37,650 nt of DNA. Origin: a virus. Positions 1-37,650 of this stretch are shown piece after piece (within the stretch, counting starts at the first letter, position 1; the number at the start of each line of letters is the position of its first letter). The stretch lies in IMG/VR virus record IMGVR_UViG_3300012929_000017, positions 1 through 37,650 of that record. One strand, given 5' to 3'. Both the position numbers and the translations under genes were made by a program. Under the pieces are notes generated by a model, which was given only the letters and a program-made list of their open reading frames with translations, had not been told where the DNA came from and did no database searches.

Positions 1-123
1 CCATCTGCACAAATGCACGATCAGTGGACAATGCACCTGTTACGGTAATGGCTTCTGCTGGTGATCCACCTACGGTTGTATGCTGGCCATCAAATTTGAT
101 AATTGAGCTTGGATGAATGCCAG
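1..123. repeat. Exact terminal direct repeat (contig closes as a circle), left copy
   Basis: These 123 bases are identical to 37528-37650. An open reading frame on the minus strand runs through the repeat in one frame from position 418, across the join, to a stop at 37397. This shows that the contig is circular or circularly permuted and the repeat is the assembly overlap. A genuine short terminal repeat is the alternative, but it would have to lie in the middle of a coding gene. Confidence 0.93.
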
Positions 124-418
124 TGGCAAGTTTTGCCAAGGTAACTGAACCATTTGGAATGGACAGGAAGGCATTTAGGATCAATGACTGAAAGTCTGTT
201 GAGATATTGAAGAAAGCCCAGCCATCAGATGCGTCAACCAGAACAAAATCTGTCACTAGCCAGTCAAATGCACCTGCATTTAATGCAGCAATATTGGCAG
301 CTTGCGCCAGGACATAGCCGGTTGTGCCGATAGTGCTTAAAGTATCGGTTGAAACAATCCTGACAATGCTTGGTGGTGCGCTTGCAAGGGTATCACGTTC
401 AATTGAGGTAATGCTCAT
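1..418 (-). CDS. Short fibre-domain protein, N-terminal part (continues at 37527)
   Basis: This is the first 139 codons of a 182-residue protein that continues from position 37527 to a stop at 37397-37399. It begins MSITSIERD, and its first 85 or so residues match the start of the 999-residue fibre encoded just downstream (3479-480). Shared elements include SIVRI, TDxLSTI, TGY, and a later DASDGW/KASDGW block. It lacks the repeats and the YadA-like head of the large fibre. The C-terminal half is a short beta-rich domain (for example TVTGALSTD and NTLTVTFSGDPG). I infer a structural protein that uses the same virion-attachment domain as the fibre, perhaps an adaptor or base protein. The family was not recognised beyond this paralogy. 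Confidence 0.8.
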   Translation of the reverse strand, partial: MSITSIERDTLASAPPSIVRIVSTDTLSTIGTTGYVLAQAANIAALNAGAFDWLVTDFVLVDASDGWAFFNISTDFQSLILNAFLSIPNGSVTLAKLATGIHPSSIIKFDGQHTTVGGSPAEAITVTGALSTDRAFVQM

Positions 419-479
419 AATCATCTCACTCCATGAGAAAATTTATTAACTAATAATAATGATACGTTAATTTTTCATC

Positions 480-3479
480 CTAATAAAGCCTGAACCAGTT
501 TGTGCCAGAAAGATTATAAAAATAAGAAAAACCAGATCCAGCGACAATTGTTGTCGGAGCATTCGAAATTGTCTGTCCAGAATTGGGTGAAACAGTCAAG
601 GTGGTAACAGTTTGTGAACTTGAAACTCTTATTTCCTGTCCATCGATTGGTGATGCAGGCATAACAATAGTACCCGTAAGCAATGTACCTGATGGATTCA
701 ATGTAAGTGTTTTAACTCCCGCACCAATAGTAATTGAAAATCCAGTAGAAGGTACTTGAAGGGAATAAGACTGATCAGCCGTACCAGCTTTATTAATTAA
801 ATTGCTTGTTGTATCAATTGAAACAGCTAATGTTGCGCCAATGTAGTAATAATAACCGCCAGCAAAGGTTTGAACAAATTGATCTGATGCGGTATCACCA
901 TGAGGCGTTCCATTCGAATCTCCAAATATAAACGAGCCATCATGAGTTGACGCAGCATTAAATCCAAGCCCATATGAATGCGCACCAGAAATCGACGCGC
1001 CATCTCCAAGTGCATAACTGCCAATTCCGCCAGCAAATACGCTTCCTCGACCGATTGCTACAGCACCATTCGAACCTGTAGTTGCATTACTACCAATTGC
1101 TACTGCACTTGTAAAATTTGCGTTAGCAGAATTACCTACTGCAAGCGAATTCTGTCCTGCCTGTGAATTTTGTCCGAATGAAGCACCACTATTATTTACA
1201 CTTGCATTAAGGCCAACTGCAATGGCGTCATTTCCTGTTCGGGCTGCTCCTTGACTATATACTGACCGTCCGCCATTAGTGTAAACAACATTCGAGGGAT
1301 TGAGTAACTGGAAATTAGTTCCATCATATTCGAAAGACGCAATTTGACCTGCAATAAGTTCTCCACCAATACAAGCACTCGAAATTCCATCCGCAAGCAC
1401 AACTGTTATTGTTCCTGTGCCAACATCAAGTGTCGTATTATTCGTATTACTACTGGCAATCAGAATATCAAATTTTGAACCTGTAGTAAGTGACGTAACA
1501 GCGGGTGAAAAAGTTGCCGTTATCGCATTTCCTGCTCCGGTTGCTAGAACATAAGTGAAAGCCTGCTGTTGTATGTTCGCTGGAGTGATTCCTCCACCTG
1601 CACCGCCAGAAGGATTAAGTAATACAAATCCATCAAGAGCAATGCTAAATGTTACTTCATAAACTGAATGCAAAAGGATTTCACCACCTGTTAATCCAGT
1701 TCCATCATTATGGAGAATAGGAACAACTGAATTGCCATTGACTGAAAAGGTTGATGAAGCAGTATTTGCATTTTCAGCGGTAAATGAGAATTTTGTACCA
1801 TCTACATAATTTCCACCTGGTGCAAAAATAGTAGGGACTGTAATGGCATAAGCATTTGCAACACCTGAATCAGTGCCATATATAAGAGTTTGAAGTGAGA
1901 TGAATTCCTGAACAACTGAGTTGGAGGGATTCAATACAACAAATACACCGTTATTGCTATCAAACATAGCCTGATAGACATTATTTGCCTCAAGCGCATT
2001 GGCAAAAAGTGGAACATGCGTATCAATGTTATAAGTAACTAAATTAATATTTCCAAGGCCATTCACACTGATATGCGCAGCGCCAGTATTGTTATTGACT
2101 GCCTGAAAAATGATTACAAGCGGTTCTTGGTAACTTGTAATTGCAGGTGACAAAGTAAGCGTTAAGGCATTAGCCGTTCCACCTGCAATGGCATAATTAA
2201 ATGCCGATTGTTGAACTTGTGCTGGAGTTGCACTAGAAGATCCAATTGGATTTAATAAAACAAAAGTATCGCTATTAGCATTATATTGAAAAACGGCATT
2301 ATCATTTAGCTGAATATTTCCAATGCTAATTGGAGTTCCATTTGCATCTAGAGCAATCGAAGAAGTTATCGCGCCAAATCCGCCATTTACACTTAAGGTA
2401 GGATTAGTAATAGTATTTGTATGGGCTGGAACAAGATATACCAACAAACCATTGGGAATGGTGAAAAAGCCAGGAGAAGGATTAAGTGTCGCAATATAGG
2501 CTGTGCCATCTGCTCCGGTATCTGAGGACAGATTAAAAGCCAACTGCTGAACTTGTGTAGGAGTTACTCCAATAATACCGCTTGAAAAAGGATTCATTAA
2601 TTGCCAAGCATTTTGAGCAGGATTTAGAACCAAAAGCGAATATGAACCGCTTTGCATTTCATTACCTGTTAAACCAGAACCATTTGCCAACTGAATTGGC
2701 AATGCAGAAAGTCCAGCAAACTGAAATGTTGATGAACCAATGTTGGTATTAGCTACTGCGAGGTAAACTCTTGTACCGAATCCAAAGAATGTGCTGCCAG
2801 GATAATAATTTGAATCGGCAACATATACACCAGCTGCGCCTGTATCGGCTACTGAATCATAGACACCACCTTGCACTGAGAATGCTACAGCCATGGCTGT
2901 TTGTGGATTGAGTAACAAGAATCTGTCAGCCGCCAAATTATATTGAAATATAGCAACTGTATTGGCAATAATATCATTTTCTGCCACTTCCGCATTGTCA
3001 GTTGCATCCAAAGCTACATTTTTAGGAGCAAACCCTGTAACAGTTAAACTTATATCATTTACAGTATTATCATTATTTGGCAAAAGATAAACCAGAAGTC
3101 CATCAGTAAGAGAAGCGGGAGCTGGTGAAAGGGTAGCAATATAAGCTATTCCATCGACGCCTGTATCGACTGAATAATTAAAGGCTATTTCCTGAACCTG
3201 CGTTGGTGTTACGCCACCGCCTCCACCACCAGCCAAGGCAAATAAATTCAGGGAATTAAATCCTGTTGAAATGGTAAATTGACCCCAGCCATCGCTTGCC
3301 TTGATGAAAATATAGTCCGTATCATTCCATTGAAATGTACCGCCGTTCAAGGCATCAATAACAGGTTGCTGAGTTTTGAGATAGCCAGTAACTTGAATGG
3401 TAGAAAGGGAATCAGTGGTTAATATACGAACAATTGAAGGGTTTACACCCCAATCGCGGGCAATGGCGGTAATAGGCAT
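480..3479 (-). CDS. Large tail fibre/adhesin with internal repeats and YadA-like head
   Basis: A 999-residue virion protein, probably a trimeric receptor-binding fibre. Residues 1-80 share a domain with the neighbouring 182-residue protein (SIVRILTTDSLSTI, KASDGW). Residues about 90-730 contain five or six diverged copies of a module of about 100 residues. Each copy opens with TPxQVQ-xxAFNY and closes with F-x-LLNP. Residues about 735-860 look like the YadA/trimeric-autotransporter head, with repeated AIAVG, SLAVGNSA, AVAIGSNA and AVAIGRGS motifs. The last 120 residues form a beta-rich tip ending NWFRLY. YadA-like heads are known in bacterial adhesins and some phage fibres. The role as receptor-binding protein is inferred. 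The Shine-Dalgarno before ATG 3479 is weak (GGACG). Confidence 0.85.
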   Translation of the reverse strand: MPITAIARDWGVNPSIVRILTTDSLSTIQVTGYLKTQQPVIDALNGGTFQWNDTDYIFIKASDGWGQFTISTGFNSLNLFALAGGGGGGVTPTQVQEIAFNYSVDTGVDGIAYIATLSPAPASLTDGLLVYLLPNNDNTVNDISLTVTGFAPKNVALDATDNAEVAENDIIANTVAIFQYNLAADRFLLLNPQTAMAVAFSVQGGVYDSVADTGAAGVYVADSNYYPGSTFFGFGTRVYLAVANTNIGSSTFQFAGLSALPIQLANGSGLTGNEMQSGSYSLLVLNPAQNAWQLMNPFSSGIIGVTPTQVQQLAFNLSSDTGADGTAYIATLNPSPGFFTIPNGLLVYLVPAHTNTITNPTLSVNGGFGAITSSIALDANGTPISIGNIQLNDNAVFQYNANSDTFVLLNPIGSSSATPAQVQQSAFNYAIAGGTANALTLTLSPAITSYQEPLVIIFQAVNNNTGAAHISVNGLGNINLVTYNIDTHVPLFANALEANNVYQAMFDSNNGVFVVLNPSNSVVQEFISLQTLIYGTDSGVANAYAITVPTIFAPGGNYVDGTKFSFTAENANTASSTFSVNGNSVVPILHNDGTGLTGGEILLHSVYEVTFSIALDGFVLLNPSGGAGGGITPANIQQQAFTYVLATGAGNAITATFSPAVTSLTTGSKFDILIASSNTNNTTLDVGTGTITVVLADGISSACIGGELIAGQIASFEYDGTNFQLLNPSNVVYTNGGRSVYSQGAARTGNDAIAVGLNASVNNSGASFGQNSQAGQNSLAVGNSANANFTSAVAIGSNATTGSNGAVAIGRGSVFAGGIGSYALGDGASISGAHSYGLGFNAASTHDGSFIFGDSNGTPHGDTASDQFVQTFAGGYYYYIGATLAVSIDTTSNLINKAGTADQSYSLQVPSTGFSITIGAGVKTLTLNPSGTLLTGTIVMPASPIDGQEIRVSSSQTVTTLTVSPNSGQTISNAPTTIVAGSGFSYFYNLSGTNWFRLY

Positions 3480-3526
3480 GGTATTTACGTCCGTGTAAAT
3501 AGTATATGCAAATTAGTTTAGCATGG

Positions 3527-3547
3527 AAAAAAAAGGAAGTCTTTCCT
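3527..3547 (-). terminator. Rho-independent terminator after the recombination operon
   Basis: Read on the minus strand, AGGAA-AGAC-TTCCT is followed by eight T residues. It lies just downstream of the SSB-like gene, the last gene of the leftward operon. The stem is only 5 bp, so it may be weak. Confidence 0.5.
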
Positions 3548-3604
3548 CCCTGTCACCGGCATTTGCTGGGATACCCTCAGCCGGATTTGGGCATGGGATG
3601 AGCA

Positions 3605-4078
3605 TTACATGTGAGGAATGTCATCGTTCAGGAATGATGAATCATTTCCGCTTGCCATGGAAGTCTTCTTGACATAATCCTTGACGAAATTTTGCTTGCA
3701 GGGCTCTCCCTGATACTCGCTATCCTTTACACCAAGTTTAAAGACGCCATTTTTTTTCATGAGATGATGAGTATCCAAAGTATTGTTTTCATATAACTCA
3801 AGCAAACCAAGAGTGTCAGCAAGATGGCGAAGTTTCCAATCCATATTACCGTCCATGACTATCCAGTCTTTCTGTTTCTTAATTACGCCATTTTGATCAT
3901 GGTATTCTTCCGTCAATGTCAGCATCGGATGAACATTAACCAATTGACCTTGTTCATTCAGCTTGCCTTTTGTTTTTCCAACAACAACTTCAATAATGGT
4001 AAAAGGATATTCTCCTTCGGCAGAAACATTCCTGTTTTTAATATCTTCTTCTGTCCATTTTCGATATGGTAATGCCAT
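3605..4078 (-). CDS. Phage single-strand DNA-binding protein-like (DUF669-type)
   Basis: A 157-residue protein, last gene of the leftward recombination operon. It has the layout of small phage SSB/DUF669 proteins found beside Sak4-type ATPases: an N-terminal strand pair around YPFTIIEVVVGKTK, then MLTLTEEYHD, a mid-region helix (WKLRHLADTLGLLELY), GVFKLGVKDSEYQGEPCKQNFVKDY, and a short acidic tail (SSFLNDDIPHM). Acidic tails are typical of SSBs, which use them to recruit partners. The Shine-Dalgarno AAGGAAA precedes ATG 4078. The identity rests on both context (next to Gp157- and Sak4-like genes) and layout. No enzymatic motif is visible. Confidence 0.6.
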   Translation of the reverse strand: MALPYRKWTEEDIKNRNVSAEGEYPFTIIEVVVGKTKGKLNEQGQLVNVHPMLTLTEEYHDQNGVIKKQKDWIVMDGNMDWKLRHLADTLGLLELYENNTLDTHHLMKKNGVFKLGVKDSEYQGEPCKQNFVKDYVKKTSMASGNDSSFLNDDIPHM

Positions 4079-4090
4079 GGTTGTATTTCC

Positions 4091-4630
4091 TTATATTTTA
4101 TCAGTTATGATTTCGAGCTTTGTTTTCTGTTGCACAGATGTGCCTGGTACTTGCACGCCTGTTTTCAGAAATTCTTCCTTGATTGCAACCAAGTCTGGTT
4201 TCGTTTCAAGCTTCACTATCTCACGGGTTTTCATGAATCGTTCGGGCAATTGAGCTTCATTAATTACTTTCGTGCTATATGGATTCTTTTTTATTCGCAA
4301 GGTGAAGTACGGGCATTTAATTTCACTAATGCCAAAATCATCCATATTGCGTTTAAGATATTCCATATTTTTATCAATGGCCTTTTCATATGCTGCTTCC
4401 CTGTCAAGTATTTCCTGTTTCATGTAATCAATCTGTTTCTTTTCTGATTGAAGATTCTTTATCCATGATGCAACTGCAATACATTTGTTTTCCGTGGTGG
4501 TGGAAAGCGCAGAAATCTGCGCATCCACTTCCTGATTTACTTCTCCAGTTTCTGGATCATAAAGCTGGCTCATCAATACCTGATATTCGTTTTTCATATC
4601 CCAAAGTGAAGGTTTTCTTTGTATGCTCAT
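4091..4630 (-). CDS. Gp157-like phage protein (Sipho_Gp157 family)
   Basis: A 179-residue protein. After a first helical third comes a long coiled coil (about residues 50-105: NKCIAVASWIKNLQSEKKQ, later KNMEYLKRNMDDFGI). Then a beta motif, IKCPYFTLRIKKNP, is followed by INEAQLPERFMKT and VAIKEEFLKTG. This is the layout of Sipho_Gp157 proteins: a coiled coil, a 'k-(t/c)-p-x-f-t-l-r-i-k-k-n-p' strand, then a short hydrophobic C-terminus. Members often lie next to phage recombinases. The start overlaps the stop of the Sak4-like gene by 4 bases (ATGA), so the two are translationally coupled. Its exact role is not established. I infer participation in recombination or replication with its neighbours. 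Confidence 0.7.
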   Translation of the reverse strand: MSIQRKPSLWDMKNEYQVLMSQLYDPETGEVNQEVDAQISALSTTTENKCIAVASWIKNLQSEKKQIDYMKQEILDREAAYEKAIDKNMEYLKRNMDDFGISEIKCPYFTLRIKKNPYSTKVINEAQLPERFMKTREIVKLETKPDLVAIKEEFLKTGVQVPGTSVQQKTKLEIITDKI

Positions 4631-5298
4631 ACCGCTATATCCCCATTAAAATAACTATTCATTTTTTCTTTTACGAAAGCAAGATCGTTTGGAATGTTTC
4701 TGGTTTCGAATAGTCCCATGGGTGATTTTGCAATATGTCTGGCATCGCCCTGAGTAACGAAAGTATATTTTCCATCGCTAATTTCAGTTTGTAATACCGT
4801 AGAATACATACCTTCGATAACAACATTATTGTCAATCATTTTTCCAATAGTTTTTATTTTCATTTTTCCAAGTTCATTTGGCTCGGAGTGAGTAAGGATA
4901 AAAATATCAAGGTCTTCACGTAATGTAGGAAGCATTTTTAATAATTGAAAAGCATGATTTCCCATTTCAGCAAATTTATCATAACCACGCTCCATGCAAC
5001 GGCTCATGAATTCATCAGCCATCAGATATTGGAAGTCATCAATAATGATCGTTCTAATATCAGGTCTTTTTTCATTAACTTTTTTCAACACAAGGGTAAT
5101 GTGATCATAGTTTGTTGAAGCATAATAATTACCTGTCATTGCATCCGGGGATACTCTTGTGTACATACCTTTGTAGCCACGGAACGGCAGCGGTTTATTA
5201 AGGACGTTAATAATAAAAGTTTCCTTTGGATCAAGATTTTTTATTGATGTTGATTTACCTGTACCGCTTTCACCCATAATAATTGATGTATTACTCAT
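4627..5298 (-). CDS. Sak4-like RecA-fold ATPase / annealing-type recombinase
   Basis: A 223-residue P-loop ATPase. The Walker A is GESGTGKST at residues 8-16, the Walker B is RTIIIDDFQYL in mid-protein, and a downstream FILTHSEP resembles the sensor strand of RecA-fold proteins. Size and motif order fit the phage Sak4 group of RecA-like single-strand annealing proteins. A longer reading (start at 5337) exists, but I prefer ATG 5298 because AGAGGA sits 8 bases before it and the gene then overlaps the upstream stop by 8 bases (ATGAGTAA), as elsewhere in the operon. Together with the Gp157- and SSB-like genes it forms a compact recombination module. A plain AAA ATPase is the alternative. Confidence 0.75.
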   Translation of the reverse strand: MSNTSIIMGESGTGKSTSIKNLDPKETFIINVLNKPLPFRGYKGMYTRVSPDAMTGNYYASTNYDHITLVLKKVNEKRPDIRTIIIDDFQYLMADEFMSRCMERGYDKFAEMGNHAFQLLKMLPTLREDLDIFILTHSEPNELGKMKIKTIGKMIDNNVVIEGMYSTVLQTEISDGKYTFVTQGDARHIAKSPMGLFETRNIPNDLAFVKEKMNSYFNGDIAV

Positions 5299-5602
5299 GA
5301 CAATATCCTCTTTTTGCTGTCCACATTGTTTCGCCATTTATATGATCTATTGATGGAACATATCCCGCGCTGTATCTTGCTTCGCATTCCTTGATAGGCA
5401 ATCTGCTATCAACAAGTACCTGCATTCTTTCCAGTACGATTTCTTTCGTCACAGGATCGTGCTGCAAAAGAAAGTCCAGAAAGTTTTCCAGATCATGCGA
5501 AGGCATTTCAGATACATCGAGTGAATAGCCTATGCGAAAACTTTTAAAGGCGTGCTCATCAATGATGTTGTGGTCAATATAGGAATTGATATTGTTTGTC
5601 AT
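5291..5602 (-). CDS. Hypothetical early protein, 103 aa
   Basis: Not recognised. It is acidic and soluble with no membrane segment, and the middle is leucine-rich and helical (MPSHDLENFLDFLLQHDP). The start ATG 5602 overlaps the stop of the upstream 40-codon gene (ATGA), and its own stop overlaps the start of the Sak4-like ATPase. It is therefore the second gene of the leftward early operon. Position suggests a role in early takeover or recombination, but nothing in the sequence specifies one. Confidence 0.75.
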   Translation of the reverse strand: MTNNINSYIDHNIIDEHAFKSFRIGYSLDVSEMPSHDLENFLDFLLQHDPVTKEIVLERMQVLVDSRLPIKECEARYSAGYVPSIDHINGETMWTAKRGYCHE

Positions 5603-5721
5603 GATACGATTTCCTTATCGTTGCGTGATTCATGCAGTTCGTTGCATTCATAACAATATATTACTCTTTTTTGCGTATAGCCATAATAAGACCAAAAAAG
5701 TGTTTCTTCATGTTGCGTCAT
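5599..5721 (-). CDS. Small early protein, 40 aa, Cys pair
   Basis: First gene of the leftward early operon. It has 40 residues, begins MTQHEETLFW, and contains one CxxC-like knuckle (IYCYECNELHES). That could be half of a zinc site, which would need a partner or dimer. GGAG lies 9 bases before ATG, and the stop overlaps the next start as ATGA. This tight coupling is the main reason for calling so short a frame. Function unknown. Confidence 0.6.
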   Translation of the reverse strand: MTQHEETLFWSYYGYTQKRVIYCYECNELHESRNDKEIVS

Positions 5722-5761
5722 TATTTTTTTCTCCGTGATAGTTAGTTGACGCAGACAGATT

Positions 5762-5776
5762 ACCTCATAAAGAAGT
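5762..5776. promoter_or_regulatory. Operator O1 (leftward side)
   Basis: ACCTC-ATAAA-GAAGT, an imperfect dyad with 5-bp half-sites and a 5-bp spacer. Together with O2 it forms a symmetric pair facing each other: TACCTC-N5-GAAGTGA here and the mirror TCACTTC-N5-GAGGTA at 5814-5831. It probably controls the leftward recombination operon, though the leftward -35 and -10 boxes are weak. The likely ligand is the XRE protein encoded at 5870. Confidence 0.6.
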
Positions 5777-5784
5777 GAAAAACA

Positions 5785-5807
5785 ACCCCTTTGAGGGGTA
5801 TTTTTTT
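5785..5807 (+). terminator. Hairpin with T-run between the two early operators
   Basis: ACCCCT-TTG-AGGGGT followed by A and seven T residues on the plus strand, with an A-rich stretch on the other side. It could stop transcripts in either direction. It sits exactly between O1 and O2, before the rightward promoter, so it probably insulates the divergent units. Confidence 0.65.
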
Positions 5808-5810
5808 ATG

Positions 5811-5840
5811 TTGTCACTTCATAGAGAGGTAGTATATATT
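5811..5840 (+). promoter_or_regulatory. Rightward early promoter with operator O2 in its spacer
   Basis: The -35 is TTGTCA (5811-5816, 5 of 6 matches). The -10 is TATATA (5833-5838) or TATATT (5835-5840), giving a spacer of 16 or 18 bases. Operator O2, ACTTC-ATAGA-GAGGT (5816-5830), fills the spacer, so a bound repressor would block polymerase. It would drive the XRE gene at 5870, making that gene probably autoregulated. Confidence 0.6.
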
Positions 5841-5869
5841 TCAGGCATTCAAATAAAAGGACAGCAACC

Positions 5870-6064
5870 ATGGAATTCCAAGAAAAGATCAAGGCAATAA
5901 GAGAGCATTTCAATATTTCACAAATTGAAATGGGAAAAATCCTCGGAGTGAATCAGCGCACGATTTCAAATTACGAGATAGGCATACGAAAACCATCATT
6001 TGCAATACTGGTGCATCTCAGTGATATTGTTCAAAAGAATAACATTCCAATTTCACTGTTATAG
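5870..6064 (+). CDS. Cro-like XRE-family helix-turn-helix regulator
   Basis: A 64-residue DNA-binding protein consisting of a single HTH_3 domain. FNISQIEMGKILGVNQRTIS supplies the two helices of the helix-turn-helix, followed by NYEIGIRKPSFAILVHLSDI. There is no C-terminal cleavage or dimerisation domain, so it is Cro-like and not CI-like. AAGGA precedes ATG by about 8 bases. It is the first rightward gene after the divergent control region, and O2 overlaps its promoter, so autoregulation is likely. I infer that it also acts at O3 and O4 near 9.97 kb. No partner repressor is visible. Confidence 0.85.
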   Translation: MEFQEKIKAIREHFNISQIEMGKILGVNQRTISNYEIGIRKPSFAILVHLSDIVQKNNIPISLL

Positions 6065-6074
6065 GAGATGCCAG

Positions 6075-6335
6075 GTGCAGGCGCATAATGAAGAAGCAAG
6101 GATTACGCGAGTAGAAACAGTGATGGAGCATATACAATATATGCTGGAAAAGATGGATAAAAGATTTGATGAAATGGAAGAAAAGATTAACCATAAGCTG
6201 GACAAGATGGAGCATCGGATTCAGTTGGTTAATCAAAGACTTGATTCAAGCACACGCTGGTTGATCGGGATTGGCGTTACATCTCTGCTTTCGGTATTTG
6301 CTGCGATTATCAATATGGGAATGAAGATTCATTAA
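6075..6335 (+). CDS. Coiled-coil protein with C-terminal membrane anchor, 86 aa
   Basis: I start this at GTG 6075 because TAGGAG lies 8 bases upstream; longer readings run back into the XRE gene. Residues about 8-60 form a charged coiled coil (EHIQYMLEKMDKRFDEMEEK, then INHKLDKMEHRIQLVNQRL). Residues about 64-82 form one hydrophobic segment (WLIGIGVTSLLSVFAAIIN), with a short tail. The layout resembles small phage tail-anchored coiled-coil proteins, some of which are called holin- or haemolysin XhlA-like. The early position next to the regulator argues against lysis, and a separate holin candidate exists at 8708. Function unassigned. Confidence 0.7.
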   Translation: MQAHNEEARITRVETVMEHIQYMLEKMDKRFDEMEEKINHKLDKMEHRIQLVNQRLDSSTRWLIGIGVTSLLSVFAAIINMGMKIH

Positions 6336-6521
6336 TCGATGACTTTGTAAAAAATTTAGAGTAGCGTGAAATGCCTGATGAGGAAAGCTATTAACTTTCC
6401 CTCATCGCATGAATGTGAATCCTTCGCATTCGGCTTACATATCGTAGACTTCGTTATGATAAGTCATTGCATAGGAAATGCAATAGTTTTGGCGTCATAA
6501 TTTGATTAAGGATAATACATA
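6336..6521 (+). promoter_or_regulatory. Structured leader before the initiator gene
   Basis: A 186-base gap without a gene. It contains a hairpin of about 11 bp with one bulge (GATGAGGAAAG at 6377-6387 against CTTTCCCTCATC at 6395-6406, no T-run). Further on are a GAATG...CATTC hairpin and an ATTGCAT...ATGCAAT hairpin just before the Shine-Dalgarno. These may be an untranslated regulatory leader for the initiator. No known riboswitch was recognised. Confidence 0.4.
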
Positions 6522-7271
6522 GTGACCAATAAAAAACCTCTCTCGCTAGTTTATCAAGTTCTTAATTTTATTTTTGATGATATCTCTACTTCTTACAAAC
6601 TTTCCCTAAATGAAGAAAAGTTGCTCATTTCCCTCGCTAGATACAATGGAAAAAAAGGAATATGTCCTTCTTTGACTACTGTGGCAAAGAAAATGAAACG
6701 CGCCAAAAGAAATATTATTCGCACCTTATCCCTATTGGAAAAAAAGAATCTGGTTTCCTTGCAGCGACTCAATGGAAAGAAAAGTTTTTATTCAATAACA
6801 TTACCTTTGGATGAGTTTAGATCAACCGGTGATACGCGTATCACCGGTGATACCGGTATCACCGCACCGGTGATACGGGTGACACAAACCGGTGATACCG
6901 GTATCACCACTAGAGAGAGAAAGAGAGAGAATACAGAAGAGAGAGAGAGCGCTCTCTCTGTCTTTTTGCCTGATGATCAAAATTTGATCTTATGCACCGA
7001 ATTGAAATTGGAGGTGCAGGAAGAACTTGAGAGCTTTCGGAATCGGTATAAGGGGAATGTATCGCAATATGAATTTTCACGTTGGTTAAAAAATAGCCAT
7101 AGTTATAAAATCCGGAAAATAGCGCCAAACGAAGGAACGAGAGCAAATGAGCCGCGCAATGCGATAAAGGAATTTGGTCCAGGACATCCCGAATGGGAAC
7201 GTAGACAGGAATGGGAGAAAAAGCATGGAAGCAAGATATCCCGAAATAACAGCAGGGGAAGCTTTAGCTAA
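6522..7271 (+). CDS. Replication initiator (lambda O-like layout, winged helix)
   Basis: A 249-residue protein starting at GTG with AAGGA 9 bases upstream. The N-terminal 95 residues form a winged-helix domain of the HTH_36 kind seen in phage O-type initiators: LSLNEEKLLISLARY, then CPSLTTVAKKMKRAKRNIIR as recognition helix, then LVSLQRLNGKKSFYSITLP as the wing. Residues about 103-130 are encoded by the iteron array and repeat TGDT-(R/G)-IT. Next come an Arg/Glu-rich stretch, a helical C-terminal domain and a very basic tail. Placing the origin inside the initiator gene is the known lambda O arrangement, and here it supports the assignment. The C-terminal domain is not recognised. Confidence 0.75.
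   Translation: MTNKKPLSLVYQVLNFIFDDISTSYKLSLNEEKLLISLARYNGKKGICPSLTTVAKKMKRAKRNIIRTLSLLEKKNLVSLQRLNGKKSFYSITLPLDEFRSTGDTRITGDTGITAPVIRVTQTGDTGITTRERKRENTEERESALSVFLPDDQNLILCTELKLEVQEELESFRNRYKGNVSQYEFSRWLKNSHSYKIRKIAPNEGTRANEPRNAIKEFGPGHPEWERRQEWEKKHGSKISRNNSRGSFS
6825..6908. other. Putative replication origin: palindromic iterons inside the initiator gene
   Basis: The 8-mer GGTGATAC or its complement occurs seven times perfectly (6828, 6838 rc, 6846, 6856 rc, 6869, 6891, 6901 rc) and once as GGTGACAC (6878). Three pairs form perfect palindromes: 24 bp at 6825-6848, 20 bp at 6845-6864 and 18 bp at 6891-6908. The central 18 bp of the second and third are identical. Immediately downstream is a pure-purine GA tract ending in a GA/CT palindrome (6911-6960). 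This matches iterons next to a structurally unusual tract, as at lambda ori. Confidence 0.75.
6911..6960. repeat. GA-dinucleotide tract with palindrome
   Basis: Some 40 bases of almost pure AG repeats on the plus strand end in the 18-bp palindrome AGAGAGAGC-GCTCTCTCT (6942-6959). It follows the iterons and still codes for the charged linker of the initiator. Such polypurine tracts can form unusual structures. A role as duplex-unwinding or binding element is inference. Confidence 0.6.
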
Positions 7272-7455
7272 ACGAATCAAGGAATTTTATTTTGCCGATA
7301 AACCTTGGCCAGAGGTTTATATGCAAATAGCGCGAATAATGTCACGATTAAAACCAATGGCAGCTAAATATATGCCAGACAAGGATCAGATTGGGCAGAT
7401 TCATTGGTTATGCAGAATGAGCAAACAAGATATGGACGAAGCATTAGAAAATTAA
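7225..7455 (+). CDS. Hypothetical replication-associated protein, 76 aa
   Basis: Starts at ATG 7225 with GGGAGA 6 bases upstream, overlapping the end of the initiator gene by 47 bases in another frame. It is all-helical with no membrane segment, and the middle is aromatic and basic (RIKEFYFADKPWPEVYMQIA). The place after an O-like gene is where lambda-type phages encode the helicase loader P. This protein is much too short for P, and no P-like motif is visible. It could be a helicase-interacting peptide, or unrelated. Confidence 0.65.
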   Translation: MEARYPEITAGEALAKRIKEFYFADKPWPEVYMQIARIMSRLKPMAAKYMPDKDQIGQIHWLCRMSKQDMDEALEN

Positions 7456-7470
7456 TAGGAAAATACAATC

Positions 7471-7680
7471 ATGAAATTCATTGAAACAATAACAATACAC
7501 GAGAATAGCGCACTTGTTCCAATTGACCGGATAAAAGTTATAAATTTCGGCTGCTATGAACATGGTTATGAAATCATCATTGTTTCTGATGATGGCGAAT
7601 GGAGTGAATGTTTTGGGGATGACGATGAAAAAGGTCAAAAACGTTATGATCAGCTCAAGCAAATAATCAACGCTTACTGA
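7471..7680 (+). CDS. Hypothetical protein, 69 aa
   Basis: A small acidic protein with alternating strands (IHENSALVPIDRIKVINF, then YEIIIVSDDGEWSECF) and a helical end. This looks like a compact alpha-beta fold. AGGAAAA precedes ATG. It lies between the replication and nuclease genes. No family was recognised. Confidence 0.65.
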   Translation: MKFIETITIHENSALVPIDRIKVINFGCYEHGYEIIIVSDDGEWSECFGDDDEKGQKRYDQLKQIINAY

Positions 7681-7727
7681 GAATGATACACTGACTAGGT
7701 TAAAATTAAGGCAAGGATGCCTAACAA

Positions 7728-8186
7728 ATGAACAAACGCTATTTAAGCGCCGTCAGTGACTTATACGGCACGAAAGAACCTACCCGCAACGTACATACCA
7801 AAATCACGAGAAAGTCTAGCCACGGTCAAATATCGAAGCATAGGCGCAATATTGAGGCCGGTTTACAAATGAAACTCGTCGCTTGGCTATGGGGAATTGG
7901 AAAACGTCCGATATGTATCGGAAACGAAGGAAAACGATCAATAAACGGACATCATCGGGCAAAGCTCATGGGTTTGTGGCCGGGCGCAAGTGATTTGTTC
8001 CTGCCTTATCTTCGGAATGGCTATGGTGGATACTGGATTGAACTAAAGCGTCCTGGGGAAATCCCCCGGGAGAATCAGGTCGAGTTCCTAGACGAGATGC
8101 AAAAGAACGGGTACAAAACCGGCTGGTTTGATAATCTTGAATTGGCACAACAAAGTATATTGGAGTACCTGAATGGCAGAATTTAA
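7728..8186 (+). CDS. VRR-NUC domain nuclease
   Basis: A 152-residue PD-(D/E)XK-type nuclease of the VRR-NUC family. Catalytic motif 1 is LWPGASDLFLP, whose Asp is the metal ligand. Motif 2 is GGYWIELKRPGEIPRENQ, which supplies the E-x-K. VEFLDEMQKNGYKTGWFDN matches the family's conserved helix and strand after the catalytic lysine. The N-terminal 45 residues are basic, with an invariant-type E at NIEAGLQMKLVAWL. Phage VRR-NUC proteins often stand alone, as here, and are thought to act on branched DNA in replication or recombination. Its stop overlaps the endolysin start by 14 bases. Confidence 0.85.
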   Translation: MNKRYLSAVSDLYGTKEPTRNVHTKITRKSSHGQISKHRRNIEAGLQMKLVAWLWGIGKRPICIGNEGKRSINGHHRAKLMGLWPGASDLFLPYLRNGYGGYWIELKRPGEIPRENQVEFLDEMQKNGYKTGWFDNLELAQQSILEYLNGRI

Positions 8187-8739
8187 ACCGGCATTGGAAT
8201 TTGTCCTTGAAGCGGAAGGCTCAGAGTTCGTGGACGACCCAGCGGATAGCGGAGGCGCAACAAAGGCCGGTATCTCATTGCGATTCCTGCGAAGCTTGCC
8301 AGAGGAACGTTTGAAGCGATACGGGATTTTTGGCGCACCACAAGCAGCGGATGTAAAGGAATTGACCGATTCACAGATTGCGTTGATTTACGAATGGGAA
8401 TTCTGGACGACTGCGCCTTTTGAGAAAATATTTGCTCAGGAAGTGGCTGCGTATGTTTTTTCAATGTCAGTGTTGCATGGTTTGGCCCAGGCAATAAAAA
8501 TATTGCAACGGGCAACCTGGGCAGTTTGGGGTTGTATAGATTATCTGGATGATGATGGCATCTTGGGTAAACAAACTTTGCAGGTTGTAAATCATTTGGC
8601 AGAAACTGATCAATTTTCAGATTGGCTTCGAATTGCACTAATTGCGGAACATGCGGGCTATTGCAGGATGCTGGCCGAAATACGACCCAAGGACAGGAGG
8701 TTTTTACATGGATGGCTTGAGCGATGCTACAAAATCTAA
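8173..8739 (+). CDS. Endolysin, GH108-family muramidase
   Basis: A 188-residue lysis enzyme predicted to cut peptidoglycan. The N-terminus carries the GH108 signature, a catalytic Glu in VLEAEGSEFVDDPADSGGAT followed by KAGIS. The C-terminal half fits the peptidoglycan-binding part of the family (DDDGILGKQTLQVVN). Length is normal for the family. No signal peptide is seen, so it depends on the holin encoded next to it (8708), whose start lies inside the end of this gene. Confidence 0.85.
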   Translation: MAEFKPALEFVLEAEGSEFVDDPADSGGATKAGISLRFLRSLPEERLKRYGIFGAPQAADVKELTDSQIALIYEWEFWTTAPFEKIFAQEVAAYVFSMSVLHGLAQAIKILQRATWAVWGCIDYLDDDGILGKQTLQVVNHLAETDQFSDWLRIALIAEHAGYCRMLAEIRPKDRRFLHGWLERCYKI

Positions 8740-9211
8740 ACTGGAAAAGGTTGTCGGCGTGGCTGCGCCTCTTCTGGCTAAGGCACTGTTTGGCACTGCT
8801 GGGGGCGTCGTTGCTAGCCTTCTGGCTAACCTTTTCGGTATTTCTAACCCAGATGATCTTGCCAGCGCAATAGCAAATGACCCTGATGCAGCGGTCAAGC
8901 TCAGACAGCTGGAACTACAACATGCCGATTTTCTGGCAGACATTGACCGGCAGAATTTCTCCACGGAAGCAACGGATAGACAGGACGCGAGAAAGTATGC
9001 GCCCAGCAACCGGTCATTTTTGATTACCATGACGTTTTTGGTCACAGCGGGATTCTTTACCGTCCTGTTGCTGATGTTCGTGCCTTGGCAAATTACAGAG
9101 GAAGGGAAGCAACTCCTCTCGATGCTTGTCGGAATGCTTGCGAGCAAATGGCAAACCATGATCGACTTTTATTTTGGTTCTTCCCATTCTCAGGATGCAA
9201 AGTTAAAGTAA
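8708..9211 (+). CDS. Holin, 3TM-type
   Basis: A 167-residue protein starting at ATG 8708 with an ideal AGGAGG 7 bases upstream (longer readings run back into the endolysin). Hydrophobic segments lie at about residues 15-45 (Ala/Gly-rich, VVGVAAPLLAKALFG), 103-125 (FLITMTFLVTAGFFTVLLLM) and 133-155 (LLSMLVGMLASKWQTMIDFY). The charged middle has LRQLELQHADFLADIDRQ and the N-x-x-S-T-E-A-T-D-R-Q-D-A-R-K motif common in holins of the 3TM class. It forms a lysis pair with the endolysin. Confidence 0.8.
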   Translation: MDGLSDATKSKLEKVVGVAAPLLAKALFGTAGGVVASLLANLFGISNPDDLASAIANDPDAAVKLRQLELQHADFLADIDRQNFSTEATDRQDARKYAPSNRSFLITMTFLVTAGFFTVLLLMFVPWQITEEGKQLLSMLVGMLASKWQTMIDFYFGSSHSQDAKLK

Positions 9212-9227
9212 AGCTTTAAGTTGTTTT
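9203..9227 (+). terminator. Weak terminator after the lysis genes
   Basis: TTAAAG-N5-CTTTAA followed by GTTGTTTTT, directly after the holin stop and before the convergent small-gene operon. The stem is AT-only and 6 bp, so it is weak support. Confidence 0.35.
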
Positions 9228-9331
9228 TACATTTTCCATGTAGCAATTATAATTGAAATTGTAATTGCTATTAATGCAAAAGTTGGAGCGCCAATAAATA
9301 TATCCAGTAAGATTTCAGTATAAATACTCAT
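9227..9331 (-). CDS. Small membrane peptide, 34 aa
   Basis: Last gene of the leftward operon that starts at 9922. Thirty-four residues, MSIYTEILLDIF then APTFALIAITISIIIATWK, with one strong transmembrane segment and a short basic end. AAGGGA lies about 11 bases before ATG. It lies against the holin end, but on the opposite strand and under the operator-controlled promoter, so it may be a membrane effector and not part of lysis. Confidence 0.5.
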   Translation of the reverse strand: MSIYTEILLDIFIGAPTFALIAITISIIIATWKM

Positions 9332-9345
9332 TTGTTAATTTTCCC

Positions 9346-9465
9346 TTAAAATGGCAATTTTTCTTCTTCGATATTGGCTTCCGTTTGTTGCTCATATTCT
9401 TCGATGCAGACTTCACAGTATGCGTTGAAGCAATGGCAATATTCAATTTCGTTTTCTATAGTCAT
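9346..9465 (-). CDS. Small Cys-rich acidic protein, 39 aa
   Basis: Its four cysteines and one histidine are packed as EYCHCFNAYCEVC, a plausible single zinc knuckle, followed by an acidic Glu-rich tail. Its start overlaps the stop of the preceding gene by 4 bases. No strong Shine-Dalgarno is visible, so coupling is assumed. Function unknown; the size and acidity would suit a protein that inhibits a host factor. Confidence 0.5.
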   Translation of the reverse strand: MTIENEIEYCHCFNAYCEVCIEEYEQQTEANIEEEKLPF

Positions 9466-9650
9466 TTTTTTATTTTCTCTTTAAGAAATTTTTCAAGCTT
9501 ACTTAATGAACAAATTATTTCATAAATTGAATTATATAATTTTAAATTTTTATCTACTTCATCCTCCTCAGTAAGTAAAGGAAATATTATGTTTCTGGTT
9601 TCCAAAAGATCGTGATATTTTTTTATGTCTTGTTCGAGCATTTTAATCAT
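9462..9650 (-). CDS. Hypothetical helical protein, 62 aa
   Basis: Lys/Glu-rich helical protein (MLEQDIKKYHDLLETRNI, later IICSLSKLEKFLKEKIKK), probably coiled coil. AAGGA lies 8 bases before ATG. It directly abuts the stop of the upstream gene in the leftward operon. Unrecognised. Confidence 0.65.
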   Translation of the reverse strand: MIKMLEQDIKKYHDLLETRNIIFPLLTEEDEVDKNLKLYNSIYEIICSLSKLEKFLKEKIKK

Positions 9651-9866
9651 TTACATTTTCCTTATAGCAATATCAATATCAGAAGCTAAATCACGGAGAT
9701 GTTCAATAAAATTTTTCAGATTCCAATCATCAAATTCTCCCCATATTCCTACGTCATCGTCTGATTCCATTATTAACTGACATATTTCTTCCATCGATTT
9801 ATCCTCGGGAAATAATGAAAGATGATGGCGTAATACCATTAATTCACCGGCTGATAATTTGGTCAT
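9651..9866 (-). CDS. Hypothetical acidic protein, 71 aa
   Basis: I prefer ATG 9866 over 9872 because AAGGA lies at proper distance only from the former, and the upstream peptide gene then ends in an ATGA overlap. It is acidic and helical (SLFPEDKSMEEICQLIMES, DDWNLKNFIEHLRDLASD). Unrecognised. It is in the operator-controlled leftward operon. Confidence 0.65.
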   Translation of the reverse strand: MTKLSAGELMVLRHHLSLFPEDKSMEEICQLIMESDDDVGIWGEFDDWNLKNFIEHLRDLASDIDIAIRKM

Positions 9867-9922
9867 TTGCATTTTCCTTTTTCGTGAATGTTACGGCATT
9901 TTGGACAACGGTAATACATCAT
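9863..9922 (-). CDS. Leader peptide with CxxC, 19 aa
   Basis: Nineteen codons, MMYYRCPKCRNIHEKGKCK, with AAGGAAA before ATG and an ATGA overlap with the next gene. The CPKC plus a later Cys and His resembles a truncated zinc ribbon. It could be a real micro-protein or a leader that couples translation of the operon. The good ribosome site and exact overlap are the evidence. Confidence 0.45.
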   Translation of the reverse strand: MMYYRCPKCRNIHEKGKCK

Positions 9923-9954
9923 TTGTTTCCTTATCAATTCGTTAAAGTAAAACT

Positions 9955-9982
9955 AGTCTACCACAATGCGAGGTAATGTCAA
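9955..9982 (-). promoter_or_regulatory. Strong leftward promoter with operator O3 in its spacer
   Basis: On the minus strand, TTGACA (9977-9982, perfect -35), a 16-base spacer, then TAGACT (9955-9960). Operator O3, ACCAC-AATGC-GAGGT on the plus strand (9960-9974), fills the spacer. It drives the small-gene operon 9922-9227. Confidence 0.75.
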
Positions 9983-9996
9983 CCGCTTTAAGAGGT
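9982..9996. promoter_or_regulatory. Operator O4
   Basis: ACCGC-TTTAA-GAGGT, the same half-site and 5-base spacer pattern as O1-O3. It abuts the -35 box of the leftward promoter, 22 bases centre-to-centre from O3, about two helical turns, which would allow side-by-side binding. Confidence 0.6.
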
Positions 9997-10069
9997 ATTT
10001 TTGATGACTATGCAATAATATTCAGATGTTGTATAACTATTGATATCGTACTCAAGGATTGAGCAAGCA

Positions 10070-10510
10070 ATGGCTAAATCGGAACGAAAGCCACAAGTAA
10101 AACTAACACCAGCATTGGAAGATGAAATTTGTCTTGGTATTAGTACCTCTCCTTATATGCTTGAAGAATTATGCAAAGAAAATCCTCATTGGCCACGCGC
10201 AAACCTAATTTATGAACGACGTATACTTGACCCTTCTTTCGGAGAGAGGTTCGCGCGAGCCAAGCAAGCGCAGATAGAAGTTTTAGTGATGCACGCGTTT
10301 AACATTACGCGTCAAAGAGATATTTATCTAAGTGATCGTGAAGGAAATCCATCTAGCGATCATGGCATTCTTAATGCCCGCAAAATGGAAGTTGATTTGA
10401 TCAAGTGGCTTGCTGCAAAACTTGCGCCAAAAATTTATGGGGATACGAACAAGAATGCTAATGCCAATGATGGCGAAGATTTTATCAGCAAGAATCGCGA
10501 CAAAATATAA
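10070..10510 (+). CDS. Terminase small subunit (TerS)
   Basis: A 146-residue packaging protein that recognises phage DNA and hands it to the large subunit. The N-terminal region has LTPALEDEICLGISTSPYML followed by an HTH-like LCKENPHWPRANLIYERRIL. A helical middle (FARAKQAQIEVLVMHAF) is typical of oligomerisation in Sf6/P22-type TerS. LNARKMEVDLIKWLAAKLAP-KIYGD is the conserved closing motif of this class. The tail is Asn/Asp-rich. It sits 15 bases before terL. The start is ATG 10070; longer readings lack a ribosome site. AAGGA lies about 11 bases upstream. Confidence 0.85.
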   Translation: MAKSERKPQVKLTPALEDEICLGISTSPYMLEELCKENPHWPRANLIYERRILDPSFGERFARAKQAQIEVLVMHAFNITRQRDIYLSDREGNPSSDHGILNARKMEVDLIKWLAAKLAPKIYGDTNKNANANDGEDFISKNRDKI

Positions 10511-10525
10511 GGATAGCTCCACGTC

Positions 10526-12046
10526 ATGGATGACGCCGGATTAATAGAGATAGTCAGGGATTTCACGAAGTTCGCACCGGACTGTCTCGTTATACGTACA
10601 AAGTCAGGATCAGTTGCTCCTCTCAAGCTCAATCGTGCGCAAATTTATGCACACGAGAAGCTCGAGAAGCAGAAAAAAGATACCGGCCGCGTACGCGCAC
10701 TTATACTCAAAGGCAGACAACAAGGATTAAGCACTTATATTCAGGCCAGACTCTTTCATCAGGTCATTACCCGTTTGGGTACGAAAGCTTATATCCTGAC
10801 TCACGAAGCAGAAGCAACAAAAAACTTGTTTGAAATGACGCAGAGGTATTATGACAAACTTCCCCGAGGTCTCGCCCCAATTGCCGATAAGTCTAACCAG
10901 CGTGAGTTGCAGTTTCGCAAGATTGATTGCGGATATTCCGTGGGAACGGCAGGAAATAAGGGAGCTGGACGCTCGCAGACTATCCAGCTTTTTCATGGGA
11001 GTGAGGTCGCATTTTGGCCTAACGCCGAGGAACATGCTAGAGGTGTATTACAAGCAATCAGTAATGAGCCTGGCACTGAAATACTATTAGAGAGTACAGC
11101 AAATGGCATTGGCAATTATTATCACAACATGTGGAAAGCAGCCGAGTCCCGGGCAAGCGAATACATTGCAATTTTTATACCGTGGTATTGGCAATCCGAA
11201 TATACCGCGAGTGCGGAAGGCTTTAGCCCGACTGAGGAAGAGACATTTTTTAAATCAATATACGGAATCGATGGCCTTACAGATCGTCATCTTGCATGGC
11301 GAAGACTAAAGATAGCTGAATTCAGCAATGACCACGATATTGGTCTTGAGTCATTCAAACAAGAGTTTCCATTTTCCGCAACTGAAGCATTCCTCAATCC
11401 AATTGCTAACGTATTTATCAATTCAAAGCACGTTCATAAGGCACGCAAGCAACGTCTTGAATCGGAGTCAAAGATCGTTATAGGCGTTGATGTTGCACTG
11501 GGTGACACTGATAAAACAGCAATCATTCGTCGCAAGGGTCGTGTGGTCTTCGGTCTGGAAACCTATCGCAACATGAATACGATGGAAATAGCGGGCTACC
11601 TGAAAAAGCTCATCGAGAAAGAAAATCCACACCGCGTATATATCGACTGTATTGGCGTAGGCGCTGGCGTGGTTGACAGACTACGTGAGCATGGCTATGA
11701 CCATGTTGTTGGTGTGAACGTGGCACGGTCTGCAAATAACAAGGACAAGTTCCGCAATCTTCGCGCTGAGCTATGGTCAGACATGCGGGACTGGCTGACG
11801 CAGGAAATGCCGGTGCAATTGCCTGATGATGATGTCTTGCATGGCGATCTATGCAACCTTGGTTACAAGTATGATTCGTCCGGTCGGCTGGTGATTGAAA
11901 GCAAGGATGATCTAAAGGCTCGTGGTATGCCATCACCCGATACGGCCGATGCATTGGCGATGACGTTTTATTCTGGTTATTATGAAACAGATGGCGAAAA
12001 CTCTATAACGACTGTGCCGAAGTTAAGGCCGGGAATGTTTTTCTGA
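10526..12046 (+). CDS. Terminase large subunit (TerL)
   Basis: A 506-residue packaging motor: ATPase plus headful nuclease. A deviant Walker A, LKGRQQGLST, lies at residues 61-70; HGSEVAFW holds the Walker B region with catalytic Glu; LLESTANG is the coupling motif III near residue 190. The nuclease domain has VIGVDVALGDTDKTA (first Asp), VYIDCIGVGAGVVDRL and SPDTADALAMTF (last Asp). Length is usual. The class (GRQQGxST with ESTANG) is that of P22/Sf6-like and many temperate-type podoviruses, which package by headful. That agrees with a circularly permuted genome and a contig that closes anywhere. Confidence 0.95.
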   Translation: MDDAGLIEIVRDFTKFAPDCLVIRTKSGSVAPLKLNRAQIYAHEKLEKQKKDTGRVRALILKGRQQGLSTYIQARLFHQVITRLGTKAYILTHEAEATKNLFEMTQRYYDKLPRGLAPIADKSNQRELQFRKIDCGYSVGTAGNKGAGRSQTIQLFHGSEVAFWPNAEEHARGVLQAISNEPGTEILLESTANGIGNYYHNMWKAAESRASEYIAIFIPWYWQSEYTASAEGFSPTEEETFFKSIYGIDGLTDRHLAWRRLKIAEFSNDHDIGLESFKQEFPFSATEAFLNPIANVFINSKHVHKARKQRLESESKIVIGVDVALGDTDKTAIIRRKGRVVFGLETYRNMNTMEIAGYLKKLIEKENPHRVYIDCIGVGAGVVDRLREHGYDHVVGVNVARSANNKDKFRNLRAELWSDMRDWLTQEMPVQLPDDDVLHGDLCNLGYKYDSSGRLVIESKDDLKARGMPSPDTADALAMTFYSGYYETDGENSITTVPKLRPGMFF

Positions 12047-12062
12047 TGATAAGGAATAGCGA

Positions 12063-12305
12063 ATGAAAGTCATGGTATGTGAGCCAACTTCCAAGGAAAT
12101 GGATATAAACTTCTCATTGATAAGCATCACGGAGAAATCTGATTTTGGCATATCTCCGGCAGTTATTTTGTTCATGCAGTTTAATGAGCGAACTTATAAC
12201 GCTATATGTTCGCTTGTATCGTTTAAAGATAAAGAATCGGCATGGGCTACGCTTGAACCAATGATTAAAACATTATTGGATAAATGTTATTCAAATCAAC
12301 CATAA
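12063..12305 (+). CDS. Hypothetical protein, 80 aa (paralogue of next gene)
   Basis: It shares with the following gene the pattern MK-(V/I)-M-(V/I)-x-E-P, (D/E)-INFSL-(I/V)-S-(I/V)-T, LFMQFN-(E/D)-x-TYN, KESA and a Cys near the end. The two are clearly a tandem duplication. Compact alpha-beta protein without recognisable motif. It follows terL by 16 bases and is co-transcribed with it. Confidence 0.75.
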   Translation: MKVMVCEPTSKEMDINFSLISITEKSDFGISPAVILFMQFNERTYNAICSLVSFKDKESAWATLEPMIKTLLDKCYSNQP

Positions 12306-12315
12306 GGAACGTGAA

Positions 12316-12567
12316 ATGAAAATAATGATTCATGAACCAATAACGCAAGAAGTGGAAATAAACTTTTCATTAGTAAGTGTTACTGATCGAAATGCTTCTT
12401 TTGAAAATCCAGTGGTAGCATTATTTATGCAGTTTAATGATGAAACCTATAATTGTTGTGTAGAACTATCGGCATTAAGAAATAAAGAAAGTGCATTGAC
12501 TGTGCTTCAAGCAGCGATAAATACATTAGTAAATCAGTGTTACGATAAGGAATATATTCATGATTGA
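12316..12567 (+). CDS. Hypothetical protein, 83 aa (paralogue of previous gene)
   Basis: Tandem copy of the 12063 gene: INFSLVSVTDR, VALFMQFNDETYN and NKESALTVLQAAINTLVNQC align throughout, with only about half the residues kept. Its stop overlaps the next start by 8 bases. Unrecognised family. The divergence suggests an old duplication with separate functions or a heteromer. Confidence 0.75.
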   Translation: MKIMIHEPITQEVEINFSLVSVTDRNASFENPVVALFMQFNDETYNCCVELSALRNKESALTVLQAAINTLVNQCYDKEYIHD

Positions 12568-12994
12568 TCATAAACCGCTCAGCACTGAATGGAAGTCATT
12601 GCAGCAAAAGAAAACACGCAAAAACAAACTTGATGTTGGCAAGCTATACGTACGCTACAAGCCACGCAAGCATGGTCGACATACGATGATGGTTTACATT
12701 GGCAATGAGATTATGGAACGCATGGGTTGGCAAACTGGAACGCGCATGGACATACTCCGCCATGAATCACGCCATACGCAATTCATCATCATGCCGGACT
12801 TGCAAGGCACGGTCATTTCACGTGGGGACAAAGCTCATGCTGGATTGGTGCAACTGGTTACGGATAAAAGCTATCCGTTTGATGATGACGAATCTATTCC
12901 GGTTCACTTCATGGAATACCGAAACTATATCCTGTTTGACATTGGCCAACCTGAGATTGAAGGATTTAAGCGGTCAGGACTTAGTTTCACGTAG
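12560..12994 (+). CDS. Hypothetical phage protein, 144 aa
   Basis: N-terminal basic stretch (WKSLQQKKTRKNKLDVGKLY), then a beta-rich body with HTMMVYIGNEIMERMGW and TGTRMDILRHESRHTQFIIM, which slightly resembles swapped-hairpin AbrB-like proteins. The resemblance is weak. Last gene of the terminase transcript before the accessory operon. Function unknown. Confidence 0.7.
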   Translation: MIDHKPLSTEWKSLQQKKTRKNKLDVGKLYVRYKPRKHGRHTMMVYIGNEIMERMGWQTGTRMDILRHESRHTQFIIMPDLQGTVISRGDKAHAGLVQLVTDKSYPFDDDESIPVHFMEYRNYILFDIGQPEIEGFKRSGLSFT

Positions 12995-13123
12995 AACTAT
13001 ACGAGACTGACGACTGGCAAACACCATGGCGTAGCGATCGCGATTAGCGCAAAAACGCATGAGAGTGACAGAATATGTTTCATATTGGTGATACCCGAAT
13101 CCATGGGGCAATCAATTTACACG

Positions 13124-13158
13124 ATATCAACAGGGTTATCAACAGTTTTTGTGGATAA
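13124..13158. promoter_or_regulatory. Cluster of DnaA-box-like sites
   Basis: ATATCAACA (13124-13132), TTATCAACA (13136-13144, one mismatch) and TGTGGATAA (13150-13158, the perfect complement of TTATCCACA) fall within 35 bases in the non-coding gap between convergent operons. E. coli-type DnaA boxes are TTATCCACA. A role in replication or in titrating host DnaA is inference. Confidence 0.5.
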
Positions 13159-13184
13159 AAAAACGGGGTTACAGACGTAACCCC
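13157..13184 (-). terminator. Strong terminator of the accessory operon
   Basis: GGGGTTAC-AGAC-GTAACCCC, an 8-bp perfect stem. Read on the minus strand it is followed by C and seven T residues. It closes the leftward accessory operon, whose last gene ends at 13236. Confidence 0.85.
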
Positions 13185-13235
13185 AAACGTGTATCGTTCA
13201 CGGAAGTGCGCATATTATCAGGGTTTGATCAGGTG

Positions 13236-13502
13236 TCAATGATCAGTTGCTACGATAAGCTCACCGCCATTAACAGTTGCATATTTACGATTTAAAAGAT
13301 CGACAGTGTTCATTAGGATAGGGTCTTCAGTCCAAGTAGCCATGCTAAAAATAATGTTCATCATGGCAGACATATACGCGCTGATTACTATGTTAATTGC
13401 TGGTATGGCATTGTTAGGTAATTCATCCATCATAATTTCTTCGCAGAAGTTAATAAGCATATGACTGAATTTATCGATTAGTTCTTTATGGTCATCATTC
13501 AT
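13236..13502 (-). CDS. Hypothetical protein, 88 aa
   Basis: Last gene of the leftward accessory operon. Mostly helical with a hydrophobic middle (AIPAINIVISAYMSAMMNII) that could be buried or membrane-associated. The start overlaps the upstream stop (ATGAATGA). Unrecognised. Confidence 0.65.
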   Translation of the reverse strand: MNDDHKELIDKFSHMLINFCEEIMMDELPNNAIPAINIVISAYMSAMMNIIFSMATWTEDPILMNTVDLLNRKYATVNGGELIVATDH

Positions 13503-13710
13503 TTATCCATTCTCTCCATGTTTTTGTTTGGGATGTGCCATCAGTAAGATGACAGGTAATCTTGATTGATCCATCTTGGCATTGTTCGGCGAATTGTTTT
13601 TGCAATTTGCGTATTTCGACTTTGGTTTCTTCGGAATAGCCAGAGCAGAGATGCAAGATGCCATGCTCATAGTCATGATGGCATTTACGAATCATTACTA
13701 AGCGCAACAT
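13495..13710 (-). CDS. Hypothetical protein, 71 aa
   Basis: A small basic and Cys/His-containing protein (KCHHDYEHGILHLCSGYSEE), followed by a helix and a strand pair ending TWREWINE. The Cys/His spacing could bind a metal. The start is uncertain: ATG 13710 or ATG 13695. Both lie inside the end of the preceding membrane-peptide gene, so coupling is likely. Confidence 0.6.
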   Translation of the reverse strand: MLRLVMIRKCHHDYEHGILHLCSGYSEETKVEIRKLQKQFAEQCQDGSIKITCHLTDGTSQTKTWREWINE

Positions 13711-13810
13711 AAAAAAGAATAAAACCCATTAATCCGATGGCTATTTTCAGTCCGAAAGCTATACCAAGCATTCCACCTGCTATCCCACCTGTAACAACTT
13801 TAAACATCAT
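13685..13810 (-). CDS. Small membrane protein, 41 aa
   Basis: MMFKVVTGGIAGGMLGIAFG then LKIAIGLMGFILFYVALS: two short glycine-rich hydrophobic segments, the second a clear transmembrane helix. AAGGA lies 9 bases upstream, the start overlaps the preceding stop (ATGA), and the end overlaps the 71-residue gene. It looks like a holin- or toxin-like micro-membrane protein, but there is no direct evidence. Confidence 0.55.
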   Translation of the reverse strand: MMFKVVTGGIAGGMLGIAFGLKIAIGLMGFILFYVALSNDS

Positions 13811-13950
13811 GGCTTTTCATCCTTAAGCATTTTTAATGAATACTCCAGCGCTTGAATATAGATATCAACATTTTCGAATCGTGAGTTCGACATATTGAAA
13901 ATCAGTTTTTCAAGTGAGTTTATCAATGTTTTTCTACAGCATTTATTCAT
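13807..13950 (-). CDS. Hypothetical protein, 47 aa
   Basis: Begins MNKCCRKTLINSLEKLIF, then an amphipathic helical part (IQALEYSLKMLKDEKP). GGGAG lies 8 bases before ATG. Start and stop both overlap neighbours by 4 bases, the main support for coding. Unrecognised. Confidence 0.6.
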   Translation of the reverse strand: MNKCCRKTLINSLEKLIFNMSNSRFENVDIYIQALEYSLKMLKDEKP

Positions 13951-14255
13951 TCTATTATCTCCCAATCGTCACGCATTATTAATAGTAAGTTCAATTGTGG
14001 ATAGTAACCATGTTTGCAGGGGGTCAATAAATCTTTAGGATATCTTTCAAAGTCATCTATGCCCATGTCTGGATGCTGCCTGTCACCTTTCATTTTTAAA
14101 ATGGACATTCCCCTTGCTTTTGCATCTTCAATCGTATCATAAGGTGTAAACATTAACGTTACATAACAACCCATGAGATATTCATCAGGTTCGAAAAAAG
14201 GACTACGAATCTTTGCGCCATTACGAAGTGCTGCGAGGGCTTCTTCAAATATCAT
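13947..14255 (-). CDS. Tad2-like (DUF2829) protein, candidate anti-Thoeris factor
   Basis: A 102-residue protein with the DUF2829 layout: opening MIFEEALAALRNGAKIRSPFF, matching the family start 'F-x-E-A-L-x-x-L-(K/R)-x-G-x-x-(V/I)-R-R', then DEYLMGCYV, and the ending LLLIMRDDWEIIE, matching the family's closing D-W-E-(I/V). DUF2829 includes Tad2, which sequesters the signalling nucleotide of the Thoeris defence. The usual Trp after the R-R motif is replaced (SPFF). The middle is longer than in minimal members. Anti-Thoeris activity is inferred, since many DUF2829 proteins are untested. It sits in an accessory operon, as expected for a counter-defence gene. Confidence 0.65.
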   Translation of the reverse strand: MIFEEALAALRNGAKIRSPFFEPDEYLMGCYVTLMFTPYDTIEDAKARGMSILKMKGDRQHPDMGIDDFERYPKDLLTPCKHGYYPQLNLLLIMRDDWEIIE

Positions 14256-14746
14256 TCCGGTTTCTCCATTACAAGGTCATAGGCATTCGGTGGAATATAA
14301 GATTTCTTATTTTCGATTAAGCCATTCTCGATGAGATAGATTAGCATCTTGGCGCGGGCATTCGCTTCATTTAAATCATATATAATAAAGTCCATGACAT
14401 CCTGATCATTATATCTAATATAGGTTATATGCCACATTTTATTATCAGAATAATGTAATTCCCATTTGCAATTTAATTCATATGAATAGTTTTTATAATC
14501 ACTATAAATTTCTTTGGGAAGTATTGCGCCAAGCTCAGCGACAGTGAAGGCTGAATATCCATAAGACGGAGTTAAGTGATTGGATTCTCTCCAGTTTGAA
14601 TCAGGAAAGCATGGTTGATTAGGATATAGAAAACATTCTTCAGTGTTAACCCCTGTTAACCAACAAAACAAACTCTCCTGCTTAACCCCCAGCCGTTGCA
14701 ATCTTTTTGCGAGTTCCAGTGAGCAGACTTGATCAGATAGATTCAT
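14252..14746 (-). CDS. Hypothetical phage protein, 164 aa
   Basis: Begins LSDQVCSLELAKRLQRLGV-KQESLF, includes a mid-region FTVAELGAILPKEIYSD, and ends with a helix rich in Asn/Glu (LNEANARAKMLIYLIENGLI). I have seen this N-terminal pattern ('S-x-E-x-A-x-x-L-x-x-L-G-v-k-q-x-S') in accessory proteins of many phages, without known function. AAAGGAA precedes ATG. The stop overlaps the Tad2-like start by 4 bases. Confidence 0.75.
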   Translation of the reverse strand: MNLSDQVCSLELAKRLQRLGVKQESLFCWLTGVNTEECFLYPNQPCFPDSNWRESNHLTPSYGYSAFTVAELGAILPKEIYSDYKNYSYELNCKWELHYSDNKMWHITYIRYNDQDVMDFIIYDLNEANARAKMLIYLIENGLIENKKSYIPPNAYDLVMEKPE

Positions 14747-14771
14747 TTATCATTCCTTTATTCTACAATCC

Positions 14772-15026
14772 TCATTTATCCATTGATTTCATGTTATCGA
14801 TAACGATTTCACCATCGCAATGAAATATGTTCTCAATCTTGAAACGAGAAGCCTTTACCTTTATCGTGATTTCGGTCGTGCCATGATATTCAACGATAAG
14901 ATCATCGGATGTGCAGTTAAACTTTTCGCAGGCTTTTTTGGCTTCATTTTCAATAATGATGACATTAGCCGTGGCAAGTTCAAAGGTTTTCTCCATGAGT
15001 AAATCATGTATTTTGTTGTCGGTCAT
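14772..15026 (-). CDS. Hypothetical protein, 84 aa
   Basis: Helical N-half (EKTFELATANVIIIENEAKK) with a Cys pair, then beta strands (DDLIVEYHGTTEITIKVKAS). Start overlaps upstream stop (ATGA). No family recognised. Confidence 0.65.
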   Translation of the reverse strand: MTDNKIHDLLMEKTFELATANVIIIENEAKKACEKFNCTSDDLIVEYHGTTEITIKVKASRFKIENIFHCDGEIVIDNMKSMDK

Positions 15027-15235
15027 TCTAATGCTCCAATTGCTATCGTTTTAAATATTTTATTTGCATATATCCCGCATACAGTACAATGCCAATGCGA
15101 GCCTATATCCATAACTTTATCCAAAGGGTGCATACATGGCCATGGCTTGGCTAATCGTAATAGAAGAACTTCTTCTTCCGGCGTTAATTGGTCGTCAACA
15201 TCAGGATATAATTTTCTGAATTCATCGCCGGTCAT
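15023..15235 (-). CDS. Small putative zinc-binding protein, 70 aa
   Basis: Acidic helical start (MTGDEFRKLYPDVDDQLTPE), then CMHPLDKVMDIGSHWHCTVCG, where Cys, His and a CxxC could form one zinc site. Linked by ATGA overlaps on both sides in the accessory operon. Function unknown. Confidence 0.65.
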   Translation of the reverse strand: MTGDEFRKLYPDVDDQLTPEEEVLLLRLAKPWPCMHPLDKVMDIGSHWHCTVCGIYANKIFKTIAIGALE

Positions 15236-15546
15236 TTCGGCGACTCCGGTAGTGGTTGCCAGTGGGTAATAGCATTAAATGGAAGATATTTCATAAATCC
15301 ACAACAATGACATCTCATGTCAATCCATTTTTCATCTTCAAATAAAGCAGATGATGAGCCGTTATATTGGTTGCTTTTGATGTAAATATTATAAAATCCT
15401 CGTGATTCAGGCAATCTATCCTTAACGCTTATCCATGTCCTATTATTAGAACATGGAATGCAAATCATTCGCATTTCCTGCATGTCTTTCTGACAACTGC
15501 AACAGTTAATTCTTGGCGGTACGGGGAATTCTGTTACATTATTCAT
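15232..15546 (-). CDS. DUF551 protein with N-terminal Cys cluster, 104 aa
   Basis: Two parts. Residues 14-33 carry CCSCQKDMQEMRMICIPC, a four-Cys zinc-type site. From residue 36 begins a DUF551 domain: TWISVKDRLPES at the start and ITHWQPLPESP at the end, the family's diagnostic bookends. DUF551 proteins are common in phages and have no known function. The neighbouring upstream gene is a second, shorter DUF551 protein. Confidence 0.8.
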   Translation of the reverse strand: MNNVTEFPVPPRINCCSCQKDMQEMRMICIPCSNNRTWISVKDRLPESRGFYNIYIKSNQYNGSSSALFEDEKWIDMRCHCCGFMKYLPFNAITHWQPLPESPK

Positions 15547-15767
15547 TCTGAAAACTCCGGTGGTTTAGGAAGTGATTGCCAGTGGGTTACTTCATATTCG
15601 CAATCCAAAGGTTCCTCATCGATCATGCTAAACCATTTGCCGCCAATTAAATGCAATGGTTCAACAAATACTTTATGTTTGTAATGACTAAACATTACAA
15701 CAATGAATATTGAATGAAATGTTGATTCAGGAGGCAACTTATCTTTAATACTAATCCATTCGTTCAT
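15543..15767 (-). CDS. DUF551 protein, 74 aa
   Basis: Begins NEWISIKDKLPPE and ends VTHWQSLPKPP, the DUF551 bookends, with a short beta body between. Paralogue of the next gene, which has an added Cys cluster. Both starts overlap the previous stops by 4 bases. Unknown function. Confidence 0.8.
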   Translation of the reverse strand: MNEWISIKDKLPPESTFHSIFIVVMFSHYKHKVFVEPLHLIGGKWFSMIDEEPLDCEYEVTHWQSLPKPPEFSE

Positions 15768-15922
15768 GAAAATATTCTCGCTAGTCCTTCAAAAGCAGCA
15801 ATAAACATATATAGACATCCTAAAGCCCACCATCCTGACCATATCTTGATACGATCCTGATATTGATTAGCTAGAAGAAAAAATAATATAGCAATTATAA
15901 TGTTGGCTTGGGGCTCAGTCAT
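15764..15922 (-). CDS. Small membrane protein, 52 aa
   Basis: Two hydrophobic segments (ANIIIAILFFLLANQY and WWALGCLYMFIAAFEGLA) separated by QDRIKIWSG. AAGGATT lies upstream of ATG, and its stop overlaps the next start (ATGA). It could be a small membrane effector or superinfection protein. No family was recognised. Confidence 0.6.
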   Translation of the reverse strand: MTEPQANIIIAILFFLLANQYQDRIKIWSGWWALGCLYMFIAAFEGLARIFS

Positions 15923-15925
15923 TTT

Positions 15926-16096
15926 TCAATCCTTCATTTTCATTCTGATAATTTCTTCAAGAAATTCTATTTTCTGTTTTGCTTTTGAAAGGTAAAATCT
16001 TAACCATCCTATTTCACTATCCTTGCAATCAGTATATGCAGGATGTGGAAAATCTTTAGCATCACAGGAAGGACATATTGGGAATTTATCACTCAT
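15926..16096 (-). CDS. Small protein with Cys knuckle and helix, 56 aa
   Basis: FPICPSCDAKDFPHPAY gives a CPSC knuckle with a His and a later Cys, followed by a charged helix (LRFYLSKAKQKIEFLEEIIR). GGAG lies about 10 bases before ATG; the start overlaps the previous stop by 8 bases. Unrecognised. Confidence 0.6.
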   Translation of the reverse strand: MSDKFPICPSCDAKDFPHPAYTDCKDSEIGWLRFYLSKAKQKIEFLEEIIRMKMKD

Positions 16097-16301
16097 CTGT
16101 CAGATTCTCCGCTTCCTGATAAACTTCTTTTCTATATGCCAATAGTGCATCAAATGTATATGGTTCAAGCCCAACCCAATGTTCACCATTTTCTCGTGAC
16201 GTGGATAAGATGAAATGATAGCCATCGAATGTTGCATACAAGCCATCGCCAAGATAAGTTTTTTGTCGGCCATATTTTTGCAGGAAATCTTTTCTATTCA
16301 T
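16089..16301 (-). CDS. Hypothetical phage protein, 70 aa
   Basis: Begins MNRKDFLQKYGRQKTYLGDG, then a strand pair (LYATFDGYHFILSTSREN) and a helical end with acidic residues. This compact pattern (DG-x-Y-a-x-x-D-G-y-x-f-x-L-x-t-x-R) recurs in accessory proteins of proteobacterial phages, without function. It is in the accessory operon. Confidence 0.7.
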   Translation of the reverse strand: MNRKDFLQKYGRQKTYLGDGLYATFDGYHFILSTSRENGEHWVGLEPYTFDALLAYRKEVYQEAENLTDE

Positions 16302-16302
16302 G

Positions 16303-16473
16303 TTATTTATTCCATATCCAGATTCGGTTGTTATGCTGATTCTTGCCTCGGCTTACAAGCCAGTCAAAATAATATTCTTCGTGTTTAATGTTCATTATTG
16401 GCTCATCGCCAAATACAATGATCATTATGTAATAATTGCCATAGCCATCACATCGTTCGCATTTGTCATTCAT
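16303..16473 (-). CDS. Small protein with CxxC, 56 aa
   Basis: MNDKCERCDGYGNYYIMIIV: a CERCDGYG, DnaJ-like half zinc motif. The rest is aromatic (HEEYYFDWLVSRGKNQ, RIWIWNK). The start overlaps the upstream stop by 8 bases (ATGAATGA). Not recognised. Confidence 0.6.
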   Translation of the reverse strand: MNDKCERCDGYGNYYIMIIVFGDEPIMNIKHEEYYFDWLVSRGKNQHNNRIWIWNK

Positions 16474-16696
16474 CTTGCTGCTTATCTTCTGAATGAATCA
16501 ATAACGCCCGACCAACAAGTTCGCATTGGTCAAATGGCACACGCAGATAAGCATCACCTTGGCCTGGTATCTTGGTATAAGCCAATACACCCGATGACCT
16601 TACTTCGCTAACGACCATCAGACAGGCTGTCCAGCCTTCCTGTCCATTTTCGGTAATTTGTACTATGTCATGTACCTTGAGATTATGGGTTGTCAT
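16466..16696 (-). CDS. Hypothetical phage protein, 76 aa
   Basis: An SH3-like small beta protein: LKVHDIVQITENGQEGWTAC, LMVVSEVRSSGVLAYTKIPG, then DAYLRVPFDQCELVG. The 'G-W-x-x-x-x-x-V-x-E-V-R' pattern recurs in phage accessory genes and suggests an RNA- or protein-binding barrel. First protein gene of the accessory operon, just downstream of the tRNA-like cluster, so it may share their transcript. Confidence 0.7.
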   Translation of the reverse strand: MTTHNLKVHDIVQITENGQEGWTACLMVVSEVRSSGVLAYTKIPGQGDAYLRVPFDQCELVGRALLIHSEDKQQDE

Positions 16697-16768
16697 TACA
16701 AAATCCTGAAAGTTTGGATTGCGTAATTTACTTCAAAATGTGGTAATAGGAAAGGATAAAATTATTTT

Positions 16769-16835
16769 GCAGAAGGCCGGAATCGAACCGGCGACCGCCA
16801 AGTTTACTGGCCTCTGCCAACTGAGTTACTTCTGC
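16769..16835 (-). tRNA. Atypical tRNA-like gene, 67 nt (possible anticodon AAA)
   Basis: Acceptor GCAGAAG/CTTCTGC is 7 bp and perfect; the T arm GCCGG-TTCGATT-CCGGC is canonical; the D arm has CTC-AGTTGGCA-GAG. The anticodon stem is only 4 bp (GCCA/TGGC) with loop GTAAACT, whose U33 gives AAA. It is about 5-9 nt shorter than a normal tRNA and lacks an encoded CCA. It could be a functional minimal tRNA-Phe or a decayed one. The isotype is uncertain. Confidence 0.65.
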
Positions 16836-16843
16836 AAATATTT

Positions 16844-16945
16844 GACAATCGGCAAGAGTCGAACTTGCTCGCCGTTGCATAGGGTGCTTGGACACTCCGT
16901 ATGGCAACTCCAAGATCGCGTTTCACCGTGAACGCCACGATTGCC
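16844..16945 (-). ncRNA. tRNA-like RNA A, 102 nt, 8-bp acceptor, no clear anticodon arm
   Basis: Ends pair as GGCAATCG/CGATTGTC (8 bp with one G-U), abutting a canonical T arm GCAAG-TTCGACT-CTTGC. The D-like arm is GCG/CGC plus TTCA/TGAA around CGG. An 8-bp acceptor with a long D stem and CGGTGA is reminiscent of selenocysteine tRNA, but no UCA anticodon arm is seen. The centre folds either as CTTGGA/TCCAAG (16-nt loop) with a GTTGC/GCAAC pseudoknot, or as one long bulged hairpin. It shares 23 of its first 28 bases with RNA B. Confidence 0.6.
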
Positions 16946-17003
16946 ATAATTATTGTATTCAATTTGATACAAAACATTATTGTGCTTACTTGGATACAAA
17001 ATT

Positions 17004-17127
17004 GGCAATCGGCCGGAATTGCACCGGCTAGCATATTTACTCAGGAGCTTTTTATCCACAGATAAGATATATGCATCTCACTTGGTAACCTGACGTTGTG
17101 CGTGTCACTGTCCACGCCGCGATTGCC
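17004..17127 (-). ncRNA. tRNA-like RNA B, 124 nt, 8-bp acceptor, enlarged centre
   Basis: GGCAATCG/CGATTGCC gives a perfect 8-bp acceptor. The T arm is GCCGG-TGCAATT-CCGGC, with the canonical TTC of the T loop changed to TGC. The D-like arm is GCGTG-GACAGTGA-CACGC. The central 70 nt contain TTATC-TGTG-GATAA, nested within GCATAT/ATATGC, and TCAGG/CCTGA that could close the centre. It includes a perfect DnaA box (17052-17060). Too long for any ordinary tRNA; related to RNA A upstream in sequence and orientation. Confidence 0.55.
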
Positions 17128-17177
17128 ATAAATATTGCTGCTTTTTTCAGGGAATAACTGACCCATATAGCAGGTAA

Positions 17178-17261
17178 GCAGCACAGTCCTTCAATCATTG
17201 GGCTATTCATTCACATGCCACGCTGTCTTTTTAGTGCTGCCTAGGTGCGCAATAATAGCCC
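17178..17261. other. Pseudoknot-type inverted repeats in the gap
   Basis: Two perfect inverted repeats interleave: GCAGCAC (17178-17184) with GTGCTGC (17234-17240), and GGGCTATT (17200-17207) with AATAGCCC (17254-17261). The order A-B-A'-B' is that of an RNA pseudoknot. No T-arm signature is present, so this is not a further tRNA-like gene. It may be part of the same leftward structured transcript. Confidence 0.45.
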
Positions 17262-17266
17262 GTAAA

Positions 17267-17407
17267 TCAGAATAACCATGTCAATATTTTAAGCGTCAAC
17301 AGTAACGCTATCCCTACGCCCAGCATCATAAAAAAATATTCCGCAAAAATTGCTGAATTCTTTTTGAAACTACTGATTGCTTGGGTTAATTTTGTGAACA
17401 TTTCCAT
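17267..17407 (-). CDS. Small membrane-anchored protein, 46 aa
   Basis: MEMFTKLTQAISSFKKNSAI is a short basic amphipathic start; AEYFFMMLGVGIALLLTLKI is one transmembrane segment; it ends LTWLF. GGAG lies 9 bases before ATG. It is the first leftward gene of the accessory region, upstream of the tRNA-like RNAs, and diverges from the portal gene. Unrecognised. Confidence 0.6.
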   Translation of the reverse strand: MEMFTKLTQAISSFKKNSAIFAEYFFMMLGVGIALLLTLKILTWLF

Positions 17408-17459
17408 TTAATAACGCTCCATGGTTGATATATGCACATATTACGACAAAAACAGTCTT

Positions 17460-17488
17460 TTGGCAGTATTATGTTTAAATGCTAGACT
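17460..17488 (+). promoter_or_regulatory. Candidate promoter of the portal operon
   Basis: TTGGCA (17460-17465), a 17-base spacer, TAGACT (17483-17488). The -10 is identical to that of the 9.96-kb promoter. No O-type operator lies here, which fits unrepressed late expression. Confidence 0.5.
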
Positions 17489-17503
17489 GTATATGACTTT
17501 CTC

Positions 17504-17519
17504 CATACATGGATGTATG
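17504..17519. promoter_or_regulatory. Perfect hairpin over the portal ribosome site
   Basis: CATACAT-GG-ATGTATG, a 7-bp perfect inverted repeat with a 2-base centre, covers the GGAT Shine-Dalgarno of the portal gene (ATG 17522) and a possible earlier ATG at 17513. It could bind a dimeric protein or hide the ribosome site in RNA. Confidence 0.5.
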
Positions 17520-17521
17520 CA

Positions 17522-19630
17522 ATGGCTAAAAAGGATCTGATTTTTACCCGTGAGCTTCGTGATTATATCAAAAAATGGGATGATGACTGGCGCTTCAACA
17601 AGGATCAGTATCATGAATTCATGTCTTTTGTCATGGGTAGCCAATGGACAGAGGACGAATCGAAGCTTTTCATCGATTACAAGAAAATACCCCTGAGCAT
17701 GAACAAGCTTGCACCACTGATTAACCATCTTTTGGGCGAGCAGCGGTTGAACACGCCGAATTTACAGGTTGTGCCGTCTGATCTTGTGCCAGCGGAAACG
17801 GTAGCGGTTCGGGAAGCCTTGGTTAAGGACATTTCATTGAATTCCTATGCCAAACGCGTCTATCAACAGGCTTTCCAGCAAGCCGCGATAGGTGGATTTG
17901 GTGCATATCTGATCGACACTGACTACGAAAGTAGCAGAGGAAACAATGCATTTGACCTGAAAATTGTTTTCCGTGAAACAAAAGACCCGACCTGGTGCTA
18001 TTGGGACGTCTCCGCGCAATCACCCTGCAAGACGGATGGAATGCGCTCCGGTATACGCACCAGAATGTCACGCAAGATGTTTGCATCATTGTTTGGTGAG
18101 AAGATTGAACGGCAGATAGGCTCGGAAGCCAATTATGATGAAGGCTCTGCTACGGGCTGGATTTTCTCGAATGACAAGGAAATCACTGTCATTGATGACT
18201 ACATGCGTGAATACAAGAACGAAACCATCTACCAGTTAAGCAATGGCAGAACGGTATCGGCACGCGAATTGAAGGAAATGCCACGCTGGGAAGTCAATGG
18301 TGAGGAAATGCTCGTTGATAATGGCGATATTGTGGAAATAGCCAACGAACGTGATGTTCCGAAGTACAAGATCAAGCACCGGAAATGTGCCGGTGATTTT
18401 GTTCTTGAAGAGACAGATTTTCCATCCGAGCAACTTCCGGTTGTTTTCGTTGACCAGAATTCATATATAGATAAATCAGGCAAGCAGTTATGCCGACCAT
18501 TCATCAAGGACGCGCGTGATGCGCAACGTTATATCAATTACCTTGCCACGCAATCGGCTTATCTCATGCGTGTATCGCGCTATGACCAGTTCATGGTGAG
18601 CAAGGCCAATGTTAAATCACCTGATACCCAACAGATATGGAAAGACCCAGCAACGGCACAAGGTGGGCTTGTCTATGATGAATCACCGAATGGAAACAAG
18701 CCTGAACAACTTCGGCCACCGGAGTTATCACCATCACTCATTACGCAATATCAGCGTGCCATGGCAGACATTGAATCCTGCACTGGCATGTATGGCACAC
18801 AAATTGGAGAACAGGGAAATGAAACTTCTGGAAAAGCTATCGATGCTCGTACGAAGCGTGGCAACTATAATACCTTTGTTCCTTTTGATTCTCTTAATCG
18901 TGCTATTGCTGTCGGAGGCCAGATAATCAATGAAATGATTCCGCTGGTTTATGATAATGAACGCCTGATGATGCTTTACATGCCAGACCGTGGCATTCAG
19001 GAAGTGGCAATCAATAAACCCAAGGACATATATGGTACAGGCATCGAAAATGACATGCGCGCTGGCAATTATCAGGTTCGTCTTTTGCCTGGACCAAGTT
19101 TCGAAGGCCAGAAGCAGGAAAATCTGGAGTCTATCCAGGCAGTCTTGCAAAGTGATCCTTCACTCTTTCGGATGGTTGCTGATTTGTATGTTGATAACCT
19201 GCCTATGGCTAATAACATTGAATTCCGTAATCGGCTTAGAACTTTAGTTCCGCCCGAAATTATCGAAGCTGGCAAGACTGGCAAGCCAATCCCACCGAAA
19301 CCACCAGAAATTCCTCCTGAATTCCAGCTGAAAATGCAGGAATTGCAATTGAAGCATATGCAAATCACGCAGGATGGGCAATTCAAGATGCAGGAACTCG
19401 CGCTTAAACAGCAGGAATTGCAATTGAAGGCTGTATCTACGGGACAGGATATCCATGGCGAAATGCAGAAGCTTGAAGCGGCCAAGGTAGAGATTGCTGC
19501 AAAGCTGCATGAGCAGGAAGTTCGTTATGAAGGTGAAATCCGTAGGCTTAATGCTGATATGGAAATTTCACATGCCAATAACATGGTTAAATTACTTACC
19601 AACAAAAAACACAAGGAAATCAGTGTATGA
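17522..19630 (+). CDS. Portal protein, P22-like
   Basis: A 702-residue protein forming the 12-fold channel at one capsid vertex. Start at ATG 17522 (GGAT 8 bases before), not 17513. The N-terminal wing has DDDWRFNKDQYHEFMSFVMG and the family-like MNKLAPLINHLLGEQRLN. A stem region follows (SAYLMRVSRYDQFMVSKANV; ETSGKAIDARTKRGNYNTF). The last 130 residues are Gln-rich helical repeats (KMQELQLKHMQ, KMQELALKQQELQLKA), which correspond to the barrel helix of P22 gp1. Length is close to P22 gp1 (about 725). Its stop overlaps the scaffold start by 4 bases. Confidence 0.9.
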   Translation: MAKKDLIFTRELRDYIKKWDDDWRFNKDQYHEFMSFVMGSQWTEDESKLFIDYKKIPLSMNKLAPLINHLLGEQRLNTPNLQVVPSDLVPAETVAVREALVKDISLNSYAKRVYQQAFQQAAIGGFGAYLIDTDYESSRGNNAFDLKIVFRETKDPTWCYWDVSAQSPCKTDGMRSGIRTRMSRKMFASLFGEKIERQIGSEANYDEGSATGWIFSNDKEITVIDDYMREYKNETIYQLSNGRTVSARELKEMPRWEVNGEEMLVDNGDIVEIANERDVPKYKIKHRKCAGDFVLEETDFPSEQLPVVFVDQNSYIDKSGKQLCRPFIKDARDAQRYINYLATQSAYLMRVSRYDQFMVSKANVKSPDTQQIWKDPATAQGGLVYDESPNGNKPEQLRPPELSPSLITQYQRAMADIESCTGMYGTQIGEQGNETSGKAIDARTKRGNYNTFVPFDSLNRAIAVGGQIINEMIPLVYDNERLMMLYMPDRGIQEVAINKPKDIYGTGIENDMRAGNYQVRLLPGPSFEGQKQENLESIQAVLQSDPSLFRMVADLYVDNLPMANNIEFRNRLRTLVPPEIIEAGKTGKPIPPKPPEIPPEFQLKMQELQLKHMQITQDGQFKMQELALKQQELQLKAVSTGQDIHGEMQKLEAAKVEIAAKLHEQEVRYEGEIRRLNADMEISHANNMVKLLTNKKHKEISV

Positions 19631-20511
19631 CCGAAGCAAGAATAAAGAGTGCCGATGATCTTCTCGTTGCCGTGGAACGTGAACAACTTGGAAAGATAGC
19701 TATTCCGCCTATGCAGCCAGCGCAAATAGAAACGCCAGAAGATACACCAGAAATATCTCACGATCTGAAAGATAAAGAGGATTCGGAGCAAATAAAGCCA
19801 CAAACGGAAACATCACAAGAGAAGCAGAAAGAAACAAAAACATCAGATGATTCCTTGCAAGAAAGTGATACCGATGAATACGGCAACACCATAGCAAAAG
19901 AACGGGTTTATACGCAAGACGAAGTAAACAAGATGATTCGTGAAAGGCTTGCTCGTGGAAAACAACAGACTGAGCAGGCTGCCGAACCATCACTGCAATC
20001 GCAGCCACAGCAAAGCGATGAACGTGAAGAATGGGAACAGCAACTTGATTCGAAAATTGATCAGCGAGTAGATAAGCGTGAACAAGCAAAACAAGAAGCA
20101 GATTGGCGTATACAACAACAAGCGACACAGGCTGCCTATGAGGAAAAGTTTAGTCAAGGTATGGGCAAGTACAATGACTTTGAATCCGTGGTTACTGGCA
20201 AACCAATCACTGCTTCCATGATGATGGCAACGAAGGCCATGCAAGACCCGGCCGCGTTTGTTTATGCAGCTTGCAAGAATGCTCCTGATGAACTTAATCG
20301 TATTGCAAAAATTGCTGATCCGCATATTCAGATTGCTGAAATGGCAAGACTTGAAGAGCGTATGAAAAAGCCTCGCGTGACGACCAATGCACCGAAGCCT
20401 TCACGCAAGATAAGTGGTGATGCTTCAACGGAGATGCCGAAGCACAGTATCGACTCCTTGATAGCTTCACATGCTCGTGAGAAGATTATTCATACAAGGC
20501 GATTGAAATAA
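19627..20511 (+). CDS. Scaffolding protein, P22 gp8-like
   Basis: A 294-residue assembly chaperone. It is highly charged, Glu/Gln/Lys-rich and without hydrophobic core. Its disordered N-half leads into a helical middle (TQDEVNKMIRERLARGKQQT, then EEWEQQLDSKIDQRVDKREQ). A C-terminal basic part is expected to touch coat (HSIDSLIASHAREKIIHTRR). Position between portal and coat and length (P22 gp8 about 303) support it. Confidence 0.85.
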   Translation: MTEARIKSADDLLVAVEREQLGKIAIPPMQPAQIETPEDTPEISHDLKDKEDSEQIKPQTETSQEKQKETKTSDDSLQESDTDEYGNTIAKERVYTQDEVNKMIRERLARGKQQTEQAAEPSLQSQPQQSDEREEWEQQLDSKIDQRVDKREQAKQEADWRIQQQATQAAYEEKFSQGMGKYNDFESVVTGKPITASMMMATKAMQDPAAFVYAACKNAPDELNRIAKIADPHIQIAEMARLEERMKKPRVTTNAPKPSRKISGDASTEMPKHSIDSLIASHAREKIIHTRRLK

Positions 20512-20532
20512 CCAAGGATAGGAGATTTTAAC

Positions 20533-20688
20533 ATGCCAATACCAGGCGATAATGGTGAACCCAAGCTTGAACGCGATAAGCAGAATGCCCGCATCAGGGA
20601 AGTAGCAGAACGCGGTGCTGATTGCCAGAAAGAACTTATTCCAAATGCTCCCGCACCGAAAACCAAGTGCATTTTTGGGGAGATATAA
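20533..20688 (+). CDS. Small head-region protein, 51 aa
   Basis: Begins MPIPGDNGEPKLERDKQN with GGAG 9 bases upstream. Charged helical middle (ARIREVAERGADCQKELIPN) and Pro-rich end. First of a train of at least eight tiny genes between scaffold and coat. It does not carry the EYR tail. Unrecognised. Confidence 0.65.
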   Translation: MPIPGDNGEPKLERDKQNARIREVAERGADCQKELIPNAPAPKTKCIFGEI

Positions 20689-20690
20689 TC

Positions 20691-20864
20691 ATGGCTAATA
20701 CCAGACATCCATATGATCGTGAATGTTGCTATGCAGAAATGTCACCCATTCGTAGAGAACGGGCAGAAGATTCAGAGCAGCGGCTTGATGATGTTCCATA
20801 TCAGAATGCTTTTGAACGCTTACGACCGGGCTCAGATGGGCTTGATCAATCAGGCATGAAATAA
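20691..20864 (+). CDS. Small head-region protein, 57 aa
   Basis: MANTRHPYDRECCYAEMSPI, then Arg/Glu-rich. Start ATG 20691, two bases after the upstream stop. Its stop TAA overlaps the next ATG (TAATG). No match recognised. It lacks the EYR tail. Confidence 0.65.
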   Translation: MANTRHPYDRECCYAEMSPIRRERAEDSEQRLDDVPYQNAFERLRPGSDGLDQSGMK

Positions 20865-21025
20865 TGCACGATGAGCAGCATTGCAAGAATAAGCTTTGTA
20901 GCGGACATGCAGTGTCATCCTCACTGATGGCAGCACGTCCCGCTACAGTTGCGCCTCGTGCTGAACCTGAACCCTCTATGGTGCAGCATGAAAGCAATGA
21001 TCCACGACATACGGAGCATCGCTGA
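20864..21025 (+). CDS. Small protein with C-terminal PR-x-x-E-H-R tail, 53 aa
   Basis: Fifty-three residues with both ends defined by exact overlaps (TAATG at the start, TGATG at the end). The body is Ala/Pro-rich (SLMAARPATVAPRAEPEPSM) and looks unfolded. It ends NDPRHTEHR. The last seven residues match the tails of three neighbours (EPRFTEYR, HRGYREYR, NPRYWEYR). The shared tail may direct the proteins to a common partner, possibly capsid or scaffold. Confidence 0.65.
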   Translation: MHDEQHCKNKLCSGHAVSSSLMAARPATVAPRAEPEPSMVQHESNDPRHTEHR

Positions 21026-21192
21026 TGGTCAAACAGAATAGGGTGCTAACGAACAATTCCCAGATTACCAAGATCACGAAACGGAATCTTGAAAGATTGC
21101 CGGATCGTGAAAAATACGATTCCACGTTTGAAGAACGCGAACGTGGATATCAGGCACGAAAACCAGAGCCACGGTTTACTGAATATCGATAG
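21025..21192 (+). CDS. Small protein with C-terminal PRFTEYR tail, 55 aa
   Basis: Starts within the preceding stop (TGATG). Basic helical body (NNSQITKITKRNLERLPDRE), then KYDSTFEERERGYQARKPE, then the tail PRFTEYR. Apart from that tail it shows no similarity to its neighbours. Unknown function. Confidence 0.7.
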   Translation: MVKQNRVLTNNSQITKITKRNLERLPDREKYDSTFEERERGYQARKPEPRFTEYR

Positions 21193-21203
21193 GAGACGTT
21201 AAA

Positions 21204-21425
21204 ATGTCTAGTCAAAAAGAAACTGAAATTTTAAATAAAAAGCTTTTTGCAGAAAAAATGAATGCTCTAAAAGAAAGCAACGGAAATTTAGGTGAATTAG
21301 TTAAAAGAACTCCTGGGGCTTCTGCAAAAATAATCCGTAAAAACGGAGAAGAAATTTTGCTTTCAAAAGGGCCAGGAAAAATGAATGAAGAAAGTCCTCA
21401 TCGTGGTTATAGGGAATATCGTTAA
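21204..21425 (+). CDS. Small protein with C-terminal HRGYREYR tail, 73 aa
   Basis: AGGAGA precedes ATG by 7 bases. A Lys-rich helical start (ETEILNKKLFAEKMNALKES), then PGASAKIIRKNGEEILLSKG, then SPHRGYREYR at the end, the variant with longest spacing of the EYR tail group. Not recognised. Confidence 0.75.
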   Translation: MSSQKETEILNKKLFAEKMNALKESNGNLGELVKRTPGASAKIIRKNGEEILLSKGPGKMNEESPHRGYREYR

Positions 21426-21443
21426 TCAATCAAGGAGAATAAC

Positions 21444-21608
21444 ATGAAAGGAAAGCATCACGAGAAAGCAGAACATCATATGGAAAAAGCTCAGCATCAT
21501 CATGAAAAAGCCAAGCATCACATGGAAAAAGCAAAGCACGAAGGAAAAGAAAAGCATGAAAAAAAATCAGAACATAAGAAAATGGGTCATATGAAGGGGA
21601 AGAAATAA
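21444..21608 (+). CDS. His/Lys/Glu-repeat protein, 54 aa
   Basis: A low-complexity protein made of an approximate heptad, (H/A)-(E/M)-K-A-(E/Q/K)-H-H, in 4-5 copies (EKAEHHMEKAQHHHEKAKHH), with 15 or so His. It ends KKMGHMKGKK. CAAGGAG lies 8 bases before ATG. His-rich tracts could bind metal or nucleic acid, and the charge pattern should form a single helix. It lies within the small-gene train between scaffold and coat. Similar His/Lys-repeat peptides are not a family I can name. Confidence 0.7.
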   Translation: MKGKHHEKAEHHMEKAQHHHEKAKHHMEKAKHEGKEKHEKKSEHKKMGHMKGKK

Positions 21609-21610
21609 TC

Positions 21611-21823
21611 ATGGGTAAACTAACTACGAAAGAACGGAAGAAATTGCCTAAATCTGATTTTGCCGAACCAAAGGAAAGAAAATATCCAATGCCTGATCGC
21701 GCTCATGCTGCCAATGCAAAGGCTCGTGCGTCGCAGATGGAGAAGAAAGGAAAACTTTCCGAATCAGCCAAGGAAAAGATTGATGCGAAAGCCAATCGTA
21801 TGCTAAAAGGTTCACGGGGCTGA
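21611..21823 (+). CDS. Small basic phage protein (DUF6582-like), 70 aa
   Basis: MGKLTTKERKKLPKSDFAEP then KERKYPMPDRAHAANAKARA, with a basic Lys/Ala-rich end. The 'L-P-x-S-x-F-A-x-P-x-x-R-x-Y-P-x-x-D-x-x-H-A-x-x-A-x-x-R' pattern is common in small phage proteins near head genes, annotated DUF6582. Function unknown; probably a nucleic-acid-compatible virion or assembly factor. Confidence 0.8.
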   Translation: MGKLTTKERKKLPKSDFAEPKERKYPMPDRAHAANAKARASQMEKKGKLSESAKEKIDAKANRMLKGSRG

Positions 21824-21825
21824 CC

Positions 21826-22001
21826 ATGGCTAGCAAGCAAGAAAATGCAGAAATGTCGGATGCTCAAGATGCACAATCTGGGCATCCAGTCTATGAGGAC
21901 AAGGCGGCGGAAATCCTGCATGGTATTCTGGCACTGACTTGACCAATGGCGCAGCCCCAGCTTATCGTTATACAAATCCGAGATATTGGGAATATAGATA
22001 A
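21826..22001 (+). pseudogene. Small EYR-tail gene broken by a one-base frameshift
   Basis: From ATG 21826 the frame reads MASKQENAEMSDAQDAQSGH PVYEDK and stops at TGA 21940 after 38 codons. In the -1 frame from about 21903 it continues as GGGNPAWYSGTDLTNGAAPA and ends TNPRYWEYR, with TAA 21999-22001 overlapping the next ATG as TAATG. That overlap and the shared EYR tail show that the second frame is real. One missing base in AAGGCGGCGG (21901-21910) restores a 58-residue protein. It is a sequencing error, a recent mutation, or, less likely, programmed -1 frameshifting: no standard slippery heptamer is present. Confidence 0.75.
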
Positions 22002-22444
22002 TGGATCAAGAATTAAATAAACAGACCTTACTATTGATTGAAAAATTAGATCAGTTAAAAGAAATGTTCAAGGAAAAATATGTACATCCTGATGTGATTA
22101 ACAGGATTGAAAAACTTGAATCCCATTATTATTCTGATGGGGATTTATCTGCTATTCATGGCTGTATTCGTAATCTGGAAAAGAATGCAGATTTTGATGA
22201 ACATCAACGAAAAAGACTTGAAGAAAAATTTCATGATCTTGAACAATTATTTTATGATGAAAAAGCGAAATTCAGGAATCCTGAAAAGAAACCGCATAAA
22301 TGTCCAATATGTGATGGAAACGGAAAATACATTTCAGTTGACATTCAATCAAAGATGTCAACGATTTCAGTGGAAATTGATGCTCTTGGTCGTCATTGGG
22401 TTAAGTGTCATATTTGCCAAGGAAAAGGAATAATATGGGACTAG
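22001..22444 (+). CDS. DnaJ-type zinc-finger protein, 147 aa
   Basis: Coiled-coil N-half (LLLIEKLDQLKEMFKEKY, RNLEKNADFDEHQRKRLEEK), then a Cys-rich zinc site at CPICDGNGK and CHICQGKG separated by 35 residues, the C-x-x-C-x-G-x-G repeat of DnaJ-type zinc fingers. No J-domain is present, so it is not a co-chaperone as such; it may bind a peptide. The start ATG is coupled to the frameshifted gene above. Confidence 0.75.
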   Translation: MDQELNKQTLLLIEKLDQLKEMFKEKYVHPDVINRIEKLESHYYSDGDLSAIHGCIRNLEKNADFDEHQRKRLEEKFHDLEQLFYDEKAKFRNPEKKPHKCPICDGNGKYISVDIQSKMSTISVEIDALGRHWVKCHICQGKGIIWD

Positions 22445-22608
22445 CTCCTAAATTGGATAACTATGTAAAAGAGAGAATAATAGAGATAAGATCGCTTATT
22501 ACGGATTCAATAGAAGAACAATTATTTAAGTCTTATATGGAATGCCTGATTTATGGAAAATCGGAGCTTAAAATAAAGTTAAAGGATTCAGATGATGGAA
22601 GACGATGA
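22435..22608 (+). CDS. Small helical protein, 57 aa
   Basis: Start chosen at ATG 22435 because AAAAGGAA lies 5-6 bases upstream; it overlaps the zinc-finger gene end by 10 bases. Helical (NYVKERIIEIRSLITDSIEE), charged end. Unrecognised. Confidence 0.6.
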   Translation: MGLAPKLDNYVKERIIEIRSLITDSIEEQLFKSYMECLIYGKSELKIKLKDSDDGRR

Positions 22609-22768
22609 TATCGAGTCAATGATTGACGACTGCTTTAAGCGTGAAGCCAAGATGAACGATTGGGAACGTAAATTCCTGCATTCAATATGCGAGCAACTTG
22701 ACCATGGTTTGTCTCCTGCCCAAGCGGATAAACTGGAAATGATCTGGGATAAGGTAACAAGTCAATGA
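22592..22768 (+). CDS. Small acidic protein, 58 aa
   Basis: MMEDDDIESMIDDCFKREAK, then a second helix (ERKFLHSICEQLDHGLSPAQ) ending LEMIWDKVTSQ. This pattern ('W-E-x-x-F-L-x-S-I-x-x-x-L-x-x-g-x-x-L-(S/T)-x-x-Q-x-x-x-L-x-x-I-W-(D/E)-K-(V/A)-(T/T)') recurs in small phage proteins without known function. Its stop overlaps the next start (ATGA). Confidence 0.65.
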   Translation: MMEDDDIESMIDDCFKREAKMNDWERKFLHSICEQLDHGLSPAQADKLEMIWDKVTSQ

Positions 22769-22989
22769 ACTACGTATCCAACAAACTGGAAGTTATCCTT
22801 TCAGGATTTGTCATTATATTTGCAGTTTTCTCCACTATCATCACCATGAATGAAATTGATGTAACTGGTATGTCCTTTGCTTTGGATTTCTTTGTATTTT
22901 TTACATTTACAATTTTTTACATTATAGGATATCAGGCACTTGTTAATATTTTCTACTTAAGATGGCAGAGTAAAGATGAGCCAAGATAA
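22765..22989 (+). CDS. Small membrane protein, 74 aa
   Basis: Two transmembrane segments (ILSGFVIIFAVFSTIITM and LDFFVFFTFTIFYIIGY) with a short basic C-terminal end. It overlaps neighbours at both ends. Unrecognised; not adjacent to lysis genes. Confidence 0.65.
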   Translation: MNYVSNKLEVILSGFVIIFAVFSTIITMNEIDVTGMSFALDFFVFFTFTIFYIIGYQALVNIFYLRWQSKDEPR

Positions 22990-23203
22990 TATAAATCATC
23001 CTGCACATTATAATTCTTCACGTGCCATATGTGAATGTGGCCGTACTATTGAATGTATTGATATCACTCGGCATATGTCATTTAACATAGGAAACGCTGT
23101 TAAATACCTATGGCGATTTTTGTACAAGAATGGTCTTGAAGATCTGAAAAAAGCACGTTGGTATTTGGATGACTGCATAAGGAGTATGGAAAGTGAAAAA
23201 TGA
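22976..23203 (+). CDS. DUF3310 protein, 75 aa
   Basis: Contains the complete DUF3310 signature: INHPAHYN at the start, IECIDITRHMSFNIGNAVKY, then LWRFLYKNGLEDLKKARWYL. It has an inserted CECGRTIECID Cys pair near residue 20. DUF3310 proteins are widespread in phages ('SaV-like' or nucleotide-kinase-named), with no firm biochemical role. AAGGAGT before the following GTG lies at its end. Confidence 0.9.
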   Translation: MSQDNINHPAHYNSSRAICECGRTIECIDITRHMSFNIGNAVKYLWRFLYKNGLEDLKKARWYLDDCIRSMESEK

Positions 23204-23456
23204 ACATGGTATTGAAATGACAGAAAAAGAAATTATAAAAGAAGCTATGAATCTCTTGGCAGATGTTTGCTGTCTGCTTTATGAAACTGAATCACCCGAG
23301 GCAATTGCTGCTGCTTGGATGTCAGATTGCCTGATAAAGTATTTGCAGGTCATTCATCGTGGGGATAATCTTCTATTGGCATCTGCTGATTACAATGAAT
23401 ACGAAGCAGGAATTACTGCTGATACATTGAATAAAAATACGCAAAAATTCTTTTAA
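23193..23456 (+). CDS. Hypothetical protein, 87 aa
   Basis: Starts at GTG 23193 with AAGGAG at correct spacing, overlapping the DUF3310 gene. Helical with Cys-Cys (NLLADVCCLLYETESPEAIA) and a C-terminal Asn/Thr-rich end. No recognised family. Confidence 0.65.
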   Translation: MKNEHGIEMTEKEIIKEAMNLLADVCCLLYETESPEAIAAAWMSDCLIKYLQVIHRGDNLLLASADYNEYEAGITADTLNKNTQKFF

Positions 23457-23479
23457 ATTAATTGCAAGGATGCAATGCG

Positions 23480-24043
23480 ATGATAGAAAACATTATGATA
23501 CTCGATACAGAAACAACAGGTCTTCATGCTACGCGAGGAGATAAGGTTATTGAAGTGGCTGTTATTTTGTTTAACCTGAAATACAAATCTGTCCTGCAAT
23601 CGTTTTCAACCTTATGCCCTTGTGATGAGAATCCGGTTGAAAAGATCAATCATATTCCGGCTAATTCAACAAAAGAAAATTATCCTTATTTGTTAGAACG
23701 GAAGGCAGATAATGAAACATCTTCTTATTATTATTTCATGGATATAATATTGCTTAGCATGGCTGATGCTGCGCAGGCTATCATTGCTCATAATGCCGCT
23801 TTTGACCGCGCTTTCGTAGCTACAATGGGCGATTGTGGCGACAATCTTTCTCGCCGCAAATGGATATGTACCAAAAGCAACTTCACTTGGCCAGTCCATT
23901 TGACCAGATTCAGGCTTGAAGATATTTGTAATGGCATGGGTGTGCCATATGTGAATGCGCATCGTGCCATGAATGATTGCCAGCTTTTGGCTCAATGTTT
24001 TGAGAAAGTGCAGGATTTAGAGGAAAGATTTGTAATGTTATAA
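23480..24043 (+). CDS. DnaQ-like 3'-5' exonuclease (DEDDh)
   Basis: A 187-residue exonuclease. Exo I is MILDTETTGL (the two acidic metal ligands), Exo II is IIAHNAAFDRAFV, Exo III is HRAMNDCQLLAQC, where H-x4-D marks the DEDDh type. Start at ATG 23480 with AAGGA 9 bases upstream. It probably trims or proofreads DNA; it may alternatively act on RNA ends. It sits at the end of the small-gene train, next to the tRNA genes. Confidence 0.9.
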   Translation: MIENIMILDTETTGLHATRGDKVIEVAVILFNLKYKSVLQSFSTLCPCDENPVEKINHIPANSTKENYPYLLERKADNETSSYYYFMDIILLSMADAAQAIIAHNAAFDRAFVATMGDCGDNLSRRKWICTKSNFTWPVHLTRFRLEDICNGMGVPYVNAHRAMNDCQLLAQCFEKVQDLEERFVML

Positions 24044-24045
24044 TA

Positions 24046-24117
24046 TGCCCACAAAAGGAATCGAACCTTTAATTAATCATTACGAGTGATTTGTTATACC
24101 ATTTAACTATGCGGGCA
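24046..24117 (-). tRNA. tRNA-Thr (CGT)
   Basis: Acceptor TGCCCGC/GTGGGCA (7 bp with one G-U), anticodon stem AATCA/TGATT, loop CTCGTAA with U33 and anticodon CGT, T arm AAAGG-TTCGATT-CCTTT. CCA is not encoded. Reads ACG codons. The D stem is short. Confidence 0.9.
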
Positions 24118-24122
24118 TTTAT

Positions 24123-24193
24123 GCCCAAGACAGGAATCGAACCTGTAATCTACCGCTTACAAGGCGGTTGCATCACCTTTATGCTACTCGGGC
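24123..24193 (-). tRNA. tRNA-Thr (TGT)
   Basis: Acceptor GCCCGAG/CTTGGGC (one G-U), D stem GCAT/ATGC, anticodon stem ACCGC/GCGGT with loop CTTGTAA (anticodon TGT), T arm ACAGG-TTCGATT-CCTGT. CCA is not encoded. Reads ACA. Six bases from the second Thr tRNA; its 5' end overlaps the stop of the 85-codon gene by 10 bases. Confidence 0.95.
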
Positions 24194-24441
24194 TTTATAT
24201 TGGCGGCCAATAGTATCATTGTTAGGTAAACTGACAATGATTTCCTGATGTTATTTAATTCCTTGTTAAAATTTTTCTGATATTCATAAACTTCTGGTAT
24301 TTGTCTTCTTTTTGCTTGTGCTTTTGCCCATTGTAATTTTAGACATATTTCACAGACAAACCATGATCCTTTTTTGTTTTCCCTATATTTAAACAATGTG
24401 TAACCGTGTTTTTCGCAATATCTTTTTTGATCTTTATTCAT
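24184..24441 (-). CDS. Hypothetical Cys-containing protein, 85 aa, ahead of the tRNAs
   Basis: Start ATG 24441 with GGAG 6 bases upstream. Basic protein with CEKHGYTLFKYRENKKGSWF and VCEICLKLQWAKAQAKRRQI, so Cys plus a CEIC pair could bind zinc, with a basic helix after it. Ends in a hydrophobic stretch (SVYLTMILLAANI). It shares a transcript with both tRNA-Thr genes and its stop lies inside one of them. An HNH endonuclease was considered, but no HNH residues are seen. Confidence 0.65.
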   Translation of the reverse strand: MNKDQKRYCEKHGYTLFKYRENKKGSWFVCEICLKLQWAKAQAKRRQIPEVYEYQKNFNKELNNIRKSLSVYLTMILLAANIKPE

Positions 24442-24462
24442 AAATACTCCAAATAAAATATG

Positions 24463-24491
24463 ATTATTAATCATATAAAGATAAACGTCAA
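24463..24491 (-). promoter_or_regulatory. Leftward promoter of the tRNA-Thr unit
   Basis: On the minus strand TTGACG (24486-24491), a 17-base spacer, AATAAT (24463-24468). It lies 22 bases before the ATG of the 85-codon gene. The whole unit is a self-contained insertion between DnaQ-like gene and coat. Confidence 0.55.
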
Positions 24492-24596
24492 TAGGCATAT
24501 TGCTTTCTTTATTCTAGTAAGAGTATATTAAATGAACGGTTGGTAGTTTTAGCCAGTCCCACCGTCTGGCAATATGGCGCGTAAACGTCTCCGCCT

Positions 24597-24652
24597 GACA
24601 ATGTAAATAATGGATAGCCCATGATGGGCTTTTATTAATCATTGTCGGAGGG
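24597..24652 (+). promoter_or_regulatory. Structured leader of the coat gene
   Basis: Outer stem GACAATG (24597-24603) with CATTGTC (24640-24646) encloses AGCCC-ATGAT-GGGCT (24616-24630) and TTTTATT. The Shine-Dalgarno GGAGGG (24647-24652) begins right after the outer stem, 8 bases before the coat ATG. The inner hairpin plus T-run could also be a terminator of the upstream transcript. Confidence 0.55.
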
Positions 24653-24660
24653 ATTCGGCC

Positions 24661-25908
24661 ATGTCTAACGTATTTCAAACCACTAATTATATTCTCGACG
24701 AAGTATTCGTCCGTTTCGTTAACTACTTAAATTATGCAAAAGTTGCAAACAGAAACCTTGAAGGTGACTTTAAAGGACTCAAGTACGCAACTGGTCAAAC
24801 CATTAACTATCGTCTCGAAGAACGTTATCTCGGCGGCCGTGGAGCTACTGCCACATCCGAGGCCCGTGTGCAGGTTGTTCGTCCATTAACCATCGACACT
24901 CAATTCCACACCATGGTTGAGTTTAACGGTATGGAACTAACCTTTGACCGCGCCCGTGATCAGCCATATCTTGACATGATGTTAAATCCTCGTGCCAAGA
25001 CCTTGGCAAACGACGTTGAAAAATTCATTGCAGCCGAGAATTTCCAGCCTTCCGTATATCAATTTACCGGCACAGCTGGCGTTCCTATCGACTTCAATGC
25101 AGTTCTTTTGACGGATGCCTATATGACTGAATTGGGTATTCCAGAAGATGGAAACCGATACTTTTCCAACAGTCCTCGTGTAAGCGCTGGCTTGTCCAAT
25201 GACTTGTTCAACGTATTTAATATGACTGTTAACCGTGGAGCGTTGCTGGATGGCTTTATCGGTCATTTGTCTGGTTTTGATTTCTTCAAGACCAACTTCT
25301 TAACCCGTCAGATAGCAGGTGCTGGTGAAGCCGGTGGCTCTCCTCCAACTGGTTTCAAACTTGGTGGATTAGTGACCAATGGCCCGATCACTGGTGGAAA
25401 TATCATCTCAGTTGGCAGTTTAGGTCAAGCCCCTGGAACACTTGTGTTCAGAAAAGGCGACTTGATTACCATTGATATAGCCTCTGGCGTGTTCATGGTC
25501 AATCCGCTAACCTACGATGCCTTGTCCACGACTGCTCAGTTTGTTGTTACCGCTGATGTTATCTCTGCTGGCGGCAGCACGGCTGATATTCCAGTCAATC
25601 CAACCATTGTAATCAGTGGTGCAAGACAGAACATCAGTGCAGCTATCCCAAATGGTGCACAGGTACTTCTGGTTGCTGACCATAACGTCAGTCTTGCGTT
25701 CCACAATCAGGCTGTTGTGTTTGCTGCTCCCCCAATCAAGGAATTGAAAGGTGGCGTGGATGCAATCACGACTTACTCTGATCTTTACAAGATGGCAATG
25801 ACTTACTCTCTTGGTGCTGATATCCGCAACTACATCCAGCTTGATCGTCTCGACGTGATAGCCGGTGTTGCGATCAATCCTGAGTTTGCAGTAGCTGTCA
25901 TTTCGTAA
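24661..25908 (+). CDS. Major coat protein, P22 gp5-like
   Basis: A 415-residue HK97-fold capsid protein of the P22 group (P22 gp5 about 430). Typical layout: N-arm (ILDEVFVRFVNYLNYAKVAN), YATGQTINYRLEERYLGGRG, then Ala/Gly-rich P- and A-domains. A central insertion of beta type (ISVGSLGQAPGTLVFRKGDL) matches the gp5 I-domain. The C-terminus is VAINPEFAVAVIS. The strong ribosome site, structured leader and position after scaffold all agree. Confidence 0.9.
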   Translation: MSNVFQTTNYILDEVFVRFVNYLNYAKVANRNLEGDFKGLKYATGQTINYRLEERYLGGRGATATSEARVQVVRPLTIDTQFHTMVEFNGMELTFDRARDQPYLDMMLNPRAKTLANDVEKFIAAENFQPSVYQFTGTAGVPIDFNAVLLTDAYMTELGIPEDGNRYFSNSPRVSAGLSNDLFNVFNMTVNRGALLDGFIGHLSGFDFFKTNFLTRQIAGAGEAGGSPPTGFKLGGLVTNGPITGGNIISVGSLGQAPGTLVFRKGDLITIDIASGVFMVNPLTYDALSTTAQFVVTADVISAGGSTADIPVNPTIVISGARQNISAAIPNGAQVLLVADHNVSLAFHNQAVVFAAPPIKELKGGVDAITTYSDLYKMAMTYSLGADIRNYIQLDRLDVIAGVAINPEFAVAVIS

Positions 25909-25916
25909 CCCGTGAA

Positions 25917-25940
25917 CGGGCAGTCATATCTGGCTGCCCG
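25917..25940 (+). other. Hairpin after the coat gene
   Basis: CGGGCAG (25917-25923) pairs with CTGCCCG (25934-25940), 7 bp with a 10-base loop. No T-run follows, so it is more likely an RNA-stabilising or processing site than a terminator. Confidence 0.45.
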
Positions 25941-25964
25941 CTTACATTAGGCTAAGGAAAGCTT

Positions 25965-26207
25965 ATGAACCAGCAAAAAACTACTCATGATGATCAGGTT
26001 TTATATAATGGCAGATGGGTAAAAAAGAAAAATTTCAGAGTATTCATTTATAACGCATCAGGTCAAAAGCTTGTCAATTCATGGATTGAATATGAGCATG
26101 AGATTGGCACAGGCGAATGGTTTGCCACTAAGGATGAAATATTACCAAAGCAGCCCGTGAACATACGCACAGGCAGGAAGGCAAAGGATGCCAGCTCAGT
26201 CAGTTAA
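25965..26207 (+). CDS. Hypothetical head protein, 80 aa
   Basis: AAGGAAA precedes ATG. Basic small beta protein (VLYNGRWVKKKNFRVFIYNA, VNSWIEYEHEIGTGEWF). Overlaps the next gene by 20 bases. Position right after coat suggests a decoration or assembly protein. Family not recognised. Confidence 0.75.
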   Translation: MNQQKTTHDDQVLYNGRWVKKKNFRVFIYNASGQKLVNSWIEYEHEIGTGEWFATKDEILPKQPVNIRTGRKAKDASSVS

Positions 26208-26910
26208 AGAATTCTTGACCGACAGTTATCAGTTGGTTAGCGCAAGCAGTCCAACTGTATCGCTTCAGGGAAATGATGCTCTCAAGGGTGTGCAGTTCCT
26301 TAATCAACTATTGAAATATTATAGTTCTACCGGATTGCTTACGCCTATTGCGCAGCATATTACTTTTACATTGCCGATTGCCCAACAGGAAATAACTTTT
26401 GGCGCAGCGGATGTAATCCCTATACCAGATGTTACGAATGGCAGATTATCGAATTGCCAGAATGCCTGGCTTGAACTGGAGAATGTTACCTATCCATTGA
26501 TCATGGAAAACCGTAATGTATTTTTCAATAGTTACAAATTTGATCCGCAGTTAGGTCTTCCACGATTCATTATCATCACGAATGAAAATGAAATTACGCG
26601 AATGCGTTTTTATCCTGCTGCATCGCAGGTTTACACAGTAAATGTATATGGCAAGTTTGAATTGCCAACGCTTACTGAAAATAGCAGCATGAATTTACTG
26701 CCTGCTTATTCAATCATGTTCTTTCAATTTGCATGTGCAAAATATCTCGCGTTTTATAAAGGCCGTGTATCCGCATGGACACCATTGCTTGAAGCTGAAT
26801 ATAGGGAATTGAAAGCAACCATTGAAGCAGTAAGCAGTGTAAATCTTAATATCGAAACCGAACAGGAAAGCTATCTGAATGGATCATGGCGTGTACGGGC
26901 TGGTGTTTAA
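26188..26910 (+). CDS. Head-tail adaptor, P22 gp4-like
   Basis: A 240-residue tail-accessory protein. The helical N-part (KEFLTDSYQLVSASSPTVSL, ALKGVQFLNQLLKYYSSTGL) and the C-terminal helix (YLAFYKGRVSAWTPLLEAEY) fit the P22 gp4 group, which closes the portal after packaging. It is longer than P22 gp4 (166), with an added beta domain in the middle. Its stop overlaps the next start as TAATG. Confidence 0.75.
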   Translation: MPAQSVKEFLTDSYQLVSASSPTVSLQGNDALKGVQFLNQLLKYYSSTGLLTPIAQHITFTLPIAQQEITFGAADVIPIPDVTNGRLSNCQNAWLELENVTYPLIMENRNVFFNSYKFDPQLGLPRFIIITNENEITRMRFYPAASQVYTVNVYGKFELPTLTENSSMNLLPAYSIMFFQFACAKYLAFYKGRVSAWTPLLEAEYRELKATIEAVSSVNLNIETEQESYLNGSWRVRAGV

Positions 26911-28706
26911 TGGATACCCGCGCTGAAACGCCAGTTGATTTCCCGATATGCGGATATTATGACCGACAACGATTCAAACAATTCAATCCATCGGATATTG
27001 CAAACTGGTATTTGATTAGCAATAAGCTTGGCAAGAAACAACAAGCTAATTATCCAACGATGGGAAGAAGGCATGTTAATTTTCTTGGCCGTAACAGGTT
27101 GATATTTCCGATTGAACCACGCGGCGAATTCAAATCAATCAATTTTGGCTATGTCGTTTCCGGTAGTTCAATCTATCGCATAGATAAATTTTACAATCAG
27201 GTTGAAATTAGCCAAGGACTACTTGAAACGATTTCAAGTGATATTTTTTTCACGTATCTCGTAACACCAACGATTACTTTTGCGGTATTTGTTGATGGTC
27301 AAAAGATTTATATTTATCAGGAAGAAAGTCAGACTTTCTCTGTAGTCACTGATCCCAATGCGCCATCACAACCAAAATTCGTTGCTGCATTTGGCAACCG
27401 AATTGGGGTATCTCAGAATAATAGTTCTCAATTCAGTCTGTCTGAAATAAATCTTGGTGGAAATTCTTTTAATGCTGCCACATGCTTCACGATTTCATCC
27501 TTGGCAGTGTTTGCGCAGGAATCCGGAATTATCCGACAGATGGCAGTGTTGAATAACACTCTTTATATTTTCACGGATTACACAACAGGTATTTGGTCAA
27601 ATCTGCCATCAACTTTTCTTTCGGTAGGCGGTACATCAGTGTCATTTCCATGGCGCAAGAATACCACCACTGGCTGGAATTTTGGCATGGCTGATCCAAA
27701 ATCACTTAGTGTAGGCTTTGGAATGCTTGCATGGGAAGGACAGAATTCCGAAGGGCTTGTGCAGGTATTTGCAAGCAAAGGCCAAACACCAGAACCAATC
27801 AGCACGAAGGCCATTGATTTATTATTTCAGCGCAATCTCAGATTAAATAATGTTGGTAGCCTTAGTCCTTTTCTTAATGGACAGGCAGATGGCTTTTTAT
27901 ATCAATGGGAAAACACGATATTTTATCGGTTATCCGCTGGTCAATTTCATAATAATGGTATTCTCGATATCGAAATTGATGCTAATAGTATTGAATATAA
28001 TTTCGATACTGGAACATGGCATAGGTGTATTGAAAAGAATGGCGAGCGTTGCAGAATCCAGAAACATATTTTTTTCAGTCCGAATAATATTCACTTGGTT
28101 ACGGTGCGTGGTGATAACACAGTTTATGAAATGTCAGGTCAGTTTTATGATAATGAAATAACCAATACCACGGAAACTGATCCACAAGCGGCTGATGCTT
28201 ATATCCGTGAACCTTTCCGATACGAACGCGTTACGCCAATCATTGCGCTGGATGATTACTCCGAGTTCCTGACGGAATGGGTAGAAATCGATTTCGTATG
28301 GGGCGAAAATTATAATTTATTTTCGGACTCACCTTTCAGGAATGCTCAATTTATAATCGATGAAGGCGTGGATAATGCCGGTAATCCGATCTATGTTGTG
28401 GCTGAAAATGGGACAGATTTCCTCATAACCGAGGATGGCAATACACCACAGATCAATGAACTGACCTATAATCAGATTTTCAAGCCACATATTGAGCTTT
28501 ACTGGTCAGATGATGGTGGCATCAGTTTCTTTCCGGCAGACGTACTTGAGTTCAGTCAACTTGGTTTCTATCAATGGCGAATGCGTTGGTATCAACTTGG
28601 TACATCTCGAAACAGGGTATACAAGCTGATATGCGTAAGTCCATCGCCAATTGTACTTTTGGGCGGAATCATGCTCACAAGGAGGACGAGTGGCGGAGCT
28701 TACTAA
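26910..28706 (+). CDS. Packaged DNA stabilisation protein, P22 gp10-like
   Basis: A 598-residue protein, all-beta, with repeated blades typical of gp10 (FPICGYYDRQRF, RGEFKSINFGYVVSGSSIYR, VGFGMLAWEGQNSEGLVQVF, TWHRCIEKNGERCR). gp10 binds gp4 to form the tail channel. P22 gp10 has 472 residues, so this one is longer; the extra part is near the C-terminus. I start at ATG 26910 (TAATG overlap). Support is position and fold pattern, not a single motif. Confidence 0.65.
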   Translation: MDTRAETPVDFPICGYYDRQRFKQFNPSDIANWYLISNKLGKKQQANYPTMGRRHVNFLGRNRLIFPIEPRGEFKSINFGYVVSGSSIYRIDKFYNQVEISQGLLETISSDIFFTYLVTPTITFAVFVDGQKIYIYQEESQTFSVVTDPNAPSQPKFVAAFGNRIGVSQNNSSQFSLSEINLGGNSFNAATCFTISSLAVFAQESGIIRQMAVLNNTLYIFTDYTTGIWSNLPSTFLSVGGTSVSFPWRKNTTTGWNFGMADPKSLSVGFGMLAWEGQNSEGLVQVFASKGQTPEPISTKAIDLLFQRNLRLNNVGSLSPFLNGQADGFLYQWENTIFYRLSAGQFHNNGILDIEIDANSIEYNFDTGTWHRCIEKNGERCRIQKHIFFSPNNIHLVTVRGDNTVYEMSGQFYDNEITNTTETDPQAADAYIREPFRYERVTPIIALDDYSEFLTEWVEIDFVWGENYNLFSDSPFRNAQFIIDEGVDNAGNPIYVVAENGTDFLITEDGNTPQINELTYNQIFKPHIELYWSDDGGISFFPADVLEFSQLGFYQWRMRWYQLGTSRNRVYKLICVSPSPIVLLGGIMLTRRTSGGAY

Positions 28707-28959
28707 TGTTCAGGAAGTTGAATTGCAATTCATGGATCAATGGTTTTCGAATCTTGTTGATACCGTGAATTATGATCTTCAAACGATCATGGCGGCTGCT
28801 GGATCACTCACACCTACGCTAACCACGGTGGATACATCGCCCATTGCTTATCTGACTCAATCCCTGAATAAGCTGGTCGAGACGCTAAACAGCAATTTTG
28901 ATATGATTGAAGAAAGATTGCGGGATATGGATTCCCGTATAAATCGGCCAGGAGGCTAA
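28690..28959 (+). CDS. Small coiled-coil tail protein, 89 aa
   Basis: Starts at GTG 28690 after AAGGAGG. N-helix (NVQEVELQFMDQWFSNLVDT) and a C-terminal coiled coil (LNKLVETLNSNFDMIEERLR). In P22 order this is where the needle (gp26) or gp14 would be; it is too short for a complete needle. It might be a truncated needle or an assembly factor. Confidence 0.65.
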   Translation: MAELTNVQEVELQFMDQWFSNLVDTVNYDLQTIMAAAGSLTPTLTTVDTSPIAYLTQSLNKLVETLNSNFDMIEERLRDMDSRINRPGG

Positions 28960-28963
28960 TGAA

Positions 28964-29569
28964 ATGGGTATATTTGATCGGCTTGGTAATATAGCCAAAG
29001 CTCCGCTTGATTTCCTTGATCCCAGCGAGGGATACAAGGACGCTGCTCATCAGATGAAAAAATTCTGGGAACAATCCATGAATTTCCAGAAACCTTATAT
29101 GGAAGCTGGAAATGCACAATTACCTATTCTTACCGGCGCACAGAATCAATTGCTTAATCCCGCTGATTTGCTTGGCAAGTGGATGGAGCAATATCAAACC
29201 TCGCCATATGCAAAGCGATCCATGGAAAATGCGAAGGCAAGCGGTCTGGATACAGCAAGTCAGATGGGACTTGGTGGTAGCAGTGCTGCGCTGAATAATA
29301 TTCAGCAATCTTCCTCGGATATCATGAACAAGGATCGAGATACTTTTCTTGCTGACCTTATGCAGAAATTCTTATCTGGAATCGGAGTAGGGCAGGATAT
29401 CTACGGCAAAGGTGCAGCAACTGCTGGAAATCTTGGTAAAGAAGCTCTGGATGTTGGCGGAAACATGGCTGGACTTAAGTTTGGTCAGCAGAATGCGGCA
29501 GGCGAACAATTTGGCAACCAGATAGCTTTGCTTTCAAAACTGCTTATGCAAAGTCAGATGGGAGGATAA
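28964..29569 (+). CDS. Ejection protein, P22 gp7-like
   Basis: A 201-residue internal virion protein. It has an amphipathic Ala/Gly/Gln-rich body with GLGGSSAALNNIQQSSSDIM and LADLMQKFLSGIGVGQDIYG, a pattern found in DNA-transfer (ejection) proteins. Position (first of three genes before the fibres) agrees with gp7. Motif support is weak, so it rests on order and composition. Confidence 0.6.
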   Translation: MGIFDRLGNIAKAPLDFLDPSEGYKDAAHQMKKFWEQSMNFQKPYMEAGNAQLPILTGAQNQLLNPADLLGKWMEQYQTSPYAKRSMENAKASGLDTASQMGLGGSSAALNNIQQSSSDIMNKDRDTFLADLMQKFLSGIGVGQDIYGKGAATAGNLGKEALDVGGNMAGLKFGQQNAAGEQFGNQIALLSKLLMQSQMGG

Positions 29570-29573
29570 AACA

Positions 29574-30410
29574 ATGTCATTAATTGATCAGATTCCACTG
29601 ACTGGCTTGCATAAAGACGTCTATAAGGACGTGATGGATTATATGGAAAACATCAAGACCAGACGCGCTAATACATTGGCTAAAGAAAATACGCTTGCGC
29701 AAGATCAGAAACAATTCGAAGCGACCAAGGAATTTGAACGTGAAAAGATGAATTTAACCAATCAGCTTGAACATGAAAAGCTATCTGAACTTAAGAATTA
29801 TCATCATGGAAGGCTTGCGCTTCAAAATAATGAAGCTAATGGGGGGAAAAAATTATCTGCGCAGGAAAGATCAGAGGCAATGAAACTCATTCAACAAGTA
29901 CAAGCAGGTAGGAGCTTGATAAATAAAAGTAGAAAAATGGAAGAAATGTTAGTTGCTAATAAAAATCTGACTGGAAAACTTCCATGGTTAATGAATAAAG
30001 CTGGTATGGGTGGAGAGGATTTAGGAACTTTTAATACACGTGCCGGAGATGTTCAGGCAGGAATTGCTAAATTAGGAAGCAAAATGGGTGGTGCGCGAGC
30101 ATTACAATGGGCAGAAAAAATGAAGGCTAGTGATTGGAAAGATACGCCAAGCAATCTTGGTCATGTCCGTGGATTAATAGAAGATACCGAATCAGACGTA
30201 CAAGATGCGGTAGCATTGTATGAAGCAATGACAGGGCATCCATACCCATTAAAAATGGATGATGAAAAATCAGCAGCCGGAACAGCAAATGGAAATGTAA
30301 ATGTAACAAAAAATCATGTAACCGAAAAAAATATTCTTCATACAATGCAAGAAACTGGATATTCTCGTGAAGAAGTCATGAAAAGATTAAAAGCAAAGGG
30401 GTTAATCTAA
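29574..30410 (+). CDS. Ejection protein, P22 gp20-like position
   Basis: A 278-residue helical protein. A charged coiled coil spans residues about 25-85 (EREKMNLTNQLEHEKLSELK), then a soluble helical domain (LPWLMNKAGMGGEDLGTFNT) and a basic C-terminal end (EEVMKRLKAKGLI). It lies between the gp7-like and the large ejection gene, and its stop overlaps the next start. Assigned by order. Confidence 0.6.
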   Translation: MSLIDQIPLTGLHKDVYKDVMDYMENIKTRRANTLAKENTLAQDQKQFEATKEFEREKMNLTNQLEHEKLSELKNYHHGRLALQNNEANGGKKLSAQERSEAMKLIQQVQAGRSLINKSRKMEEMLVANKNLTGKLPWLMNKAGMGGEDLGTFNTRAGDVQAGIAKLGSKMGGARALQWAEKMKASDWKDTPSNLGHVRGLIEDTESDVQDAVALYEAMTGHPYPLKMDDEKSAAGTANGNVNVTKNHVTEKNILHTMQETGYSREEVMKRLKAKGLI

Positions 30411-32710
30411 TGCCCGTTAATCTTTTGGCTGATGATACTGAATCAATATCAAAACCAATTAATTTATTGGCAGATGATGAGCCAAAAAAATCATCTTTAC
30501 GCGATATGGCTATGGAAGCATTTGGAAATGCCACTGACATAACTAATTATTATCCATTCAATGTTGCAAAGCAGGTTTCAAAAAGCGCACCTATTCTTGC
30601 AGAAGATATTGGCAACCTGATATCAGGTGCAGGAAAGTCAATCAAGGAAGGCGCAGGCGGTGCGATTGCGCAGAAAACATTTCATCCTTTACGTGCATTA
30701 AAAAATGAATTAGGTGGTCTTGCCAATGCTGGACGTGGCTTGATGAATATTCCGCATGATTTACCAACATATTTGGCTCACTTGAAAATGGCTGATCCAA
30801 AACTGGCTGAACAAATTAGTTCAGTCATCCCACAAGTACCAGAATTGGAATCTACAATCAATCAGATGATTGGCGAAAATCCAAACGCTGCAGATAAATA
30901 TTTGCGTGGTTTATTCCAGAATGTGCCAATTGGTTTATCAGGCGCAAAACCTGTTGGCAAGTTTGCTCCGATAGTAGCTAAAGAAATTGGTAATATTGCA
31001 AAACAAACACCAGAATTCATGGAAAAATTGCCAGGCATAATTGGTGAAGAAATTATCGGAAAAGAACCAATCAAAGAAGCTGATATTTTAGCCAGAGAGG
31101 CTGAACTTGGTGGAAAAACTGAACAGCATGAAGCATTACAAACAAAAGCAATGGAGCAAAAAGAAGTTCATAGGGAAACTGTCGCCGAAGCTGAGAAAAA
31201 TCTCAATATGGCTAATGCAAACAGAATGGAATTTAAATTAAATGAACAGACTAAGAAAATTGATGATTTAAGAAATGAATCTGATCGTTTGCAAACTGAT
31301 CTTAAACAATTACCTGAACTTCCTGAAAAACCAGTTGCCGGAGAGGAACATATTGAAAAAGTAAAACTGGCAGAAGAAGGCGTGAACAGGCTTAAACAAA
31401 ATATCGTTGCGGCTGAAAGGCATTTTGGTGAAGTTGAGAAAACAGCCAATCAATCTGAAGCAGAACTTGGCAAATATCTTGATACCGGAGCTTCTCATGA
31501 TGTTCGCGCTGCGCGAATAGCAAAAGGAAAGCTTGAGGCTAATCGAGAAGAACTTAGCGGTGAATATGACACGATAAAATCTGATTTGGAAAATGAAAAT
31601 GTAGTTATAGATAACACACATAAAGTAAAAGAACTTACTGCTGATTTTAATAAGCTTATTTCAGAAAGCGGTGGCGATGTGAATACCAAGGAAATTAAAG
31701 CGGCTGCCGATAAATTAATTTCTGCAAAAAATAGGGAAATTATTCCTGCTGGTGATTTTGTTTCAATGTATAAATCAGTTAATGATTATATGCGAGAAGC
31801 ATATCGTAAAGCATACAAGATTGGCCGTACAGAAGATGAACATGTTACATGGAAAAAACGCGGTGATGAAGCCAGTGAAAAACTAAAAGAAATGGATTCA
31901 ATTCTTGAGAAAAGTTTACCAGAAGATGTATATGATCGTCTTAAGAAAACACCAGTAAGATGGCGTAATGAAATCATTCCGCTATATAAAGAACCATTAT
32001 ATTGGTCAATCATGGAAAACGAACGTTTGCCAAAGGATATGTTAAGTGCATTACGTGGTGGAAAGAAAGGTTCAGGGCTTGAAATTATCCGTAATAACAT
32101 CATGTCTGACTCGCAAGCAGTTAAGCATGTCATTGGTCAGCGATATGATGTAAGTCCAGCATCAGTACATAATCCAAATGAATTAATGCGTGAATTCATG
32201 AAACTTGATCCGCATGTTGCCAAATTGGTTGATATTCGCAATCAGGCGCATGGCATGATGGAAAATGCCAAAGGCCAGATCAAGGATATCAAAAAAAGAC
32301 ACGCGGAATCTAAAACAGAATTGCCATCTGTGCGAAAGGAATCAACCGCCAGACAAAATGAAATAAATGCGCAATTAAAGGAACATGAAAAACTTACCAA
32401 TGAAAGAATAAAGAGCAAAGAAGATCTTGAATTAAAAATTCAGGAAGCGGAAAGTGAAATAGGATATTTGCGTGAACATAATGAAAAATTAAATCAGCAT
32501 TTGACAGAAATAAGAAAAACTTTCAATGAAGCTAATATTACATTGAAACAAAAACACAAATTGGGTATGGATATAAAACGATTAAAACGTGAGATTTCCA
32601 ATAATAAGAAAAATGAATTTTCCTCTACTACACGTCTGAAAAAGTTATATAAGATTGGAAAAAATGTTTACAGGATTTCCAGAAAAGTTATAAGCGGAGG
32701 ATTTTTATAA
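30410..32710 (+). CDS. Large ejection/coiled-coil virion protein, P22 gp16-like position
   Basis: A 766-residue protein. The first 40 residues repeat NLLADD-type motifs (MPVNLLADDTES and INLLADDEP). Then a hydrophobic, Gly/Ala-rich segment (residues about 60-140), and long coiled coils (about 230-370 and 600-760: KKIDDLRNESDRLQTDLKQL, ELKIQEAESEIGYLREHNEK). A basic C-terminus ends RISRKVISGGFL. Consistent with an elongated internal protein that crosses the envelope during DNA injection. No lytic transglycosylase motif was seen. Confidence 0.6.
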   Translation: MPVNLLADDTESISKPINLLADDEPKKSSLRDMAMEAFGNATDITNYYPFNVAKQVSKSAPILAEDIGNLISGAGKSIKEGAGGAIAQKTFHPLRALKNELGGLANAGRGLMNIPHDLPTYLAHLKMADPKLAEQISSVIPQVPELESTINQMIGENPNAADKYLRGLFQNVPIGLSGAKPVGKFAPIVAKEIGNIAKQTPEFMEKLPGIIGEEIIGKEPIKEADILAREAELGGKTEQHEALQTKAMEQKEVHRETVAEAEKNLNMANANRMEFKLNEQTKKIDDLRNESDRLQTDLKQLPELPEKPVAGEEHIEKVKLAEEGVNRLKQNIVAAERHFGEVEKTANQSEAELGKYLDTGASHDVRAARIAKGKLEANREELSGEYDTIKSDLENENVVIDNTHKVKELTADFNKLISESGGDVNTKEIKAAADKLISAKNREIIPAGDFVSMYKSVNDYMREAYRKAYKIGRTEDEHVTWKKRGDEASEKLKEMDSILEKSLPEDVYDRLKKTPVRWRNEIIPLYKEPLYWSIMENERLPKDMLSALRGGKKGSGLEIIRNNIMSDSQAVKHVIGQRYDVSPASVHNPNELMREFMKLDPHVAKLVDIRNQAHGMMENAKGQIKDIKKRHAESKTELPSVRKESTARQNEINAQLKEHEKLTNERIKSKEDLELKIQEAESEIGYLREHNEKLNQHLTEIRKTFNEANITLKQKHKLGMDIKRLKREISNNKKNEFSSTTRLKKLYKIGKNVYRISRKVISGGFL

Positions 32711-34749
32711 TGTCATTCGTACGCGCACCGAATCCAATCTGGTATCTGCCTGATCTGACAGGCGCACCACTCAATGATCAATTTTACGCATTCTTTTTAA
32801 CGAACACTTTGCCATATATTCCGCAGAATGTTTTTCGTGACCCACAAGGCCAAACGGTATGGACTGGTGATGTTATCCAATTTTTTCCAAATGGAACATT
32901 ACCGGATAATTTATATTTCGATCCTAATCTGGTTTACCGAATTGAAATCAGACAAGGCAATAGCCAGTTTGATCCGCTTATTTATGAAATAAATGATTTC
33001 GTGCCAGATGAAGGCCAGAGCATTATCACGGAAACTTCCATCCTTACCAATGAAAATCAGATCAGTAATCCTACATTCTCGCAGGTATCATTCAGCCAGC
33101 CACCCGGTCAGAGTGAACCTGTCATGACAATTTCCAGCGCTGGAACATATCAGATTGCACCAGGCTGGGAATTGCAATTGATTGGCGCTGGTACAACCAC
33201 GCTGACACAAATTATCTGGTCGGCTGATCAGAATATTCCAGGCAATCCAGTTCCGGCCTATGCCTTAAGAATTGATAATGCTGGCTGGACATCAGCAACG
33301 CTACGGCAAGTGTTTAACCTGAATGGTGGCATCTGGACTAATGGTGCAGTTGCAATGTCATTCGTTGCCATGGCTCATAGCGCACCTGTATTGGTTAGCA
33401 TGAACTACGTACCGGAATCACCTGGCACACCAGTTCCAGTGATTAACAATGTCACTGTTCCGACGGGCGTTTATAAAACATTTTCCGCCGCCGTAAATCT
33501 TGGTCAATCAACTAATTCCAATCTGAATAATATCAGTTTTGTGAATATTGAAATCGCATTGCCAGCCGCAGGTAGTATGGATATTTCAGATGTTATGGTT
33601 GTTGGTCAATCAACGCCTTTGGATGACCCAACAGTTGCACCATTGCCAAGTTTCCAGCAAATCACGGAAGAACGCATGACTGATCATCTGTTTCATTTAT
33701 ATAAAGATGATCTGATTACGAAGCCAAGAAAGTCATTACTGGCAGGATGGGATTTTTCACTGAATCCATTCCAGTTCAATTCTGTTGCAATTACTGCTCA
33801 AACTTCGCAAACAGTTTATATTGCTGATCAAACAATCTTGTATCAGGAAACTGCCAATAATCTTTCAACGGGTCAGGCAGCGGCTGCTGATCGTTTTGGC
33901 TTGCAAGTGCAGCCAACAGCGGTATCAACCAATACACGTTTTGCCCTGATTAATTATATTGATCCCGCTACGATAAGACCTTTCTGGAGCAATATTGTTT
34001 CAACGCTTGTGCAAGCAAGACTTCATACATCAGTCAATACTATGGTTGGCCTGAAAATGCGCCTGATATGGCGAACAACATTACCATCAACCATTGGAGC
34101 AGCTGAGCCAATAGTAAGCTGGACATTAGGTGGCGATCCTGTTTTTGCTGCTGGATGGACAGCCATTGTGCCAGAAAATGATCCTGAATATAGTCTTGAA
34201 GATTTATTCAATGGATTCTCTTTTGACAATATGCTTTTGCCTGATGATTCTGCCGCTACCATGACATTGGGTATTGTGATTTATACGATGGATAGGCTTG
34301 CAGTCAACATGGGCGATTTTATTGTGTTCGACAAGATATCGCTTATTCCGTGCCAGTTTGCTGCTGACGCTCATCCTCAGACCTATAACGAAGCGCTTGC
34401 TGATTGCCAATATTACTATCGCAAGACTTATGATAAAGGTGATTTGCCAGCAACAACAACTCAAGTTGGTGGAACGAGCATTATCACAACTGCTGCATAT
34501 GTTGCGCCTTTTATTTATTACAGCGAACGTTTCAATAACATGCGTTCGGATAATTACACCGTCACATTTTATTCATCACAAACTGGAACGGCTGGAAAAG
34601 TTCATAATGCGACAGCTGGTGCTGATCTTGATGCTGATACAGTATCGCCTTCTGACACAGCTTTTACGGTAAGATTAAATACAAATGTTGCATCAGCAAA
34701 TTCACGTCTGGTTGTGCAATATACGGTTGATGCAAGACTTGGAACTTAA
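32710..34749 (+). CDS. Tail protein / tail-fibre base, 679 aa
   Basis: A beta-rich protein. An N-terminal Ig-like region (VRAPNPIWYLPDLTGAPLND, FRDPQGQTVWTGDVIQFFPN) resembles the N-termini of tail-spike and CBM-type proteins. It is followed by jelly-roll-like segments and a C-terminal region with AALADCQYYYRKTYDKG-type sequence (EALADCQYYYRKTYDKGDLP), a motif common in phage tail-fibre C-termini. It starts within the stop of the previous gene. Exact role (spike, adaptor) unresolved. Confidence 0.7.
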   Translation: MSFVRAPNPIWYLPDLTGAPLNDQFYAFFLTNTLPYIPQNVFRDPQGQTVWTGDVIQFFPNGTLPDNLYFDPNLVYRIEIRQGNSQFDPLIYEINDFVPDEGQSIITETSILTNENQISNPTFSQVSFSQPPGQSEPVMTISSAGTYQIAPGWELQLIGAGTTTLTQIIWSADQNIPGNPVPAYALRIDNAGWTSATLRQVFNLNGGIWTNGAVAMSFVAMAHSAPVLVSMNYVPESPGTPVPVINNVTVPTGVYKTFSAAVNLGQSTNSNLNNISFVNIEIALPAAGSMDISDVMVVGQSTPLDDPTVAPLPSFQQITEERMTDHLFHLYKDDLITKPRKSLLAGWDFSLNPFQFNSVAITAQTSQTVYIADQTILYQETANNLSTGQAAAADRFGLQVQPTAVSTNTRFALINYIDPATIRPFWSNIVSTLVQARLHTSVNTMVGLKMRLIWRTTLPSTIGAAEPIVSWTLGGDPVFAAGWTAIVPENDPEYSLEDLFNGFSFDNMLLPDDSAATMTLGIVIYTMDRLAVNMGDFIVFDKISLIPCQFAADAHPQTYNEALADCQYYYRKTYDKGDLPATTTQVGGTSIITTAAYVAPFIYYSERFNNMRSDNYTVTFYSSQTGTAGKVHNATAGADLDADTVSPSDTAFTVRLNTNVASANSRLVVQYTVDARLGT

Positions 34750-34766
34750 CATGGAGAGTTTATAAC

Positions 34767-35102
34767 ATGACTGGATATACCGATAATTTTGATCATGCGA
34801 AACCATTCAGCGATACCTGCGCCCAATTTGCGCTCGCTGCGAATACTGCGCAAACATATACAGTACCTGGAGTTAGTTCGCAGAAATATCGCATGATAGT
34901 GACATTCAATGCCGCTGCGAATATTTTTGTTGGCTATAAAGTAGCCGCGACTGTACCAAGCGCTGGCACTAATACTACATCTGGCAATATTGAATTCAGA
35001 CCGATTGAACCAAAATTTGTGAATGGCGGAGATGTTATTTCCCTGAAAACTTCTGATACGACTGCCTTTGTTGGGTTATCGTTACTGGCTATTCCAGGGT
35101 AA
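34767..35102 (+). CDS. Hypothetical tail-region protein, 111 aa
   Basis: Beta-sandwich type sequence (FALAANTAQTYTVPGVSSQK, RMIVTFNAAANIFVGYKVAA). This looks like a small virion decoration or fibre-associated protein. GGAG precedes ATG by 9 bases. Not recognised. Confidence 0.7.
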   Translation: MTGYTDNFDHAKPFSDTCAQFALAANTAQTYTVPGVSSQKYRMIVTFNAAANIFVGYKVAATVPSAGTNTTSGNIEFRPIEPKFVNGGDVISLKTSDTTAFVGLSLLAIPG

Positions 35103-35130
35103 AATATAACCTGAGTACACGGAGCGTACC

Positions 35131-36492
35131 ATGGTCACAACGGTAAAATTTAGTCAGTTTGCGCAAGGAAGCACAACGAATTCTACCTTGCAAACAGTAG
35201 GTCTTGCGGCTGGTGTAAATAGTCGTCAGGAAAGATTCCTTTCATGGATGACAACGACAAGACCATCCATTCCCTATACCGGGTTGCTTGGATTCAATAC
35301 CACATTTGGACAGTATGAATACTGGAATGGTGTGGCATGGGTGCAGCTTACAACCGGAGGTGGTGGTGCAGTTAGCGCAGTCGCAACTGGCACTGGCTTG
35401 ACTGGTGGCACGATTACTTCCACTGGCACGATAAGTTTCGCTCCGATTGCCGCGAACAGCCTATGGGCAAACGTTACTGGAAGTACCGCAGTCCCTACGG
35501 TTATTCCCACTTCCACCTTCCTGATTAGCGCCGATAATCTTTCGGATATTCCCAATGCTGGTGCGGCACGTACTAATCTTGGCTTGGAAATAGGATCTGA
35601 CATTGAAGCATGGAGCGCAGTGCTTGATCAGGTAGCATCTGGCACATATGCAGGCTCGACGAGTATTACCACGCTTGGCACAATTACCGCAGGAACATGG
35701 GAAGGTTCAACGATTACCGTTCCATTTGGCGGTACTGGCAAGACAACCTTTACTGCTTTTGCCGTGATTTGCGGTGGCACTACTGCAACCGGAGCATTAC
35801 AATCGATTGCTGGGCTTGGAAATATCGGGGAGGTTTTAACCTCAAATGGTCCAGGTGCATTACCTACGATGCAGAGTGTATCAGGATCAGGCACAGTTAA
35901 TTCCGGTTTGATTAACCAGCTTGCATGGTATGCCTCAACTGGAGCTGCGGTTTCCGGACTTGCTACAGGCAATAATGGCGTATTGGTTACGTCTGCTGGC
36001 GGTGTGCCAAGTATATCCTCTACACTGCCATCTGGTATGTCTGCAACTAATTTTGCGCTTACTACACCAATTCTTGGTACGCCCCAATCTGGAAATCTTG
36101 GCAATTGCACAGCATATACCGTGGCTAATCTTGCTGATATAGCCTGGACAGATATTTCTGGATCGATAACATTCAATGGATTAACGAGTGCCACTGTTAA
36201 CTACGCGCGAACCAAAAAAATAGGAAAAACCCTGTTTTTTAATATCAGCGTAACAGGTACAAGTAATGGCGCTAATTTTGGAATTATGGGACTACCAGCT
36301 ACTTCCGTCAATGTGGCAAGTGAAGGTGGACTGATTAACGCTGAAAATAATTCAGCATCAGTATTCACCGCGAACTGGGTTGTCAAGGCAACTTCTTCTG
36401 CCATTACGGTCAAGCTTTCAAATAACGAAGCTGGATGGACTGCTTCTGGAACAAAAGCAGCAATCATAATGGGATTTTACGAAACAACATAA
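35131..36492 (+). CDS. Tail fibre protein, 453 aa
   Basis: N-terminal STQ-type region, then long beta repeats: GAVSAVATGTGLTGGTITST, TNLGLEIGSDIEAWSAVLDQ, STSITTLGTITAGTWEGSTI with VPFGGTGKTT. The TITxGTWxGxxI-x-x-x-xGGTGxT motif is diagnostic for fibres of many proteobacterial phages. The C-terminal 120 residues form a receptor-binding-like beta domain (KIGKTLFFNISVTGTSNGAN). It terminates just before a strong hairpin. It is a second fibre, distinct from that at 480-3479. Confidence 0.85.
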   Translation: MVTTVKFSQFAQGSTTNSTLQTVGLAAGVNSRQERFLSWMTTTRPSIPYTGLLGFNTTFGQYEYWNGVAWVQLTTGGGGAVSAVATGTGLTGGTITSTGTISFAPIAANSLWANVTGSTAVPTVIPTSTFLISADNLSDIPNAGAARTNLGLEIGSDIEAWSAVLDQVASGTYAGSTSITTLGTITAGTWEGSTITVPFGGTGKTTFTAFAVICGGTTATGALQSIAGLGNIGEVLTSNGPGALPTMQSVSGSGTVNSGLINQLAWYASTGAAVSGLATGNNGVLVTSAGGVPSISSTLPSGMSATNFALTTPILGTPQSGNLGNCTAYTVANLADIAWTDISGSITFNGLTSATVNYARTKKIGKTLFFNISVTGTSNGANFGIMGLPATSVNVASEGGLINAENNSASVFTANWVVKATSSAITVKLSNNEAGWTASGTKAAIIMGFYETT

Positions 36493-36519
36493 TCCTGATT
36501 CTTATGAATCAGGATTTTC
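36491..36519 (+). terminator. Strong terminator after the late operon
   Basis: AATCCTGATTC-TTAT-GAATCAGGATT, an 11-bp perfect stem, then TTTCT. It terminates the fibre transcript and overlaps the last codons of the convergent 77-codon gene. Confidence 0.9.
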
Positions 36520-36735
36520 TGGTGGTGTTTCATCGGCTGATGGAATTGAAACTGGCATTGTCATGACAAGTCTTTCTATAGCGAAATATGCGTTATCCAA
36601 TAAATGATAATTAATCAAAAGTGCAGGTTCATTTTTATTGAATGGCAATGCATGAAGATTAGTGCAAAATTCAATATATTTTTGTCTTAATCCATTGACA
36701 AGACTTTCTCTTAATACCGTGATTTCATCGGTCAT
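36502..36735 (-). CDS. Hypothetical protein, 77 aa
   Basis: Helical (VLRESLVNGLRQKYIEFCTN, INYHLLDNAYFAIERLVMTM) with an acidic Pro-rich end. Its C-terminal coding region contains half of the late terminator. Start overlaps the upstream stop by 4 bases. Unrecognised. Confidence 0.7.
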   Translation of the reverse strand: MTDEITVLRESLVNGLRQKYIEFCTNLHALPFNKNEPALLINYHLLDNAYFAIERLVMTMPVSIPSADETPPENPDS

Positions 36736-36890
36736 TTTTTCTTTCCTTTTGGTTTGGATTTTTTTTCACCCGCTTCCGAATATGCGATGGCCACGCTTTG
36801 TTTTTGACTCTTTCCTGCGGCCATTTCACGCTTCACATTTTCTGAAAATCCTTTTTTACTTTTTGCAGCTTTTCCTTTAACTAACGGCAT
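36732..36890 (-). CDS. Small basic phage protein, 52 aa (DUF6496-like)
   Basis: MPLVKGKAAKSKKGFSENVK then REMAAGKSQKQSVAIAYSEA with a Lys-rich end. This matches a small phage protein family (MPLVKGKS...N-x-K-x-E-M-x-A-G-x-x-Q-K-Q-A-V-A-I-A-x), unknown function, usually near tail or head genes. Missing from frame lists because it is short; start and stop overlap neighbours exactly. Confidence 0.8.
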   Translation of the reverse strand: MPLVKGKAAKSKKGFSENVKREMAAGKSQKQSVAIAYSEAGEKKSKPKGKKK

Positions 36891-37066
36891 GTTGGCATCT
36901 CCTTTTCAATCAAGACTTTAACTTCACTGGATTTTCCGAGTTTGAGCATATTGATAGGTGAAAACATACCAAGCGCAGGATTAATTTGCTGAAACCAATC
37001 CCATGCCCGCTTATCATCACCATTAAAGTAGGATTTTACTTTCATGAAATATTCGTGCGGTATCAC
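36881..37066 (-). CDS. Short MbcA/ParS/Xre-type toxin-binding domain (DUF2384-like), 61 aa
   Basis: Starts at GTG 37066 (AAGGAAA about 11 bases upstream). AWDWFQQINPALGMFSPINM followed by LKLGKSSEVKVLIE matches the C-terminal DUF2384 motif of Xre/MbcA/ParS antitoxins (W-x-x-x-x-n-p-a-L-g-x-x-s-P-x-x-x-l-x-x-G). The N-terminal HTH of antitoxins is missing and no RES toxin lies next to it. It may be a stand-alone phage variant that binds a host toxin, or structural. Confidence 0.65.
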   Translation of the reverse strand: MIPHEYFMKVKSYFNGDDKRAWDWFQQINPALGMFSPINMLKLGKSSEVKVLIEKEMPTCR

Positions 37067-37084
37067 TTTGCATTATTTCCTTGT

Positions 37085-37110
37085 AAAAAAAACCCCGCCA
37101 TAAGACGGGG
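37085..37110 (-). terminator. Terminator of the leftward fibre operon
   Basis: On the minus strand CCCCG-N8-CGGGG followed by eight T residues. It separates the gene ending at 37126 from the small-gene group at 37066-36502, which therefore needs its own promoter (not found). Confidence 0.85.
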
Positions 37111-37125
37111 GAACCTTACGTGAAA

Positions 37126-37374
37126 TTAATATGCACTACCTTTGCGATCATTCATGTTCGCTTTTGGCATGTTTGGTTCAAGCTGCATGTTGCGCTTTTC
37201 ACCTTTCATGACAGTAGGAGCTTTTGGCGTATTTGCAAGATCAGATGCTTCATGATAACCCATTGCATTTGTCATTTCATCGACATTGCGAGCATTCCAT
37301 GATTTCTTCATGCAATACGATTCATTCTCGACTTGTCCGTTTACACCATCTGCACTTCCGTAGTTCTCGGCCAT
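37126..37374 (-). CDS. Hypothetical protein, 82 aa
   Basis: Start ATG 37374 chosen because GGAGG lies 8 bases upstream; a longer reading to 37455 overlaps the fibre-domain gene and lacks a site. MAENYGSADGVNGQVENESY, then MKKSWNARNVDEMTNAMGYH, then a Pro/Lys/Asn-rich unfolded end (LEPNMPKANMNDRKGSAY). Downstream of the short fibre-domain gene and closed by the terminator. Unrecognised. Confidence 0.75.
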   Translation of the reverse strand: MAENYGSADGVNGQVENESYCMKKSWNARNVDEMTNAMGYHEASDLANTPKAPTVMKGEKRNMQLEPNMPKANMNDRKGSAY

Positions 37375-37396
37375 GTTGGCATCCTCCATATGTTGA

Positions 37397-37650
37397 TTAG
37401 GTAGCTGTTCTGATAAGCATGTAATTGATGATTGCATCGTTACCTGGATCACCACTGAATGTGACGGTCAGGGTATTTGATGTAACGGCTGCTTCAAGCA
37501 CGGTTGTGTTATTTGTGCCATTATCTACCATCTGCACAAATGCACGATCAGTGGACAATGCACCTGTTACGGTAATGGCTTCTGCTGGTGATCCACCTAC
37601 GGTTGTATGCTGGCCATCAAATTTGATAATTGAGCTTGGATGAATGCCAG
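37397..37650 (-). CDS. Short fibre-domain protein, C-terminal part (continues at 418)
   Basis: C-terminal part of the 182-residue gene whose start is at 418. Positions 37528-37650 repeat 1-123. The unique part runs from 37527 to the stop at 37397-37399 (ending NYMLIRTAT). Joined, 131 + 418 bases give 183 codons including the stop, one open frame without interruption, which confirms the circular closure. The domain and paralogy are described under 1-418. Confidence 0.8.
   Translation of the reverse strand, partial: GIHPSSIIKFDGQHTTVGGSPAEAITVTGALSTDRAFVQMVDNGTNNTTVLEAAVTSNTLTVTFSGDPGNDAIINYMLIRTAT
37528..37650. repeat. Exact terminal direct repeat, right copy
   Basis: Identical over 123 bases to 1-123; the same coding frame runs through. 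Counts once in the genome, so the unique length is 37,527. Confidence 0.93.

Follow-up and report, generated by a model that had tools for sequence, protein, structure and literature searches.

RNA A and RNA B, two adjacent tRNA-like RNAs in an environmental virus genome, are members of a large, previously unlisted bacteriophage RNA family. The family was recovered from approximately 130 IMG/VR contigs and four bacterial MAGs. Its members share a common scaffold composed of an acceptor of 7 to 8 bp, a C-G linker, a 5-bp D stem with the D loop GAC[A/G]GTGA, and a 5-bp T arm with a 7-nt loop. Between the D arm and the T arm, where an anticodon arm would be expected, there is a structured centre (payload) that is different in nearly every phage. 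The data point to a function that lies in this variable centre at least as much as in the tRNA-like body, because one centre was kept in phages whose stems differ.

Two RNAs without an anticodon arm

The window, i.e., the whole 37,650-base virus record, encodes podovirus-like head and packaging genes (terminase large subunit, portal, major head protein, and head-closure protein). Between the portal gene and a run of small minus-strand genes there are approximately 800 bases without a credible gene, in which RNA B, RNA A, and a tRNA-like gene follow one another on the minus strand (Table 1). The initial annotation had described RNA A and RNA B as related RNAs of 102 and 124 nt that share 23 of their first 28 bases, and their sites, lengths, and relationship were all confirmed. 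In both, an acceptor of 8 bp is joined by a 2-nt linker to a D arm with a 5-bp stem and an 8-nt loop, and the T arm has 5 bp and a loop of 7 nt. Neither RNA has a canonical anticodon arm, which is replaced in both. The 8-bp acceptor holds for both window RNAs but is not a strict family rule, as 21 of 120 members have 7 bp. The suggestion that the RNAs might be tRNAs carrying inserts came close in form, but the insert replaces the entire anticodon and variable region.

Table 1. Positions of the RNAs, their parts, and the flanking genes in the window
Feature	Position	Strand	Detail or basis
First gene of small minus-strand gene run	16466-16696	minus	
Third RNA of array, tRNA-like, shortened anticodon arm (GCCAGTAAACTTGGC)	16768-16835	minus	Rfam tRNA, 42.7 bits
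RNA A, whole, tRNA-like, 102 nt, GG/TTC elbow subtype	16844-16945	minus	model R1, 59.3 bits, E 1.8e-12 (seed)
RNA A acceptor 5' strand GGCAATCG	16938-16945	minus	pairs with 16844-16851 CGATTGTC
RNA A D arm GCGTT-cacggtga-AACGC	16918-16935	minus	
RNA A payload, 49 nt	16869-16917	minus	read from sequence
RNA A candidate pseudoknot S1	CTTGGA 16909-16914 : TCCAAG 16887-16892	minus	
RNA A candidate pseudoknot S2	GTTGcCATA 16900-16908 : TATGCAAC 16874-16881	minus	
RNA A T arm GCAAG-ttcgact-CTTGC	16852-16868	minus	partial tmRNA T-arm match and alignment
RNA A acceptor 3' strand	16844-16851	minus	discriminator A at 16843
RNA B, whole, tRNA-like, 124 nt	17004-17127	minus	model R1, 90.3 bits, E 1.6e-20 (seed)
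RNA B acceptor 5' strand GGCAATCG	17120-17127	minus	pairs with 17004-17011 CGATTGCC
RNA B C-G linker	17118-17119	minus	
RNA B D arm GCGTG-gacagtga-CACGC	17100-17117	minus	stem covaries in family
RNA B payload, 71 nt	17029-17099	minus	read from sequence
RNA B candidate pseudoknot S1	TCAGG 17089-17093 : CCTGA 17041-17045	minus	
RNA B candidate pseudoknot S2	GCATAT 17069-17074 : ATATGC 17031-17036	minus	
RNA B payload hairpin	17052-17065	minus	
RNA B T arm GCCGG-tgcaatt-CCGGC	17012-17028	minus	sequence and family alignment
RNA B acceptor 3' strand	17004-17011	minus	discriminator A at 17003; CCA not encoded
Portal gene	17513-19630	plus	

Neither RNA A nor RNA B matched an Rfam family at the curated threshold (4227 families, including Y RNA-like and riboswitch families; the window was scanned at the gathering threshold and positions 16700 to 17200 to E 10), and ARAGORN called no tRNA at either site, so that neither program assigned them to a known tRNA class. 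The models for tmRNA (RF00023) and permuted tmRNA (RF04321) detected T-arm fragments only, at 6.6 and 9.8 bits versus 47, and the 9.8-bit fragment falls in the neighbouring tRNA gene rather than in RNA A or RNA B. Eight related loci yielded tRNA matches only in Rfam. A covariance search with model R1 recovered RNA B at 90 bits and RNA A at 59 bits, scores that are not independent because both RNAs are seed sequences of the model. A protein-coding origin was rejected: none of the open reading frames in the gap, four of which overlap the RNAs, matched a PHROG family, and the homologues vary freely in length. Promoter-like sites in the RNA region of the window were within the shuffled range, and a search of the region for a terminator found none. 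Ten window genes, mostly from the minus-strand run that follows the RNAs, matched no PADLOC (defence) family.

The third RNA of the array starts 8 nt after RNA A and was missed by ARAGORN despite its Rfam tRNA match. Its anticodon arm is only 15 nt, a 4-bp stem with the loop GTAAACT, and it is possibly another non-decoding RNA. Elsewhere in the window, two tRNA-Thr genes (CGT and TGT) lie side by side on the minus strand at 24045-24193, adjoining the major head gene.

A family-wide fold with a tRNA elbow

A search word with 23 fixed positions, taken from the common 5' end, identified 10 viral contigs that have RNA B-like 5' and 3' ends but unrelated centres. Looser D-arm words combined with a structure filter raised the collection to 120 distinct members at 115 loci, and a final scan with loop words only added 13 loci showing the fold. 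An exact-word scan of bacterial genomes gave seven matches, four with the full structure, on MAG contigs binned as Armatimonadetes, Planctomycetota, Chloroflexi, and Legionella, each of which could be a prophage or a phage contig placed in the MAG bin. Whole-record searches (records of up to approximately 80 kb) found one to three copies per record. The D and T arms of RNA A were found again at 995-1147 of L191. In contrast to this recurrence in environmental phages and in contigs assigned to bins of four or more bacterial phyla, the family is almost missing from catalogued phages. BLAST searches of INPHARED and PLSDB with an 86-nt composite of a typical acceptor, D arm, and T arm, with the GG-type member L145, and with RNA B returned no full-scaffold member, and four INPHARED matches that were fetched and scanned contained T-arm fragments or ordinary tRNAs only. 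By BLAST with these three queries, the family thus appears to be absent from approximately 50,000 catalogued phages. A literature search, conducted mostly without preprints and subscription papers, found no description of such RNAs. Sphingobium phage Lacusarx (L263, 1327-1600) and Cyanophage Cy-LDV1 (L265, 1260-1425) have unannotated T-arm words and tRNA-like fragments, located either within a cluster of tRNAs or among small genes that follow an SSB gene; these stretches fall outside the scaffold family.

Single-sequence folding of the window RNAs is weak (z of -1.3 for RNA A and -2.3 for RNA B), and it is the homologues that reveal the fold. The D-arm words used for searching contain neither the acceptor nor the T arm. 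Nevertheless, 66 of 93 matches to the AG-type word GGNGTGGANAGTGACACNC were followed downstream by a perfect T stem and a complement to at least seven of the eight acceptor bases, compared with 0.14 in shuffles, and 28 of 38 matches to the GG-type word had an equally perfect T stem and the same minimum acceptor complement, again versus 0.14. In an alignment of 44 members (A1), 98.7% of cells were paired, a level that none of 500 shuffles reached. Both-side changes were found in 16 of 18 pairs (every one of the eight in the acceptor and four each in the D and T stems), so the acceptor, D, and T stems all covary. The initial annotation had asked whether homologues would lose complementarity; compensatory changes keep the pairing instead. 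The members of A1 were picked by pairing, and the D-word and loop-word tests are therefore cleaner. Among 41 members selected with loop words only, the full 5/5 D stem was present in 37, the full 5/5 T stem in 38, and at least seven of eight acceptor pairs in 37. The D stems of these loop-selected members were diverse (TCTTG/CAAGA, CTGCT/AGCGG, GCATT/AATGC, and ATGCG/CGCAT); variants across the family include the first, second, and last of these as well as GCGTT/AACGC. The acceptor sequence is free, with 77 distinct strands. We regard the structure of the family as described here as nearly certain.

Tertiary pairs 18-55, 19-56, and 15-48 are found in tRNAs, and the elbow is recognised by RNase P, RNase Z, and the CCA enzyme (PMC4810234). 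In the phage family, the D loop GACGGTGA occurred with the T-loop bases TTC in 30 of 30 cases and GACAGTGA with TGC in 86 of 90. The resulting association between positions 18 and 55 (AG-G55, 86; GG-U55, 30; crossed combinations, 4 and 0; Fisher p 3e-24) represents independent tertiary covariation because position 55 was free in the searches behind the count. Read from sequence only, G19-C56 was kept in 118 of 120 members, and both A15 and A21 were present in all 120, an invariance that is partly by construction because A15, G19, and A21 lie inside the search words, which partly imposed the conservation of the D loop. The base preceding the T arm, A48, was conserved in 116 of 120 members and is position 17029 in RNA B. 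The covariation of position 18 with position 55 and the retention of G19-C56 indicate at the sequence level that the tRNA elbow is real. The window phage carries both elbow types, because RNA A is GG/TTC and RNA B is AG/TGC. An ordinary phage tRNA with anticodon CAU (L297, 3429-3500) has the same AG/TGCAATT elbow, and this combination is therefore a true elbow variant. Thus, covariation can turn the elbow pair 18-55 from G-U into A-G, and a tRNA elbow can persist while the decoding half is wholly replaced.

Centres that turn over, and one that has spread

An anticodon arm in the canonical position was found in 4 of 120 members, compared with 1.3 by shuffle. The centres that take its place range from 29 to over 250 nt, and approximately 100 of them included only five small alignable groups, of which later scans extended one to a third member and another to its fifth, a hypervariability whose estimate rests on fragmentary metagenome contigs. 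The two centres in the window are unrelated to each other, as are those in four other two-copy loci. L002, in which the portal is 76% identical, also carries two members at the corresponding genomic site, and the centres there are unrelated.

A helix abutting the T arm is a robust general feature of the centres. In the 89 centres evaluated, a helix whose 3' strand ends 1 to 3 nt before the T arm was stronger than in shuffles. In L015, L016, and L292 (alignment A2) this T-arm-proximal helix has two compensatory pairs, the adjoining hairpin has four, and a near-invariant helix crosses the T-arm-proximal helix. Both-side changes in the T-arm-proximal helix were also recognised by eye in the pairs L076/L112 and L014/L020 (AAGGA:TCCTT to AGGGA:TCCCT; TCTCAATG:CATTGAGA to TCTTTATG:CATAGAGA). 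A universal H-type pseudoknot was rejected, with modest average support only across the same 89 centres (mean z of -0.59, SE 0.08), and because most payloads are single examples, the pseudoknots cannot be proven one by one. Those drawn for RNA A and RNA B are possible and have the same topology as in the family groups, but neither is significant by itself: S1 plus S2 was the top-scoring combination for RNA B in the crossing-helix scan, yet had a z of -1.06 for RNA B alone, and the scan of RNA A paired S1 with a different S2 (TTGCC:GGCGA; z of -1.39).

One payload has spread horizontally. In L018, L040, L052, L073, and L266, the centre blocks GGAAGCAACnTAGCTGAGCCTTCTCCCCAGTGGATnCC and TGTTCAGCAAAACTGGA are invariant except at two positions, while the acceptors vary, as does the D stem of L266. 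L040 and L073 share 59 identical bases in the centre and otherwise have no detectable similarity; the similarity of L018 to L040 and L073 is confined to these RNAs, and L052, L073, and L266 are distantly related outside the RNA. Because the block is near-invariant while stems and genomes differ, the payload must have moved between phages and been kept by selection while the chassis was rewritten. This conserved core is the strongest reason for placing function in the payload.

Several other centres have distinctive contents. L024 and L236 are unrelated contigs with centres of approximately 250 nt that have GGAAGGCGCGAACGA-AGGCTGGAAAACGCCATAGGCGTG in common. At 3056-3249 of L297, the centre of a family member encloses a tRNA (Rfam, 36 bits) whose anticodon loop has an insert of 54 nt, and acceptor and T arms are likewise nested in L243 (10185-10316) and L046/L079. 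Nested T arms were found in 4 of 120 members versus 0.2 expected.

Context, possible function, and neighbouring RNAs

Family members occur in arrays with tRNAs, and nearby tRNAs always share their strand. Spacers are 7 to 21 nt in several arrays; for example, the order in L054 is RNA, 21 nt, tRNA-Gln, 7 nt, RNA, and in L297 a family member lies among five tRNAs. Within 1 kb on the same strand, tRNA-type structures (identified by structure only) were approximately 10 times denser than elsewhere. Leaders are A/T rich (T at -1 in 63%, A at -2 in 62%), and CCA is encoded in only 9 of 120 members. No partner gene is universal: Sak4-like genes were found in 14 loci and the SSB-like phrog_2698 in 11, including the gene before the RNA in L191. 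In several phages (e.g., L032, L042, and L076) an SSB-like gene with a DDDIPF-type tail precedes the RNA, a gene order that suggests early expression of the RNAs.

Canonical tRNAs (RF00005) and the phage RNAs have in common the acceptor, D arm, T arm, 7-nt T loop, G19-C56, arrays, and T at -1. However, the family is missing the anticodon arm (5-bp stem and 7-nt loop, positions 27 to 43) and has a 5-bp D stem, a mostly 8-bp acceptor, A at 48, and a structured centre of 29 to 250 nt, and the RF00005 model gives no match to RNA A or RNA B. Both tRNA-Sec and allo-tRNAs depart from the standard cloverleaf and have an acceptor/T stack of 12 to 13 bp, but they keep an anticodon arm and decode. The partial resemblance to tRNA-Sec that had been noted for the window RNAs is superficial and limited to their 8+5 stack. 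Like tmRNA, the family has tRNA-like ends with pseudoknots between them, but it has a D stem and no P2-type helix, and no tag reading frame was noticed. Plant-virus tRNA-like structures, which are pseudoknotted, and bacterial YrlA Y RNAs are non-decoding tRNA mimics with a topology different from that of the phage family, and the phage RNAs matched no such Rfam family. Type III antitoxin RNAs (ToxI-like) are tandem repeats of short pseudoknots beside an endoribonuclease toxin gene, in contrast to the mutually unrelated payloads of the window and its ten genes without a PADLOC family match. In the engineered tRNA scaffold for recombinant RNA, an RNA of interest reportedly replaces the anticodon stem and host tRNA enzymes make and protect the RNA. 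That scaffold is artificial; the phage family would be a natural, fast-evolving counterpart.

The explanation to which we give about an even chance is that the family is a phage tRNA chassis that matures and protects a fast-evolving payload, which most likely would be a decoy or inhibitor of a host or competitor protein. The outer part is the true upper half of a tRNA (acceptor, D arm, T arm, and docked D and T loops), with a structured payload in place of the anticodon arm and variable loop. The chassis would be transcribed in an array with tRNAs, excised by RNase P and by RNase Z or other elbow-reading 3' enzymes of the host, and given CCA, so that the payload would come free as a stable and closed molecule. 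It is probable that the RNAs mature in the tRNA pathway, because the chassis has the elbow by which RNase P, RNase Z, and the CCA enzyme recognise their substrates (PMC4810234) and should be cut and capped like a tRNA. The small share of members with an encoded CCA, the lack of a constant partner gene, and the absence of defence-family matches among the ten window genes count against this explanation. That the payload binds a protein is proposed more tentatively, at somewhat less than an even chance; a role as a protein decoy or inhibitor would explain its rapid turnover and its spread between phages. If the payloads do inhibit or decoy host proteins, they would amount to a naturally evolved collection of RNA inhibitors, with the chassis as nature's version of the laboratory tRNA scaffold.

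Another possibility, which we consider rather unlikely, is that the tRNA-like body is itself the effector, occupying a host factor that binds the elbow or acceptor (RNase P, tRNase Z, the CCA enzyme, EF-Tu, the ribosome, or a tRNA-targeting nuclease), with the centre as filler that prevents decoding. The most conserved elements, the D loop, T loop, G19-C56, and A48, form the surface that elbow binders read (PMC4810234), and the free acceptor sequence also fits this possibility. However, D-loop conservation is partly ascertainment from the search words, and filler would not be expected to be structured, with a covarying helix next to the T arm, to retain a near-invariant core across phages with differing stems, or to occur as several copies with unrelated centres in one phage. 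An antisense or base-pairing small RNA on a tRNA chassis would follow the same chassis logic and would suit payload sequences specific to each phage. The centres are highly structured, however, and the longest complements between the window payloads and their own phage genome (10 to 12 nt) did not exceed the shuffled maxima of 13 to 15 nt, making this explanation improbable.

Even less probable are interrupted tRNAs, in which removal of an intron that forms all or part of the centre would leave a decoding tRNA. The whole tRNA within the outer RNA of L297 and the excess of nested T arms would agree with such an arrangement, but the anticodon arm is missing from its canonical place, a conserved splice site or intron core was not found, and no group I or II intron in Rfam matched the window or eight related loci. 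A diverged tRNA-Sec, allo-tRNA, or tmRNA active in translation is very improbable. Although the 8+5 bp acceptor/T stack and the D-loop sequence CGGTGA of RNA A, which we take to be reminiscent of tRNA-Sec, would be in its favor, the RNAs lack both an anticodon arm and a variable hairpin at any constant position, their acceptor sequence is random, and neither tmRNA nor tRNA models match RNA A or RNA B. The chance that these are degenerate tRNA pseudogenes or fortuitous pairings is negligible. The weak single-sequence folding energies are what such sequences would show, but every variable stem position is compensatory and the 66 observed structures compare with 0.14 expected; A1 covariation, the D-word shuffles, and loop-word-only selection rule this explanation out.

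Because phage genomes are searched for protein genes and standard tRNAs, a whole layer of structured RNAs can escape notice. It is conceivable, albeit more doubtful than the proposals on maturation and protein binding, that phages of many bacterial phyla carry islands of tRNA-scaffolded, hypervariable, exchanged RNA effectors that are built on several scaffold families (the scaffold described here and GGCC-GACGAT...AAAATA-GGCC-RCCA) and all matured by the host tRNA pathway. Such islands, if they exist, would be the RNA counterpart of protein anti-defence islands.

Of the window's other portal relatives, L007 and L011 were the only ones with a model match, and L009 and L005 have in the equivalent place other closed RNAs with an encoded RCCA end. 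The latter loci are among those of a second RNA family, GGCC-GACGAT(AC)...(GG)AAAATA-GGCC-RCCA, which is 65 to 140 nt long with CCA encoded and a variable middle. It was found in L005, L009 (two copies), L011, L043, L074, L097 (two), L301, L303, L307, L308 (two; minus strand, 4092 and 4253), and L310, often directly upstream of a scaffold-family member with the spacer GTTTAT. A third tRNA-like family has GCTCGAAAAG near its 5' end, GAAGAG in mid-RNA, closure by an acceptor and T arm, and the T loop TGAAAGT, TGAAATT, or TGCAATT; its sites are in L075 (downstream of 4775-4913), L064 (upstream of 7605), and L089 (1692-1853). In L146, L246, L096, L049, L031, and L260, the hairpin-like conserved word GACAGCCGGAGAGACGGC or variants of it stand directly before the RNA.
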